A stretch of DNA of 64,000 nt, from positions 1,488,001 to 1,552,000 of the forward strand of contig PPXM03000001.1 in assembly GCA_003707065.3 (NCBI GenBank). Reading direction: 5' to 3'. The notes beneath the pieces were generated by a model. That model was not told where the DNA came from. It did no database searches and was given only the letters and a program-made list of their open reading frames with translations. The translations under genes were made by a program, and so were the position numbers. Within the stretch, counting starts at the first letter, position 1. Each line of letters starts with the position of its first letter. Of this stretch, positions 1 to 64,000 are shown piece after piece. The DNA comes from Trigonopsis variabilis. Lineage: Eukaryota > Ascomycota > Trigonopsidomycetes > Trigonopsidales > Trigonopsidaceae.

Positions 1-1439
1 TGAGACAGTTTCTTTGCGGCGTTGGCCACTCCCGTCAGCCCAGCCGGAGAACTGCCCGGTGCTTTAGCCAAAGCCGAAGCGGCTTTGACCAAATGAGCCA
101 CTGCAGAACGAGGATTCCGTAGCTGAGAAGCGAGAACGACAGTGCTAGTAAGAAGAGCCAAGGAGCCTGCTTGGTGAGCGGCAGCAATTGGGGTAGGAAC
201 GAGATAGAGAAGGGCAGAGATACCGAGAGTCACTTGGAGCATCGCTATACCCATAGCCACAGCGCCGGTCTTGAACATAGCTTTTGGGAGCACGGCTGCT
301 TTCTTGAGTCTGATGGAATAAACGTGCATAGCCAAAACAGACAAGAAGGTGGCGACGCCAAGGACTCGGTGATCGAATTGGACAGTGGTAGGGTTTTCGA
401 AAATGTTTCTCCAGACAAGATCACTTTCGTCTTTATCTTTACAGTATGAGGGGTCGAAAAGCTCCTTCGTAGGAGGAATAATCGATTCGCCCATGTAGGG
501 AAATTCATTATAGATCCATCCCGCATCCAGGCCCGCAACAAAAGCACCAGACATGGCTGTCAAGAAGACGAGGCAGAATAAGCCAGTCGTGACTCGTTTG
601 AACGGGGCCAAGGCCGGGCTTTTGAGAGCTTCAAAAAGTCTAACAGAGGCCGTAGGGTTCTTGAGCCATGTATTCTCTTTAAGGATCTCGAGCCCTGACC
701 ATAGCATGGCAACATAAACGGTAAAGGCGGCTCCAAGATGAGTAGCGAGTCGATATTGAGACACTCTAGGATGAGCACCCGCATGTTGGAAGTTTTCATG
801 ATCAAGCCCGCTTTTAACCATCCACCAGCCAATAAAACCTTGCAATCCAATCAGCGCTGCGATAATCGTCATTCTCTTGTTCACGCGTGTACTGGTTTTC
901 TTTGTAGCATAGAAGTATAGAGCAGGACCGAGAAATAAAATACCAATGGCTCGGCCCCATAGTCGATGGAACCATTCCATAAAGAAAATGAATTTGAATT
1001 CATTGAGAGTCATCTTCGAATTCAATAACTTATATTCGGGACTCAGTTTGTACTTTTCGAATTCCGCTTGCCATTCTTCTTCAGTTAACGGGGGTAAAGT
1101 TCCCGCAACCGGCTTCCATTCAGTAATACTCAAACCCGACTCAGTCAGTCGAGTCAATCCTCCAACGACAACAATACCAAAGACTAGGATGCTCGAGCCA
1201 ATGAGCCAATAGCCTACAATCGGCCGGGATATTTCAGGCCGGATTGTCGCGCGAGCGGTGGATGCTGATCGAAAAGACGGCAAAGGTTGTTTCATTAGAC
1301 GCCATGGATGCTCCAGTCTCGACATTATCATCTTGCTTGGGAGAATCTTGGTGGAAAATGCCCGAGATGCTGGAAATAGTCGACTTCCAAGGGCACTCGG
1401 CCTCAGAAGTGGCCGCAAACATTGAGTCAGTAGACGCAT
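1..1439 (-). CDS. COX15: Heme A synthase COX15, C-terminus cut by window edge
   Basis: Converts heme O to heme A for cytochrome c oxidase in the inner mitochondrial membrane. The frame is open without an intron from the ATG at 1439 to the left edge, giving at least 479 residues. It starts with an Arg/Ser/Leu-rich stretch (MRLLTQCLRPLLRPS) typical of a mitochondrial targeting peptide. The family signature follows: GLTRLTESGLSITEWKPVAG, then EWQAEFEKYK, then FIFFMEWFHRLWGR with a heme-ligand His. Further conserved blocks include GLQGFIGWWMVKSGL and LTAMSGAFVAGLDAG. Several hydrophobic segments fit the eight-helix fold. The last visible residues (NAAKKLS) lie near the usual C-terminus, so little is missing. 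The identity is firm; the start is the only ATG that gives a plausible presequence. Confidence 0.93.
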   Translation of the reverse strand, partial: MRLLTQCLRPLLRPSALGSRLFPASRAFSTKILPSKMIMSRLEHPWRLMKQPLPSFRSASTARATIRPEISRPIVGYWLIGSSILVFGIVVVGGLTRLTESGLSITEWKPVAGTLPPLTEEEWQAEFEKYKLSPEYKLLNSKMTLNEFKFIFFMEWFHRLWGRAIGILFLGPALYFYATKKTSTRVNKRMTIIAALIGLQGFIGWWMVKSGLDHENFQHAGAHPRVSQYRLATHLGAAFTVYVAMLWSGLEILKENTWLKNPTASVRLFEALKSPALAPFKRVTTGLFCLVFLTAMSGAFVAGLDAGWIYNEFPYMGESIIPPTKELFDPSYCKDKDESDLVWRNIFENPTTVQFDHRVLGVATFLSVLAMHVYSIRLKKAAVLPKAMFKTGAVAMGIAMLQVTLGISALLYLVPTPIAAAHQAGSLALLTSTVVLASQLRNPRSAVAHLVKAASALAKAPGSSPAGLTGVANAAKKLS

Positions 1440-1791
1440 TTCAGTCTAAGGGTTGACTGAGATCGTGGTGTGACAGACAGATACCGTTGCATTGTAATGG
1501 ACTGATCTGATGTGAGACCACTCAGCTTCGATCGTTTGGTAAGCAACAGCTCCCATAGAGAACCGGTCTACATGCGAAATGCTAGAGATAAATTAAATTA
1601 ATCGAGCGTGGTCAGTCAATTATATACTCTTTACAGCATTTCGTGGCTATTCCTTTTATTGGATCTTGGTTCGCACTTTAGAGCCATTTCATGCAAAGGA
1701 ACTTTGCAGAGTTGAACTTTCCAGTGTAACAAAACATATTGCCACTACATAACCGATCTTCAGCAAAAGAGTGAAACTACTCGTAGATAAA
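1440..1791. other. Intergenic, COX15 5' / THI4 3' side
   Basis: AT-rich spacer between two minus-strand genes; it must contain the COX15 promoter and the THI4 3' end. I see no further gene in it. Confidence 0.6.
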
Positions 1792-2745
<954 letters not shown>

Positions 2746-2792
2746 CTAGACGTCACGTTAGTCTTGAAACAAGAGTATACTAAAAACTGGAC

Positions 2793-2886
2793 GCATGTTC
2801 TTCCGCTGGTTTTACCCAGATCAAGTTCAACCGTATGATCTCAGCCGGATCCATCTATTAAAGATTGGATCCGGCACCGGCCATGC
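2793..2886 (-). promoter_or_regulatory. TPP riboswitch in THI4 5'UTR intron
   Basis: On the minus strand the leader contains all core pieces of the TPP (Thi-box) aptamer in order. P1 closes by GCATG (2886-2882) pairing with CATGC (2797-2793). GGTGCCGGATCC begins P2/P3; the repeated GGATCC/CCGG segments pair in an extended P3. GCTGAGAT (2845-2838) is the pyrimidine-binding motif. TTGAACTTGATCTGG (2830-2816) and ACCAGCG (2810-2804) form P4/P5 and the pyrophosphate pocket. It lies inside a probable 5'UTR intron with donor GTAAAT at 2969, branch-like GACTAAC at 2763-2757 and acceptor TCTAG ending at 2746. Further GT and AG sites (GGTAAAACC within P5, TTTTTAG downstream) could be alternative splice sites. 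This is the arrangement known for fungal thiamine genes, where ligand binding changes splice choice. Which sites are used is inferred. Confidence 0.93.
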
Positions 2887-3493
2887 CCAATTATTAGTAG
2901 CATTGCTCAAGCTGATACAATTCTACCCTTGCACTCGTATGTAACATGTCATCCATAATGGGTATTTACCTAGTAAACTATCGATGATATCTGGTCTGAA
3001 GATGCCTTTTGGCGGCAGCCAAGACCTCCTTATATAGTTTTCTGGGCTCTCCATTCTAGTCTCCTATTGGTGGTGAACAAGACACAAATGCAGATAGTTA
3101 TGGCCTTGCTTACTGTATGGAGATCTTCTCGCCGCGCATCCCGTTGTCACGGGTTGAGCCGGTTCTGGACTGTTGGGCCTCCAACGCTCCTCAGGGATAG
3201 AATAAGTCTTTTAGTCGATCAATTGGTCATATAAAAGGTGTTTCTACGTCCTAATGTACATAGCATCATGCACAGACTGGTGGAACCGATCATCAGGCTC
3301 AATTGTGTCTGCCCGATCTCCCATGTGGGGTAGGCTATAGTCAAAGATGTCCGCTAAGGCAGACCAAAAAAGAAAAAAGGTCGCAGGTGTGCTAGCGCAT
3401 GACATTGGCTAGATCGGGTCTGGTGATGTAAATGTGAACACTGGCAAGCGAACCATGCTTGTAGTAGAGCTACGTATTGAGGCATCTACAAGG
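2887..3493. promoter_or_regulatory. THI4 promoter region
   Basis: Read on the minus strand, a TATATAAGG box lies at 3036-3028 and a CCAAT box (ATTGG on plus) at 3065-3069. Both are well placed for a start site near 3000, just upstream of the 5'UTR intron donor at 2969. The rest, up to the end of the PIN-like gene, shows no gene I can support. Confidence 0.5.
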
Positions 3494-4864
3494 CTATTGT
3501 ACTCTAGTAAGCTTGACAATCACTGCTGCATAAGCAACGGATGGACTCATAAGCGGAGTGAGGATATAGGAAATAAGAAGCATCCGGGAAATCATGGCCA
3601 TTTCCTGGTCATTGACACCGGCCAATTGGGCGACTATTGTTAGAAGGGAAACGGTGAGATGAGTGCTACTTACTAGACGCGAGTGTGATGGCGGGAGGGC
3701 CGCTGCTGACAATGATGAGAATGAAATCGAGAATGGGATCATCCATCCATGCATTGGGCCAGCAGGTTTTGATCCAATAGACAGCCATACCTGAGATGAA
3801 AGGGACAATGAAGAATCTGGCCAGAAGCATCACCGCAATTGCAGTCTTATTGATGACTACCGGGGCACGATTGGCCAGATTAGGTCCTAGAATGAATAGC
3901 TGAGCGGCAGGAAAGAGGTCGCCCAGATTTTTCAGAGACAATGTCACTGTATTGGAGAAGACAGCATCATCGAAGAAGAGATAGTGAGTGAAAGGAATGA
4001 CGCTGATGACAATAGTAAGAACGGCGGCGATGGATGCAGGATTTGTAAGGGCTTTAAGGTATCTCCTAGAAGATTGGAATACGCTTTTTAGCTTGAATTG
4101 GTAGTATTTGGGTGGATGGCCCAGCAAGGGATATTCCTCGGATGAGCCACTAGCCTCATTGGCTTGTCGCTCCCCTAATCGATTTTCCGTCTCAAGGAGC
4201 TGCAAAGAATTGCGCCTGATTGTCTTATGGAGCATTCTCGGGCCCAATGTGAATCTAAACAGGTTGTGAACCACTGAAGCCATCAACGTATAACTGTGAG
4301 CTCTGGCGACGATTTCTTCGATAGTTTCTCCTGGCCGCATCATCTTATCCAGGGCATGGTTCTTGGCCAGCGACTGGAGAAGAAGAATTTGGAGGCTGGT
4401 GACGTTGTTGAAAGCCAGTCCAGGAAGGAAGAAGTCTGGAAAGTCCAGGTATTCCACAAGCAGGTAGCCTACCGTACTTAGACTTATAATTATCACCGTA
4501 GAAAACACGATAATTGGCCAGTATGCCTCCAGAGTTTCGATCGTGATCTTGGGACCCATAGAGGTCAACATGAGACAAGGTAAGAACACACTGACACATA
4601 TCCGAGAAAGCCTCTATCAAGTTAGAATGGTCTTGTATTCCATGGTCTATGACGATTGTTTGATATCAAACCGAGAATCTCGGTCTTGAACTCAAAGTCG
4701 CGCAAACCTAGGAGGCGACCAGCGATGCCTACCTTGCTGTCCTCGAGGCTCAAAATGCCCCCTCTGGAACAGAAGTACCCGTATCCTAGATCCAGTAAAA
4801 CCGCAACAGACGCCTGGGCAGAAGATACACCGGTTTCGACAACTTCATGCCATGGAATCTTCAT
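3494..4864 (-). CDS. PIN-like (auxin efflux carrier family) membrane transporter
   Basis: Three exons: 4864-4733, 4613-3674 and 3633-3494, joined by introns of 119 and 40 nt (GTAGGC...TTGATAG and GTAAGT...CTAACAATAG) to give 403 residues. The N-terminus (VLLDLGYGYFCSRGGILSLEDSK, then RLSRICVSVFLPCLMLTSMG) is the first helix hairpin of fungal PIN-like carriers. The C-terminal SSGPPAITLAS-IAQLAGVND followed by SRMLLISYILTPL is the matching second half. About ten hydrophobic helices surround a hydrophilic central loop. Fungal members sit in the ER or plasma membrane and their substrate is unsettled, so I assign only the family. The start is the ATG at 4864, the only one in frame with the family N-terminus. 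It is divergent from CDK1 with about 170 bp between the two starts. Confidence 0.85.
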
Positions 4865-5035
4865 CTCATTCTCCGTCGACAAACGTGGTCTCGTATCGAT
4901 TCCCACCAGCTCTGTGGAGGTAACGTTGGGAGTTTACTTTTTCCGTTTTGTCTTGGGTTGCCGGTGCAACAGCCAAATCAACTTAGCTCGCAAGGGGTTT
5001 TGTTTATATCGGGCTTGCAACAACGCGACTAGGGA

Positions 5036-6126
5036 ATGCCGGAATTTCAAGATTATCAGAAGCTGGAGAAGATTGGTGAAGGTAAGCAATAAATGCACGG
5101 TTCATATTATAATATCACTTTATTTAAAGAGCTCGCTGTTCTTCGTTGATCGGACCAGAGAGCAGAGAGGCTGTTAAGGGAGGATATGTTGAAAAGATGC
5201 TAATTCTAGGCACTTATGGGGTTGTTTATAAAGCTTTAGATTCACTTAATGGCAACAGGGTAGTTGCCCTGAAGAAGATCCGACTAGAGGCCGAAGACGA
5301 AGGAGTGCCTTCGACCGCCATTCGCGAGATCTCACTGTTGAAGGAGATGAGACATGAGAATATCGTGGCCCTATATAATATTGTCCACGCCGAGAACCAT
5401 AGACTGTATCTAGTTTTTGAGTTTCTTGATCTTGATCTCAAGAAATATATGGAATCCATTCCTTCAGACCGGGGACTGGAGCCAGACATCGTTGCCAAGT
5501 TCATGAACCAGTTGGTCAAAGGAATCAAATACTGTCATTCGCATCGCATTCTACATCGAGATTTAAAGCCTCAGAATCTATTGATTGATAAAGATGGTAA
5601 CTTAAAACTTGCCGACTTTGGTCTTGCTCGTGCCTTTGGTGTCCCACTTCGAACTTATACCCATGAAGTGGTCACTCTTTGGTACCGTGCTCCTGAAATT
5701 CTCCTTGGCGCTCGTCAATATTCTACTGGAGTCGACATGTGGTCAGCAGGGTGTATCTTTGCTGAAATGGTCAACAGGAAACCCCTCTTTCCCGGTGATT
5801 CCGAAATAGATGAGATATTTAAGATCTTCCGTCTCTTGGGAACGCCAGACGACCACGTCTGGCCCGGCGTTAATTCTCTTCCTGATTTCAAAAAGACCTT
5901 CCCTCGGTGGTCTAGAAAGGACCTCGAAACCGCCGTCAGCAATCTTAACGAAAACGGTATCGATCTCTTGGCCCACCTTTTAACCTATGATCCCAGTCAC
6001 CGGCTCTCTGCCAAAAAAGCTCTTGATCACCCCTACTTTACTGAAGAACCTTCCTTACAACCCGTTTCTGTGGAATCTTCCGTCCCGTCGGTAACTGGAA
6101 GAGGCCAGATCCGAGTCCTAGCTTAA
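5036..6126 (+). CDS. CDC28: Cyclin-dependent kinase CDK1/Cdc28
   Basis: Master cell-cycle Ser/Thr kinase. Exon 1 (5036-5081) encodes [16 protein letters not shown], a 128-nt intron (GTAAGC...TAATTCTAG) follows, and exon 2 (5210-6126) completes 320 residues. The glycine loop GEGTYGVV carries the inhibitory Thr/Tyr pair. The perfect PSTAIRE helix, the catalytic [10 protein letters not shown], the DFG loop and the activation-loop [15 protein letters not shown] are all present. Length is slightly above the usual 297-300 because of a short Ser/Val-rich C-terminal tail. The intron falls inside the glycine loop. Confidence 0.97.
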
Positions 6127-6436
6127 TCTTTTTAATTTTTGTTTTTCGCTTGGCTTGCTCAATACTCAATATTCATATCTGGTTTGGTATCTATTTGTAA
6201 TCTGCCTATTCCCACGGCCTTGGCCTCAACGATCCTCTTGTACGCACACGTAATCCTTACCGCCTTTCGTTCTTATCGATTTTAATTCATTGCTGTAGCT
6301 GTTTTACTGAGTGTTCCAAAGCGGTAATTTTATTCCATGCAGAGACAAACCACAGTACAATGCCCACCAGTGAGAAGACGATTGTAACGCTGGTGTCATC
6401 TCCCAACGCAAGCACTTACTAACTGCCCTTTATCAA
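6127..6436. other. Intergenic CDK1-FMN1 with a candidate uORF
   Basis: Spacer between two plus-strand genes. A 20-codon upstream ORF (ATG at 6360, stop at 6420-6422) ends 14 nt before the riboflavin kinase ATG. If transcribed it could lower translation of the kinase; no conservation evidence is available. Confidence 0.35.
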
Positions 6437-7081
6437 ATGACTCGAAGCGCCAGGGAGCAGACTCGACCTTCAATAGTCGGGCCAGAGGCTCCTAGTGCAC
6501 CTTATCCTATTTACGTCTCGACCCATGTCACTGCCGGGTTTGGCCGGGGCTCGGCTCAGCTGGGAATCCCTACTGCAAATGTCCCTATAGATGCCAAGGC
6601 TCAAATGACCGGTAGAAATGGATTGTATACTTTGACATTTGAGAATGCTCTAGGGGATACCGGGATCTACTTTGGCTGGGCCAAGGTAATTCCTCACAGT
6701 CTGCAAGACGACGAAAGAGCGAGTCTTCAGAGTGACCAGGATGCACACCCGAACCGAACCAAGGAGATAGTCATGGATGGAGGGGAGCATCTGGAAAAAG
6801 TTGATGAATCTGTCTATCCCATGGTCATGAGCGTTGGATGGAATCCTTTCTTCCATAATAAGACCAAGAGTGCTGAGATCCATATAATGCATAAGTTCAA
6901 ACATGATTTTTATGGTGCCTCTGTGCGATTCATTGTTTTGGGCTACGTTCGTCCTGAGCTCGACTATATCTCGGTCGAAGCGTTGATCGAAGATATCAAT
7001 ACCGACATCAAAGTGTCCCAGGCAAGTCTGGCCCGTCCGGCTTACAAGGAGTTTCAAAAGGATCCGTTTTTTAATGAATAG
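6437..7081 (+). CDS. FMN1: Riboflavin kinase FMN1
   Basis: Phosphorylates riboflavin to FMN. This uninterrupted 214-residue frame carries THVTAGFGRGSAQLGIPTAN with the flavokinase PTAN motif that binds Mg-ATP. It continues with GIYFGWA and SVGWNPFFHNKTKSAEIHI, then HDFYGASVRFIVLGYVRPEL and ALIEDINTDI, all typical of fungal Fmn1. A low-complexity insertion between GWA and MVMSVGW (about residues 80-125) is common in fungal members. The ATG at 6437 is chosen because the family begins 20-25 residues before the GFGRGS block. A short uORF lies just upstream. Confidence 0.95.
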   Translation: MTRSAREQTRPSIVGPEAPSAPYPIYVSTHVTAGFGRGSAQLGIPTANVPIDAKAQMTGRNGLYTLTFENALGDTGIYFGWAKVIPHSLQDDERASLQSDQDAHPNRTKEIVMDGGEHLEKVDESVYPMVMSVGWNPFFHNKTKSAEIHIMHKFKHDFYGASVRFIVLGYVRPELDYISVEALIEDINTDIKVSQASLARPAYKEFQKDPFFNE

Positions 7082-7228
7082 AAGTGTCTTTCTTTTTCCG
7101 TGCAGGGCAGGTCTATATAGGATAGTTTAGTTAATTTTCTTCCGTATCATACATCATACATCAGCAAACCCGCCTCCAGCTCTATCGTACAACTTAGTCT
7201 CTCGATGCGACTCACTATCGAGATCTGG

Positions 7229-8978
7229 CTAGTCCAAGATTGGCAAAAAGTTACCAATGACCATCATGGGAATATCAAACATGTCTCTCTTGACTGTCCA
7301 GGTACAGGCGGTGTGAATAGGCTTGAGACTCCTCCTTGAAATGTCTGATAGCGGCTGTCGCCCATTGTCGTTCTTGTCAGACTCAAGTCCTGGACCCAAT
7401 AATGTACAGGTCGTATTGGCCGCTCCCAGGGAGTCTCCAAACGCTATCCGGCTAAACAGCTCGAAATACTTGACAACTGACTCGTCGTCCATCAACTCCA
7501 CTATGAACCTCCGAGTCCCAAGGAGATCATTCATTGACCATCCCGTTAGAATACAAAATTCTTTTCCAACAGCAGCTATCTGCCCAGTCCGCCGCCAGAG
7601 GACGGTAGGGGTACCAGAGTAGCTGATAAATTTCTCATACTCAAGAAGAGTTCTTTGAAAACACTTCTCCATAAACACAAGGTCTTCTTCCACCAGCGTC
7701 TTTGTGCATGCGATAAACGAAGGACGATAGGCAGCCATGGACTTGGCCATGGCCATCAACTGCGGTCTGTCGAATCTTGATTTTAAATAAACAATAAGAG
7801 TATGAAAACCAGGGGTATACGAGAACGGTTCGGTTATCTCAGAGTAGATTTCCTCGGGATGTTTCTTGAAGCGATTGCGGGAACGATTTGGACGTGACGA
7901 AGGGGGATTCAGCGAAGAGTGGCCATTTTCGTGGAGGTTATAGGACTGAATCTGCTGTTGCTGCTGCTGCTGTTGTTGTTCTTCGTCAAGATAATGGCTT
8001 TGCCCGGGAGCAGGTAAAGGGGTAAACCGTCCCCCTCCGATATCGGGGAAGGGGTACGCTTGTGCGTATCTATTAGAGACTTGGGGCGATGCTCCGGGAA
8101 TATTATTTGGAGAAGGAGCATGTTGGGATGAGCTTGGACTGTTGCCGCTGGCAATCGACGATGTTCCTCCGGGTGTAGCGCCAACGAAAGAACTAGATTG
8201 TCCCGTTTGGAACCTTGTCCAATTTGGATCAATCATGGAGATATGCTGAGGGGCAGAGGTTCCAGAAAAGCCGTTAATATCTGGAGAAACCAACGATGAT
8301 ATCGTAGGAGTCCGTTCCAGCTGAGATTGAGATCCCAAGATATTGGACAAGATCGAGTATTCCAAGTTTGCAGCTTTACTGCCAAAGTCCATATCCATTC
8401 CAACTGCAGGAAGGAACTCTGAAGGAGTGCCACCCAGAGATGTAGGATCAATCGTAGGCCCGGTACCGGCTTCACTATCCACAGGTATGAGATCAGGAGG
8501 ACTGGCCGGGATAGTTCTGGAGCTCATATCAGGACCATTAACCAACGGGAGAAACGACACATTGGAAGGAGCAGACACTTCGCTTATCGGATTCATATTA
8601 GCCCCTTCACCCAACGCAGGCATACTACTGACAACATCATCTTCGTCGAGATATTTTGCTCGCTTCCGTACCCCATCCCGACAAGTATCTGCTAAACCTC
8701 TATGAACACATCGTTGACAGGGCCGTGCTATAAAGAGTTAGACCATTTTGCTCTCGCAAACTTGTCTTACATTCATCGCACGTCAGATGAGCCTTCTGAC
8801 AATGGAAACAAGCAATATAAACCTTTTTCTTTTTTAGCTTCCCGCGGTGTCTCTAGAAAAAAGTCAGCAAACACAGCTTGAGCCGTATGGGCGTTCTTAC
8901 CATGGCGGGGACTTTTCTCTTTCTCGTCTTGTCGTCATCGGCATGGCTTTCAGGAGCCATTAAAGGAGCAACTTCCAT
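7229..8978 (-). CDS. ERT1: Zn2Cys6 transcription regulator ERT1/AcuK (gluconeogenesis)
   Basis: Three exons (8978-8901, 8852-8771, 8727-7229; introns of 48 and 43 nt) give 552 residues. The binuclear zinc cluster is split by intron 2. It reads C-x2-C-x6-C-x5-C-x2-C-x8-C, from CFHCQKAHLTCDE to RPCQRCVHRGLADTC, followed by RDGVRKRAKYL as in AcuK/ERT1. A basic KLKKKKVY stretch precedes the cluster. The C-terminal half holds the PAS-like region (PTVLWRRTGQIAAVGKEFCILTGWSMNDLLGTRRFIVELMDDESVVKY), and the protein ends VKRDMFDIPMMVIGNFLPIL as expected for this family. A CAG/CTG tract codes about nine Gln near the middle. Known members control gluconeogenic and respiratory genes. It is divergent from CTP1 with a 200-bp shared promoter, a suggestive metabolic pairing. 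Confidence 0.93.
7952..7980. repeat. CTG/TTG trinucleotide tract in ERT1
   Basis: On the coding (minus) strand this is a CAA/CAG run coding for about nine Gln in the disordered middle of ERT1. Confidence 0.9.
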
Positions 8979-9179
8979 GATAGTCGACGTTTTCTTCTCC
9001 TATTTGTCGTCCTTTTTCAATAAAACGCCTCTCTACCTCCCCCTTTCTAGTTTTGACGGTCTCCTCGTTGAGTCAAGGGAAAACTCCACTTTCCTAGTTC
9101 AGGCCTCCGGCCGGGTAAGTGTGGGGAGAAGCGAAGTTGCTCGTCACCAGAAGGCCGCGACCGACCCTGACCGAGTGAT

Positions 9180-10431
9180 ATGAGTAAAAAGACGGTAAGT
9201 TGCAGGCCGAGTTCGATCTAAGTTTAGGTTGATCCCTGGAAAAGTTTGGTTGCCGGAGGAATCGCTGGTTCAATTGAGGCTGCTACCACGGTTGGTGATT
9301 TTTTCCTTGGGCGTTATCTGATTCCAGTACCCTTTTGAGTTTGCCAAAACTCGTCTTCAGTTGATTTCCAAGGATAGCACAGTAAGTTTGGTCTTGTGCA
9401 GTCGTGCGTCTTGTATGATTTCATGTCTCGTGCGAAATCGAGTGTTTCTATAAACAACTGAGAGAAATGAGTTGGAGCCGATGATGGACATGGAATTACT
9501 GTTGTGCGGAACACGTTTCAGTGCCAAACTTTGATGGCGATAAGCTTTATAGGCCCAAGCAGGACGCACGTGGCTCTATCTGACTCAACGCAAGGGTCGT
9601 TGTTAACACTGTAGATCTCCAAGAATCCTTTCAAGTTGCTTGCTCAAGTCTATAGAACCGAGGGTCTCAGTGCGATTTATGCGGGATGCTCGACACTTGT
9701 GATTGGCACAGGGTTCAAAGCCGCAATTCGCTTTTTAGGGTTTGATTCCATTAAAAAGGCGCTTGCTGATGAAAATGGAAAACTGTCTGGGGTTCGAGGA
9801 GTGGCTGGTAAGTTGAGACGAGAAAGTTGCTGACCTTTGTTTAAGCTGGTCTGGGAGCTGGTGTTTTGGAGTCCGTTGTGGCCGTGACCCCCTTTGAGAC
9901 TATCAAGACGGCTTTGTGAGTTGATTGTAGTAAGCTTGGTTGTCTAATTCTAGGATTGACGATGCTCAAAGTAAAAATCCCCGGTACCGAGGATTTCTCC
10001 ATGGTACTGCTTCGTTGATTAGAGACAATGGAATCGGGGGCGTTTATAAAGGTCTTCTTCCGGTGACCCTTCGTCAAGCAGCTAATAGTGCCGTGCGCAT
10101 GGGCTCTTACAATTCGCTCAAAGTTTTTGCTCAGAATCACTCTAAAGATCCCTCTAAACCTCTCGGAACAGGCATCACATTTGGCATTGGCAGCACTGCC
10201 GGAGTGATCACTGTATATACAACCATGCCTGTGGATACAATCAAAACTAGAATGCAAGCTCTCAACGCCAGTGAGTTATATAAAAGCACCTGGGATTGTG
10301 CCGTCAAAATCTACAAAAACGAAGGCATCCTCACTTTTTGGAAAGGCGCCACTCCTCGTCTCGGGCGACTGGTACTAAGTGGAGGTATAGTCTTTACCAT
10401 TTACGAAGAAGTCGTCAAGCTCTTGTCTTGA
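9180..10431 (+). CDS. CTP1: Mitochondrial citrate/tricarboxylate carrier CTP1
   Basis: Exchanges citrate across the inner mitochondrial membrane. Six exons: 9180-9194, 9228-9290, 9328-9381, 9615-9807, 9846-9915 and 9954-10431, giving 290 residues. The three mitochondrial-carrier signatures are PFEFAKTRLQL, PFETIKTAL and PVDTIKTRMQA. TYPFEFAKTRLQL and TLRQAANSAVRMGSYN are characteristic of the citrate carrier branch. Exon 1 codes only MSKKT. Introns are 33-38 nt except intron 3 (233 nt); intron 2 begins GTTGGT, a weak donor. The start is the nearest ATG upstream of the conserved VDPWKSLVAGGIAG. It shares a divergent promoter with ERT1. Confidence 0.93.
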
Positions 10432-10738
10432 TCAATATACTCTTGTTGGCGTCATTCTTGTAGCGTGAGCTCTGGCACATCAACACTCCGTAAGCTCTCA
10501 TTATTCTTTGATCATCTCCTCATTAATCCGTTCTTTTTCCACCTCGCACTGAGATATCTCAGCGATTCATTAATTTATACCTTTTTCGCCGTAGTGAGAC
10601 TCTTCGACTCGGGCCGCGAGCTTGGGCACTTTCGCCGTTGGGAGCAATAGCTCCTCTTCCGTGTGATCATCCTCCCTCATACTCTCGAGAATCAGCGCCA
10701 ATTGCTCTCCGACCCTCTCAAACTTTTCTCTTTCCGCC
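10432..10738. other. Intergenic CTP1-PAP2
   Basis: AT-rich spacer between two plus-strand genes; it must hold the promoter of the PAP2 gene. No gene or clear motif seen. Confidence 0.5.
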
Positions 10739-11896
10739 ATGCAAGGTGATTTTCACCCGTCCTCGAGTCCTTCGTTTTGGTCAAACCGTCAACAGAATTC
10801 CATCTTATACAGAACCGTTATCCTATACTCGTTTGACTATACCTTATGCTTGTAAGTCAGCCTGTGATATTTTGGCTAATTCATGAAGAATCTTGGCTGC
10901 GTTGGCGCTCTCGCTTGATCTTATTAAACCACGGGCCCGGCTGTTTTACATGACGGATCCGAGTATCCAGTACCCAATGACAAACGAATTGGTGTCCAAC
11001 TTGAGCTGTTTGATCCTGGCATACGTGGTTCCCTTTGTCGTGTGCTCTGCTTTGGCGCTCAGCTCCAACAGAGACCAACTTCGGTGGAAGGCGCGAATCT
11101 GGGAAGTTCACTCGTGCTGGATTGGCCTTTTCATGTCGCTGGCTCTTGTTGGACTAAGTACAAATTTATTAAAGTTCATGATAGGCCGTCCAAGACCAGA
11201 TATGTTGGCTAGGTGCCAACTAGACGAGCATCCTACTCCGGTCATCGTCGACGGATCAACCCTCATTCTTTACTCTATCGACTCGTGTACTTCGTCGAAA
11301 ACACTGAAATTGTGGGATGGTTTCAGATCCTTCCCTAGCGGTCATTCTTCTTGTGCGTTCACTCCTCAGAGTCGCTTGGGCTTTATTAACTCTGTAGATG
11401 CGTTTGGGGGACTGGGATTCTTGTCCTGTTATCTGGCTGGACGATTCGGTATACTTTTAGGTAGTAGGCCGGCCTGGAAGATAATTGCTGCTTACAGGTA
11501 AACTGGTCATTGATGCTCTGCTAACTCTTGAAGCCCTCTTCTTTTAGCCGCCCTCATAGCTGCCTCCAGGATTTCTGACTATCGCCATCATCCTTTAGAC
11601 GTCATCTTTGGATCCCTTCTTGGTCTTTCTCTCGGCATTGCCAGTTATCTTCATTATTTCAACTCCCCTCTTGACCCCCAGCTGGCTGGCATACCGAGAG
11701 AAGCTTCAAGGTACGTTAAGGACCAGGCACTCTCTTCTTCGCCAGTATAATCTCGCTCTAGATGCTCATTGTATGATGCCAACTTCACGATGCCTAACTA
11801 ACCCGTAGCTATATAAACCTCTCGCAGGATAATTTGATCCCTGACGTCGAAAACGCCACGGCTCTCTCCTCTCGCCGAGGATCTGCTACCCCGTGA
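10739..11896 (+). CDS. PAP2-family lipid phosphate phosphatase (Dpp1/Lpp1-like)
   Basis: Dephosphorylates lipid phosphates such as phosphatidate or diacylglycerol pyrophosphate at ER or vacuolar membranes (family knowledge). Five exons: 10739-10851, 10889-11352, 11398-11497, 11534-11710 and 11809-11896, giving 313 residues. All three phosphatase motifs are present: KFMIGRPRP (K-x6-RP), FPSGHSS (PSGH) and SRISDYRHHPLD (SR-x5-H-x3-D). Six hydrophobic segments surround them, and DPSIQYP lies in the first loop as in Dpp1. Intron 2 (45 nt, GTGCGT...TAACTCTGTAG) has a length divisible by three and no in-frame stop. Removing it restores the family-like GHSSYAFGGLGFLS. The last exon boundary is less certain; an alternative donor at 11737 would give a shorter tail. 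Confidence 0.88.
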
Positions 11897-12008
11897 TGAA
11901 GCTTGAATCCGCAAAGGATCGCTATCCCTTCGTCAAGTGCTATCTACGAAAACTGTACTCAAATTTAATGTAAACAGACCTATCCAATAAATTAACAAGA
12001 CAATACAA

Positions 12009-14385
12009 TCACCACTCTTGCGCTTGTACACGGGCCCGCTTAATGGGCCGAAGAGGAACGGCGGTTAAGCTTCCACCCTCTAACCAGCTGAATTTGGAGG
12101 CGCGGAGGTGCTCATAAGCCTTGATCTCGTCCTCCTTTTGTAAAGTAATTCCAATATCATCCAGTCCGTTAACAAGACAGTGTTTCCGGAACTCCTCGAC
12201 ATCAAACGAGGCAAGCTCTTCTCCAGTTGCTCCGTTAAAGATCTTCTGGTTCACTAGATCGACCTTGAGAGGTTGCTTGGCCCTAGCAACAGGAGCAATC
12301 TTTTCGACTATGGTAGTTTGGGGAAGACGAATACATAACAGACCATTCTTGAACGAGTTGTTGAAGAAAATGTCACCAAAAGAGGGTGCAACGATGCATC
12401 GAATACCGAAATCGGCAAGCGCCCAAGGAGCATGTTCTCGACTCGATCCGCAGCCAAAGTTCTCACCAGTGACAATCAGAAACTTGGCATGGTCATATGG
12501 AGGTACATTGAGAACGAAATCAGTAGGTTCCATAACTCCATCGGCATTGGGCTTTTGACGGCGTTCATAAAAGAGACCAACTTTGAGACCAGTACGCTTG
12601 ATAGTCTTGAGAAATTGCTTGGGGATAATGGCATCCGTGTCGACGTTTGACATGTCCAGAGGAGCAGCAACGCCCTCCTCGACAGTAAAGACGGGAATAC
12701 CAGTGCCGCCTCCCTTGACAGTAGGATCGGGTTCAGTCTTAGCTTCGGCAGCTTCTTGTTTTGCGAGATCGTCATCGGCAGGAGAGTCAGGAGGAATATC
12801 GTTCACCTTATCATCGGAAGTTAAGTTATCGGTTTCAGGGAGCGCTTCTTCCTCGGCAATGATTGTAGACAATTCAACAGTAGGGAGTTTATTTGTATCT
12901 TTGACCAAAAATTCTCGGACGTCGACAAGATGGCCAGTAATAGCAGCAGCAGCAGCCATTGCCGGAGAAACCAAGTGAGTTCGACCCTGAGCACCTTGAC
13001 GACCTTCGAAATTCCGATTCGAGGTCGATGCGCATCGCTCGCGAGGAGAAAGGATATCTGGGTTCATTCCTAGACACATTGAGCAACCAGCTTCACGCCA
13101 TTCAAAGCCGGCATCTTCAAAGATCTTATCGAGCCCTTCTTGCTCGGCTTGTTCTTTAACTAGACCAGAGCCAGGGACGACGAGGACACGAAGGACATTA
13201 GAAGCCTTCTTTCGACCCTTAGCAATGCCAGCAGCGATCCGAAGATCTTCAATTCGAGCGTTGGTGCACGAACCGATAAACACTTTATCGATTGCGACCG
13301 AAGCCAAGGGAGTATTGGGTTCGAGACCCATGTAAGTCAGAGAGCGCTCGACAGCACTCCGCTTATTAGGATCAGCAATCTTTGCGGGGTCAGGTGTGGA
13401 TCCAGTAATAGGAAGGGCGTCTTGAGGAGAAGTACCCCAAGTGACGGTGGGGATAATATCAGCAGCCTCGAGGATAACTTCTAGATCGAATTTAGCGCCA
13501 GGATCAGTCTTGAGAGTCCTCCAGTAAGCTAATGCCTTCTCCCATTGGGCACCTTTGGGAGAGAGAGGCTTATCAGACAGATAATCAAAAGTTATTTGAT
13601 CGGGAGCAATGAGACCGGCTCTGGCACCAGCTTCAATTGCCATATTACACATGGACATTCTTGCTTCCATGGTCAATTGTCGCACTGCCTCGCCAGCAAA
13701 CTCAATCACACAGCCTGTGCCTCCCGCAGTACCAATGTGACCAATGATATGCAGAATCATATCCTTGGACGTGACACCGGGCGAAAGCGAACCGTTAACC
13801 TGGATGAGCATGTTTTTGGATTTGGGCTGGATCAAGGTTTGGGTGGCCAGGACATGCTCGACCTCAGAAGTTCCAATGCCAAAGGCCAAAGCACCAAAAG
13901 CACCGTGCGTCGAAGTGTGCGAGTCACCACAGACAATCGTAGTTCCGGGTAAAGTAAAGCCTTGTTCAGGTCCAACCACATGGACAATTCCTTGTCGCGC
14001 ATCAGTCATACCGAAATAGCGTAGACCGAACTTTTTCACATTATCTTCTAAGGTCTCGACTTGAATTCTCGAGTCGTGTTCTTTAATAAACGTCGAAATC
14101 GATCTGAAATCGGCTCGACTGCTGGTTGGAATATTGTGGTCGACCGTGGCAAGCTATTCACGTTAGCATTGATCCTGCTTGCTAGAGTAAACTTACCGTG
14201 CAATCTATCCGTCGTACTTTCCGTCCTGCATTGCCCAATCCTTCAAAAGCCTGAGGTGAGGTGACTTCGTGAACCAAATGTCGATCAATATAGATCAGGG
14301 GAGACGAGGTGTTCTTCCCACTGACAACGTGATCGTTATAGATCTTATCATATAAGGTCGTAGGACCAGATATAGCTTCAGGCAT
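12009..14385 (-). CDS. LEU1: 3-isopropylmalate dehydratase LEU1
   Basis: Isomerises 2- to 3-isopropylmalate in leucine synthesis. The fungal enzyme is one chain with the large and small bacterial subunits fused. Two exons (14385-14197 and 14153-12009; 43-nt intron GTAAGT...GTGAATAG) give 777 residues, close to yeast Leu1. The N-terminus [21 protein letters not shown] leads to [18 protein letters not shown]. The aconitase-type 4Fe-4S ligands are in [12 protein letters not shown] and [10 protein letters not shown]. The swivel half carries [14 protein letters not shown] and [15 protein letters not shown]. An acidic linker (about residues 490-530) joins the halves. A TTG three codons upstream was rejected in favour of the ATG. 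Confidence 0.96.
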
Positions 14386-14886
14386 GATGGACAAGTCGTA
14401 GATAACTAACTGGTTTGATGCAATTTGCTGCTTGGCTCGGATCTTATATTTTCTTGTATCGGGCCGAAATCGCTGCGATGGCGGATCAGATCACCTGGAT
14501 GCGTGGAAAAGCCCTCCTGCCGGCATGTCTACGGACAACAAAGTCAATCTAATGAAATTTTTACCTATTTTATATGGATAGAACGCAAAATACTTCCGGA
14601 CTTCTTTCTGTTATGGGACTTTTACTCTTGTTTCTATGATTCTACTCGGATAATGTGTAACCCCACAAGCCATTTGTGTGCGCCGAGAGCCTCTTTCACG
14701 CCAGTGATATTACTCATCTCTGCCACCTGATTGGCTACATCCGGCTACCGTACTCCGCAGTTGGGAGAAGTCCCCAGAGACTCGAGAGAAAGTTGACGAG
14801 AAGAGTCATTACGAGGGCGTCTACAGTGTCGTAACCAAAAAAAATCCTTGTCCTATTGTAAACTCAAACCATTCAAACGAATGATG
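14386..14886. other. Intergenic LEU1 promoter / SSY5-like 3' end
   Basis: Spacer between two minus-strand genes. I looked for a Leu3-type everted CCGG pair and found no convincing one. No gene seen. Confidence 0.5.
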
Positions 14887-17064
14887 CTATATCCGCGCAT
14901 AAGCCTCGTCACTATATTCGCTTTCACTGCCCCCTATGCGCTCGTCCTTTTCCGAAACACCAACCACTCCCCAAGGGATATGAGTCACCTCATAAAGGCG
15001 GTTCAGCACCGTCCGCATTGGAGTGAACAAGCCGAATTCGCGGCGTTCGCCGTCGTAGGCATGAAGAATTCCAATAACACTCAGCCCGCTCTCTCCAGGA
15101 CCAGGCTTCTCTAATAGCCACGCTCCACTATCTCCGCCAGACGCGAAGAAAGGCTGGGGAGATCCTACCACAAACTCGCTGCTCTGAAGAGTTCCGTCTG
15201 CCCAGTAGATAATTTTGGGCCCGTTGAATCGCCCCTGAGTAAATTTGCTCGTCGATCCATACTTGAAGACGCTCATACCGGGAATCAGCCGGTCAGCAAT
15301 CCGTCGAACATATAAGTTGGAAAACATAAGAGCAGGATCATGTTCATTGAACGCATAATCTTCGCCGAGAAAATTCTCGCCTGTAACCCCTTCTCTGCAC
15401 TTTATAACTGCGATATCACTCACAGAGCCATCGACTATCGTTCGCTCGCCCCACACGATCCTGCCAAAGGTCGCTGGAGTGTTGCGGAAGTTCTTGACTG
15501 GAAACTTCTCGTCTATCTCTTTCAATGCAGCCTCGTAGGCTTCTACTTCAATGGTGCCTGGCGCCTGCTTCTTCCATTCGGTATACATGGCATTCCGATA
15601 GGCGTTGATCAACACGGGGGACGGAACGGCGACTTCGGGATAGACTCCCCGGTTTTCGGTGAGACAAACGTGGGCGCAAGTAGTAGCAAAAGAACATCCC
15701 TTGTAATCGGCCATACGAGGATCGTCCATACTGATCTTGGGGCAGATATATCCCCCGAGAGTACCGCTCAACGTCTCAGCATTGCCAGCTGCAATCGACA
15801 CTGACATGGGAGGAGCCTCTGGGTTCTCTGGGATCCGATACGGGGCTCTAAATCCACCAGCAGGGCAGATATAGTCTTTCATGTAAAAGCAATGGACATC
15901 TGGAGAGATGTCCCAGAGCCCAAGGACATTTTCGACCTTATCAGGTCGGAGCTCGGGTAAGCCAAAGAACAGAGAGGTGATGGCAAAGTCCACAGAGAAT
16001 CCACGCAGGATAGGCGCTATAAAGGATCCTTCTGGCTCGGAAACATCATGGCTTCCACTATGGGCCAGACTATCGATGATACTGGCCACTTGGGACGCCC
16101 CCGGAAGAGGAGGAGCAGAACCAAACGCAAAGTTCGACAGTTGGGGCAAAGTACCATGAGAAAATGGGATGAGGCCAAGTTTCACGCCAACGTGGTATAT
16201 CTGACGTAATAGCACTGCTCTTGTAGCTGCATATGCAGTATCGTGAAGGAGGTTGTCGCAGAAGTGGAAGGCGACCTTGAGCAAGCGCACCAAAGAAGGA
16301 CTGCTTCTTAGGCTGATACTTCCAGCGTTTAGGGACGCATCTTTTAGCGTCTGAGAGTTTCCAAACGCACGCAACTGATCACTGAGCATGCCTGCCCCTC
16401 GAGTGAGACTGATCGATTTGCTGACGACGCATTTCTCCAAGATACTCCGTGCCGAGTCTGCCAGTCTCATTATCGCTTCATCAAGAGACATAGGCCTTCC
16501 CTGAAGAGACTTGAACTGCAGCCAGTCACCAGGGGGGGACGAGCCAGATGCTATGGCAGGCTGGGAGCGATTTTCAGCCGGTGCCACAACCCGCATGGGC
16601 CGGCCGACGTTTTTTAGCAGCGACGAGTCTCTACTGCCCTGGCTGAAGTGACTAGGAGGGCGGATTGAAGACGGAGCGGTGGACGCAGTATCGGCCAATG
16701 AATAAGGGGCGGAGAAGATGGATGAGAGGTCTGACACTGAAGCTGAATCTATCGATAACGGATTGGAGGTATGAGAAATAAACGAAGGCTCGTAGATTGA
16801 AGATCGAATAGTCCGGGTATCCCATTGCGAGCTCCTCGACCGCGACCACGAACCTGGAAAAGGAATCTCGGTATGTGTCGTTATCTCATTCGTCTGGCTG
16901 ACCCTTAGACCAACGTCTCGCGATGCACTGTTGGATTCGCCAGTCGAAGATGATTCCGCCGTCGTATTCGTCGACGATGACGATAGCGGCTCTTGACCAG
17001 GCTTGCTGGCCTTTTTATCCCGCTGACGTTGCGCCCAGCCATCAAGGACATCTCTATAAGACAT
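14887..17064 (-). CDS. SSY5: Ssy5-like serine endoprotease (peptidase family S64)
   Basis: In yeast, Ssy5 is the protease of the plasma-membrane SPS amino-acid sensor: on induction it clips latent Stp transcription factors to turn on permease genes. This intronless 725-residue protein has a Ser/Thr-rich disordered N-terminus (about 1-180), a helical prodomain-like part (about 190-390) and a chymotrypsin-like domain. The triad is visible as His465 (FATTCAHVCL), Asp550 (GSVSDIAVI) and Ser646 (ASGGDSGAWLL). These lie almost exactly where I recall the yeast residues. The C-terminal block EFGLFTPMRTVLNRL is also conserved. All catalytic residues are intact, so it is probably active. The ATG at 17064 fits the N-terminal pattern. 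Confidence 0.85.
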   Translation of the reverse strand: MSYRDVLDGWAQRQRDKKASKPGQEPLSSSSTNTTAESSSTGESNSASRDVGLRVSQTNEITTHTEIPFPGSWSRSRSSQWDTRTIRSSIYEPSFISHTSNPLSIDSASVSDLSSIFSAPYSLADTASTAPSSIRPPSHFSQGSRDSSLLKNVGRPMRVVAPAENRSQPAIASGSSPPGDWLQFKSLQGRPMSLDEAIMRLADSARSILEKCVVSKSISLTRGAGMLSDQLRAFGNSQTLKDASLNAGSISLRSSPSLVRLLKVAFHFCDNLLHDTAYAATRAVLLRQIYHVGVKLGLIPFSHGTLPQLSNFAFGSAPPLPGASQVASIIDSLAHSGSHDVSEPEGSFIAPILRGFSVDFAITSLFFGLPELRPDKVENVLGLWDISPDVHCFYMKDYICPAGGFRAPYRIPENPEAPPMSVSIAAGNAETLSGTLGGYICPKISMDDPRMADYKGCSFATTCAHVCLTENRGVYPEVAVPSPVLINAYRNAMYTEWKKQAPGTIEVEAYEAALKEIDEKFPVKNFRNTPATFGRIVWGERTIVDGSVSDIAVIKCREGVTGENFLGEDYAFNEHDPALMFSNLYVRRIADRLIPGMSVFKYGSTSKFTQGRFNGPKIIYWADGTLQSSEFVVGSPQPFFASGGDSGAWLLEKPGPGESGLSVIGILHAYDGERREFGLFTPMRTVLNRLYEVTHIPWGVVGVSEKDERIGGSESEYSDEAYARI

Positions 17065-17642
17065 TATTGATCAGGCAAAGAGGCAAGAACAAAGACGCTC
17101 GCCTGGCGGAAGTCGCTTGAGTGGTGGCCCTCAACCTGAAAAAAGATGAGTCTGATGACTTTTGGCCGTGAGTGGGTACAGCGCCGTTTGGGTCAAGGAT
17201 CTTTTCAATACACGGCATCAACCCTGTGACAGACGTCTACGCGCGTCCCATCAACCAACCCCAATGGTTCTTGAAAAGAGATCGACTGAGCAACCCTAAT
17301 ATGGTTAGCAACTGTGACTGTTTGTTACAAGGTGTGTACGCTCGCTTGAGTGACACAAGAGGATGAGGGCTGTATGTCTAGAGAAGATAAGTCTTTGTGA
17401 CAGAGATTCCATGGGCTGGCATAGTAACCGGGAATGGAATGACGCTGGCCACAATAGAAAGGGTGGTTGTGATGAGATGGACAAGGGCTGTAGTAGAACG
17501 GTGTAGCATATATCCCAACTTCAGTCAGCCAATCTTCTCGCAGTGACAATTAGCGCGCGTTTGAGTGAGAAGCTTGAATTGAGCAGAACATAAGTTGTGT
17601 TGCGCCTGCTGTTTTCTATCTTCCTACTCGCTTCTTAGCACG
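17065..17642. other. Divergent promoter region, SSY5-like / kinase
   Basis: Spacer of 578 bp between oppositely oriented genes. Only short low-quality reading frames are present; I see no gene. Confidence 0.5.
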
Positions 17643-20635
17643 ATGGCTCCTTCGCTTTTCTCTTGCTCTCGATTGTCTTTGAGTAAACACGATGCGTCTG
17701 CTGGCCCTGGATCTCCAGAGTCGACCAAGTCAGCTCTGGCGGATGAATATTCAAAACATAATACCAATCATAGTTCTGAACCCGAACGACCGTTATCTGC
17801 TGGACCTGACAGTCCTTCTAAAAGAACCGTGCGACGCATCTCACGGTTCTTCAAATCATTCCGATTATCAATGTCTCGCATATCAGCCGACACTCACCAT
17901 ACCAAACTATCTGATCACCATCATTCGGCTCCTCCATCGGCCGAGAAGACCGTTCGATTCGATGGTCTTCGTTCTTGCTCTAGCGCTTCGTCTGACCAGA
18001 GTCTCGAAAGTTCCTTGTCAGAAGGTGATTCACTAACCCGTTTGAAGTACTGTTCCCCTGAAAGGGCACCCATATCTCCTAGTTTTCCTGACAGACCGGC
18101 ATCTTTACCTTATCCTCCATGTGGAGCTCCATCTTCAGCGTGCTCGCTTGGCAATGATACCCTCGTGGACCACTCTGGTGGCCTATGGTCTACTTCTTAT
18201 TCTTCTATTCCTAATTATAATCGTCCCAAATTGACCATTAATACCAACCTGTCTCCTCCAGTCCAGCCACCAGAGGAGTTGAAACCATTTCAGTTTCAGC
18301 CGTCCAACATGGCACCGTTGCAAAAGCCTGATGGTTATCGTGCCCAGAGACCGCACTCACACGAGTGTGCTCCTAACTCTTGTTATATTTCCTCTTCAAG
18401 ACCGGCATCTTGTAGCCAAGCATCGCGCTCCCCGTCTCGCTCCCCGTCCCCGAGATCTTCACTATCACCAGATCGCATCTGTCATACCCCTCCTTGCCGT
18501 ATACCTCGAAGTGAAAGTCATGCCTATCCTGGAGTGCAGACGCAAAATATCAGGCGCCCTGTTTCCAATGATTTCTCTTTACAGGGAAACCATAACGTCC
18601 ACCTTGGTCCTCAGCCCTTCAGACCGGAATACCATGGACAGCAGTTGTACTCTCAACGAAAAGCGACCCCGGAAAGCGAGCGGAGCCGAGCCCATACGGA
18701 ATCGTTCCTGTCCCAGAGACGAACTGACACGCGAGGTAGATCTCCTGTGGGCTACTATTCGCATCCAAGGCAAGAAGATGACTTTAATAGGGCTCATATG
18801 GGCCAGTATCCGTCCTCAAGACAGCTCCACGATAAGATTGCGTGTCCAGATGTCTCAGGCTGCGTCTCATCACGGGAAGGTCAACATACTAATGGTCCAC
18901 ACGTTAATAGATACGCTTATCGAAGACCAGATTGCGTTGAAAATGGGCAACAGATGGGTTCTATTGCAGCAAGACAACAGCATGGTCCGCATGCTGGCCA
19001 TTTCGACACGCATGTTCGACCGAACGATGTTGGTGTACCATCAGATACAGGTGATGTTCCTCAAAAGGAATTCCAGAATAGTATGAATTGCTCACGTCCA
19101 ACTCGAGTTCCCTTGGCCAACGTTCCTGCTCCCAACCCAAGTGGAAATTACCTGACGAGGCCATTTACTCCCATTCCTCTACAGGCTCACGCAGAAACCT
19201 ATACACGCGCGTCTTCAGAACCAGTACCTTCAACGGTGATTCGATCTGGACAAGGTGATGAAACATTGCAGCGTGGTAGTTCGCGCAGTCGCTCAAGCTC
19301 ACCGAGGAAGAAGGCTCGTCAACAAATCAGCAACGTGTCGAATAAGGTCGAAGATTTCATTTTTATGTACAAGATTGCTGACGGCAATTCTGCAAAGGTA
19401 TATGCGGCTAGAGAAAGGAGCAATGGACGACTTTTAGCTATGAAAATTGTCGATAAGAGATCGATCATTGACAAGAAAATGATGTTTTGCCTTCGAGCTG
19501 AGCGCAATATTCTTGTCCGTGTGACAGAATCTCGATGTAAATGGCTTAGTCGCTTAGAATCATGGTAAGAAATCATATTGACCAAACATTAACTATAAGT
19601 TTCCAAGATGAACTGAATATCTACTTTGTGATGCCTTACTACTGTGGAGGACCACTGTTTCAGGCGATTATTTTTCTAGATGATAATAACCTCCTCAAAG
19701 AGAGCAACGTCAAGCCATATGCAATTCAGATGATTGCAGCTATAGAGGAACTACACAATAACAATATTATTCACCGCGATGTCAAGCCAGAGAACTTTCT
19801 GATCAGATCTAATGGACACTTAGTATTGACTGATTTTGGAATGTCATATGCCAGCCGCATGTTTTACGGAATCGATGGCAGTGATCGGGTTAACGTTCGA
19901 TGTGGAACAAATGGATTTGAAAGTCCAGAGATCTTAGCGCGAGAATGTTATGATGGCAGAACAGACTATTGGTCGCTAGGAATCATACTGTACGAGATTG
20001 CTCACGGTCGGAATCCCATCTTCAATCCCAAGACGGACAAGTTCCCGAGTGTAGAGGACCGAGATCGCGAAATCAGAAGCCGAACAAAAAAGCTGATGAC
20101 TGGGTTGATTGATCATGGTCCTTTGTTCCCGATATCCAGTTCTTTCAAGGATTTAATCAGGCAACTGCTTTCTCCCTGTCGACAGAGGATTGGAAGCGAT
20201 GCGTATATTTGGACAGGGCGAATGGGGACAATGAACAAAGACCAAGTCTGTGCAGCATGCGTCAAAAACGATGCCACAGCTATAAAAATGCATCCATGGT
20301 TTCGAGATGTCGATTGGAATGATCTAGAGTCTCTGGAGATGCTCTATCAGGTCGATCCTTCCGATCCCGTGACGGTCAAAGACCAGTCTTTTGTTCCATT
20401 TGGGGGAGAAAAGACCCGACCGTCGTGTACGGTCATCAGCAGAGATGATTATCTCAACATTCCAGATTCGATGCGGATTGAGATGATCTACGGCTTTATG
20501 AATTACGAGTGGTTTGCTCCCGATTATGGAGAGAGGACATTACCCGCGCGAGACAAAGAGCGAGCAACCATAAGCGGCAAAGGGTGTAGGGAAGCCGCCA
20601 ATTGCGACAGGAAGGTGGAGCATAGTTACTGCTGA
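17643..20635 (+). CDS. Large AGC-like Ser/Thr protein kinase
   Basis: Two exons (17643-19564, 19600-20635; 35-nt intron GTAAGA...TTAACTATAAG) give 985 residues. The first ~560 residues are disordered, rich in Ser, Pro, His and Arg, with RSRSSSPRKK just before the kinase domain. The kinase domain runs from about 569 to 880: ATP-site Lys in LLAMKIVDK, catalytic HRDVKPENFL, metal-binding LTDFGMSY, activation segment GTNGFESPEIL and DYWSLGIILYEIA. An AGC-type C-tail follows (MHPWFRDVDWNDL, later FMNYEWF resembling a hydrophobic motif). The glycine loop reads IADGNSAKVY and keeps only one of the usual glycines. HRD..KPENFL and the C-tail resemble NDR/Dbf2 or PKC-related kinases, but I cannot place it in a named subfamily. 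The ATG at 17643 follows a good context; the upstream TTG was ignored. Confidence 0.82.
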
Positions 20636-21404
20636 AGTCGGAGACTGTTGTAGAATGGGGACTGCTTTGGTATAGTCGACCAAATGTACTGTGAATAGCT
20701 GTACTATATAAATAAGAAATTGCTGAAATTTTGTCCTCATGATTCTTCCTAGTTTAAATACTAAGAAATGATGAAACCCCGCGTCAGCCAGCCAAAAGCC
20801 TCCTGGAGAACGGCTTTATAGCTTACTATTCAGCGACGGCTAACGTGTCGAAAGCGTCTGCGCTTTTCTTGTTACACTTTCAGACGCCAGAGGACCTTCT
20901 GATTATTAGTACTGGGATGAATCAATTCTGTAAACTTTGCATCAGACGAGGATTGTGCGCCTGACTGCATTTCTTGCAGTCACTGTTCCTCGTGAAGTGA
21001 ATCTCGGTCCTATGAATCTGGAGTGGCGAAAAAGACTGATTTCTTCGAACAAAATTGCTTGTTTAAACGACGTGTATCTAAATCTACTAATTTTGTAGAA
21101 CGTCCACCCTATGAAGCTGGTGAGATACTTGTGTACAGAGACGAATGGGCCAGCTCCAAATGTAGACTGAAAGGTGACCAATGATGCTCTTTAGAGGACT
21201 TTTCGAGCATTCTGGAAAAGCTCAAGTTCAAATATAACAAGCGACAGACTACATGCCACATTACCGCTATTAATTTAGGCGGCAGTCGCGATATGGGAGA
21301 TTGGATTGTCTCTGCTGTATGGATAAACCCAGTGGGAGGTGTGGTGTGCCTAGCAACCCCATAATTCACCCGCAAGGCCCGACTTGTCGATTCAATTGGC
21401 CGTC
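20636..21404. other. Intergenic region with possible unannotated coding fragments
   Basis: A 769-bp gap between two plus-strand genes. Several plus-frame stretches read like protein without a start-to-stop model: near 20940-21070 (VTVPREVNLGPMNLEWRKR), near 21108-21170 (ERPPYEAGEILVYRDEWASS) and near 21200-21363 (ending AVWINPVGGVVCLATP, stop at 21361-21363). Joining them needs introns of 21-27 nt, shorter than any other here, and the phases do not agree. It may be a decayed or fast-evolving gene, or chance. Confidence 0.25.
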
Positions 21405-23781
21405 ATGTCTTATGAGCGCATGGTAAAGGTATGGGAAAATATAATAGAAGGAATAAAGCTAACGGTAACTTGGGTGGTCGGGAGCGTTCCCGGCCATGTT
21501 TTCACGAATAGGGTGCCACGAAACCCAAAGTAAGTTTCGAAAGAAAAGGAGCAATACTAAGATCTAGGAAGCAGCACCCAAGCCCAAATATATCGAGGCT
21601 ATATTGTCAGGCACGTCGCGAGGCCCGAATGAGATTGAAGAGATCTGTCGGTGTCTGTCGCACCGGCTGGCTTCCGACACATGGACGGTATGCTTTAAGA
21701 CTCTGATTGTGTATCATATTATGATGCGAGAAGGCGAAAGGGACACGACCTTGAACTACTTGTCCAAGCATCGTCGTCTTATTGATCCGGATCTGGTTCG
21801 GGTCAATGCTCCTCCGCGCTTGGACCGATTCTTGGTGAATTATTGTGCTTATCTTCACGAGAAAGTCGTCCAGTTCGGTAAAGTCCACGTCGACTTTATC
21901 AATTTCCATGAGAAATCTAGGCTCAAACATCTGTCAGTCGAGAAGGGGCTGCTGAGGGAGACTGAGAGTGTCGAAGCTTTGGTAACTAGCCTGCTGAAAT
22001 GTAAGCTACGTCCGAATGAAATTTCTGATGATATCTCCATCACTGCTTTCCGTCTCCTTGTTGCTGATCTTTTGGTTTTATTCAGGAGTCTCAATGAAGG
22101 CGTGATTAACGTTCTCCAGCACTATTTCGAAATGTCGCGATATGATGCTCAACAAGGGCTGGATATATACAACAAATTTGTTTCTCTTACCGATAAAATT
22201 GTCGATTACCTTCGAAATGCAAGGACCATGGAGTCTGCGACGAGGCTGCAAGTCCCAAACATCGAACATGCTCCTACTTCTTTGGGTGATGCTTTACAGG
22301 AGTATCTAGACGATCCCAATTTTGATACGAACCGACGACAGTACCTCGCAGAACGAGAATCGGAGAAAACTGCAAAGAGGTCTACCTCTCATAAGAAATC
22401 AAAGGAAACGAAGACCTCAGATAGTGAAAAGAAAAAGCAGCCGCAGTATCAGCAGAAAGTGTTGCCTGCCAATTCTCAAGCCGTCATGCAGCCTCCACAA
22501 TTTGCGCCGGAGATTGCTCAAAGTCATCCTGATCTCATGGACTTCTTTACCTCTTTTCCCCTTCCTCCTCAGAACCAAGTTCCGCAACAACAGAACGTGC
22601 CGATACAATCAAATCCTACTGGATTCGAGTACAATCCTTTTGGCTATAACGGAGGCCAGTCAAATACTCAGATGGCTCAACCTCTTAACCCTGCATTTAC
22701 TGGAGCTGGCTTTGGTGGATATAGCGTACAAGAGCCTCAACAGGCTGTGCAGCAAGCTCCTCAGCCTCAGCAGCCTGCTTTCCAGCCTGCTCAGCAGCAA
22801 CAACCTCCCCCTCAGCAAAACATCCAACAGCCTTCTTTTCAAGCCTTTCAGCAACAGCAGCCCATGCAGCCTCCGCAGCAGCAACAACTTCAACTACAAC
22901 AGCAACAACAGCAACAACACCAGCTACTACAGCAGCAGCAGAACCAGCAGCAACAACTACAGCAGCAGCAACAACTGCAGCAACAGCAACAACCACAAGT
23001 TCTGTCGTCGCCGTCACAGATGCAGCAGACTGCTCAACCTACAGGTACGAATCCCTTCATGGCCATGCAGAGCACCAGTTCGCTCTCTTTGCAATCAGTA
23101 CAGACTGGCCCCCCAGGTTCATTTATTCCTCCTGCACAAAATGTCCAGAACGCTTCGCAGGGAATACCTAACCAGCAAACGGGATTCGGTAATCCTCCAA
23201 ATCAATCACAATTCTCGGTCTCTTCACAATCGACGGGACATCAACCTTTGCAGCAGCCTGTCCAGAGTTCCCTCGAAGCTCAGGCCACGCAAAATCCTTT
23301 CCGTATGACAATGCTAGGTCAATTACAAACAGGACAACCGGTCTCACAACCTCAACAAGCGTTTGGGGGTCTGCAGCATTCGTCGACTTTTCCTCAACCA
23401 GCTCCTGACCCTCATCAGTCTCAGTCGATCACCGGAGGGGCTAATGGCAATGCACCTTTAACAGGCCAGCATACAGGCAATCCGTTCGCTTTGCAGCGGG
23501 CATCTACGATATCAGTTTCTCACAGGGATACCACTGGCAACAAATTGACTCCCCAGATGACCGGTCCCAATCCTTTTCGGAACTCCATGCTTACCGGTCA
23601 GTCGCAGGTCAGCAATGTCAGTAATGGGCCTCAGATGACATTTGGAGGGCTCGAACGTCTACCCACGATTTCCGTCTTTCCCCAGGCGACGGGGGTCCAA
23701 CCACTGACACCGCAGCCGGCCCAGCAAGCGAACACAGGCTGGGCCCAGCAGAGTCGGCAGCAACAATACAGTTTGATTTGA
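21405..23781 (+). CDS. AP180/CALM-type clathrin assembly protein (ANTH domain, NPF motifs)
   Basis: Endocytic adaptor of the Yap1801/AP180 family; links PI(4,5)P2 membranes to clathrin and EH-domain proteins. Three exons: 21405-21428, an 18-nt microexon 21512-21529 and 21568-23781, giving 751 residues. Exon 1 codes MSYERMVK, the microexon GATKPK, and exon 3 starts EAAPKPKYIEAIL. Joined, these give the ANTH lipid-binding consensus (K/G)A(T/I)-x6-(P/L/V)KxK(H/Y) exactly. The ANTH core continues with SDTWTVCFKTLIVYHIMMREG and LHEKVVQFGKVHVDF, ending near residue 280. A long Gln-rich tail follows, with EH-binding NPF tripeptides (four clear ones: TGTNPFMAM, TQNPFRMTM, TGNPFALQR, TGPNPFRNS). It ends 81 bp from the convergent NudC gene. 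Confidence 0.92.
22736..23020. repeat. CAG/CAA-rich polyglutamine region in the AP180 gene
   Basis: Imperfect CAG/CAA tracts, densest at 22850-23000, coding long Gln runs. They create spurious Ala/Val- and Ser/Asn-rich frames on the other strand and frames. Confidence 0.9.
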
Positions 23782-23862
23782 GGAGGAGCCGAGGTGGAGA
23801 TGGTGGCATTTAAGATTTTAGATTTGATGTAGCAATAGTTGATTCACATAATATATACAAGT

Positions 23863-24390
23863 TTAGCCGAGCTGCACGTTCGAAAAGTCCATCTCGGGGT
23901 GTTGTTTTTTGAAGGTTTCAAACATCTCCTGTTTCTTAAGTTCGTCGCTCGAAGGCAGGCCCTTTTGTTTCTGCTGCTGGTCAAACATCATTTTTTCAAC
24001 CATGGCCCTGGTTTCGCCGTCGAGCTCTGACAACTTGCTATTCTCCGGGACGATCTTTTGCACGTCAATCTTAGGTGCGCCTTTGACGACATGAGGCCAC
24101 CAGCATTGGCCTTTGTATTTCTGCAGACTGATTGTTACCAATTTATTATCCTCCAAGGTCCACGATGATTCATAGTCATCGACTTTAATGGGTTCGTACA
24201 AGTCGTCATCGATAATAGGCTCGGCACCCTTGAGGCCAACTTTGATGTGATTCTTTAACAAGACAATATCAAGCATCTTTGACCGGGTTCCTTCTGGTAC
24301 AGGAACAGATACAGTGACATCGTTTAATGTCTGAGACCAAGTGTAAGGTAGGCTTTTCTGATTCTCATCTTGGGCTGATCCGTTGCTCAT
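23863..24390 (-). CDS. nudC: NudC-like CS-domain chaperone
   Basis: A 175-residue intronless protein. The CS (p23-like) domain runs from about 15 to 110: YTWSQTLNDVTVSVPVPEGT, LKNHIKVGLKG, ESSWTLEDNKLVTISLQKY, CWWPHV. The NudC C-terminus follows: MVEKMMFDQQQKQKGLPSSD, then ETFKKQHPEMDFS. NudC proteins are Hsp90 co-chaperones needed for dynein-dependent nuclear movement in filamentous fungi. It is slightly shorter than Aspergillus NudC, lacking most of the N-terminal extension. It shares a 223-bp divergent promoter with MED8 and is convergent with the AP180 gene. Confidence 0.94.
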   Translation of the reverse strand: MSNGSAQDENQKSLPYTWSQTLNDVTVSVPVPEGTRSKMLDIVLLKNHIKVGLKGAEPIIDDDLYEPIKVDDYESSWTLEDNKLVTISLQKYKGQCWWPHVVKGAPKIDVQKIVPENSKLSELDGETRAMVEKMMFDQQQKQKGLPSSDELKKQEMFETFKKQHPEMDFSNVQLG

Positions 24391-24613
24391 GGCTTGGGAG
24401 ATTCTAGAAACGGCGGTGATGAGACAGCAGGGCCATTCTAGACGCTACCGTTTTAGAGAGGAGTTCCTTACTAGGCAAGCATCCGCTACAGCTTTAGGAA
24501 GGAGCTCCTAACTACCAAAGCCTTCTCAGCAACACAACAGAGCTCTTTTCTGTGTTAGAGCTCTTGGCTACTGCTCTGGTGACACAAAATACGGCATAAT
24601 ATAATCAAAAAGA

Positions 24614-25372
24614 ATGTCATTATCTAATTCTGCAAGCTCTAATCCTACACCGCAAGCCACTATTGATGCGTTGGAGATGATTCGGCAGCGACTATCGCAA
24701 TTGACCCATTCGCTTGGACAATTGCAGGGTCAGGTTTCTAATTCGATTGCTCTAGCAACTGCTCAGGCAGCTCAGACTGATGAAATCGGGCTGGATAGTC
24801 AGCCCAATGCCCAAGCTCAACAGGAGGAAGAAAATGGATCAGTGCGGAGAGTTCAAGGCTCTGCAGTCGGCATACCTCCTTGGCCTTTACTAGTATCACA
24901 GTTTGGGATCTTATTGAGCCAATTGGGGTCACTGAGCAGTACGGTTGCTAATTCGATGGAGATCTTACATCGAACAGTGGCTTTTCCCGATGGAACGTTC
25001 CCTACTTCAACTGAATCGCCATTGGCAACGACATTATTACGGAAACGGCCCTTACCCGAGGTTGAGAGATGGTTGAATGAAGCGAAGACGGGCGATCAGG
25101 GCAGAAATAATGCTGTTGCTTCTCGAGATGCGATCTGGGCCGAGGCTAAACGACTGACGGTTGCCGAAAGAGCAAAGTATAAATGGGAAGAAGAGGATGC
25201 TGGAGAGGAGGCTGTTGAAAGTGACAGTGACGAGGACATGGACAAAGGCAATGGCCTGTCTTCCGAGTTGCGCGCAATGGAGCGACGAATGTCGGGCGAC
25301 ATGGGCAAGCGGGGATGGACGACTCAGGAACTGCTACAGTTTATGATGACAGGCAAAAAAGTGATCATCTAA
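24614..25372 (+). CDS. MED8: Mediator head subunit 8 (MED8)
   Basis: Subunit of the Mediator head module, which couples activators to RNA polymerase II. The intronless 252-residue frame has the Med8 N-terminal helix pair (ALEMIRQRLSQLTHSLGQLQ), the core PPWPLLVSQFGILLSQLGSLSS and the conserved TTLLRKRPLPEVERW. An acidic linker (EEEDAGEEAVESDSDEDMD) precedes the last helix (WTTQELLQFMMTGKK). Length matches fungal Med8. It is convergent with MPDU1, leaving 89 bp between the stops. Confidence 0.9.
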   Translation: MSLSNSASSNPTPQATIDALEMIRQRLSQLTHSLGQLQGQVSNSIALATAQAAQTDEIGLDSQPNAQAQQEEENGSVRRVQGSAVGIPPWPLLVSQFGILLSQLGSLSSTVANSMEILHRTVAFPDGTFPTSTESPLATTLLRKRPLPEVERWLNEAKTGDQGRNNAVASRDAIWAEAKRLTVAERAKYKWEEEDAGEEAVESDSDEDMDKGNGLSSELRAMERRMSGDMGKRGWTTQELLQFMMTGKKVII

Positions 25373-25461
25373 GGACGTGCTCATGGTGACATCAAATATG
25401 GTCGTTAACATTCTATACAGAGAACTCGTCAAGGTTTCATTTAGAGAGTCGCTGAGGCTGT

Positions 25462-26250
25462 CTAGCTGCTCTTGGGCTTTCTGCTGACTGGAGCTTGGGC
25501 ACGGGAATTCCAATAGGCAATCATCTGGACCGCGAGAATTCCGTTCAGGAACGAGGCAAGAGCATAGGATGCCAGCAACACAGGGTCGCGAACTTCCTGG
25601 AGAGTTGTAAATACTCGGGCAAGAGTACCCAACAGGTTCATAAATACAGTGAAGGCCGCCAGCTGCCCTGTGTGGCCTTGACGATAAATAGCATAGATCT
25701 GCGAGAGCTTTGAACTAAGACTCAATGGAATAGTGGCCATCTGCAGATTCGTTAGAAGCTCAATGGAGACATTTTCCGACAGCAGCGTCAGAGCGCCTCC
25801 GATGGCAATAGAAACTAAACCAATTCCATATGATAACTGAGCCCGTAAGCCAAGAACCAAAAGAATGATAATAAAGTCCTCGATTGACAAGATAGCAGCA
25901 TCACCATAGGAAAGCCAAGAGAAGTGTTGACGGTAAGCGTATGCAGCGGTAATCACGTAGGCGCTCAATTCCAGCACAAGCGATCCCACGCTAAGCCCTG
26001 AAGATGATCGGGATTTTACCAATTTTAAGATTTGAGGCACCTTGATCAATGCAGACATAAGGACCATTCCTAATCCAAGACCTTTGGACAGTCCCAGTTT
26101 GAAACATTCGGCATGTTTGAAATCGAGCTCGTCCAGAAGGACTGCTGCGCACTCGGGGCCCAAAAGATCCCGTCCAAAGTCAACAATTGGCTGAGGTAGA
26201 AGCGTCAGAATCTGACTGACACTGGACTGAAAGACCTCGTAGGCGGACAT
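25462..26250 (-). CDS. Mannose-P-dolichol utilization protein MPDU1-like (PQ-loop)
   Basis: Multi-pass PQ-loop protein of 262 residues needed in animals for using dolichol-linked sugars in the ER. Two PQ-type repeats are visible: KVPQILKLVKSRSSSGLSV (about residues 75-93) and SKLSQIYAIYRQGHTGQLA (about 185-203). Around seven hydrophobic segments are spread through the chain, with ECFKLGLSKGLGLG before the first loop as in MPDU1. The protein ends in a basic Arg/Lys tail, a possible ER retention signal. No intron. The start ATG is at 26250. Confidence 0.88.
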   Translation of the reverse strand: MSAYEVFQSSVSQILTLLPQPIVDFGRDLLGPECAAVLLDELDFKHAECFKLGLSKGLGLGMVLMSALIKVPQILKLVKSRSSSGLSVGSLVLELSAYVITAAYAYRQHFSWLSYGDAAILSIEDFIIILLVLGLRAQLSYGIGLVSIAIGGALTLLSENVSIELLTNLQMATIPLSLSSKLSQIYAIYRQGHTGQLAAFTVFMNLLGTLARVFTTLQEVRDPVLLASYALASFLNGILAVQMIAYWNSRAQAPVSRKPKSS

Positions 26251-26913
26251 GGTTGTTGGTTGGAGAGTGAGCGCCAGGAGGGCGCATTTCTTTTTGCGGG
26301 GGACTTGTTACAGGCGAGCTTCTCACACGTGTTTAAGAGATCTGGGCTTACGTTATTGATAAAACTTATTTTATTGTCAGTCGAACCTTAATAGTCAAGT
26401 TAGAGCATTCCTAAATGACTCTGTCTACTAATAATCCTTCCGTTGCACCACGTGATGATAACCTTGATGTATGATAGGATCATGTGGTCTTATAAGATTG
26501 CAAAAAGTGAAGAGCAGTCTCTGTAACCATTTTAGAAAAGAGAGTTCTTGCAGCATTGAACTTCGTTTTCAACCCTAAAGATTTCTCAAGCACCAAGTTG
26601 CATATCACTCTGAGATTGTTCTCTGTGGATCCATCCTGCTTCCAAAGACCGCTTTCTCTATATGTAGCGGAGATAATTCCTTATTGACCTAGATGGGCAT
26701 ATTATAAGCTCCTTTTGGTATTTCCGAGAAGCACTCATCAGCTATGACGGGAGCTCGTACTACCCAAGGCTTTATGAAGCAGTAGTATATAGACATAAAT
26801 CCTCTTGGATGGAGTACCTGTATGTGCAAAGTAATATATATAGCATATCACAGATAAGAAAGTCGTGGAAGAACTGCCGGATACTCGACTTGAGCTTTAC
26901 GTTAAATGAATGA
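26251..26913. other. Intergenic, MPDU1 promoter side
   Basis: AT-rich 663-bp spacer. It contains a CACGTG (E-box-like) at about 26450 and ACACGTGT at about 26328. Only short frames overlap it; I see no gene. Confidence 0.45.
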
Positions 26914-27591
26914 TTATCGCTCAGTTTCCTCTGCCGGTACCGAATATTCGATATCATCCAGCGTAAAAGCAGTCTTGTCCAAGTTGACTCCGATATCTTC
27001 CAGAGACTCAAACCCTGTAAGAGAAGTCGAAGGGGCATCCAGACCAGGCATGGGCTGCCCAAATAAGATATCTGACAGTGTATCATACTGATCAAAGCAA
27101 TCTGGGTCAAATTCAAATGTATTTGACGTTGGTATACTCGTCATCTCATCGTACGGCATATTCATGAGTCCATTCTCGTAAGGCATCTCTCGCGAGCCCA
27201 ATCTTTCGTATACTTCGATTGGCATTTCTTGTCCATGCAACTTCAGCTTCTTTTCGAACCGGTCAAGGTATTCGTCAAAGTTATTCGATCTTTGTCTCGT
27301 CACCCGCTCAAAACTTTCGGCCACATTTCGAAGCTGACTGTAGGCGACGACCCCCCAGCTGCTTTCGAGTCCTCGAAATAAAGCCTCGATAAGGGTGCTT
27401 TGTATCTCGACAAAACTTCCTATTGTTTGAGTCCAAGCTGACCCGTCATTGCAGTCATCCATCGGTTGGTCGCTTGCCGATTCCGTGTGCACCCTTCTCG
27501 AGGTGAATCCTCCCAACTGGCGCGAGACCAGAGCATGCCCAGGCTCAGATGAACGTTGGTCTATGGAGCGTCCTTTCAGTGTAACCTGCAT
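26914..27591 (-). CDS. Uncharacterised protein with acidic C-terminus
   Basis: A 225-residue open frame starting at an ATG at 27591. I do not recognise a domain. A central segment (FVEIQSTLIEALFRGLESSWG, then LRNVAESFERV, then DEYLDRFEKKLKL) is probably helical. The last 80 residues are acidic with interspersed aromatics (FEFDPDCFDQYDTLSDILFG, FTLDDIEYS), the composition of transcription activation domains. The ATG sits inside GCATGCAG|GTTACACTG, so this could instead be the last exon of a longer protein with the acceptor at CAG. No upstream DNA-binding exon was found in the 368 bp before it. Real gene likely, exact 5' end uncertain. Confidence 0.5.
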   Translation of the reverse strand: MQVTLKGRSIDQRSSEPGHALVSRQLGGFTSRRVHTESASDQPMDDCNDGSAWTQTIGSFVEIQSTLIEALFRGLESSWGVVAYSQLRNVAESFERVTRQRSNNFDEYLDRFEKKLKLHGQEMPIEVYERLGSREMPYENGLMNMPYDEMTSIPTSNTFEFDPDCFDQYDTLSDILFGQPMPGLDAPSTSLTGFESLEDIGVNLDKTAFTLDDIEYSVPAEETER

Positions 27592-27959
27592 GCGACACTG
27601 TCAGTATAAAACTCTATATATATGATTACTGGTTATGCCAAGTGAATCGAGATGTGCGGATTAGCATAACCTATAGAGAGTTATCTACAGTTGGCATATG
27701 TCTGGAATCTCGCTGTTCAGATTCCGCTACCACTTTTGGTGGTGATCCAAGATAGCCACCACGCGTTATAACCTAGAGAGAATAATTCGTGAAGCCACCG
27801 GGGCTTCTGAGACCTGAATCATATAACCACATGTTTTCTCCCATACAAACAATACACATATCCACACTTTCACATGCAAAACTCCTCACTTCTCTGAAGA
27901 CCACGCGAGCGAGACATGTCATGCTCGAGTCGCTTAGTCTTCCCATGCTATGATACAAA
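27592..27959. other. Intergenic between two minus-strand genes
   Basis: A 368-bp spacer with two near-repeats of CTCTCTA(TA)GGTTAT read on the minus strand (about 27780-27764 and 27682-27666). No gene seen; it may hide 5' exons of the gene downstream. Confidence 0.35.
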
Positions 27960-29273
27960 CTAAAATTCATCATTCAAAGAGTCAAGTGTGGAATCGACGT
28001 CGGTGTCATCGAGATCACGAAGCACCCGCCCTCCACCTTGATCGCCTTCGGGCTCATACTTGGACTTGAGCGCTTTATCGCCTTCTTCTAAGAGACAAGT
28101 CAGAAGGAAAAGACAAGACTTGAGCGAGCTGTCCAAGGAGTCTGTTGTTTCTTTAATGACATTCAATTGTTCTATTTCACCAGGTATCATAGTCCTCCTT
28201 CGTTGAGATTCGGCAAGAGCCCTATCGTCATTACTGTCGTCCGCCTTTCCTTCGTGAATCCGTTCAGCGTCTTCCTTTGCCCGCTTCTCTGCCTCTTCTA
28301 TCATATCTTCGATGGAAAGCGTGCCATATGTCGAGGCATGGGTTGCCATCATTTTCTTGAGATATTCGCTTTCCTGCCGCTGTTGATAAAGTGACCGCTC
28401 GAGTGACTTGTTGACCGCACTCAGGGACGTATTCGATATTTCGAGGTCAAGCATTTTGCGATTGAACTTAGCCTCGATGGCCGCAGCGACAGCGTCGTCA
28501 CTTAGATCAATATCTGAGCCAGGAGACGTCGAAACTGTGGCGATATGGAAGTTCTCTGTCTCTGTAATAGAGCTCTGATCCGACCCAGCATTTGCTTCAC
28601 TGTCGATGTCCGAGACGGAGGGAGAAGTAGATTGGGGAGCCATTGCGAAATTTAATGTTTGGCTTGAGGAACTGTGATCACGGAAATGAAGGGTCTTGAG
28701 GGGTCGTTCTTCATGAATAGGTCTTGAAGCGGTGGGCGAAATCGAAGGAGTCGAGGCAGTTGGTGAAGAAATATGAAGGTATGCTCGCTGGTTCTGTAAA
28801 GATAAGTTGCTCGGTTGGCGTTTGATCATACTCCGTGGTCCAGCTCGCGCCAAACTCGGTGTGCTTAATTTCTGGCAAGGTCTCGACAGATTGGAAGATG
28901 AAACTATATCAGGACTGGATGCCAGAGAACAGTTGGGACTGTTCATTCGCATTTTTAAAGCAGGAGAGTGGTCTGATGAGCCTCCCGACCGGGACGACCC
29001 TGAATCTGACAACGAAGGAGTAGCCGAACAATGAACAGAGGGATGATGGACACGCCGATGTAGCTCAGGCACATGCCGCGTTTCACCTTGTCGAAAGCTT
29101 GACACAGTCGCCATTCTTGGCCGGTCGCCGTGCTGTGGTTCCCTGAGATCGCGTTGGGACCGTACTTTCGACACTGATTTCGCATGGGGTAGGATCTTGG
29201 GTCCGCTAGGTACCGTTCGAGGTGGAATCTTTGTCTCAATCATGAATTTTGGCGCGCTGGAATTCCTATCCAT
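27960..29273 (-). CDS. Conserved fungal coiled-coil protein, function unknown
   Basis: Intronless 437-residue protein. Residues 1-240 are Ser/Pro/Arg-rich and disordered. A helical coiled coil follows at about 255-310 (AAAIEAKFNRKMLDLEISNT, then AVNKSLERSLYQQRQESEYL). An acidic/basic helix (MIEEAEKRAKEDAERIHEG) and a final helical segment with KSCLFLLTCLLEEGDKALK come next. The DLEISN-SL-A-NKSLER pattern recalls uncharacterised coiled-coil proteins widespread in filamentous fungi. The role may be cytoskeletal or polarity-related, but this is a guess. The ATG at 29273 is the first Met after an upstream stop. Confidence 0.7.
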   Translation of the reverse strand: MDRNSSAPKFMIETKIPPRTVPSGPKILPHAKSVSKVRSQRDLREPQHGDRPRMATVSSFRQGETRHVPELHRRVHHPSVHCSATPSLSDSGSSRSGGSSDHSPALKMRMNSPNCSLASSPDIVSSSNLSRPCQKLSTPSLARAGPRSMIKRQPSNLSLQNQRAYLHISSPTASTPSISPTASRPIHEERPLKTLHFRDHSSSSQTLNFAMAPQSTSPSVSDIDSEANAGSDQSSITETENFHIATVSTSPGSDIDLSDDAVAAAIEAKFNRKMLDLEISNTSLSAVNKSLERSLYQQRQESEYLKKMMATHASTYGTLSIEDMIEEAEKRAKEDAERIHEGKADDSNDDRALAESQRRRTMIPGEIEQLNVIKETTDSLDSSLKSCLFLLTCLLEEGDKALKSKYEPEGDQGGGRVLRDLDDTDVDSTLDSLNDEF

Positions 29274-30036
29274 CTTGTGATCTCCGCGCCAATGTCAACG
29301 GTTTCTAGAGGTTTTAGACCACGCGTGTCTAATTGTCTGGCACCAACGAGAACAGACCAGGCCTCAGTTTCAAACTAGTTATTAATGCAAGCTGAGCCGT
29401 GGTCTCTGACGCGTCACTGTGATTTTTTTATCAAATGTCCTTCCTTTTTGAGGGTTACCCGTTGCCATATGATGGGTGGTATGAAACAATTCAAACGTCC
29501 TGTAACACGTTACATTTTATTAAATTCACCCCATACTAAATAATATACGGCCTCATTTGACAGCAAGGAGACAGGGCAGTAGATCCAAGCTGAATACATT
29601 AATATTAGGAACTAATGAGCATTGGATGTTTAGCAAAGCATTCCTTGCAAATGCAAAGGGGTGTTCTGATACCTCTTGTCTCCATGAGAAGAAGTCAATG
29701 ACGCGCAGTCAGCTAAGAATGAAAATGTTCTGTCTCAAGATGCATTGAGATGTACCGTAGCATTTATAAAACATTTACGCGAAGGCCTAAGGAAGGAAAC
29801 TACTCCATGGGTAAATGAAAAGAGCCAGCAGCAGTGATGCTTCATCTAATCTAGATTACACCTCGACCTTTACTGGTAAATCGGCAATCGGTTTATGTAG
29901 ATGAAGCCGGATCAGGCTGAAACTCGTCTCTGCTGTACTTCGCCCGACCTGAGGCAACTTCACCACCTAAATACGACGTGCTTGTTAACAGAAGGCAACG
30001 AGGATAGACAGTGTAATAATCTGGTCTTCGCGTTGC
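29274..30036. other. Divergent intergenic region before POLK
   Basis: A 763-bp AT-rich spacer with only short frames. It must contain the promoters of the coiled-coil gene and of POLK. No gene or RNA seen. Confidence 0.5.
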
Positions 30037-31822
30037 ATGAGCGATTCGCTGAAGCGTCGATTAGAAGGACCCTCGGTTCAGAAGGCTGGTTTAGATGGAG
30101 TTGACCACGAGAAAGTTGCCGAGATCATCTTTAAGGCATCAAGTAAGGCGATTAAGTCCAACCATTCTCTAATGTAAATAGAAGGATCTCAGTTCTTCAA
30201 ATATGAAGAACGCAAGGACAAAGAGGTAAGAATCGTCAGAGGTAGGCTAACTGGGTTAGCTAGGCGAGCGTGTAAATAGATTGAGTGAACGAGCCAAGCG
30301 GTTGCGCAAAAGCGGTCTAAGTGCGCCTGAAGATGCAATGGATAGAATGCTTTTAGAACGGGAGAGAACCCGCGACTTGACCCGGATTATTGTTCATGTG
30401 GACTGTGATGCTTTCTACGCTGCGGTGGAGGAGCTGGATCATCCTGAACTTAAAGATAAACCGTTTGGGGTTGGAGCTGGGATTCTATGTACCTGTAATT
30501 ACCAGGCAAGAAAGTTTGGTGTCCGCTCAGCTATGGCTACCTTTGTGGCAAGGCAGTTATGCCCCCAATTGATTATCTTACCTTTGAATTTTGATAAATA
30601 TCGAGCCAAATCAGCTCAAATAACTACAATACTAAGCGAATATGACCCCAGATACTGTGCATTCAGCCTTGATGAAGCCTACCTGGACTTGACTGATTAC
30701 TGCCAGGCACATGGAGAGTTGACTCCGTACGAAATTGTGTCCGCCATGAGGGCAAGAATTCAGAAAGAAACACAGATATCCGTGAGTGCTGGGATTGCGT
30801 CCAATGTCCGCTTGGCTAAAATCGCCTCAAATATCAATAAACCCAATGGACAATTTATGGTGGACTTTACCCAAGAAGCGGCTAAAGAGTTTATGAAAAC
30901 ATTGCCAGTCCGTAAAGTAAACGGTGTCGGCCGAGTATTTGAAAGAGAACTTCAAGCCCTAGGCATTGAGACGTGGGGTGACGTCTATCCCAATCGTGGT
31001 CTGCTAAAAATATTATTATCACAAGTTCAACTAGACTTTGTGGTGAACTGTTATTTAGGTCTTGGGTCTACTCGAGTAAAACCAATGGAGGAATATGAAC
31101 GCAAATCTCTGGGGTCAGAGATGACGTTCAAAGACATCTCAGACGAGGTTGCAATGATAGAAAAACTACGCATGGTGGCTGATAAGCTTGATAGTGAATG
31201 CCGAAAATTGAACTTAGCTGGGCATGTTCTCCATATCAAATTGAAAAAGTCGGATTTCTCGTTAGTCACTAGACAAAAGAATATCGGACGATCTATTTAC
31301 AGGGCACAGGATCTATACGATTTCGCTCTTCCTATGCTTAAAGCAGAAATGCCCTTGTCAATCCGCTTACTGGGTCTGCGCTTGACTTCTTTGGTTAATT
31401 TAGACCATACTGGAGAGAAGGGAGGGCGCATCGAGCGGTTCTTCAAAGTAAAGCAAAACAGTCAGCAACTGAAAAGCGATGAGACCCACAATATCAAAGA
31501 AGAGGAAGGGACTCTCGACGAAACAAGTTACACTGAAGGAGACCAAGACGAGTTGGTCTCTTTTAGTCAATCATCAGCCCCATTTGAAGAATTACAAGAT
31601 CTGCAGGAAATCGAGTCGTCCAAGGCAGCAGAAGACTTGGTACGAAATGAGGAAAAATCCATCTTGTCTTGCCCTATCTGTGGTCGCTCAATTGAAGGTG
31701 ACAATTTCATCCTGAATCAACACATTGATGGCTGTCTGTCACGCAATGCAATAATGGATGCCATTAATGAAACCTATAAGCCATCAAAATCAAAAGCGCT
31801 TTCGAAAAAGGCCAAGGTCTGA
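30037..31822 (+). CDS. DNA polymerase kappa (Y-family, DinB type)
   Basis: Translesion polymerase. Three exons (30037-30142, 30182-30225, 30260-31822; introns of 39 and 34 nt) give 570 residues. The N-clasp specific to Pol kappa is coded by the first exons (VQKAGLDGVDHEKVAEIIF, then EERKDKELGERVNRLSERA). Catalytic motifs are VHVDCDAFYAAVE and SLDEAYLDL. The helix-hairpin-helix part reads VRKVNGVGRVFERELQALGI, and the little finger contains KSLGSEMTF. A single UBZ-type ubiquitin-binding zinc finger (CPICGRSIEGDNFILNQHID, then GC) lies near residues 530-552. There is no clear PIP box at the C-terminus. Saccharomyces lacks this enzyme; fission yeast and animals have it. Confidence 0.94.
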
Positions 31823-31935
31823 ATACGTCACTTGTCTGAAAGAATCTGGAATCGGCAATTGCTATTATCATAATCATTATTTACAAGGATAAAAGAGAGG
31901 ACAGTTGTTAGCTGACGAACCATTGGGTAACGAAA

Positions 31936-32423
31936 TTATTTGAGAACGTCGTCGTCTTCTTGCGCTTTGGCTTGAGCCGCCGCTATTCGAGCCCGCGCAG
32001 CAGCAGCTCGTGCTTTCCGTTCCTGTATGATTTTGTCTTGACGTTCAAGCTCCTCGATAAACATCTGGTGTCGTTCTCGAGCCTTTTGTTCCTTTATTGC
32101 TTCTCGTTGCTCGCGCGACTGACCAGTCAGCTTGGCGTTCTCACCCCCGTAGTATAAGACTCCCGCGACGACAGCAACTAGAGTAAATCCTTGGGCAGCA
32201 ACACGAAGACGAAACATTTGTTGAGCCTTGGCGCGATCGCCTTGTCGAACAGAGCGAAATGACGCAAGAAGAGCATAGACAGTGACACCCAGGCCGATCG
32301 GGACAAGAGGCTGTTCAAGACACTTGTCCCATATTCGCCTAAGAAACGGTCGTTCATCAAAATCAATGCTGATTTAGGTTAGACGATACTTCAACAGACT
32401 TACTCGCGGACGGTATTCTGCAT
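31936..32423 (-). CDS. RCF1: Respiratory supercomplex factor RCF1 (HIG1 domain)
   Basis: Inner-membrane protein that stabilises the cytochrome bc1-oxidase supercomplex. Two exons (32423-32404, 32368-31936; 35-nt intron GTAAGT...CTAAATCAG) give 150 residues. The HIG1 domain has two membrane helices, EQPLVPIGLGVTVYALLASF and GFTLVAVVAGVLYYGG. The intervening MFRLRVAAQGFTL motif is typical of the type-2 family. A charged coiled-coil tail follows, KARERHQMFIEELERQDKII then an Ala-rich helix, as in Rcf1. Exon 1 codes only MQNTVR and part of Asp. The upstream reading frame has a stop just before this ATG. Convergent with POLK. Confidence 0.9.
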
Positions 32424-33210
32424 TCTCGTTTATGCCTAGTAGTGACGACGAAGGCCTGGCACTGAGATCCGTGTAACGTTGGGACAACTCAGGGAAAGTC
32501 GGCGCCTGATTAGTCTCGTGGGTGTCGTTCAAGCTGGAGCCTGGACGACGTTAACACGATAAATCTACAACAGTCTGTTATTATATATGCTTAGGAGGTT
32601 GTATAATTGCGGTTAAATAGACTGAAATCGAATATTCTTTAGTCACGTGGTCAGCACGAGAAGACTCTTTTCGACTTTATTACTATAGTATCGTGTGTCA
32701 TACATAATTAAGAGGCTATTGAGTCTACTGAAGCATCTTGGGCAGTTGATAGCGTCGTATATCTGGTAGAGCATGTCGTAGTACGATATGGAGAGATGAA
32801 TAGTACCTGAAACAGGAAAGGGAGATAAGAGAGACCAATTATAAATGCTTGCGGTCATGCAGTCCCCCTCGATGATAATTACAACTCAAACGGCTTGCTT
32901 ACAAGTGGACAGCGAAGCTTTAAGCTGGGTCGTGAGCACTGGCAATAACCTTGGGCGCGACAGCACGTAAATACCGGGCGGAAAGAGGCAAGATTATCTT
33001 AAAGGTCTGTGATATAGAACCATGGACAATTCCAGGCACGGCGTCTCTCCTAGGAATAGAGCTCCCAAGAAGAATACGCGGTAACGGTCTCAACGGTCGC
33101 AGTCAACACGGTAAGGGTTCATGAGGGTTAGCAATCGCACGTGACCAAGACTGTGCGACGAGCAAACGATCAAGACTCCGACGCAACGCACTTTCCACTA
33201 TCGACCACCA
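32424..33210. promoter_or_regulatory. Divergent RCF1/RPL5 promoter region
   Basis: A 787-bp spacer. CACGTG boxes occur at 32644-32649 and 33139-33144. Two telobox-like AGGGTT copies lie at about 33112-33132, 80-100 bp before RPL5, the kind of site bound by Tbf1-type factors at ribosomal protein genes in many ascomycetes (inference). A short ATG frame at about 33022-33084 codes 20 residues and is probably not a gene. Confidence 0.4.
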
Positions 33211-34107
33211 ATGGCATACACAAAGACCAAGTCGTCAGCTTATCTTTCGCGTTTCCAGACTCCCTTCAGACGTCGAAGGGAGGGCAAGACTGATTACTAT
33301 GCCCGAAAGCGTTTGATCACTCAACACAAGGCCAAGTACAGTGCTCCCAAATACCGAATGGTTGTGCGATTCACCAACAAGGACATCATTGCCCAAATCA
33401 TCTCCTCTGAAATCAAGGGTGATGTTGTCCTCAGTGCTGCTTATGCCCACGAGCTTCCTCGATATGGCATCAAGCACGGTTTGACTAACTGGTCTGCTGC
33501 TTATGCCGTCGGTCTTCTTCTTGCTCGACGAACTCTCAAGAAGCTTGGCTTGGACGAGACCTACGAGGGTGTTGTTGAGGCCGATGGAGAATACACTCTT
33601 ACTGAAGCCGTTGAGGACCAACCTCGTCCCTTCAAGGTTTTCCTTGACATTGGTCTTCAACGCACCACCACTGGTGCTCGTGTCTTTGGTGCTCTCAAGG
33701 GTGCTTCTGACGGTGGTTTGTACATTCCTCACTCCGAGAAACGTTTCCCTGGCTTTGATATCGAGACCAAGGAAATCGATGCCGAGACTCTTCGAAAATA
33801 CATTGTTGGCGGCCACATTGCTGAGTACATGGAAGTGTTGCAAGATGATGATGAGGAACAATACCGAGAGATCTTCAAGTCTTACATCGATGACGGCCTT
33901 GACTCTGAGTCGATCGAAGACATCTACGTTAACGCTCATGAAAAGATCCGCGAGGACCCCGAATTCAAACCCTCTCAATCTGGCAAGAGCAAGGAGGAGT
34001 ATGCTGCCGAGTCCAAGAAGTACAGGACCGCCAAACTTTCTCTCGAGGAGAGGAAGAAACGTGCTGCCGACAAGGCTGCTCGTCTCGAGGCCGAGCTTCT
34101 TGGCTAG
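33211..34107 (+). CDS. RPL5: 60S ribosomal protein L5 (uL18)
   Basis: Binds 5S rRNA and carries it into the large subunit. The intronless 298-residue frame shows SSAYLSRFQTPFRRRREGKT, DYYARKRLITQHKAKYSAPKY, RYGIKHGLTNWSAAYAVGLL and LDIGLQRTTTGARVFGALKG. A basic C-terminal helix (EERKKRAADKAARLEAELLG) ends it. Codon use is strongly biased to C-ending and optimal codons, clearly different from neighbours and expected for a highly expressed gene. The bias also produces a long spurious antisense frame. Unlike RPS18 in this window it has no coding intron. Confidence 0.98.
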   Translation: MAYTKTKSSAYLSRFQTPFRRRREGKTDYYARKRLITQHKAKYSAPKYRMVVRFTNKDIIAQIISSEIKGDVVLSAAYAHELPRYGIKHGLTNWSAAYAVGLLLARRTLKKLGLDETYEGVVEADGEYTLTEAVEDQPRPFKVFLDIGLQRTTTGARVFGALKGASDGGLYIPHSEKRFPGFDIETKEIDAETLRKYIVGGHIAEYMEVLQDDDEEQYREIFKSYIDDGLDSESIEDIYVNAHEKIREDPEFKPSQSGKSKEEYAAESKKYRTAKLSLEERKKRAADKAARLEAELLG

Positions 34108-34866
34108 GTCAGTTTTTCTTTGGTGGAAAAGGTTGTGTAAAAGTTGTGTACAACATTTACTGTTTGAATCATCGTAGCAGAGTGCCTCTCTTGTGTCTCT
34201 GTGTTTCGTTTAATCTTCGCATCTATTTGATTTGCGCGACAACGCTTTGCATTAAATCTAGACTTGGACCCACAGCGCCATATTGAATATTGAAAATTGA
34301 TTGCTTCACACGCTAGAGGGAAACGTCTGAATTTGGTTCTTTTTTTCCCCGTTAGTAATAAAGAACAGCGAGCAGGTTTGCTTCTTCGCGCAGACTCAGT
34401 AGAAGCAGAGCTGTTACCGAACCCGTTCATCACAAGCGATCACAGACGCCCCAGTCTGCCACCGTTATGCTGTACAAACCATCTCACACCATCAGTATAA
34501 TGTATGCAAGAAGACATGGCTCCATCTTAGTGATCGCTTGCGCTTTCAGGCTGGATACAATTACAGAGACATCTGACATCTCCATCTTGATGCACGGTTC
34601 TGACCGTGTGTCACTTTCTTGCATCACATAGATCCTCGCCTCGGTTAAAAGAAAGTTAATTTGAAGTAGACACAGCAGTTCTGTTTCATTTGGTAAGATA
34701 TATAACAGAACTAATTTGAGTACTCGGTAATGATTAAGCCGGCTATAAAGAAAGACAAAGACTTCGTTTGTTACCAGGCAGGGCTACTTTTAGGCACCAC
34801 ACCATTCAAAGCTCTAAGTGACTACAGCGGTTTTAAAATAGCGTGCTTGCTGGAATCAATATTCTG
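34108..34866. other. Intergenic RPL5-RNase III
   Basis: A 759-bp spacer with a pyrimidine/AT-rich RPL5 3' region and the RNase III promoter. I checked for tRNA-like B boxes and found none. No gene seen. Confidence 0.5.
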
Positions 34867-37466
34867 ATGCCTAAACGAAAGGTATGTGAGCCAAATCAAC
34901 GTCAGTCAAGGTGATGCTTCTATTGAGAGGGTCTTTGAGTAAATGCCCCCGAATTACTTGTAGTGATACTACATTATGCTAGTCTTCGGCCGTTGATCGT
35001 TGAATCTGGATACGAGATGGCTTGAGGTTAGTTCTGTGGTTCATTCTTTAGTTATATAAGAAGATGATGCTCTTTTATATCTTTGTTTCGATGTACTAAT
35101 CTACAGGCGGGAGATGATTCCTATGCCTTTTCTAACTTTGAAAACAAGTTCGAAGGCTTTCTGCAGGCCACGAGAGAACTAATAAAGGCGATTCCTCCGA
35201 AGGGTGGGAACTTGGCTTCTGGATGCGCACAGAAGTTGTCCGCAGCTAACAAGTTCCGGTTGTTCCTTCAAAGTGGGAGTCTAAAATGCATTACGAATTT
35301 TCTCACCACTCCTGATTTTCCAGTAAGTTGAATCGAATAGCCTGCAGCTTTGCTAATCTTCAGCCCTTGACTCGGCCAGTCAACAAGAAATGGCCTCCCG
35401 AACTTCCAGTCATTCATAGCTCCGAAATCAGCACTAGAGTGTTTACTCATAGATCTGCCGCCTTTGAAGACAATGGCAAAGTACAGAACAACGATGAGCT
35501 ACTCCAGGATATAGCTCATAATGAGCGGCTGGAATTTCTGGGGGATTCTTATCTCAATCACATAGCCACTACCATCATTTATGCTAGGTTCCCTTTTCTT
35601 CGTGAAGGGGATATGAGCAATATCCGGTCTAAAATTGTCTGCAATCAAAACATCTGCGAATGGTCCAAACTTTACGGTCTGGACAAACGACTGTTGATCT
35701 CGCGCTCAGCTGAGATCAGCGGAGTCCGGACGGAAATGAAAGTTATTGCAGATGTATTTGAAGCTTATATCGCCGGTTACCTTGAAGACAATGAGTTTGA
35801 GATGGCTGCTTTTCTTCGAGTCCAGGAATGGCTCTATGCTCTAACCAACCCGATATTAGATCAATTGTCTGTGCGGGTCTCTGCGGAGCTGCCTATTAAC
35901 AGAAATGCCAAGAGCGAACTCTACAATGCTATCGGATCCCATCTTCAGAAAATCGTATACGAGCGTCGGATTGAACCAGAACGAATAGCTGGCAGTTTGA
36001 TCTCGGATGGAAAGTCGACTAATGGTTATACTATTGACTGCAAAATCGGTGATCAAGTCATTGGAACCGGCTGGGCCAAGAACGTCAAGGATGCAGGGCT
36101 GCGGGCGGCTATGATGGCATTGACAAATGAACCGCTTATCAAAAAGTTTGCCACTCAAAGAAAAATCGACCTAGACAAGAAGGACATGGCTGCACGTACA
36201 AGCAGCCCTGCGCTAGCCGATGGCGTTATTGTCCAAACAAAGATAATATCTGATGATGTCCAAGGCGGGTCCGACCGAAGGCAAGACGAGGTACAGAGGC
36301 TGAAAAGGCAAAAGACCGAGTGGGTGGAACCGTCGAGCACCGTTGAGAGTGTTGGTGAAAGCTATCTCATGGAGTCAGCGAGTAACCATTCGTCCTTAAC
36401 CACGGTGTCTCCCGTTTCTTCGAGCCCTGACACCGGGTCTAGCTTCCAAAATAGTGCTGCTATGTCTATCTTGACTAATCAAAAAGCGGTTGTCGAGGAT
36501 CGTGTTTCTGTGTCTCTGGTGTCAAACAGAGCTTTTTCGTCCTCCAGTATGAGTGCCCATGTAGACTCTCTTAATGCAAACACTGTCTCCTATGTCGATC
36601 CCTTGGATCTTGTGGACGAAGACAGCCCCGACGAAGAGCAGCGCGAGTTAATTAAAGTGGAGACTCGTGAAGAGACTGTCCGAGAAGATTCGCAAGAGAG
36701 TGTAACCCAAGAGAGCACAACTAGTGGAATTATCAAGCCAGTTTACGTGGAAGATTATGATGGAGTGCGAGTTGATAAAACATCGAAGGCTCGCTTGTAT
36801 AAGATAGTTGGATCTTACAATCAAAGAATCGAGTATACCTGGGAAGTGATAAATGAGAGACTCTACCGCGGCCGTGTGCTCTTGAATGGAGAGGTGATTG
36901 GAGAGGCGATATCGACAGGCTCGAAATTGGCTACCATTCGCGCTGCTCAAGTCGCCCTAGAGAACTTTGACGCATTGGAGAAATATGGTATGCTGCGGGA
37001 TGAGAATTCGCAGAAATTTGAACAAGAGTGCAATCGAGATTTTGATACTTACCTGCGCTATATAGGCATGGAACCCATTGGAAAGTCTTTCAGCGATGAT
37101 CCTACCGATTCAATTGGAATTTATGGGCCCTCACCAAACTGTTCAGTCGATGAAGAAAAGGAGGCACCTGTAATGAATGCAAACGAGCCCGTTGATAAGA
37201 TGGCTCGTCAGCGGCTTTACATATTAATCGGATGTAGCAAGCAGCGTCCAGAGTATACAACTAAATTGACTGGTTCAACCGATAATGAGAGAGTTCAGGT
37301 TGAACTCAAGGTGAACGACGTGTTACTGGGGATTGGGCTTGGTAAAAATTCAAAAGACGCTGGATACCGGGCGGCCATGGCTGCGCTGAAGAGTACCGAG
37401 ACGATTCAAGAATGGCGTCACATACGAAATCGCGTTCGCAAGACCAAAAAGTTTGTTGCAGACTAG
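34867..37466 (+). CDS. RNase III (Rnt1-like) with three dsRNA-binding domains
   Basis: Cleaves double-stranded RNA; Rnt1-type enzymes process pre-rRNA, snRNA and snoRNA in the nucleus. Exons 34867-34881, 35107-35322 and 35364-37466 give 777 residues (introns of 225 and 41 nt). The RNase III domain carries FTHRSAAFEDN, the signature HNERLEFLGDSYLNH (about 129-143) and KVIADVFEAYIAGY (about 202-215), keeping the metal-binding Glu/Asp residues. A first dsRBD lies at about 258-330 (GWAKNVKDAGLRAAMMAL). After a 200-residue acidic linker come two more dsRBD-like segments, about 551-612 (EAISTGSKLATIRAAQVALE) and 691-753 (GLGKNSKDAGYRAAMAALKS). Known fungal Rnt1 proteins have one dsRBD. Exon 1 (MPKRK) is short and less certain. 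Confidence 0.85.
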
Positions 37467-37556
37467 CTTGCATTATGAAGAATGGAGTAAGATAGCTTGA
37501 GTGAGTGTACTGCGTTCCTTAATTGATCACATGGCAACTCTATCGTACACAGAGGG

Positions 37557-38856
37557 TCAAAGCTGTTTTTCAATCTCAGCGAGCCTCTCATTAGCAGCTT
37601 TCAGTGTCGCCACTATACCGTATGTCTCCTCCGTCTTTCCAACAAGAAGGGGAAGCACACTCTCAAGGGCGCCCAATACGGACATTGGTGCCTCTGAACT
37701 TGACCGCCTAGGCTCTTGGCTCTCTTCAACATCTTCCCGGTCATCAAGGAGCCTGTTTATCCGTTGCAGCGCCTTGAAAGATGTCGTGCTCGACAAATGA
37801 GCGGCTCGGATCTGCGACATTTCTGAACGTACGTCTGCCCTTCGGCGGCGAACCTCAGCCAGTTGCCGTCGAAGATAGTACAGCCTGTTTGACAGCTTAT
37901 TTGTAGACATCGACAGAGCTATATCGCTCTGGGCAATGTCGATGAGATCAAAAAAGCGTAGTTCTGACTCTGCAATCAGCGCTTCAAGGACATGGAGGCG
38001 CACCCTTGCATCGTGAGACCTACCGCGACTCTTCACACGATCATAGGCTGAATGTAATTGTTCCAGCACGATTTGAGCAGCAACATCAATCCCACTGAGA
38101 CGGCGGGAGTAGTGGAGAGTCTTTCTTAGATTAGGAGACGATGGCGTAGATTTTACGGGGGATTGGGCTGTCTGTTCGGGGTGAGCTGGCTCGTTTTGGT
38201 TTTCCTGAGGCAATGCTTCCTCCGGATTGATTGTCTCTTGGTCGTCTTCCAGCGAAGGCCGTACTCTAGAGTAGGAGAGGATGGAGTCCATGGGATCCGC
38301 ATCTCTCGTAGCAAACCGATGGGTTGTTATCTTAATATACCCAGTTTCGGGTGCGGAGTCTTCATCATCGTCCGGACTGCGATCTTCAGTCACTCTAGGG
38401 ACCGTAGTTGCAATAGGAGTAGTAGCAAGACCAGCGGAGGACACCTGACGCGGTGGTCGACTTGCTCGGATGCGTCTGGGATTTTTCTTCCGTTGTCGAA
38501 GCCCGGGCCGGGTCGAAGGCGGTTCCTCGACATTATCTTCATTATAATCGTCGTTATCAGCTTTGTTATTATCGTCATTGGGGGCATTGCTGGGTTGAGT
38601 TCTTTCGCCGTTCTCTCGCTCCAACTCTGGCACTCTTTCGACCTCTTCCACTGTAATTGGCGAGCCAAGGCTTTCATTTTGAATTGCCTGATCCTTAGCA
38701 GGTCCTACAGATACGGGCGTGGTCGCTATATCGAGGACGAGTTCGGCTGATGAGATAGCTCTAGTGCCAGCGCCCCGTAGACGAGCTCTCTTTCTTTGAT
38801 GCCGGGAAAGATCTATTGCAATCAGTACTTGTATTTTATTCTGTCTCACCATCCAT
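37557..38856 (-). CDS. Nuclear coiled-coil protein, possibly kinetochore-related
   Basis: Two exons: 7 nt at 38856-38850 (ATGGATG) and 38812-37557, with a 37-nt intron (GTGAGA...CTGATTGCAATAG), giving 420 residues beginning MDDLSRHQRKRARLRG. The first 200 residues are charged and disordered with basic RLRQRKKNPRRIRAS and acidic Asp/Asn runs. The second half is helical: HVLEALIAESELRFFDLIDI, then LYYLRRQLAEVRRRRADVRS, then a final helix ending ANERLAEIEKQL. The layout resembles inner-kinetochore proteins of the CENP-U/CENP-Q type (Mis17/Ame1, Fta7/Okp1), but I cannot identify a signature. Reading through the intron gives an alternative start 11 residues longer, which looks less likely. Convergent with the RNase III gene. 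Confidence 0.6.
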
Positions 38857-39219
38857 GAATCAACCGACCAGCTACTATTGGCAAAAGCAGACGCGTTGTG
38901 TATTTAGTAGTCTTGTTGTTCGCTTCTCTCCCACCAGACCTTTCGAGGCAGCCAGAATTAGGTCAATATTGTCAGGCAGTGAGACAGGTATTACGAAGAT
39001 TGGCTACTCTATGCGATTTTTTATACGTTTGGTCTTGTCAAAGTGAGGTTTTTTGTCTTATCTGACGAGGCTGTGACATCGAAAGAGCCAAGTGGGAGCG
39101 CTACACGCATCAAATTCAAGGCTTTCGCGTTCTACAACTTGGCAAGCGTATGGTTGGATTCATTCTTGCTGGGTGAATGATCCAAGAGTGGATGCTTTTT
39201 TGATTGTGACCCAGTCAAA
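38857..39219. other. Divergent promoter region
   Basis: A 363-bp spacer between oppositely oriented genes. Nothing recognisable beyond AT-rich sequence. Confidence 0.45.
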
Positions 39220-40875
39220 ATGTCCATACCTTCTCTTCCTGGATTCGTGTGGGATCCGGAAACAAACCGATTCTACCGTCAGATTAGCAGAGCCGATCTG
39301 GGATCAGTTTCCAGTGCTACGACTGACCGTATCCTCCAGCAATCCCGTACTTCGACCAAGATATTGGAGTATGTGAAAGAGGCCCGAAAGAATCGAAAAA
39401 ATACAGAGTCAAGAGGTCATATGATCGACCAAGTCACTCGATCCTTAGTAGAAAGTGGATTTCGGCGTTCGCCCATGTCATTTACGACTTTTTTGTCATG
39501 CTGCCAGCCCAGCGTGAGCTTTTATGCAATGCTGTCATACTATCTCTTGGATGGTCTGGTCATTGGGCCTCGAGGAGTTGTGATTGGAATGAAATTGACA
39601 AATCAACAGAGCTTATTCCAGACGTCGCCTCTATATTATCGCGCAAGACAATTGACTACGTGCTATGCGTCGAGTACCGACGCTCCCTGTCGGCTGATGC
39701 AAGAAATGATCAAGAGTGCTACGTGGTTCAGCTCATCATCACCACCCGACCGAAACTCAACCTCAGCTGACCTCCTATATACGGTCAGTATTCGCTGGAG
39801 TCGCGAGCTTAATGAGACCCCGATCCAGCCAGCTGCTCAGCTATCCACCTTGGGAGATCTTAATGAGTTTGCAGTGCTTTTAGTCAACACCAGAAGCCAC
39901 GTAGAGGTCTTGGTTAAGAATATCAAGAATGGTTGTTCAATCAAGCCTCCGACTATCGGCAACTTCATCATTCCTCGCGCGGTATCAGGGCAGTGGCCTC
40001 GGTCGAAGATTAGATTAGAAAGGCTGATGGAGAAAGAAATAAGAATGGCAAAGCCGTTCTTTACTTTCCTTTCTCACGGGCGGTATTTGTTCTTCTTCAT
40101 CGAAGGAGGGAGACTTATTTACTGCAAGGACTTGCAGTCCAATCGAAGTCCGGCCCTCTATGAGATGCCCAGGGCGAAAATTGCATGTGCTGATCTCATC
40201 ACCTTAATAAACTATCCGATAGGCCTTCTTGTTTTTCTCAAGGATAGATCAGCAGTCGTGGTTACCTATAATTCAGAGCCTGGATCTCTAGCAGTGGCCG
40301 AATGTCAAATACGCGAACTTTTATCCAATCATGATCTTCAAGAACGTCGTCGCTGCCCAGTAATGATTAAACAGATCCCCCAAAGCCCATGGTTCATCAG
40401 AATAGGTGCTATGACTAGCTTGACTTTGTGTGAAGTCGCTGCAGATGATCAAGGACTGACGATTCGCCGTGTCTCAATCTATGAGCCAGGCTTTCTGAAT
40501 GAAGGCCTCCGTCCTGGTTTTACATTTATTTATCCTGGCAACTTTGACTACTCTGATCGGGCTGTGGATCACCTCCGATGCGACCCTTCCGCCTCATTCG
40601 GCATCTTTAACTACTTCGCAATTTACTCTGTCGACGGTGCTGTGCAGATATATAATACTGACTCTGGTGAGCTGATTCATTCGATCCAAATCCAAGTCCT
40701 CGAAGAGGACGGGTTGACGGTGATGATGCAGAATGAAGGTGTATCTCCAAAGTTACTGTGGACAGAAGGATGCCTCTTTTGCTCCTCTGGTGATGGATCA
40801 ATTGCATTCATAGATTTCGACTTTTCGGGAAGTCTAATAGCGGATCAATTAGGAAGAGTCTGGCTATACAGTTAG
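39220..40875 (+). CDS. DCAF4/WDR21-like protein (N-terminal signature)
   Basis: Intronless 551-residue protein. It begins MSIPSLPGFVWDPETNRFYR, close to the LPGY-x-DPE-x-NRYFK opening of DCAF4/WDR21 proteins, substrate receptors of CUL4-DDB1 ubiquitin ligases. The C-terminal half has beta-rich segments compatible with degenerate WD repeats, for example FAIYSVDGAVQIYNTDSGEL and CSSGDGSIAFIDFDFSGSLI, but few canonical WD dipeptides. Function therefore rests on the N-terminus. The ATG at 39220 is preceded by AAA and puts the signature at residue 5. Confidence 0.55.
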   Translation: MSIPSLPGFVWDPETNRFYRQISRADLGSVSSATTDRILQQSRTSTKILEYVKEARKNRKNTESRGHMIDQVTRSLVESGFRRSPMSFTTFLSCCQPSVSFYAMLSYYLLDGLVIGPRGVVIGMKLTNQQSLFQTSPLYYRARQLTTCYASSTDAPCRLMQEMIKSATWFSSSSPPDRNSTSADLLYTVSIRWSRELNETPIQPAAQLSTLGDLNEFAVLLVNTRSHVEVLVKNIKNGCSIKPPTIGNFIIPRAVSGQWPRSKIRLERLMEKEIRMAKPFFTFLSHGRYLFFFIEGGRLIYCKDLQSNRSPALYEMPRAKIACADLITLINYPIGLLVFLKDRSAVVVTYNSEPGSLAVAECQIRELLSNHDLQERRRCPVMIKQIPQSPWFIRIGAMTSLTLCEVAADDQGLTIRRVSIYEPGFLNEGLRPGFTFIYPGNFDYSDRAVDHLRCDPSASFGIFNYFAIYSVDGAVQIYNTDSGELIHSIQIQVLEEDGLTVMMQNEGVSPKLLWTEGCLFCSSGDGSIAFIDFDFSGSLIADQLGRVWLYS

Positions 40876-41353
40876 GTCCGTGTGCCCACAGAAACGATAT
40901 ATTCTGTGCATTATCGTTTGTCCGCATATCCTCTCTAGTTAGTGCTGTGACTATTTCTAGCTGTTAAATCAGCTTCTCCAATAAATCTAGTGAGAGTATG
41001 TCTTTATGGTCTTTTTGGCCGTAGACGTTTTTCATCTTCAAGTTCTCCCTGGCATATCTCATGTTGCAACTGAGAGAGCTCATAACGGATGTGTCAATAG
41101 ACAAATCTTCTGTATATCTTAAGTAAAACATCCTTGTTCAATAGATTCACCTGTCTAAGACTGTAGACTTGAACTTATAACGAGTATCTCACTCTTCAGT
41201 AAAGTATTTGGCTACAAGATCTAACGAAATATTTCATCCCTTTCATAGTCGTAGTGTGCAGCCCGGGAAAAGCCCTTTCAACGCGCTGCTCTCAATTGAA
41301 TCGTTGATGAAATTCCACTCTCTCAGGTTGCAACAATCCCAACTAGATATACC
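40876..41353. other. Intergenic between two plus-strand genes
   Basis: A 478-bp AT-rich spacer with no frame I can support; it should hold the promoter of the CX9C gene. Confidence 0.5.
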
Positions 41354-42028
41354 ATGGGCATATTCTCCAAAAACAAAGATGTGGAGGATCTGCTAGATTC
41401 TAATCCTGCAGTTAAGGATTTTTACGAGCGATCCACAGAATCATCAAAGTTGTATGGGACGGGAGTATCTGTTGACGAGCTCCCGCCGGATGAATCGTCA
41501 GCCACGAAGGATCAGTCATGGGCGAAATTTCTATCATTTGGAGGTGTTTTCAAGCGAATGGATACGTCGACCTTGAAGGACCTACTTGAGCTGGAAGAGG
41601 AAGCAAAAGCTGACAATCCCAATGGTGACGATGTGATGGATGTCAAGAAGTTGAGGGAACGGATAGCCAAGATGGAGATTGACGGTACACCTCAAGATGG
41701 AAGGCCTATAACGAATCGCAGTTTCCAGAGTCAAGCTTTGCATGAGGCGGCTTTGACCAACTGTTCAGAAGTTGAGGGTAAAGTTCAGGACTGTTTGACG
41801 GGAGGATCGTTTTTGGAAAAGTACGGGTTACTATGCCAAACACAGAGTCAGCGCTTCCGTGAGTGTGTTCTTGTTCAAAAGAAAACTATGAAGAACCTTG
41901 GCTATGGAGCTGATGTGGATCGGCCAGAGAAAGATGAATATATCCAAGGGATAAGCGACGTTCTGTACCAGAAACACTACGGCCCAGATGGGTCCAAGAT
42001 GACCCAATCAAAGAATCCTGGAGAATAA
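41354..42028 (+). CDS. Twin-CX9C protein with long N-terminal extension
   Basis: Intronless 224-residue protein. Its C-terminal half contains an exact twin CX9C motif, CSEVEGKVQDC then CQTQSQRFREC, the disulfide helical hairpin of CHCH proteins usually imported into the mitochondrial intermembrane space by Mia40. The N-terminal 110 residues (MGIFSKNKDVEDLLDSNPAV, then LPPDESSATKDQSWAKFLSF) are hydrophilic with no presequence. The initial Met-Gly could be myristoylated, but this is not tested. Typical CX9C proteins are 70-130 residues, so this one is long. I do not recognise the ortholog. Convergent with TFB3. Confidence 0.7.
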   Translation: MGIFSKNKDVEDLLDSNPAVKDFYERSTESSKLYGTGVSVDELPPDESSATKDQSWAKFLSFGGVFKRMDTSTLKDLLELEEEAKADNPNGDDVMDVKKLRERIAKMEIDGTPQDGRPITNRSFQSQALHEAALTNCSEVEGKVQDCLTGGSFLEKYGLLCQTQSQRFRECVLVQKKTMKNLGYGADVDRPEKDEYIQGISDVLYQKHYGPDGSKMTQSKNPGE

Positions 42029-42161
42029 TGGCTGGCGATCGTGATACGAATAGTCTGGGGCCTGAATAATAAGATCTAATGTACATAGTTTCGCCAGATC
42101 AACCGCGATCTGGTTCCCATACTTGCCTTGATGTTTATCTGTAAGCTTCTCTATACCCACT

Positions 42162-43248
42162 CTAGTTCGTCGACGCCTGGGCAGTTTCGTCTCGGGAGGC
42201 CAGCTCGCGCTGGACGTCGCAGCCTAGACCTGAAAATGCTTCAAACAGTGCCCGGCCGTACTCCTGTTTTGGATTGAATCCAGACGCGATATATTCTTTA
42301 TTATTCGAGACGTCTCTGACCACGGGGTCATAGTAAACGCTCTTTATGGTGATAAAGACGTTATTGTAGCGATCACCGGCAAAGGGGGTGAACGGAGTTT
42401 GAGGAGTTGAGTGTTTCCGCTTACCGCGTAGATTTGCTTCCAAAGTGCTCGTCAGGAGATTCTGTTGTTTCTGGTTTGCCTCTTTTAGTGCCTTTCGTCG
42501 AGCAGAAGACCGCTTAAGAGCTTCTGCTTTGATCTGGCTGACCATAGAGCCAATCTCATCCTTGGACGACGTACCAGACAATCGCTGGATGATTTCATTT
42601 TCCACTTCTTCCTTGACTCTTTGCTCCTCTTCGGCCTCTTCTTTAGCTAACTGTCTAGCTAGCTGTCGCTTCTGTTGCTCAATCTTCTCCTGAGCCTCTA
42701 ATTGGGACTTTTCCTTCCGTTGTACTTCTTCATTAGCTTTAATAGATGCTTTATTTTTGTTTTCATAGTCTTTCAACTTCTGTTCGGTAGCCTGGACATC
42801 TATATTATTCACCAAGTTGAATATAATCAATTCAACTTCTTCCAAGTAATCGTTATATTCCTCTGGATCGTCGAAGTCTTGCGGCAGCTTATTAAAACTA
42901 AAAGAAATGTTAGCTTTGCATCCACTAAGAGCCATCCAAACATACACTCGGGCAACTCGCTGTCGAACGTCCAACTCCCGCTCGACACCTATATCTTCGA
43001 ACGTCTGCTTTTTGAATTTGTTTTTGCGTAAAGTCTTGCCACATCCGGGATAAGGACAAGGAGCAGGGCCCAAAGAAAAGATACGGTCGACGCACGATTC
43101 GCACATTTTATGATAACACACCGGATTCACAAGAAATGTCATGTCTGGGTTAAGATATCTTGAGGATTTACATATAGGACACATTTCTTTTGTTAGAATA
43201 GTAGTAATAAAGCATACCGTCCTCATCTCTTGCTTGTTTTCGCCTCAT
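42162..43248 (-). CDS. TFB3: TFIIH subunit TFB3/MAT1 (CAK assembly factor)
   Basis: RING protein that joins the CDK-activating kinase to core TFIIH. Exons 43248-43218, 43186-42946 and 42897-42162 give 335 residues. The N-terminal C3HC4 RING reads CPICKSSRYLNPDM, CYHKMCESCVDRIF, CPYPGCGKTLRKNKF. FNKLPQDFDDPEEYNDYLEE follows, as in Tfb3. A long charged coiled coil (about 155-240) and the C-terminal FTPFAGDRYNN complete it. Intron 1 (31 nt) interrupts the codon just before the RING. Intron 2 (48 nt, GTATGT...TTTTAG) is a multiple of three with no stop, so unspliced RNA would still be readable with 16 extra residues. Removing it gives the conserved RVARVFNK junction. Confidence 0.94.
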
Positions 43249-43613
43249 AATGCGACGGCGGTTACGTGGGAGTCGGAGGATCTGGGAGCGCTGTATTGAC
43301 CAGCAGTGGTGGGAGATCAGAAGGGTTCGACTGTAGTTACGGAAGAATAGAAAGGGCAATGGCAAACAGCGTAAAGAACCTAGAAAGCACGCTACGACCA
43401 CTCAGTACATGCCTCCTCTCGAGACAATTAGAAAGACCAATAATTGAGAAATAGCCTGATATATAATAGTACAAGTAATAACGCCACCTGGTTTCTGTAA
43501 GGCTGTGGTTGGACGGGCGCGAGACAACGCCTAATCTATAGCGTCGGCCGTCGGTGTCTCGTGGCAACCTCCCAAAAGCCTTGTTGGTCGATATCTCCAT
43601 CTAATCGTCGAGG
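43249..43613. other. Divergent promoter region TFB3/URI
   Basis: A 365-bp spacer containing both promoters; no gene or clear motif. Confidence 0.45.
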
Positions 43614-45973
43614 ATGGAAGTGACACTTTTGGATAAATTAAGAGAGGATATAAGGGACAAGATAGAGTCGGATAAAGCCCGGATTAAAACGTGGGAATCC
43701 AACATTGACGACTATCGCCGGCTTTTATCTACTCTTGATACCTATCCGCAAAACCTTCGGCAAAAAGTGACGGTACGTATGCTTGGTCAGCGTGTCTGAC
43801 CATAGGTTCCTATTGGTGGAGTCGGCTTTGTTGAAGGCACCGCAAAACATACAAACGAGGTGTTGACGTATGTTGGCGATGGTTATTTTGTCGAGAAATC
43901 GATGGCCAGCGCTTGTCAGTTGATCAAAGAGCGGATCAAAGGTAAAGATTATGTTTTAGATCGGGCTAATTGGTAGCTATCGAAGGTAATATATCGGCGG
44001 TTAAGGAACATATGGAACAACTCGACAAGAAACTCGCCAATATTGAAACACTGGAGACACCAGAGCCGATCACTAATGAAGATGGAGAACCAATATTTGA
44101 AATACGGGAGGAATTGGACGAAGAGGGTAATATAATAAGTACGTTGATGTGCCTTTCTTTCTAACTAACTCTTGAAGATTCAACCGCTACGCCTCAGCAG
44201 CCCTTCTCTTTGTCTTCCAGACAAGCAGAAGCATTATCATCTACGTCTCAGTCGCCTTCTGAATCGCAGTTTGTCCCACTTGGATCGAATACTGCTACAG
44301 CTTCTGTCTCGAATACGGAGCAGGGATTCTCACCGTCTGCCTTGGAAACGGAGCTCACGGAGGAGGAAGAGCAACATGATGATGATTTTAGTCGACCGTC
44401 GACCGGGGATTCTTCGGATTCAGAGACAACTGTAGGTACGTCTGTCATCGACCCAAACATATCAGATTCGGAAACCAGCGACTCTAGCGTCGAAGAAACC
44501 GATGAGAACTTGGGTCCCATGACTGGATGCATTGGTGTGCCTGTTAATATAGAAGAGATGATTGAATTGGAGAAACTGGCTCTGGAGCTCGACGAAGATT
44601 TTACTGGGGAAAGTGACCTCGAAGATGATGACGAGAACGAGGATGAATACGGACGATCTAAACTTAACATTGATGTGGCACCTCCTCAGCTTTCTGATGA
44701 TGCCATAAAGTTCCTAATGGGACATGGAAGTTTCTCCTCTTCAACGGACCAGCTTGCTCAATCCGAGTCTTCACCTAGCTCTTCTACCGCCGCTCATCCT
44801 TCTACTCTAGAATCTCTAACCACGGAACTCAGCTCTAGTTATACTGATCTGTCAAGCTCACCTGATGGCCTGAAAGGGATCCTATCTCGTAAGGATGACA
44901 AGGACAGGTCATCCAAACAGGTATCTTTTAAGGCTCATGTCAAAGTCAAGAAGTTTAAACCACAGACTCCTGCGTCTACAGTCTCAGTAGCTCGATCAGG
45001 AGAAGGCGAGACTCGGAAGATGGCCAAGGAGAAGAATTCTCGGGCAGCATATAGCCTTATCGGTATGAAACCTGCTCAAGCGAAGATGAATTTCAGGAAA
45101 TCTAGTCCGAGGATCCAAGAGATTGATGAGAACCAAGATGAATGGTTGTCGGAAGAGATCGATGCCGGTCCCGTGGTGTCAGATGATATTATTGAGCATG
45201 AGCCTGAACGTGCCAAAGAGCCTGATTCGTCATCTTCTAGCAGTATGTCCAAGAGAAAGAGTCTGTTCAAGCAAAATCGTGAGCGCAATTCCTCTGCATC
45301 CTTATCTACCGGGACAACATCGGCAAGTGGGCAAAACGCAATGATAGAGCGAGATGCTACTGCTGAAATTATCAAGGCACTGCCGACCAGTGATGATAAT
45401 AATAATAATAATAAGAATGACGTTGTTGATAAGTCCCCGATTAGCAGTAATGTCTTGGAAAGACTTGCTCCTAATGATCACGTCGCCGAGAAAATGACTA
45501 TTCCAACAGAAATCGTTGAGCATGTGCCTAGCAATGAGGCATACAAGCAAGAAGAATTATCTTCTGTGTCTGGTGCCTCCTCTACATCGAATCCTTCTAT
45601 TATCGAAAGCGGGCCCTCTTCACAAGTCAAAGAACACGTGAACTCTGATGGAAGCAGCGATGAGGATGCTCCTCTAATGACCGATATCACCGAACATGAT
45701 CTCCCAGATATCGTTGATGAGCAATTTCCTTCGTTTTATACCCTATCTAATGAGGATGGAAACGACCTTCTCTACGACTCCAAAGTGCACCAGAGCGAGA
45801 TCGCAAACGAGTACAATCGTTTGCGCATGAAGTTTCAACACAAATATGCCAACGGCTATAAGCCGGATGAAGAAGAGCAGGCATTTATTCCACTGGACCC
45901 CGAGACGGGTGACGAGATAAAGATGAGCCGATTCAAAATGGCTCGTCTCAACGCTGGTCGTACTTCTTCGTGA
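43614..45973 (+). CDS. BUD27: Unconventional prefoldin URI1/Bud27
   Basis: Prefoldin-like protein that binds Rpb5 and helps assemble RNA polymerases. Four exons: 43614-43772, 43806-43941, 43977-44138 and 44178-45973, giving 750 residues with introns of 33, 35 and 39 nt. The alpha-prefoldin fold is at residues 1-150: helix KLREDIRDKIESDKARIKTW, the beta core VPIGGVGFVEGTAKHTNEVL and YVGDGYFVEKS, then helix AVKEHMEQLDKKLANIE. The rest is long, acidic and Ser-rich, with two short conserved-looking patches (VSFKAHVKVKKFKPQ and a C-terminal SRFKMARLNAGR). A run of AAT codons gives poly-Asn near 45400. Confidence 0.88.
45397..45416. repeat. (AAT)n microsatellite in the URI gene
   Basis: About six AAT units coding for Asn within the disordered tail. 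Confidence 0.85.
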
Positions 45974-46303
45974 CCAGAAATTTATGATTGACGACATGTT
46001 TTCTTATGAATTATGAGCGGTTTTCCAGCAGCATGGTACCTATTAGACAATATACGGACGTTGTGGAAAGTCCAGAGATGGTTTCTGTAGATTGGAATCA
46101 TCTCCGTCAATGTCCAAGATCAAATTGATGATTTCTCTGACCGGCTCTCATTCTCCAGAGGGTTGGTTCATTTATCATCACACATCGATATCGTATTTTA
46201 ATGTCCACTGCAGTTTTAACGTTTCTTTGGCGGACTGCTCAGCAAGAGAGATGTTCTCTAGTGAGGTATGTCAACATACACGCTACGTAGGCTTTTCTCA
46301 CTA

Positions 46304-46351
46304 GTGCATATGTTAATATGCACATACTGGTGACTGGTAACTGGTGACTGG
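46304..46351. repeat. 8-bp-arm palindrome followed by tandem ACTGGTGACTGGTA repeat
   Basis: GTGCATAT-GTTA-ATATGCAC is a perfect inverted repeat (46304-46323). Two copies of ACTGGTGACTGG(TA) follow at 46326-46351, and then an A8 run. Confidence 0.8.
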
Positions 46352-46663
46352 CAAAAAAAAACAGATACACCACTGCCATACCTCGACATCTGGGTGTGTC
46401 TGTCTCAGCAGAAAGACGAAGTGATATAATACAAGCACCTTTGGCCACTTTGTTGTAAATATTCTAATTCTACAGATCAATGAGATGACTCTGTTTGGTT
46501 AATGGCCAGTCGTGAAAAGGAGATGAAATCACGTCGAACGGCAGTCTAAAGAAACGCCGAATATTATATGCCACATGCAACACAATTCTCAGCTTCATGT
46601 GAGAATAGAAAACCTTTGAAAGATGCGGACGCAAGCAAAGACGGTATTGGGTCTATTCTGTTT

Positions 46664-47008
46664 TCAGTGATCTACCAGTAAGCAGTAGCCTTTAATAGCC
46701 GGGAAATTATTGAACAGATTGGCTAGAAGATGAACTGTGACGAGCACACAGTCGATTTCTGGTCTCAATCTTGTTCTCGTCGGCATCAGTTTAGATATTC
46801 CAGGGCACGCAGTAGCGATGAAATGGGCAAAACAGGGTCTGAGCATCTTGCTCGCACTGCCGAGGGAATGAGCATGTCCAGTTGAGTAATACTGAACTAT
46901 AGAGAGTTCCTGGCCTATATTGGAAACGCAGTTTGGTATGGAGTCGATCAGCTGCATCGACTTTGACATGCCAGAGATGTGGGCCATACAAATGAGGTTA
47001 GTATGCAT
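46664..47008 (-). CDS. Doubtful small ORF
   Basis: A 114-residue ATG-started frame with no recognised domain (for example ACPGISKLMPTRTRLRPEID, then VLVTVHLLANLFNNFPAIKG). Composition is protein-like, but the overlapping opposite-strand frame and the lack of motifs keep confidence low. Confidence 0.2.
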   Translation of the reverse strand: MHTNLICMAHISGMSKSMQLIDSIPNCVSNIGQELSIVQYYSTGHAHSLGSASKMLRPCFAHFIATACPGISKLMPTRTRLRPEIDCVLVTVHLLANLFNNFPAIKGYCLLVDH

Positions 47009-47161
47009 TGATGACCCAGAAGGACATCATGATGTATGCTTCACTGAAAGTACTGTTTTGGATAAGAATAATGCAGAGGACGGTGATGCACTTCTATCAA
47101 TATGCGAGTAATATGCCTCAGCTATAGATGAGTAGATGATATCAAGGGCGCTTTTGATGCT

Positions 47162-47739
47162 TCAGTCCATGATAAGAGGTCCGATTAGGCACGAGCTTAG
47201 CATGGATTCTGCATTAACCCAAGGATGTATTTTAACTTGAGGTTAGTATCAAGACCAGGGTACTGTCCCTACCAAAAAGAGCGGTACCATCAATTCCAGC
47301 ACACCTCATAAGCTGTGGAACGCCGCCAGGATGGAAATCTAGATAAGGAGTGATATTGTAGACTCTCCCATTTAACGCAGTCCAAGCGTCACTTGTCGTT
47401 TTATGCCTGCGCAGTTCAGACAATGGAACAGGTATAAATCCTGGAAAGTCAATTCCCTGGAGTCAGTGGAAACGCTTTGCCAAAAACACATACTCGAAGA
47501 TTCACATTTGAGGACTTTAAGCGGGCCCAGTCCAACGCCGAGTGCCCAGGCTTTAACTGGACTTTGTTGCGCGCGCGGTTCACTGATGCCGCCGATTGAG
47601 GTATCTGTAGTCCTTGGCTTGCAGACTGCCCTGGAGGCTTCAATTCGCTATTTTGCCTTGAGCTTTCTTTCGTTGTTGTCGACCCTCTTTGGATAGAGTT
47701 CACAGCCGGAAACACGAGATCTTCGTCTATGTCCGGCAT
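47162..47739 (-). CDS. Cytochrome b5-domain protein (NCB5OR-like N-terminus)
   Basis: Exons 47739-47494, 47456-47273 and 47235-47162, with two 37-nt introns (GTATGT...CTGACTCCAG and GTAGGG...ACTAACCTCAAG), give 167 residues. NKVQLKPGHSALDWARLKSS precedes the heme domain, as in the b5 part of NADH-cytochrome b5 oxidoreductase Ncb5or. The b5 core is LSELRRHKTTSDAWTALNGR, VYNITPYLDFHPGG with the first heme His, then MRCAGIDGTALF and KIHPWVNAESML with the second His. The protein stops right after this (CLIGPLIMD). The CS and FAD-reductase domains of the animal enzyme are absent here. Small electron carrier is the likely role. The N-terminal 55 residues are disordered. Confidence 0.85.
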
Positions 47740-47952
47740 ACCTTCCTGATTCTGCCTGCAGAGAGACTAAGAATCTAGTCTCTTTCCTCAAATGAAATGC
47801 GTAAAGAAAGGCAATGTTGAGCCCAAAGTCGAACTGTGTTACAAGACCGTTTGTTCTCTCTATGGCAACGGCTTCTCTGCGAAAAATCCTTGCTCGAGCC
47901 TGGAAACGGTTCATTTGAAAGCAGGCGTATTCGACCATCATAGCAAGCAGTC

Positions 47953-48426
47953 ATGTCTTTGGTGCACCTTTCCAATGTTTGCACTCATATAAGGAACACT
48001 GTTCGCCAGCGGAGGTCTGCCGTCGGCATTGCAATGACCAAACTGAACTTGGCCTTGGCCTACGGACTCTACCGTGAAGGATTCATTGCTGGTGTTCAAC
48101 GAGGGAGTGTGAAAGGTCCAGATGAAGTATATACACCGACGACTTATGATAATATTGCGACTAGGCGGCTCTGGCTCTCGCTCAAGTACTACAACCAAGA
48201 ATGCGTTCTCAACAAGATGTCGATGATCAGTGTCCCGGGACGGAGGGTATGGGCAGATCACGAGCAGATCCGAGATCTAGTTGCCGGTAAACGGCACTTG
48301 TTTGTTGCTCCGCTCGCTCCCGGTGAGGTGATCTTTCTAAGAGATGAGCGTGGACGTCTGCTAGAAGCCACCGAAGCTGTGGACAAACAGATCGGAGGTG
48401 AATTATTGGTCCGCGTGGGAAGTTGA
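47953..48426 (+). CDS. MRPS8: Mitochondrial small-subunit ribosomal protein uS8m
   Basis: Component of the mitoribosomal small subunit. The 157-residue intronless frame starts MSLVHLSNVCTHIRNTVRQR, followed by TKLNLALAYGLYREGFIAGV. The conserved C-terminal uS8 fold is represented by LWLSLKYYNQECVLNKMSMI and SVPGRRVWADHEQIRDL, ending with an IGGELLVRVGS strand. Its length and the lack of a long presequence are normal for fungal Mrps8. It shares a 213-bp divergent promoter with the cytochrome b5-like gene. Confidence 0.92.
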   Translation: MSLVHLSNVCTHIRNTVRQRRSAVGIAMTKLNLALAYGLYREGFIAGVQRGSVKGPDEVYTPTTYDNIATRRLWLSLKYYNQECVLNKMSMISVPGRRVWADHEQIRDLVAGKRHLFVAPLAPGEVIFLRDERGRLLEATEAVDKQIGGELLVRVGS

Positions 48427-48664
48427 TACATGTACTTGTAAATAGAAAGCATGTTAGGGGTCCATTATTTGTTGGTGGTTGTGGCTTGTGTAGGCGCTAT
48501 GATACCCAAGCGTTTTGCCCTTTTTTTCTTTGGCAACATGGGTCTACGCTTTTTAATTGTAGAAGGTATCCTTAGCTTCGTTTAATATTGTTGTTACACA
48601 CTGCTTTTCACTAACTTATAAGCTACAAAGAATTTTTTGAAACCTTTTGACAATATTTTACTAC

Positions 48665-49924
48665 CTACCACTGCAGGCCAGAGTCGTCCGCTGCACATTC
48701 GCCATACTCCATTGCCCTACAGATTCCGTCCAGTTTATCGAGTCGAGCACGCTCGTCAGCACTGGTGTCCTCTCCAGCTTGTCGCGCAGCAGGATGGATT
48801 TCCTTCTGAGCGGCCTTTTCCCTGGCCATATGCTTGAGGACCATCTCGGCGGTGATCTGCTGATAAAAGACGACACCGTTTTCCTTAACAGGATGGAGGT
48901 GGCCACTTTTGTAGACACCATTATTGAGGTTTTTCTGAGTGGCCTCGCAGAGATCGAAGTCCTCCTGCTCGACCTCCATCAAGAAGTCATAGAAGTCATC
49001 AAGCTCGTCTTGAGGCGTATCTTTATGCCTAAAGACGTCATACTTGAGAACCGTCTTATTGTAGGAGATAGGGACGATTCGAATAGAATACCAAGCAGCA
49101 GAATAGCAGTTGATCCCGGCGGTCGGATAGACATATAACCAGACACCATCTTTGTCACCGCCCCGGTTTGGCTTTCCATCGGCTCGTCTCAACACTGCGC
49201 GATGTCGAGCGTAGCGGGTCCTGCCCTCGACTTGGTAAGTCTTCATGTCAAACGCCTTGGAGAGGTTAACATGGCCTGTCGGGCAATGATAGCATTCCTC
49301 ATACCCGTCGATCAATGTCTTCCAATTGAAATTCCCAGTCAATTCAAAGGACTTGTAATATTCATACTCGGAGAAATCGACTTCGTTCAAGTTCGTCTCC
49401 AAGTCTCCGTAAAACTCCTCAAAAGGAACGAGATACTCTGGGGAACCAGCGAAATTGACGAAAATGAGACCTTGATCCGTAACATGGGTGTGGATTTCAT
49501 ACAGATTGTTCTGGTCCTTCTCGAATGAAGGTACGCTATCAAAGAGAGGGGCCTTGGTCAGCTTTCCATTGGTGTCATAAGACCAGCCATGATATTTGCA
49601 ACCGAGAATCACTGCTGAGCCTTGGTCTTTTCGAACCACAGGATAGGCCCGATGGCGGCAAACATTATGGAAGGCCTTGATCTCGTTTTGCTTGTTGCGA
49701 ATGACAAAATAGTCAAAGCCCGCCATTTGGAACCGGAGGTAAGCGCCTGGTTTGGTCAAGCGGCTTTCATGGCAACTATAAAGCCATGACTGGGAGAAAA
49801 TAGCCCTCCTTTCGAGCTCAAAGATCTTTTCGCTTGTCCACCATGAAGCAGGAAGAGTATTGGGGACTCGGTCGAGGGTGTCCAAGCCAACAGGCTGAAC
49901 ACTAGAAACCTCAGTTGCAACCAT
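48665..49924 (-). CDS. Rieske non-heme iron oxygenase (choline monooxygenase-like)
   Basis: Intronless 419-residue enzyme of the ring-hydroxylating/choline monooxygenase alpha-subunit family. The Rieske 2Fe-2S site is C89-R-H91 (NVCRHRAYPV) and C109-x2-H112 (GCKYHGWSY), with the usual 17-residue spacing. The mononuclear iron site is in DGYEECYHCPTGH (His213, His218), with a third acidic ligand expected in the EQEDFDLCE region. Such proteins oxidise quaternary amines (choline, stachydrine, carnitine-like) or aromatic compounds; a separate reductase is needed and none is visible here. It is divergent from an APC permease, and GATA motifs lie 53-115 bp upstream of its ATG. Substrate is inference. 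Confidence 0.88.
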   Translation of the reverse strand: MVATEVSSVQPVGLDTLDRVPNTLPASWWTSEKIFELERRAIFSQSWLYSCHESRLTKPGAYLRFQMAGFDYFVIRNKQNEIKAFHNVCRHRAYPVVRKDQGSAVILGCKYHGWSYDTNGKLTKAPLFDSVPSFEKDQNNLYEIHTHVTDQGLIFVNFAGSPEYLVPFEEFYGDLETNLNEVDFSEYEYYKSFELTGNFNWKTLIDGYEECYHCPTGHVNLSKAFDMKTYQVEGRTRYARHRAVLRRADGKPNRGGDKDGVWLYVYPTAGINCYSAAWYSIRIVPISYNKTVLKYDVFRHKDTPQDELDDFYDFLMEVEQEDFDLCEATQKNLNNGVYKSGHLHPVKENGVVFYQQITAEMVLKHMAREKAAQKEIHPAARQAGEDTSADERARLDKLDGICRAMEYGECAADDSGLQW

Positions 49925-51107
49925 TAGATGACTCTTGCTGTCTCTAGTTTTGACTATTGATATATTTCTCCCAAGCTTATCACCTGGGCCTCATTGGGCA
50001 ATCCCATCCCTACCGGCCTTATCTCGATCGGGCTTATCATGAGTCTTGTAACACCAGCACACACGACTGGATCTTTCTGCCTGTTGAGGAAACACGCTAC
50101 GACTCGTTTGTCCTCGATTCGTTTATTGCCGTCCTTTCTTGGCAGTCATCTCCATGCCTATCGGCATCTCTCTTTCCTCAAAGCCGAGTCGTAGTTGTCA
50201 TCCCCATCTTCAGTAGTCGATCATTCGAACTTGATCCCGACGGGGATGTTTTGACCAAGCACACCAAGTCTTCAGTCTTTTGCACTTGGACGTGTGCTCT
50301 TATTCGTTCCAGCTACCTTCCACTCATGCTATACCAAGAATATGAAATGAAGCAGGCAAAGAAGACCATCCTATGAGTGACATGCTGAGTACAGATTCTA
50401 CGTTTTCTTTGTTGCCTCTGGAAAGGTAAAATCTAATTCCACCTTTTTATCTGTTTAATATATTTTTTTTTATCAGTCATTCGATCAATAGAATAAGGCT
50501 GATATATAATCGCAGATGAGATTTGCACCCGTCTCCGGATAAAGAGACTATTTGGGAAGCACGAGATATGACATCCTGGGGCAACAATGCACTGTGATTG
50601 CTCGTGCCTTAGAATGAGCCATTTGCCAAGGCCCATAGTCATCGTCCATTGTGTCGCGTGGATGAGCTTGGTCGCATCGCATTACCGTTTTGAGCAGTCT
50701 CCATATATAGTGTCGATAGCGGCAAAGCGACGCAGAAGGAGAACAGCACCGATTGAAAAAGATTGCCCAGATGTGGTGAAGAAAAGCTGATATGATAAAC
50801 TAGCACTCAAGCAGTAAGAACAATGTTAATCAGGAATATCCCGGTTATTTATTCCCGATCGGGAAGGCCTGGGATGGATAAGCCTCGTTACGCCCCATGG
50901 CTGTTATCTGGCGGGGGTCCTAGAAGTCCTAATCTTGCGATAAGGGTGCCATTGTTTTACACAGTCTTCGATGCAGGACTCGGATACCTAAACTAGAGGA
51001 GAGGCCAATCACGGGCCGATGAATAAATATGTATACCCGAATCCCGTCGCTACTTCAGATCGGTCTTTCGACGAACTGCTCTTGCATAGTCAATTAAGTG
51101 TTTTGGC
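49925..51107. promoter_or_regulatory. Shared intergenic region with GATA-factor sites
   Basis: An 1183-bp spacer between the divergent Rieske oxygenase and permease genes. Read toward the Rieske gene, three WGATAR sites lie at 49977-49982 (TGATAA), 50019-50024 (AGATAA) and 50034-50039 (TGATAA). On the permease side a TGATAA lies near 50792, with weaker GGATAAG and CGATAAG near 50876 and 50937. WGATAR is the binding site of nitrogen-regulatory GATA factors (AreA/Gat1 type). A 139-residue plus frame at 49957-50376 has a non-ATG start and no domain, so I treat it as chance. Confidence 0.5.
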
Positions 51108-52763
51108 ATGTTGTTTGAAAAGAACGAGACAGCCTCCGAGCCTAGTATCGAGGTTGAACATGGAGTGGTCATAGACGCAGACACCCGAGAGCTGGAAGAG
51201 ATCGGATACAAGCAGGAGTTCAATAGAGAATGGCATTTCATGGCCACTTTTTCTTTTGCTTTATCGATCTCCGGGCTTTTTGGCACTATCTCAATTACCT
51301 ATCTTTATCCTTTGTGGGCCGGTGGTCCCGCTGCTGCGGTATGGTGTTGGTTCATCGGTATGATTGGATGTCTCTGTATAGCATGGTCGGTAGCTGAGCT
51401 GATTTCATGTTTCCCAACTTCGGGCGGCATGTACTTCACAATGGCCAAGCTTGTTCCTGAAAAGTATGTCCCCCTTGCCTGCTGGATCGATGGGTGGATG
51501 TATCTGTTGGGCGCCATCACCGGGGCTGCTAGCACTGATTATGGCTGTGGAAGTCTTATTCTGTCTCTTGCCTCGCTATACTCTGATTTCACCTACGTGC
51601 CCACTTTGGGTCATCTTACGGGTGTTGCTATTGCGGTAATGGTCTCTCACGGCATAATCAATTCCTTACCCTCATCCGTGCTCAGCTCCATTACGAAATA
51701 TTATTGCGTGGTCAACATCGGTACTACAATTGCAGTGATTATCCATCTTTTGGTCAAGTGTCCTAAAATTAACACTGCTGCCTTCACCTTTACCGAGGTT
51801 ATTCCCAATACTGGCTGGTCCAGTCAAGGTTGGTCCTTTCTTTTCGGCTTTCTGAACGTCTCGTGGGTCATGACGTCTTATGACGCGACAGCCCGAATGG
51901 CTGAGGAAGCTCATGCTGCTGCGTACAACACTCCCTTAGCCATTGCTTCAGCGCTCACAGTCACTGCTCTCTTAGGATGGGTTCTGGTCATTGTCTTCAC
52001 CCTGGTTGCCGGAACTGACATGGATAGACTCCTAAATACCGAATCCGGTCAGCCTATCGTCCAAATTTTCTATGATAACTTGGGTAAGAATGGAGCAACA
52101 GCTTATCTGTCTTTGGCCGTCGTCATCCTTTGGTTCTGCGGTGCCGTGGCCACTTGCGCCACGTCAAGAGCGTTTTGGACCTTTGCCAGAGATAGAGGCC
52201 TTCCATATAGCGATTTCTGGAGAGTCGTCAACAAGAAGACTGGAGTCCCCCTTCGATGTCTTTGGCTGCTCGTCTTTGTCAATTGCTGTCTAGCTCTCAT
52301 CAATCTCGGTTCCGAGATTGCTATGAACGCTATTTTCTCAGCCTGCGCCATTGCAACTGACTGGTCTTATGTAATTGCTATCTTCTTTAAGCTCATCAAT
52401 GGTAAGAAGATGGGTATAAAGCCAGGACCGTTTTCGTTGGGAAAGTTCGGCCCCTTTATTAACGCTTATGCTTGTATCTGGACCCTTTTTGTCTCCATTA
52501 TCTTTGTATTCCCCAACTACATGCCCGTGACCGCCGAGAACATGAACTATACTTGCGTCTTGATGGGCTTTGTGTTCATTGGCGCCGGCGGATGGTGGGT
52601 CATTGACGCCCACAAGTGGTATAAGGGCCCCGTTGCTGGTACCGATGATGATGAATCGAGTGGAAACTTTTCGAGTGCAGACTCGCACTATCTTGAGAAC
52701 GATGGTTCTGAGTTCCGCAAACGCAATTCCAAAGTTCATGGTGTCGAATTATCGGAAAGTTAG
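51108..52763 (+). CDS. APC-family amine/amino-acid permease (Hnm1/Uga4/Bat1-like)
   Basis: Intronless 551-residue transporter of the amino acid/choline transporter branch. The N-terminus is acidic, then REWHFMATFSFALSISGLFG opens helix 1. SVAELISCFPTSGGMYFTMA is the conserved helix-2/3 block, and SYDATARMAEEAHAAAYNTP is the signature seen in fungal choline and GABA permeases. About twelve membrane helices are visible. The C-terminal tail is hydrophilic. Relatives carry choline, GABA, ethanolamine or other amines; its partner across the shared promoter is a choline monooxygenase-like enzyme, which favours a quaternary amine (inference). ATG at 51108. Confidence 0.88.
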   Translation: MLFEKNETASEPSIEVEHGVVIDADTRELEEIGYKQEFNREWHFMATFSFALSISGLFGTISITYLYPLWAGGPAAAVWCWFIGMIGCLCIAWSVAELISCFPTSGGMYFTMAKLVPEKYVPLACWIDGWMYLLGAITGAASTDYGCGSLILSLASLYSDFTYVPTLGHLTGVAIAVMVSHGIINSLPSSVLSSITKYYCVVNIGTTIAVIIHLLVKCPKINTAAFTFTEVIPNTGWSSQGWSFLFGFLNVSWVMTSYDATARMAEEAHAAAYNTPLAIASALTVTALLGWVLVIVFTLVAGTDMDRLLNTESGQPIVQIFYDNLGKNGATAYLSLAVVILWFCGAVATCATSRAFWTFARDRGLPYSDFWRVVNKKTGVPLRCLWLLVFVNCCLALINLGSEIAMNAIFSACAIATDWSYVIAIFFKLINGKKMGIKPGPFSLGKFGPFINAYACIWTLFVSIIFVFPNYMPVTAENMNYTCVLMGFVFIGAGGWWVIDAHKWYKGPVAGTDDDESSGNFSSADSHYLENDGSEFRKRNSKVHGVELSES

Positions 52764-53213
52764 TGAGCCCACATCCCCTTTTCTGCTGTGTTTAGATGTT
52801 GAAATATCTTGCTTGTTGGTAGTTTGCTAGTGCCTTGTTTATCGATAGTCCTGGAGCTTGCTATATATATATGATGAAGCGTCACTTGAGAGTCCGAGTT
52901 GAGTAGTCCATAATCTCACATGAAGTAGCCATTACTGCAATGAAGAACAATATGGAAGAAATAATAGTATCAGCAGTTGGGTCACTTGAAGTCTCTAGTT
53001 ATTTCTTTCACTAGATCGTAAAGTCTCTTCAAAGGCCCAGAATACTATTCAACATAGGTCCAGTTTGGCCCAGTGTTCTGATATATGTTTCCCGCTTGAG
53101 TCGAGACTGTGGAAATATGAACGCATCATGGTCAATAGAGCTGCGCTGCGTACATTATCTGACCCCTAGGAGTGCACCACTAAGAACAGACCTAGAGCAA
53201 ATCATCATAAGCC
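52764..53213. other. Intergenic between permease and Snapin-like gene
   Basis: A 450-bp AT-rich spacer holding the 3' ends of two convergent genes; a TA(TA)n run near 52862. No gene seen. Confidence 0.5.
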
Positions 53214-53533
53214 TCATTGAACCATCTGTCTAATTCTCTCCTCAATTATATCAAAACTCTTATCCAGTCTTTTCATTCTCTCATACGCTATCTGAATCTT
53301 TTCTTTAATCTCAACAATGTCGGTCTGCTTGCTGTTCTCAGAATGAATGGCGTCCAATTCTATTAATTAGAACAATAGTTTCCAAATCCTATATACTTGT
53401 CTCGAGTGCCTTGAGCTGCTCCTGAAGACGAACTTGAGTCTCATGTAAGCCATTGCAGCTTCTTGCTGAAGTGTGGTCACTGATATCAAGCGCTTCCTTG
53501 GTCACTTGGGCAATCAGGTCTTTGGCAGTCATT
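53214..53533 (-). CDS. Snapin-like BLOC-1/BORC subunit (reading phase unresolved)
   Basis: A small coiled-coil gene in two pieces. Exon 1 (53533-53398) codes MTAKDLIAQVTKEALDISD, then GLHETQVRLQEQLKALET, matching the Snapin ESQ-x2-L-x2-QI-x-x-L pattern. After a 37-nt interval with GTATAT donor and TTAATAG acceptor (53397-53361), exon 2 (53360-53214) codes ENSKQTDIVEIKEKIQIAYE and a final helix RMKRLDKSFDIIEERIRQMV, again Snapin-like. With these sites the phase is one base off: KLDAIHS runs into a stop just before ENSK. Either a GC donor near 53409 is used, the sequence has a one-base error at 53340-53345, or the gene is broken. About 94 residues expected. Confidence 0.5.
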
Positions 53534-53941
53534 GATCAAAGCCGACAAGTATGCAGTAGCGGTCAATTGACAAACCTACAGTCTAATCCCTGCTGCGTTT
53601 GTGGATGCGGATTGAGTCAGTAACGCTCTGAAATTAGAAAGCGTAGTCTAGAAAGGAGCTTTGGTGTGTTATGTAACGACTTCAGTGTAAATCTTATATA
53701 ATAGATCCCTAACTTCAAATCAGTCAATATGAAGCCCGTCACTGCTACATATGCACACAATATCATTTCTAAGCAAGATCAACAATATGTACGAGAAGTG
53801 AGATCAAGCGAGTCGACTGCTCACACGTTACATAGCACACTGTTATGTCAGGGTTACCCTTGACAACCTCCATCAACAAAAACAACAGGAAACCTCCCTC
53901 ATCTTCAGGACGGCCCTTTGCTCTTGCTCGGTTAATTTGCA
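53534..53941. other. Divergent promoter region Snapin-like / Ppc89-like
   Basis: A 408-bp spacer with no gene or recognised motif. Confidence 0.45.
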
Positions 53942-55670
53942 ATGCCACGAAGTCGTCAAGGGCTAGAAAATGCCTTACGAACAGAATTACATCGCTTTGA
54001 TCAGAGGTCAGGCTTTTTAAAACATGCTGACATCGACGTGTTGGACGATGGGGCCAGTGTTCATTCTTCCTACGAGCACTATCTTCCAGAAAGATCACTT
54101 GCTCAGGATTCAGATATTTCTTTTGGTAGCATTGAGATAGACCGTGGGCTACCGGTGGATGTAAGTTGGACTTTTGAAAGAGTACTGACTGTTATAGCAT
54201 GACCTAGATATTGACTATTCCAAGCCCGAAAAGCCCAGTATTCCCAAGATGTTCACTAATCGCAACTCTCTTCTACGTGAGCTGAATATGAATAAACCAA
54301 TAAGCCGGAGTAAGACGCAAAGTCGCAAGACGGGGCCTGCAAAGGAGAATGGAGGTCTTCATGATTTTACGGGAATATCTGATATTATATCTGCGGACGA
54401 GGATACTAGAAATAAAACCATCCATTTGAATCTTGGCGCCGTTCCCGTTTCTCAAGATGACCAAAAGATCCTGTCTGCTATGCGTCAACTACAAGACAAA
54501 ATAAACCGACTGGAGGTCAACAAGCGGGACGCGCAGTACTCAATTAAGAAGAAGGATCAAGAGATAAAATCACTGAAACATGAACTTGACCGCCAAATTG
54601 AGAAGAACCTCCGCCTTGAACAGATCATCAAAGACCTCCGGCGATCATCATCAAGTCGTCACCATCATCAAACTGCAGAAGCCCTTAATGAAGTTAACGA
54701 AGAGCTGGATAATGTTAAGCATCAATTGACTTTGACCACTATAAAATACGAGGAAAGCCTAGAAGAAAACAAACGACTCCAGCGCGAACTGAAGCGAGCG
54801 AGAATCACCCAGAGGCCGAAAACAAAGCGAGCGTCTCTTGCTACAAGTGAAAGTGAATCTGAGACTGAACTCTCTGTCGATTCAGCTGATGATCAAGAGC
54901 AAGCGCAGCTCCAAGAGAAAGTCAAGTCTCTGAAGGAGCGCCTTAAGAAAGTCACCAAAGAACGTGACCAGGCTTTAGCAAGCAAGACAAAATCGTCTAA
55001 ATCATTGAAAAAAGAAAAGAAGAAGGTGGTTATTACAGAAGACGATGAGACTGATGATGCGACTGAAGGGGATGATACAGAGGTTGAGAAAGTTCAAGCA
55101 AATAGTCGGAAGACTATTAAAAAACCACTGGATGGCCAAGGAGAGGACCTGTCACCTGTAGTTGACATCGTCCAGCGAATTCTCGATACGATAAATAAAC
55201 ATGTCCCTGAGAATTGCAGCATATGCTCACGGAAAAAAATTAGACACCGTGAAACTGATAACTGCCGGCTATCCTCAAGGTTTGCTAGTCACCTAGACAG
55301 TAAGTCGAGCTTTCGCGGGGACGATCGCCTTAATCAGAGTGGTGCAGTGTCAATAGATGAAGTACTGAGTGAGCTTAAGGATGAGTTTATCCACCTGCGA
55401 ATGCAATACGAGAATGATCTCAAGCGGTATAACTCTGAAATTGCTAACCCAAATCGGATTGGCAGCCTTAGTCGGAGGCAAAGATCAGCTGCAGCATTGG
55501 CGTTGAGGAAAACGGTCGATGCGCTGGAGAAGAAGGCAAACCAAATCTATGCTCTCACTGACAACGAGATTGTGGGAAGCGAAGACCAGCCAAGAGAAGA
55601 GATTTGGCGTGTGGACCTTGATAATGACGATACTTTGGATGGCTTGGGTCTGAATGAATGGATTAAATGA
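53942..55670 (+). CDS. Spindle-pole-body protein of Ppc89/Cep57 type
   Basis: Two exons (53942-54160, 54198-55670; 37-nt intron GTAAGT...GACTGTTATAG) give 563 residues. A central coiled coil runs from about 145 to 270 (QDKINRLEVNKRDAQYSIKK, KSLKHELDRQIEKNLRLEQI, KLQ-type heptads), followed by a second coil (about 295-335) and an acidic stretch. A Cys-rich patch NCSICSRKKIRHRE is near 415. The C-terminal VLSELKDEFIHLRMQYENDL and VDALEKKANQIYALTD match the Cep57-type microtubule/centrosome-binding domain found in fission yeast Ppc89 and relatives. Likely anchors the septation or microtubule machinery at the spindle pole. The early SFLKHADIDV region is less conserved. Confidence 0.75.
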
Positions 55671-55798
55671 GTTGCGTGTAGATGTTTTTAATAATTTATA
55701 ACGGTTTGCGATGGTATTCCAGATGGGTAAAAGAACAGTAGAGCTACGACAAGAGTAGATCGCCTAACACTACATTTTTAATCGTAACAACCAGATGC

Positions 55799-56277
55799 TT
55801 AGCGGTGACGGCCAGTAGTCTTGGTGTGTTGACCACGGACACGGAGACCCCAGAAATGACGAAGACCCCGGTGAGCACGGATCTTCTTGAGTCGCTCAAG
55901 ATCATCACGGAGCTTAGAGTCGACGGCGTTGGCCAAAAGGTGCGAGTCTTTGCCGTCTTCGATGTCCCGTTGACGGTTAAGGAACCAGGCAGGAATCTTG
56001 TATTTGGTAGGGTTTTGAAGGATGTTGACAACTCGCTCAAGTTCCTCGACGGTAAGTTCACCAGCGCGTTTGTTGAGATCGACATCGGCCTTCTTGCAGA
56101 CAAGGTTGGCGTACCGCCGACCAACACCTCGGATGGTGGTCAAGGCGTACATAATCTTGATTTTACCATCAACGTTGGTGTTGAGAAGACGTAAAATGTG
56201 TTGAAAGTTTCCTTTCTCAACAGGAGCAAGAGACTGAGGTCAGATTCCATTCTATCACGGCTCTTGATGCTTACCAT
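55799..56277 (-). CDS. RPS18: 40S ribosomal protein S18 (uS13)
   Basis: Small-subunit head protein. The start codon alone forms the coding part of exon 1 (56277-56275). A 41-nt intron (GTAAGC...CTGACCTCAG) follows, then exon 2 (56233-55799) to give 145 residues: [40 protein letters not shown], then [20 protein letters not shown], and ending [11 protein letters not shown]. The ATG-intron arrangement is common in ribosomal protein genes. Codon bias is strong. A HomolD-like box lies 60 bp upstream of the ATG. Confidence 0.96.
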
Positions 56278-56330
56278 TTTGTGATGGTTGGGATAGTCTT
56301 GATGCGTCGGTATTGGTGGGTGCTCCAGGA

Positions 56331-56358
56331 CTAGGGCAGTCACAATTATGTGTCACGT
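56331..56358 (-). promoter_or_regulatory. HomolD-like box, CCCTAG and CACGTG upstream of RPS18
   Basis: On the coding strand TGTGACTG (56344-56337) is followed directly by CCCTAG, with CACGTG about 10 bp further upstream (56353-56358). TGTGACTG is the fission-yeast HomolD core that replaces TATA in ribosomal protein promoters, and CCCTA resembles HomolE/Tbf1 sites. Role here is inferred from match and position. Confidence 0.55.
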
Positions 56359-56909
56359 GTATGCAAGCCCCAGGACTTGGTTCCCGAGGATTCTGGCGTA
56401 ACTGGATTGACCATGGCAACGAGACGTGGACTTGGAACAAGTCGAAGACGAGCGCCGTATGTTATGGCTCAAGAATAGGCTATTCTTGAGAGTATTTGGT
56501 TCATGAATCACCTAAACTTAAGAACCGTTGCACGGAAAGCATTTTAAGCTCTTGACTTTGATCAAGTCTACAGAGAAACCTGTGGATCTTTGGCTCCGCT
56601 GGAACGTCTCGTACGAGTTATATATAGGACTTCTATACGCAAGGGAACTGAATTGACGGAGATTGCAGATTTCTGCTAATTTCTCCTGAAACACCTTGTG
56701 AGATGTCACTGGAACTTCCCAAGACCGGGAAACCGAATGGGATCACTAATACCTCATCACTGTAGCCCGTATGGACTAAGCTTCTACTTCGATATACAGA
56801 TCATATGTCTTCATACACTGTAGCGACCGATGAGGTCGACTTGCTCCCTATCCCATTGTGATCTTCGTTACGACGTCGACCACGTTACTCAACTCCTGGC
56901 CTGTCGAAC
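56359..56909. other. Intergenic RPS18-SWP1
   Basis: The remainder of the divergent spacer. Only short frames; no gene or RNA recognised. Confidence 0.45.
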
Positions 56910-57820
56910 ATGCGGTCGTCTTTTCTGTTAGCAATTGCGTCCATCCCGTTTGTCTCATGCAAATGGAGTATTTCTAATGGGAAAACGCATTTGCGTTCTG
57001 GGGGCAAGGAATCTACGAAGGAGTAAGTGCAGAATCAAACGATTGCGAAGTTCCATTTGGCCACAGGGTGGTGGAGCTTTTCAATTCAATTCTCAAGAGA
57101 TGAGCTAATGATAGATTCACCTTGGATGATCCAATTGACACATTTAATCTTCCCGTCCATGACACCATAACCTACAGTTTCATGGCATCCAAGGATGGCA
57201 AGCCGGCGCAACCTCATCAAGCCTTTTTAAAATTACGAGACCCTGAGACTGGTCTTGAGAGTGTCCATGTCGGATCATCGACTGGAGGGGGCAAGGTCTC
57301 TATCGAAATCGAACATAAGGCGATCCCGGTTCCTCTACTGCGATCGAAAGACCTTGAAGCAGAAATTGTATTGGGCTCTTTTGATGAAGGCTTTAAGGGA
57401 GAAGTTTTCCAGGCGGGTCGTGTATTACCCTCACAGCCTGCTGATGCCAAGGTTCTCGAAGTCGAGCGATTCAAGGTTCTTCCCGAGATCCACCATATCT
57501 TTCGCTCTCCACCCAAGACTGTCGCGACTACTCTTGCCGGTCTTCTTTCTTTGTTTGCTCCTGCCGCCACACTTTTATTCATCCTCGCTTCTTTCTTGGT
57601 AGGAGCCAATCTCAAAGACCTTGGGTTATTTCTTTCTAAGCGTCCGATTTCTCTAATTTTGTTCTTGGTCACTCTGGTAAGCTACGAAAAGGTCCTGTTT
57701 GACTTCTACTGGGGAATGAGTATCTTCGATGTGTTATCAAGAGCTGCCATCTTGGCTCCTGTATCAGTGCTTGCTGGTAGCCGGGTCCTACGACAGGTTC
57801 AGATCCAACGGGAAGCATAG
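56910..57820 (+). CDS. SWP1: Oligosaccharyltransferase subunit SWP1/ribophorin II
   Basis: Part of the ER oligosaccharyltransferase that N-glycosylates proteins. Two exons (56910-57022, 57115-57820; 92-nt intron GTAAGT...GCTAATGATAG) give 272 residues. A signal peptide (MRSSFLLAIASIPFVSC) opens the protein. A luminal beta-domain follows with PHQAFLKLRDPETGLES and VERFKVLPEIHHIFRSPPKT. Three hydrophobic C-terminal helices (LFAPAATLLFILASFLVG, ISLILFLVTLVSYEKV, LSRAAILAPVSVLAG) match the ribophorin II membrane region. The protein has the short fungal Swp1 form. Confidence 0.9.
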
Positions 57821-58260
57821 GTATAATAAAAACAAGTTCCGAGGGGGGATGGAGAGAGACACATGTGTTTTTGAGAAGATATTTACCAGGCACTGCGACT
57901 GGAACTTCACAAATGTCCATCAAATCTCAATCAAGTAACAAGGCCATGCTAGTTATCCGGTTAAAGTCATGTCATTAAAATTAGATCTTCTTATGGAATT
58001 GTGTTATCTAGTACGAAGATACTAAACATTGTAAGCAGATTCATTTCCTCAACTCTTCCATTCTATCCGGCACCGGCCCTTTCACTAGCGTATTTGACTG
58101 ATGCGTCTTTCGTTCCAATGTCGATTCTTACCAATCTGCGCGAGCGATCTGCGATGAAAGCGCGCCAATTTTCGTACATAAACCATGCATATTTGCCGTT
58201 CAGTGAACGACGTTCATTTCTTGATCATCAATTCAGTTGATGTTTCTATGTTGAGCCTGT
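57821..58260. other. Intergenic between convergent genes
   Basis: A 440-bp spacer; a plus frame at 58001-58240 has no proper start and no domain. Nothing supported. Confidence 0.5.
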
Positions 58261-58570
58261 TCAGAACACGTCTTCCCTCTTCTTTTCATCAACCTTCTCC
58301 TTAGGCCATGGGACAGGTATTCCATCGATGTAATCTCCGATCTGAGTCTTCCTCTCATGCCCAAGAACCACTATATTGTCAGAAAAGCCCGAGAACGCCG
58401 GCATACTTCGATTATAAAGAGCATACGTCGTAATGGCAAAGATCGGTAGAGCAAACATTACTAGCTGGACCCTAAAAGTAAGCAGTGGTTTTCTCCTGGT
58501 CTTACCCTCGTTTATTATAAGTGACTGGTGGCCTCACAGCTGCATTCGCTCTTCTTTTTCCGGCAGCCAT
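58261..58570 (-). CDS. Small single-pass membrane protein, likely organellar
   Basis: Two exons (58570-58506, 58471-58261; 34-nt intron GTAAGA...CTTACTTTTAG) give 91 residues. The basic N-terminus MAAGKRRANAAVRPPVTYNK leads into one membrane helix (VQLVMFALPIFAITTYALY). A hydrophilic tail with GHERKTQIGDYIDGIPVPWP and a charged end follow. The layout (basic N-terminus, one helix, short soluble tail) is typical of small mitochondrial respiratory or ER assembly proteins. I do not recognise the family. Confidence 0.7.
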
Positions 58571-59177
58571 CCTTGGTCGTTTAATACCGTTGAGCGCTAG
58601 CAACTGGGTGAATCTTTTTACTGAAGTGACACCCGGTCACAGCTATTGAAGTCCAGCCAAACAGGACAAAGAGAAATTCTTAGAGTCTCAAGACAAGCCC
58701 ATATCCTTTCAGATTGAGATGCTCGTAAGGGAGACCAGTCCAAGTTCAAGTCTACTTATTACTAAGCTTTACGTATCCAGTCGTTGTCAAGGTCTCGACA
58801 TCATGACTTGTCCGTGTTTATTCCGCCTAGATGACTAAAGAACAACGTTCCTCGAAAGTTTCCAAGTCTCGAGTCTAGCCATCAATGTTCCAATCTCTTC
58901 TGAGTTCAAAGGTTAGGAGCACTCAACTCCCACGTACTCAAAATAACTCTCCGATGCGCCTATGACGGACAAAGCTGAGATCGGAAGAACGACCCGAGTT
59001 TGCTCGGAGATAAGGTTAATTTTCAGCCCCCAATTGTCTTTGTAACTATTACTGGACACGAGCCATCTGTAGTCGATTCGCCAGATAGACGGTGCTTCAG
59101 CCAAGCCGATAGATAAAGGTCACCTAAGAGCCTCTTTGTCGTCGTCACGTACCTAGTCTTGCTTCCAGCCTTGGGAG
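58571..59177. other. Divergent intergenic region before NAD kinase
   Basis: A 607-bp spacer. A minus frame at 58913-59104 is unsupported. It should hold both promoters. Confidence 0.45.
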
Positions 59178-60660
59178 ATGAGCGCCCGGTCTCGTCGAGG
59201 AGGACACAAGCCATGTTATATCCATGGACGTTTAGTTGATAAGGCAGATGATGTCTCTGCTGTGCTCAAGGATATCAGTGATATGCGATTGACCCAGTTC
59301 AGCCAGAGCCGACTGTAAGTTGACCTTGGACACATCGAGACTGATTTGTATTTAGAGTCGAAACTGCCACGAGTGTCAGAGAATTAGCCCATCAGGTAAG
59401 ATATTTTGTGAGCCTTTGGGGCAAAACTAATATTTTCAGATTGGCAAATCGACCATCAAACCTCATGTCCGCACGATTATGATTGTCACCAAAGCTAGAG
59501 ACAATGATCTGGTCCATATGACGAGAATGCTGAGTGAATGGCTGATGGTTCATCACAAAATTACAACTTATGTCGACCATAAGTTGCGCGTCTCTAAACG
59601 GTTCGATGGCGAAGGTCTTATTAACGAGCACCCGTTTTGTAGCTCACTTCTCAAATATTGGACCCCTGAGTTCACGAATTCAAACCCAGAAACATTTGAT
59701 TTGGTTTTGACTTTGGGTGGAGATGGAACGGTTCTCTACGTTTGCTCACTTTTCCAGCGAGTAGTGCCTCCAGTCTTGGCTTTTTCGCTGGGATCGCTGG
59801 GGTTCCTGACTAACTTCCGATTCGAATCATTCCGAGAAACACTAGACCACATTGTGGCTTATGGATTTCGAGTCAATCTTCGGATGAGATTCACTTGTAT
59901 CGTCTACAGAGACGGAGCGGCCACCGAACGCCATGAAGTGATCAACGAACTCGTCATCGACAGAGGACCAAACCCTTTTATGTCCAATTTGGAACTCTAT
60001 GGGGATAACCATCTACTCACCTTAGTCCAAGCTGACGGACTAATCCTTTCCACTCCTACCGGATCCACTGCCTACTCTCTCTCTGCTGGGGGGTCTTTAG
60101 TCCATCCCGAGATCCCAGCCATTTCCGTTACTCCCATATGCCCCCATACCTTATCGTTCAGACCAATGTTACTTCCCGATTCAGTCGAACTCAGGGTTTT
60201 GATTCCTTTCGACAGTCGCTCCACCGCCTTTGCTGCCTTTGATGGCCGGGCCAGGGTAGAGCTGAAACCTGGCGATTACGTCGTGGTTTCGGCTTCAAAG
60301 TATCCATTTCCTACAGTGATGTCTCATGAGATGGAATACATAGAAAGCGTATCAAGAACGCTAAAGTGGAACGTCCGTGAGACCCAGAAGCCTTTCACTA
60401 GACATTCAACCAAGGTCCCGTCAAGTGATTCGGATAGCATTGATGACGGCTGGGATATCGACGCTGATGATCTCTTTTACAGTGAGATCTCTTCCACTCC
60501 CACGTCAGGCTTTGCTAGCCCTTCATCTAGGTCAAATAGCACCAGCCTGTCAAGAATCAACTCGGGGCTTCAACCTTTAACCGTTATAGATAAAAAGATT
60601 ACAGATAGAGATAAAGATAGAGATAGAGATAGAGATAGAGATGATAATGACTGTCGCTGA
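59178..60660 (+). CDS. UTR1: NAD(H) kinase (Utr1-like)
   Basis: Makes NADP(H) by phosphorylating NAD(H). Three exons (59178-59314, 59356-59395, 59440-60660; introns of 41 and 44 nt) give 465 residues. The conserved lead-in is LVETATSVRELAHQIGKSTI then VRTIMIVTKARDNDLVHMTR. The catalytic GGDGTVLY, the NE motif (HEVINELVIDRGPNPFM) and the PTGSTAYSLSAGGSLVHP loop are intact. No presequence is visible, so a cytosolic Utr1-type enzyme is likelier than mitochondrial Pos5. The C-terminus has an acidic Ser-rich tail ending in a hexanucleotide-encoded Asp/Arg repeat. Confidence 0.94.
60603..60642. repeat. (AGATAG)n microsatellite in the NAD kinase 3' coding end
   Basis: Six to seven hexamer units, coding DRDKDRDRDRD just before the stop codon. 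Confidence 0.9.
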
Positions 60661-60804
60661 TTGGTGATCTTACAAAAAGGAAATACCCAAATAAGGAAAT
60701 AAAATCAGTTCTGTTCTAGCGTCGTGCAATGTGTTTTTTTAGTTTTTTTGAATTGTTTTACAGTTGTGGTCTGATTCATCGCTCTGTCGTAGTCTATTAT
60801 ACAC

Positions 60805-62165
60805 TTATACATGACCTACCTTAAAACTCAAAATATCGTTCTTTCCCGCCTCGACGGGATCGGATTCCTTGACCCGCCGACCGCCAATGGTCTCATAATA
60901 GGCAATCGGTGCATCTCCCATCACGCGTCGTGCAACCTCACCGACCGGCGTGCCTTTCTTGACCAGCATACAGTCTCTAAAAATCGGGCCTTGGAAGTCG
61001 GGATTGCTTAGCTGATTCACACTTCGCACTGTATAGACAGGAACCAGACCCAAGACATTAACCGCTGCCTGGAGAATTTGGACGACTCCGGTGGATCCAA
61101 AGCGATAAAGAACAAGATCCCGGAGGTTTTCTATTCTATCTCGCAACTTATCGTCCAACGGCCTTAGATCGGGATCATCAGGAAGATCGTCGAGTGTATC
61201 AAGGAATTCTGTTCCTTCTTCGTACTTCACGTAGTGCTGTTTGGCCAGGTGACGGATGAAAACCTCAGAGATGGCTGAGGTGAGGACAACTCGCTCAGGC
61301 GGATATTTGCGGGAAATCTTTGAAATATTTTTATCGGCGTCAGGATGGTCGATCTTATTCAGCGCCAAGACAATCGGAAACTTCTCGTCGACAAACGTAT
61401 TACAGACGAGATCCACGTCCGCATCGGTCCATTCGTGAATGGCGGTTTTGATGCCTGTTTTGGCAACGACTCTTGCAACCAGACTTTCGACCGAGCCATA
61501 ACCACTAAATTGAAGCTGTAAAGACTTGACGGCAGCCGAGAACTTGGAGTCGTCGGCCGTATGGACCATATCTCGGTTCTTTCTTACTATGGAGCCCCAT
61601 TTTTTCTTTAGATTCCCACTAACCCAGTGAACAATTTCACTCCTGAGCCATTCCACGTCCTGTTCCGGATCGTAGCCCCGGGTAGCTTTTCCTTCAGCGT
61701 TCGTGGTCCCCGACACGTCGACGACATGGATCAGAGCGTCGGCATGACGGAGATCGTCTAGAAATTTGTTGCCAAGGCCCTTTCCCTGATGAGCTCCTGG
61801 TACCAGCCCAGCAACGTCCAGAAGTTGTATAGGTACTCCTCGTCTGCCGTTCTTGCACCAGCCGTACGTGGGCTCGCACTGGCTTTCTTTGTGGAAACGA
61901 GCACAGGCACAGTCGATTTGTAGATATCCTCCTCATTAGCACATTCACCTACAAGACCTACCGATTGCTTTGTTGGGGTCTATGGTGGTAAATGGGAAAT
62001 TTCCTGTCTTGGCTGAGGCATCCGTCAAGCCTTAGTTGTGAGTCTCCACGATCAAGATGTACCTACTATTCAACCTGGAGTCAGACACTTAGACAGAATC
62101 ACTTACATTGTAGATTTACCACTGGATGGCTTGCCTACAAAGGCAATCAAAGGGTCCCTGCCCAT
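60805..62165 (-). CDS. Obg/YchF-like GTPase of the YGR210C family
   Basis: GTP-binding protein of the OBG/HAS4 group; archaea and fungi share it, and a ribosome-linked role is assumed. Exons 62165-62107, 62074-62067 (8-nt microexon), 62030-61962 and 61928-60805 give 419 residues, with introns of 32, 36 and 33 nt. The P-loop is GKPSSGKST, followed across two introns by [21 protein letters not shown]3 is [20 protein letters not shown], then [19 protein letters not shown], and the NKID specificity motif is [10 protein letters not shown]. The C-terminal TGS-like part contains [20 protein letters not shown] and ends with [15 protein letters not shown]. Phase and family match only if the microexon is used. 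Confidence 0.92.
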
Positions 62166-62441
62166 GGTCTCGAGAGTAACGGTGAGACTGAGAGAACAGA
62201 CATGACGATATGGAGTGTCTACAGAAGTCCGAGTCTAGAGCTCAACGGTAATGGGTGACTGGGAGAGCTATTAGAAGTACAAGTTCAATCATACATTCAA
62301 CCGGGAAATCATATTCTGACACTAGGAAAACAATAACTTGCATCGGGAGATGAAAGCGTAGAAGAATGTTATCGAGAAGTGGCTCGACAAATCTTCCAAG
62401 AGCGAGATTACATAAAAAAAGAACAAGAGCTCGGATCCTCC

Positions 62442-63175
62442 TCAGCAGCCACAAGAGGAAGAGTCGCCGTCGAGATGAATATTAATAGGATCAGAAAACT
62501 CGCCGCTATATTCCTCTGATTCCTCTTGAGCTAAGGCGTTCCTTGCAATGACTTCAAATGCCTGCTCGACATTGATAGCCTCCTTGGCACTGGTCTCAAA
62601 GTAAGGGATGCCTCCTTTACTTTGACAGAAAGCCAGCGCACGTTTCTGAGGAACTTGGCGTTTGTTTTCCTCCACATCGATCTTATTTCCAAGCACAACA
62701 AAAGGAAATGAATCAGGGTTTCTAGGACTGGCCTGGACTAGGAATTCATCTCTCCATGAGTCCAAGTTCTCAAAGCTCTTGGAATTATTGACATCATACA
62801 CCAGAACACAGCAATCCGCTCCTCGATAAAATGCCAATCCCAAACTCTGGAACCGTTCTTGACCTGCTGTATCCCAGATCTAGCCTTAGCCTCGTCCCGC
62901 CACCTTATCAAGCCTTACCTGCATAGACACCGTGTTATCGTCCACTACTACTTCTTTCGTGGAGAAATCGGCACCAATGGTCGCTTTGTATTGATTATTG
63001 AACTTCTTATTCACATATTGTTGCCTGAAATCGTTAATGACCGATCGACCTCTTTGTCTCACATTAAACTCGTCTTGCCAACTCCGCTATCTCCAAGTAT
63101 TATAACCTAGAGCCTGTCAGTCATATTTCAACCAGTCGCCTGTACCTTCAAATGGACCTTCTTTCTCGATGACAT
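62442..63175 (-). CDS. YPT7: Rab7-type GTPase YPT7
   Basis: Controls vacuole and late-endosome fusion. Exons 63175-63146, 63106-63063, 63024-62919 and 62879-62442 give 205 residues, with introns of 38-39 nt. It starts [20 protein letters not shown], as in Ypt7. G motifs: GDSGVGKTS, the Rab7 effector loop [46 protein letters not shown] and [16 protein letters not shown]. The C-terminus SSSCGC gives the CxC double-prenylation motif. All canonical residues are present. Confidence 0.97.
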
Positions 63176-63846
63176 CTATGTCTTAGCTCCTCTATCCACA
63201 TGGAGCCCCAGAAACCAGGGCCAATCTTTACCTTGAATTCGTCGTTCTCTTGATAACTTCCGTGGATCGATCTATTACCCGTACGCCAAAAGACTTCCCT
63301 GCTCTCAAAATAGCGAGTAGTGTTGTTTTACTAGCACTCTCAACTCCCAAGCGGTAACAACCGCGTCCTGCCCTACCTACCTATAGCAACCAGCCTTTCT
63401 TCGCTCCCAATAGTCGCCTTAGATGCTGATCTTCAAGGTTGCTAAACCCAATTGATGCTCACGTCGTGCTGTTATATTTGTGTTTCTTGCTGAAATTTAT
63501 ATTATACTGATATGTGTGAGGCGTGAAAAGACTCACTGCTTGTTAATGCACTGATCTCTCCTCATAAACATAAACCGACTTGCTCTTACTCGTCCTGTCT
63601 AATCTAGATAGATCAGCATATCAACTGTGCGACAAGTCAGCCGGGACTTCTCGAACGCTCAGCGACTGCTGCCCATCTTGTAGCAGATCATCATCACGCA
63701 CGCCTGATAAGACTCATGAGAAACACCAAACAGGCAGTATGTTAACTTTGGCCTGCTTAGATGATAAATATACTCGATTATTTATGTTTGATCTTGGAAG
63801 AGGCAGAGCTGAGGCACTGGCTTGATATCATCTCTGCCCGGTGACG
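63176..63846. other. Divergent intergenic region at the right edge
   Basis: A 671-bp spacer between YPT7 and the partial gene. A plus frame at 63580-63825 has no domain and a non-ATG start. Nothing else seen. Confidence 0.45.
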
Positions 63847-64000
63847 ATGTCACCGTCACAGTCCCAACATATGGACTGGCGGGCAACACTATTAGAAGAG
63901 TTGAAGGCCCGAGATGAGAGGGAGAAAAGTCTGAAGGAGATTTATGACTCGTGTAAGGGCTATAGACAATTCACGGACCACTAATATAAGTCGACTCGTT
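63847..64000 (+). CDS. 5' end of an unidentified gene, cut by the window edge
   Basis: ATG at 63847 opens a helical, charged N-terminus (MSPSQSQHMDWRATLLEELK, then ARDEREKSLKEIYDS). Exon 1 ends at 63952 before a 38-nt intron (GTAAGG...CACTAATATAAG), and exon 2 begins at 63991. Only about 38 residues are visible, so no identification is possible. Confidence 0.5.

Follow-up and report, generated by a model that had tools for sequence, protein, structure and literature searches.

The minus strand of the stretch of DNA analysed here, 64,000 nt from Trigonopsis variabilis and referred to below as the window, carries a genuine aptamer of the TPP riboswitch family, predicted to bind TPP, within a candidate 224-nt intron in the 5' leader of the THI4 gene. 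The aptamer, the gene, the intron signals and the upstream ATGs are all present. By analogy with published fungal switches, from which we infer both the direction of control and the splicing step, TPP probably blocks productive splicing of this leader intron; splicing control had also been proposed in a preliminary description of this DNA, and on the same analogy it is probable. When TPP is scarce, the 224-nt intron would be removed, giving a leader without an upstream ATG, and THI4 would be made. When TPP is plentiful, it would bind the aptamer, productive splicing would fail, and the retained intron would put seven upstream ATGs ahead of the THI4 start, with the result that little enzyme would be formed. 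According to the available portions of two papers (PMC5882874, PMC5997356), the TPP riboswitches that fungi carry in THI4 leader introns work through splicing and upstream ORFs; related literature, also available in part, includes PMC11900860 and PMC7404189. Interpretation as a THI4 leader-intron switch is therefore sound and of a known kind, and its only possibly new part is a predicted pairing switch within the intron. The features are summarized in Table 1.

Table 1. Features of the THI4 leader and of a second TPP riboswitch in the genome (positions are those of the window unless a locus is named)
Feature	Position	Strand	Basis
TPP riboswitch aptamer (RF00059)	2781..2891	-	57.5 bits against gathering 54.3, E 1.2e-8
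P1 5' strand GCAUG	2882..2886	-	model pairs mapped
P1 3' strand CAUGC	2793..2797	-	model pairs mapped
Outward P1 extension, 5' side, including TACTAAT; partner 2790-2778	2887..2899	-	predicted fold
Outward P1 extension, 3' side	2778..2790	-	predicted fold
Long P3 stem-loop	2844..2875	-	5 model pairs; 13 pairs with one bulge in predicted fold
P4/P5 arm with L5 loop GUAAAA	2800..2825	-	model pairs mapped
Possible alternative donor in P5/L5, GGTAAAACC	2808..2816	-	sequence; U1 duplex -6.5 kcal/mol
Candidate THI4 5' leader intron, 224 nt	2746..2969	-	GTAAAT at 2969, CTAAC at 2761, TAG ending 2746; next exon GAA-ATG
Main donor candidate GTAAAT	2964..2969	-	sequence; U1 duplex -6.7 kcal/mol
Branch-point motif CTAAC, 8 nt before TAG	2757..2761	-	sequence; 2-8 nt in 18/20 GTAAG-type short intron candidates
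Acceptor TAG	2746..2748	-	sequence
Seven upstream ATGs, first bases 2956, 2952, 2947, 2903, 2884, 2854, 2796	2794..2956	-	sequence
TATA-like box	3030..3034	-	sequence; ATG-free from box to donor
Alpha, GGAUGACAUGUU, proposed exchange segment just 3' of donor	2943..2954	-	-15.4 kcal/mol with alpha', -12.7 kcal/mol with branch point/acceptor
Alpha', AACAUGCGUCC, includes P1 3' strand	2789..2799	-	paired with alpha in predicted folds for transcript ends 2780, 2770
Alternative partner of alpha: branch point and acceptor	2747..2760	-	13 predicted pairs with 2955-2942
THI4 coding frame, 316 aa, intron-free	1792..2742	-	PF01946, 374.3 bits
Sibling TPP riboswitch in 318-nt intron of urea-transporter-family gene	L005 5128-4811, aptamer 4995-4885	-	61.6 bits

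The THI4 gene and its surroundings

The coding frame that follows the leader matches PF01946 with 374.3 bits, in agreement with its earlier identification as THI4. The 11.35-Mb genome contains eight matches to PF01946, of which only the THI4 of the window spans the model, the other seven being short pieces. The best 120 of the 3006 matches to the Thi4 protein all have at most 83% identity, and the named relatives among the matches listed are Sugiyamaella, Lipomyces, Dipodascopsis, Limtongia and many Pezizomycotina. In a Thi4 tree of 28 rows, 27 of them chosen from the best 120 of the 3006 matches, the window sequence falls on no well-supported branch, and a search of viral contigs with the THI4 protein returned zero loci. 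The window contributes a THI4 switch from an ascomycete that possibly belongs near the base of the budding yeasts; early-branching budding yeasts are among the nearest relatives listed for its protein. In the sections available, THI4 switches are given for just three Saccharomycetes (PMC5882874) and are called rare in early-branching budding yeasts (PMC5997356).

Immediately upstream of THI4 there is a minus-strand gene (3494-4600) for a PF03547 membrane transport (auxin-efflux-like) protein, which has a typical short intron, GTAAGT...CTAACAATAG. A riboflavin kinase domain (PF01687, 108 bits), marking another vitamin-cofactor gene, is found on the plus strand at 6437-7081, ~3.7 kb from THI4. 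In the genome, THI6-, HMP-kinase- and TPK-type matches are present. PF09084, the NMT1/THI5 family, has two matches only: a 276-aa protein (L008 1333-2163, minus strand, 63.4 bits) that has no riboswitch match, and a match of 25 bits (L009) within a gene that we take to encode ATP phosphoribosyltransferase. A standard THI5 may be absent from this genome.

The TPP aptamer

When the whole window was compared with Rfam by cmscan, positions 2891-2781 of the minus strand matched RF00059 over the complete model (1-105 of 105) with 57.5 bits and E 1.2e-8, the gathering cut-off of this family being 54.3 bits. The preliminary description had recognized a TPP riboswitch on this strand and had put forward an Infernal search with RF00059 as a check; the covariance-model match bears the identification out. 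It is the sole Rfam match above gathering across the window, and a permissive scan added two sub-threshold matches, to other families and elsewhere. With the model pairs mapped onto the sequence, 22 of the 23 pairs present are standard, the five pairs of an optional stem being deleted; P1, P2 and P3 each have 5/5 standard pairs, P5 has 4/4 and P4 has 3/4, its remaining pair being G-G. The CUGAGA segment is present (CTGAGA at 2844). The folding stability of the 111-nt aptamer corresponds to a z of -3.35, one of 200 dinucleotide shuffles being equally stable.

The pairing of GCATG (2886-2882) with CATGC (2797-2793) in P1 is as described earlier; the description of this closing helix as short applies to the core only, which is extended outward in the predicted fold. 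Across a 2-nt bulge, AAUUGG (2892-2887) is predicted to pair with CCAGUU (2790-2785), and further out UACUAA (2899-2894) with UUAGUA (2783-2778). P3, which had been called long, has 13 predicted pairs with one bulge. As a branch point, TACTAAT (2899-2893) was rejected: by eye there is no AG within the next 14 nt, unlike in 18 of the 20 GTAAG-type intron candidates of this genome. It more plausibly forms the 5' strand of the P1 extension, as in the predicted fold.

The candidate leader intron and its upstream ATGs

The final base of the candidate intron, 2746, is three bases ahead of the THI4 ATG (2742). The interval given in the preliminary description is its exact span, from GTAAAT to CTAAC, 8 nt and TAG, and the intron-like leader with a branch point and acceptor beside the ATG that was proposed there is plausible from the signals present. 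The candidate intron is unusually stable in folding (z -4.12), none of 200 dinucleotide shuffles being equally stable, and there is no second copy of it in the genome. Its signals were compared with those of short introns in ~300 kb of the same genome, in a survey whose statements rest on 20 candidates with GTAAG donors. This class stands out with its 20 candidates, the most frequent class in the individual controls having 5-9; survey totals do not separate real from false donors (117 candidates with GT, 89-139 with seven false dinucleotides), and another survey was dominated by noise (93 with GT against 89 and 78 with false donors). A branch-like motif is found 2-8 nt ahead of NAG in 18 of the 20 GTAAG-donor candidates, and thus the 3' end of the candidate intron fits the genome. 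The main donor at 2969 must be considered weak, because GTAAA donors, with A at +5, occur in only 2 of the 117 candidates.

All seven intronic ATGs begin open frames that close before the THI4 start, whereas the predicted spliced leader has zero upstream ATGs. At one in 64, 3.5 ATGs would be expected in 224 nt; the seven observed are about twice this chance expectation and are accordingly a matter of consistency rather than proof. It could be argued that the leader is unspliced and that TPP acts on translation or RNA stability, given that the intron is a candidate recognized from sequence signals and that the available part of PMC5882874 describes a class of switches lacking splice sites (Type IV of Mukherjee et al.), chiefly in THI4 and urea transporters. 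We give this proposal hardly any credence, since the donor, the branch motif and the acceptor are all there with proper spacing, and since without splicing the seven upstream ATGs would always precede THI4.

Alternative donors

If the leader is spliced, the question arises of which step TPP might affect. The preliminary description placed an alternative donor within the P4/P5 arm, to be masked directly by ligand binding. There is indeed a donor-like stretch, GGTAAAACC (2816-2808), within P5/L5; it pairs with U1 nearly as well as the main donor does (-6.5 against -6.7 kcal/mol), and its predicted openness is 0.67 with the aptamer against 1.00 with the aptamer forbidden. It is nevertheless very improbable that the site (2815) is an alternative 5' splice site whose masking by the ligand is the regulatory event. 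An mRNA spliced from 2815 to the main acceptor would still carry six of the seven upstream ATGs and so would be an OFF product; by removing it, masking by TPP would favour expression at high TPP and oppose feedback. Moreover, GGTAAAACC is an ordinary P5/L5 stretch, for which the Rfam consensus is GGuUAAUaCC, and the donor motif is not kept in the sibling aptamer, where the loop is UUAAUA. Occasional use of the L5 donor may occur.

A further scheme is that of the NMT1-like Type I switches of Neurospora, in which the P4/P5 arm of the TPP-free RNA covers a second donor that is used in the presence of TPP, keeping the upstream ORFs. In its favour, Type I is the class to which the available part of PMC5882874 assigns the leader switches of THI4 and NMT1 in many fungi, and there is a weak donor-like site at 2926 (GTAGAA, U1 duplex -5.9 kcal/mol), which could be the second donor. 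We consider this scheme unlikely in T. variabilis: the second donors on offer, 2926 and L5, are all weak; the 2926 product would join an upstream frame in frame to THI4; and the P4/P5 arm pairs with donor regions no better than chance in three tests, with 1227, 2391 and 1858 of 3000 random segments as good. The place where the arm pairs best is indeed at the donor (2974-2958, -11.4 kcal/mol), an energy matched by 1227 of the 3000 random genomic segments.

It should be noted that two splice products would fuse upstream frames in frame to THI4: splicing from 2815 to the main acceptor would place MDPAEIIRLNLIWE- (from the frame at 2854-2816) before MSPP, and splicing from 2926 to the same acceptor would place MDDMLHTSARE- (from the frame at 2956-2927) there. 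Both may be coincidence.

A possible exchange of pairing partners

The manner in which TPP might block productive splicing is suggested by the predicted folds of the intron, in which a segment just 3' of the donor, alpha, has two partners. In the absence of TPP, alpha (2954-2943) would pair with alpha' (2799-2789), leaving the branch point and the acceptor freer; TPP would lock alpha' into P1, and the released alpha would pair with 2760-2747, hiding the branch point and the acceptor. Such a three-partner exchange, by which the THI4 switch would be aimed at the branch point and the 3' splice site, is a tentative model that we think may well be wrong; though unproven, it is the better-fitting one when set beside donor masking in L5.

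Evidence for the exchange comes from folding of growing transcripts and from duplex energies. A transcript ending at 2790 has only six alpha:alpha' pairs, and in longer transcripts alpha is predicted to be paired with the branch point and acceptor; alpha' and this second target resemble each other. The alpha:alpha' duplex (-15.4 kcal/mol) has p values of 0.016 and 0.008, and the alpha:acceptor duplex (-12.7 kcal/mol) of 0.015 and 0.078; the single duplexes are thus reached by ~1-3% of controls, except for 7.8% with shuffles of the acceptor target. Both matches on one segment were found in 2 of 4000 shuffles. Among 6000 genomic segments, 68 reached the energy of alpha:alpha', 156 that of alpha:acceptor and 4 both; with 6000 random targets the corresponding numbers were 119, 60 and 0. 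These values must be read with the proviso that alpha was picked out in the predicted folds before its statistics were run, and that the idea of an alternative partner for the P1 3' strand, taken from published Type II switches, narrows this freedom of choice and does not remove it. The match to the bare 5-nt P1 3' strand is not significant (p 0.67). The parts of the intron that flank the aptamer form 28 mutual pairs, against a mean of 7.8 in shuffled flanks, a number reached by 0.7% of 300.

The predicted balance between the two states depends on where the transcript ends, and all folding results rest on one energy parameter set. Over 70 choices of ends, the alpha:alpha' and P1 states are from -2.6 to +4.0 kcal/mol apart. 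Adopting the alpha:alpha' state frees the acceptor by more than 0.1 in 58 of the 70 choices and the branch point in 44, and for neither is a loss of freedom above 0.1 seen; donor openness falls in 40 choices and rises in 9. With ends at 2746 or 2735 the branch point is not freed by the alpha:alpha' state, and for transcripts ending at 2700 the ensemble energy favours the P1 state by ~2 kcal/mol. In equilibrium folding with four choices of ends, the donor, branch point and acceptor were unchanged whether the aptamer was free, enforced or forbidden; the alpha exchange would therefore require a choice made while the RNA is being transcribed, or one imposed by the spliceosome. Strong ligand dependence is also disfavoured by the length of P1 plus its extension. 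If the alpha exchange is real, it would explain the switching of a 224-nt intron with one good donor candidate, and would constitute a compact, testable eukaryotic riboswitch acting on the branch point and acceptor.

The sibling switch and other matches in the genome

In a whole-genome search with RF00059, 49 of 441 first-look candidates were scored and four matches were listed, of which two pass the cut-off: the THI4 leader and the sibling (61.6 bits). The gene that contains the sibling is presumably DUR31/NCU01977-like; the best named matches of its transporter protein are in Lipomyces, Myxozyma, Tortispora and Limtongia, with up to 60% identity. The sibling intron has two GTAAGT donors (5128, 5082), both before the aptamer. 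Beside the second donor, AACACAUU (L005 5092-5085) has an 8-bp match to the P1 3' strand, such a match being present in 65 of 5000 random segments; the duplex energy does not reach significance (p 0.22 and 0.31), and in the predicted AACACAUU-paired state the second donor is more open, not less (0.66 against 0.37-0.52). Long-distance pairing in the sibling is hence a lead only, and the predictions are partly contrary to the exchange idea. Pairing of its P4/P5 arm with the donors is at chance level (2337 and 1078 of 3000).

The other two listed matches are attributed to chance. One (L003, 18 bits) overlaps a 462-aa frame on the opposite strand. For the other (L004, 15.7 bits), cmscan gave no match at E 10 and CTGAGA was not seen; it lies ~175 nt before an ORF that we take to encode an SSS transporter.

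Comparison with known TPP switches

Fungal TPP switches have been sorted into four types, as set out in the available sections of PMC5882874. With the THI4 leader-intron switches of Neurospora crassa and many Pezizomycotina, assigned to Type I in the same sections, the T. variabilis switch shares the aptamer family, the gene, the 5' leader intron and the intronic upstream ATGs; as in Type I, the aptamer is in a 5'UTR candidate intron with upstream ORFs and with its acceptor just before exon 1. It differs in having neither a good second donor nor above-chance pairing between the P4/P5 arm and a donor. One donor and one acceptor are also what is described for DUR31 of Ogataea polymorpha, a single-donor yeast switch in which, according to the part of PMC5997356 available, the spliced form is seen only in thiamine-free cells, thiamine preventing the fully spliced product. 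In DUR31 it is a transporter gene that contains the intron, and full-length protein is not encoded by the unspliced form, whereas the THI4 intron is in the leader. Hiding of the branch point in the ligand-bound state, proposed here, has a parallel in algal TPP switches, for which pairing with the branch point has been predicted (PMC5997356, available in part); these are compared by description only, and the hiding strand in T. variabilis would be, unlike theirs, alpha after the donor.

The alpha exchange itself is closest to Type II. In NCU01977 of N. crassa, as described in the portions available of PMC5882874 and PMC5997356, the P1 3' strand could, without TPP, be paired with a segment that follows the first donor, and in the THI4 leader the segment after the first donor is likewise complementary to the region of the P1 3' strand (-15.4 kcal/mol). 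Type II is characterized, in the same portion of PMC5882874, by an intron of 650-900 nt, a urea-family transporter gene, the alpha core RGCGGYRRY and alternative donors; it is said there that the long-distance mechanism regulates no genes besides urea transporters, and in the available text of PMC11683625 that Type II is confined to a subset of urea-transporter switches. In a literature judged mostly from listings, no alpha exchange in THI4 was found. The switch of T. variabilis, with a biosynthesis gene, a 224-nt leader intron, GGAUGACAUGUU as alpha and no strong second donor, is unlike NCU01977 also in its proposed target, the branch point and acceptor instead of alternative donors. We therefore do not file it as Type II; at most it works like one. 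If it does, the alpha/alpha' principle would extend to a biosynthesis gene, aimed at the acceptor instead of at alternative donors.
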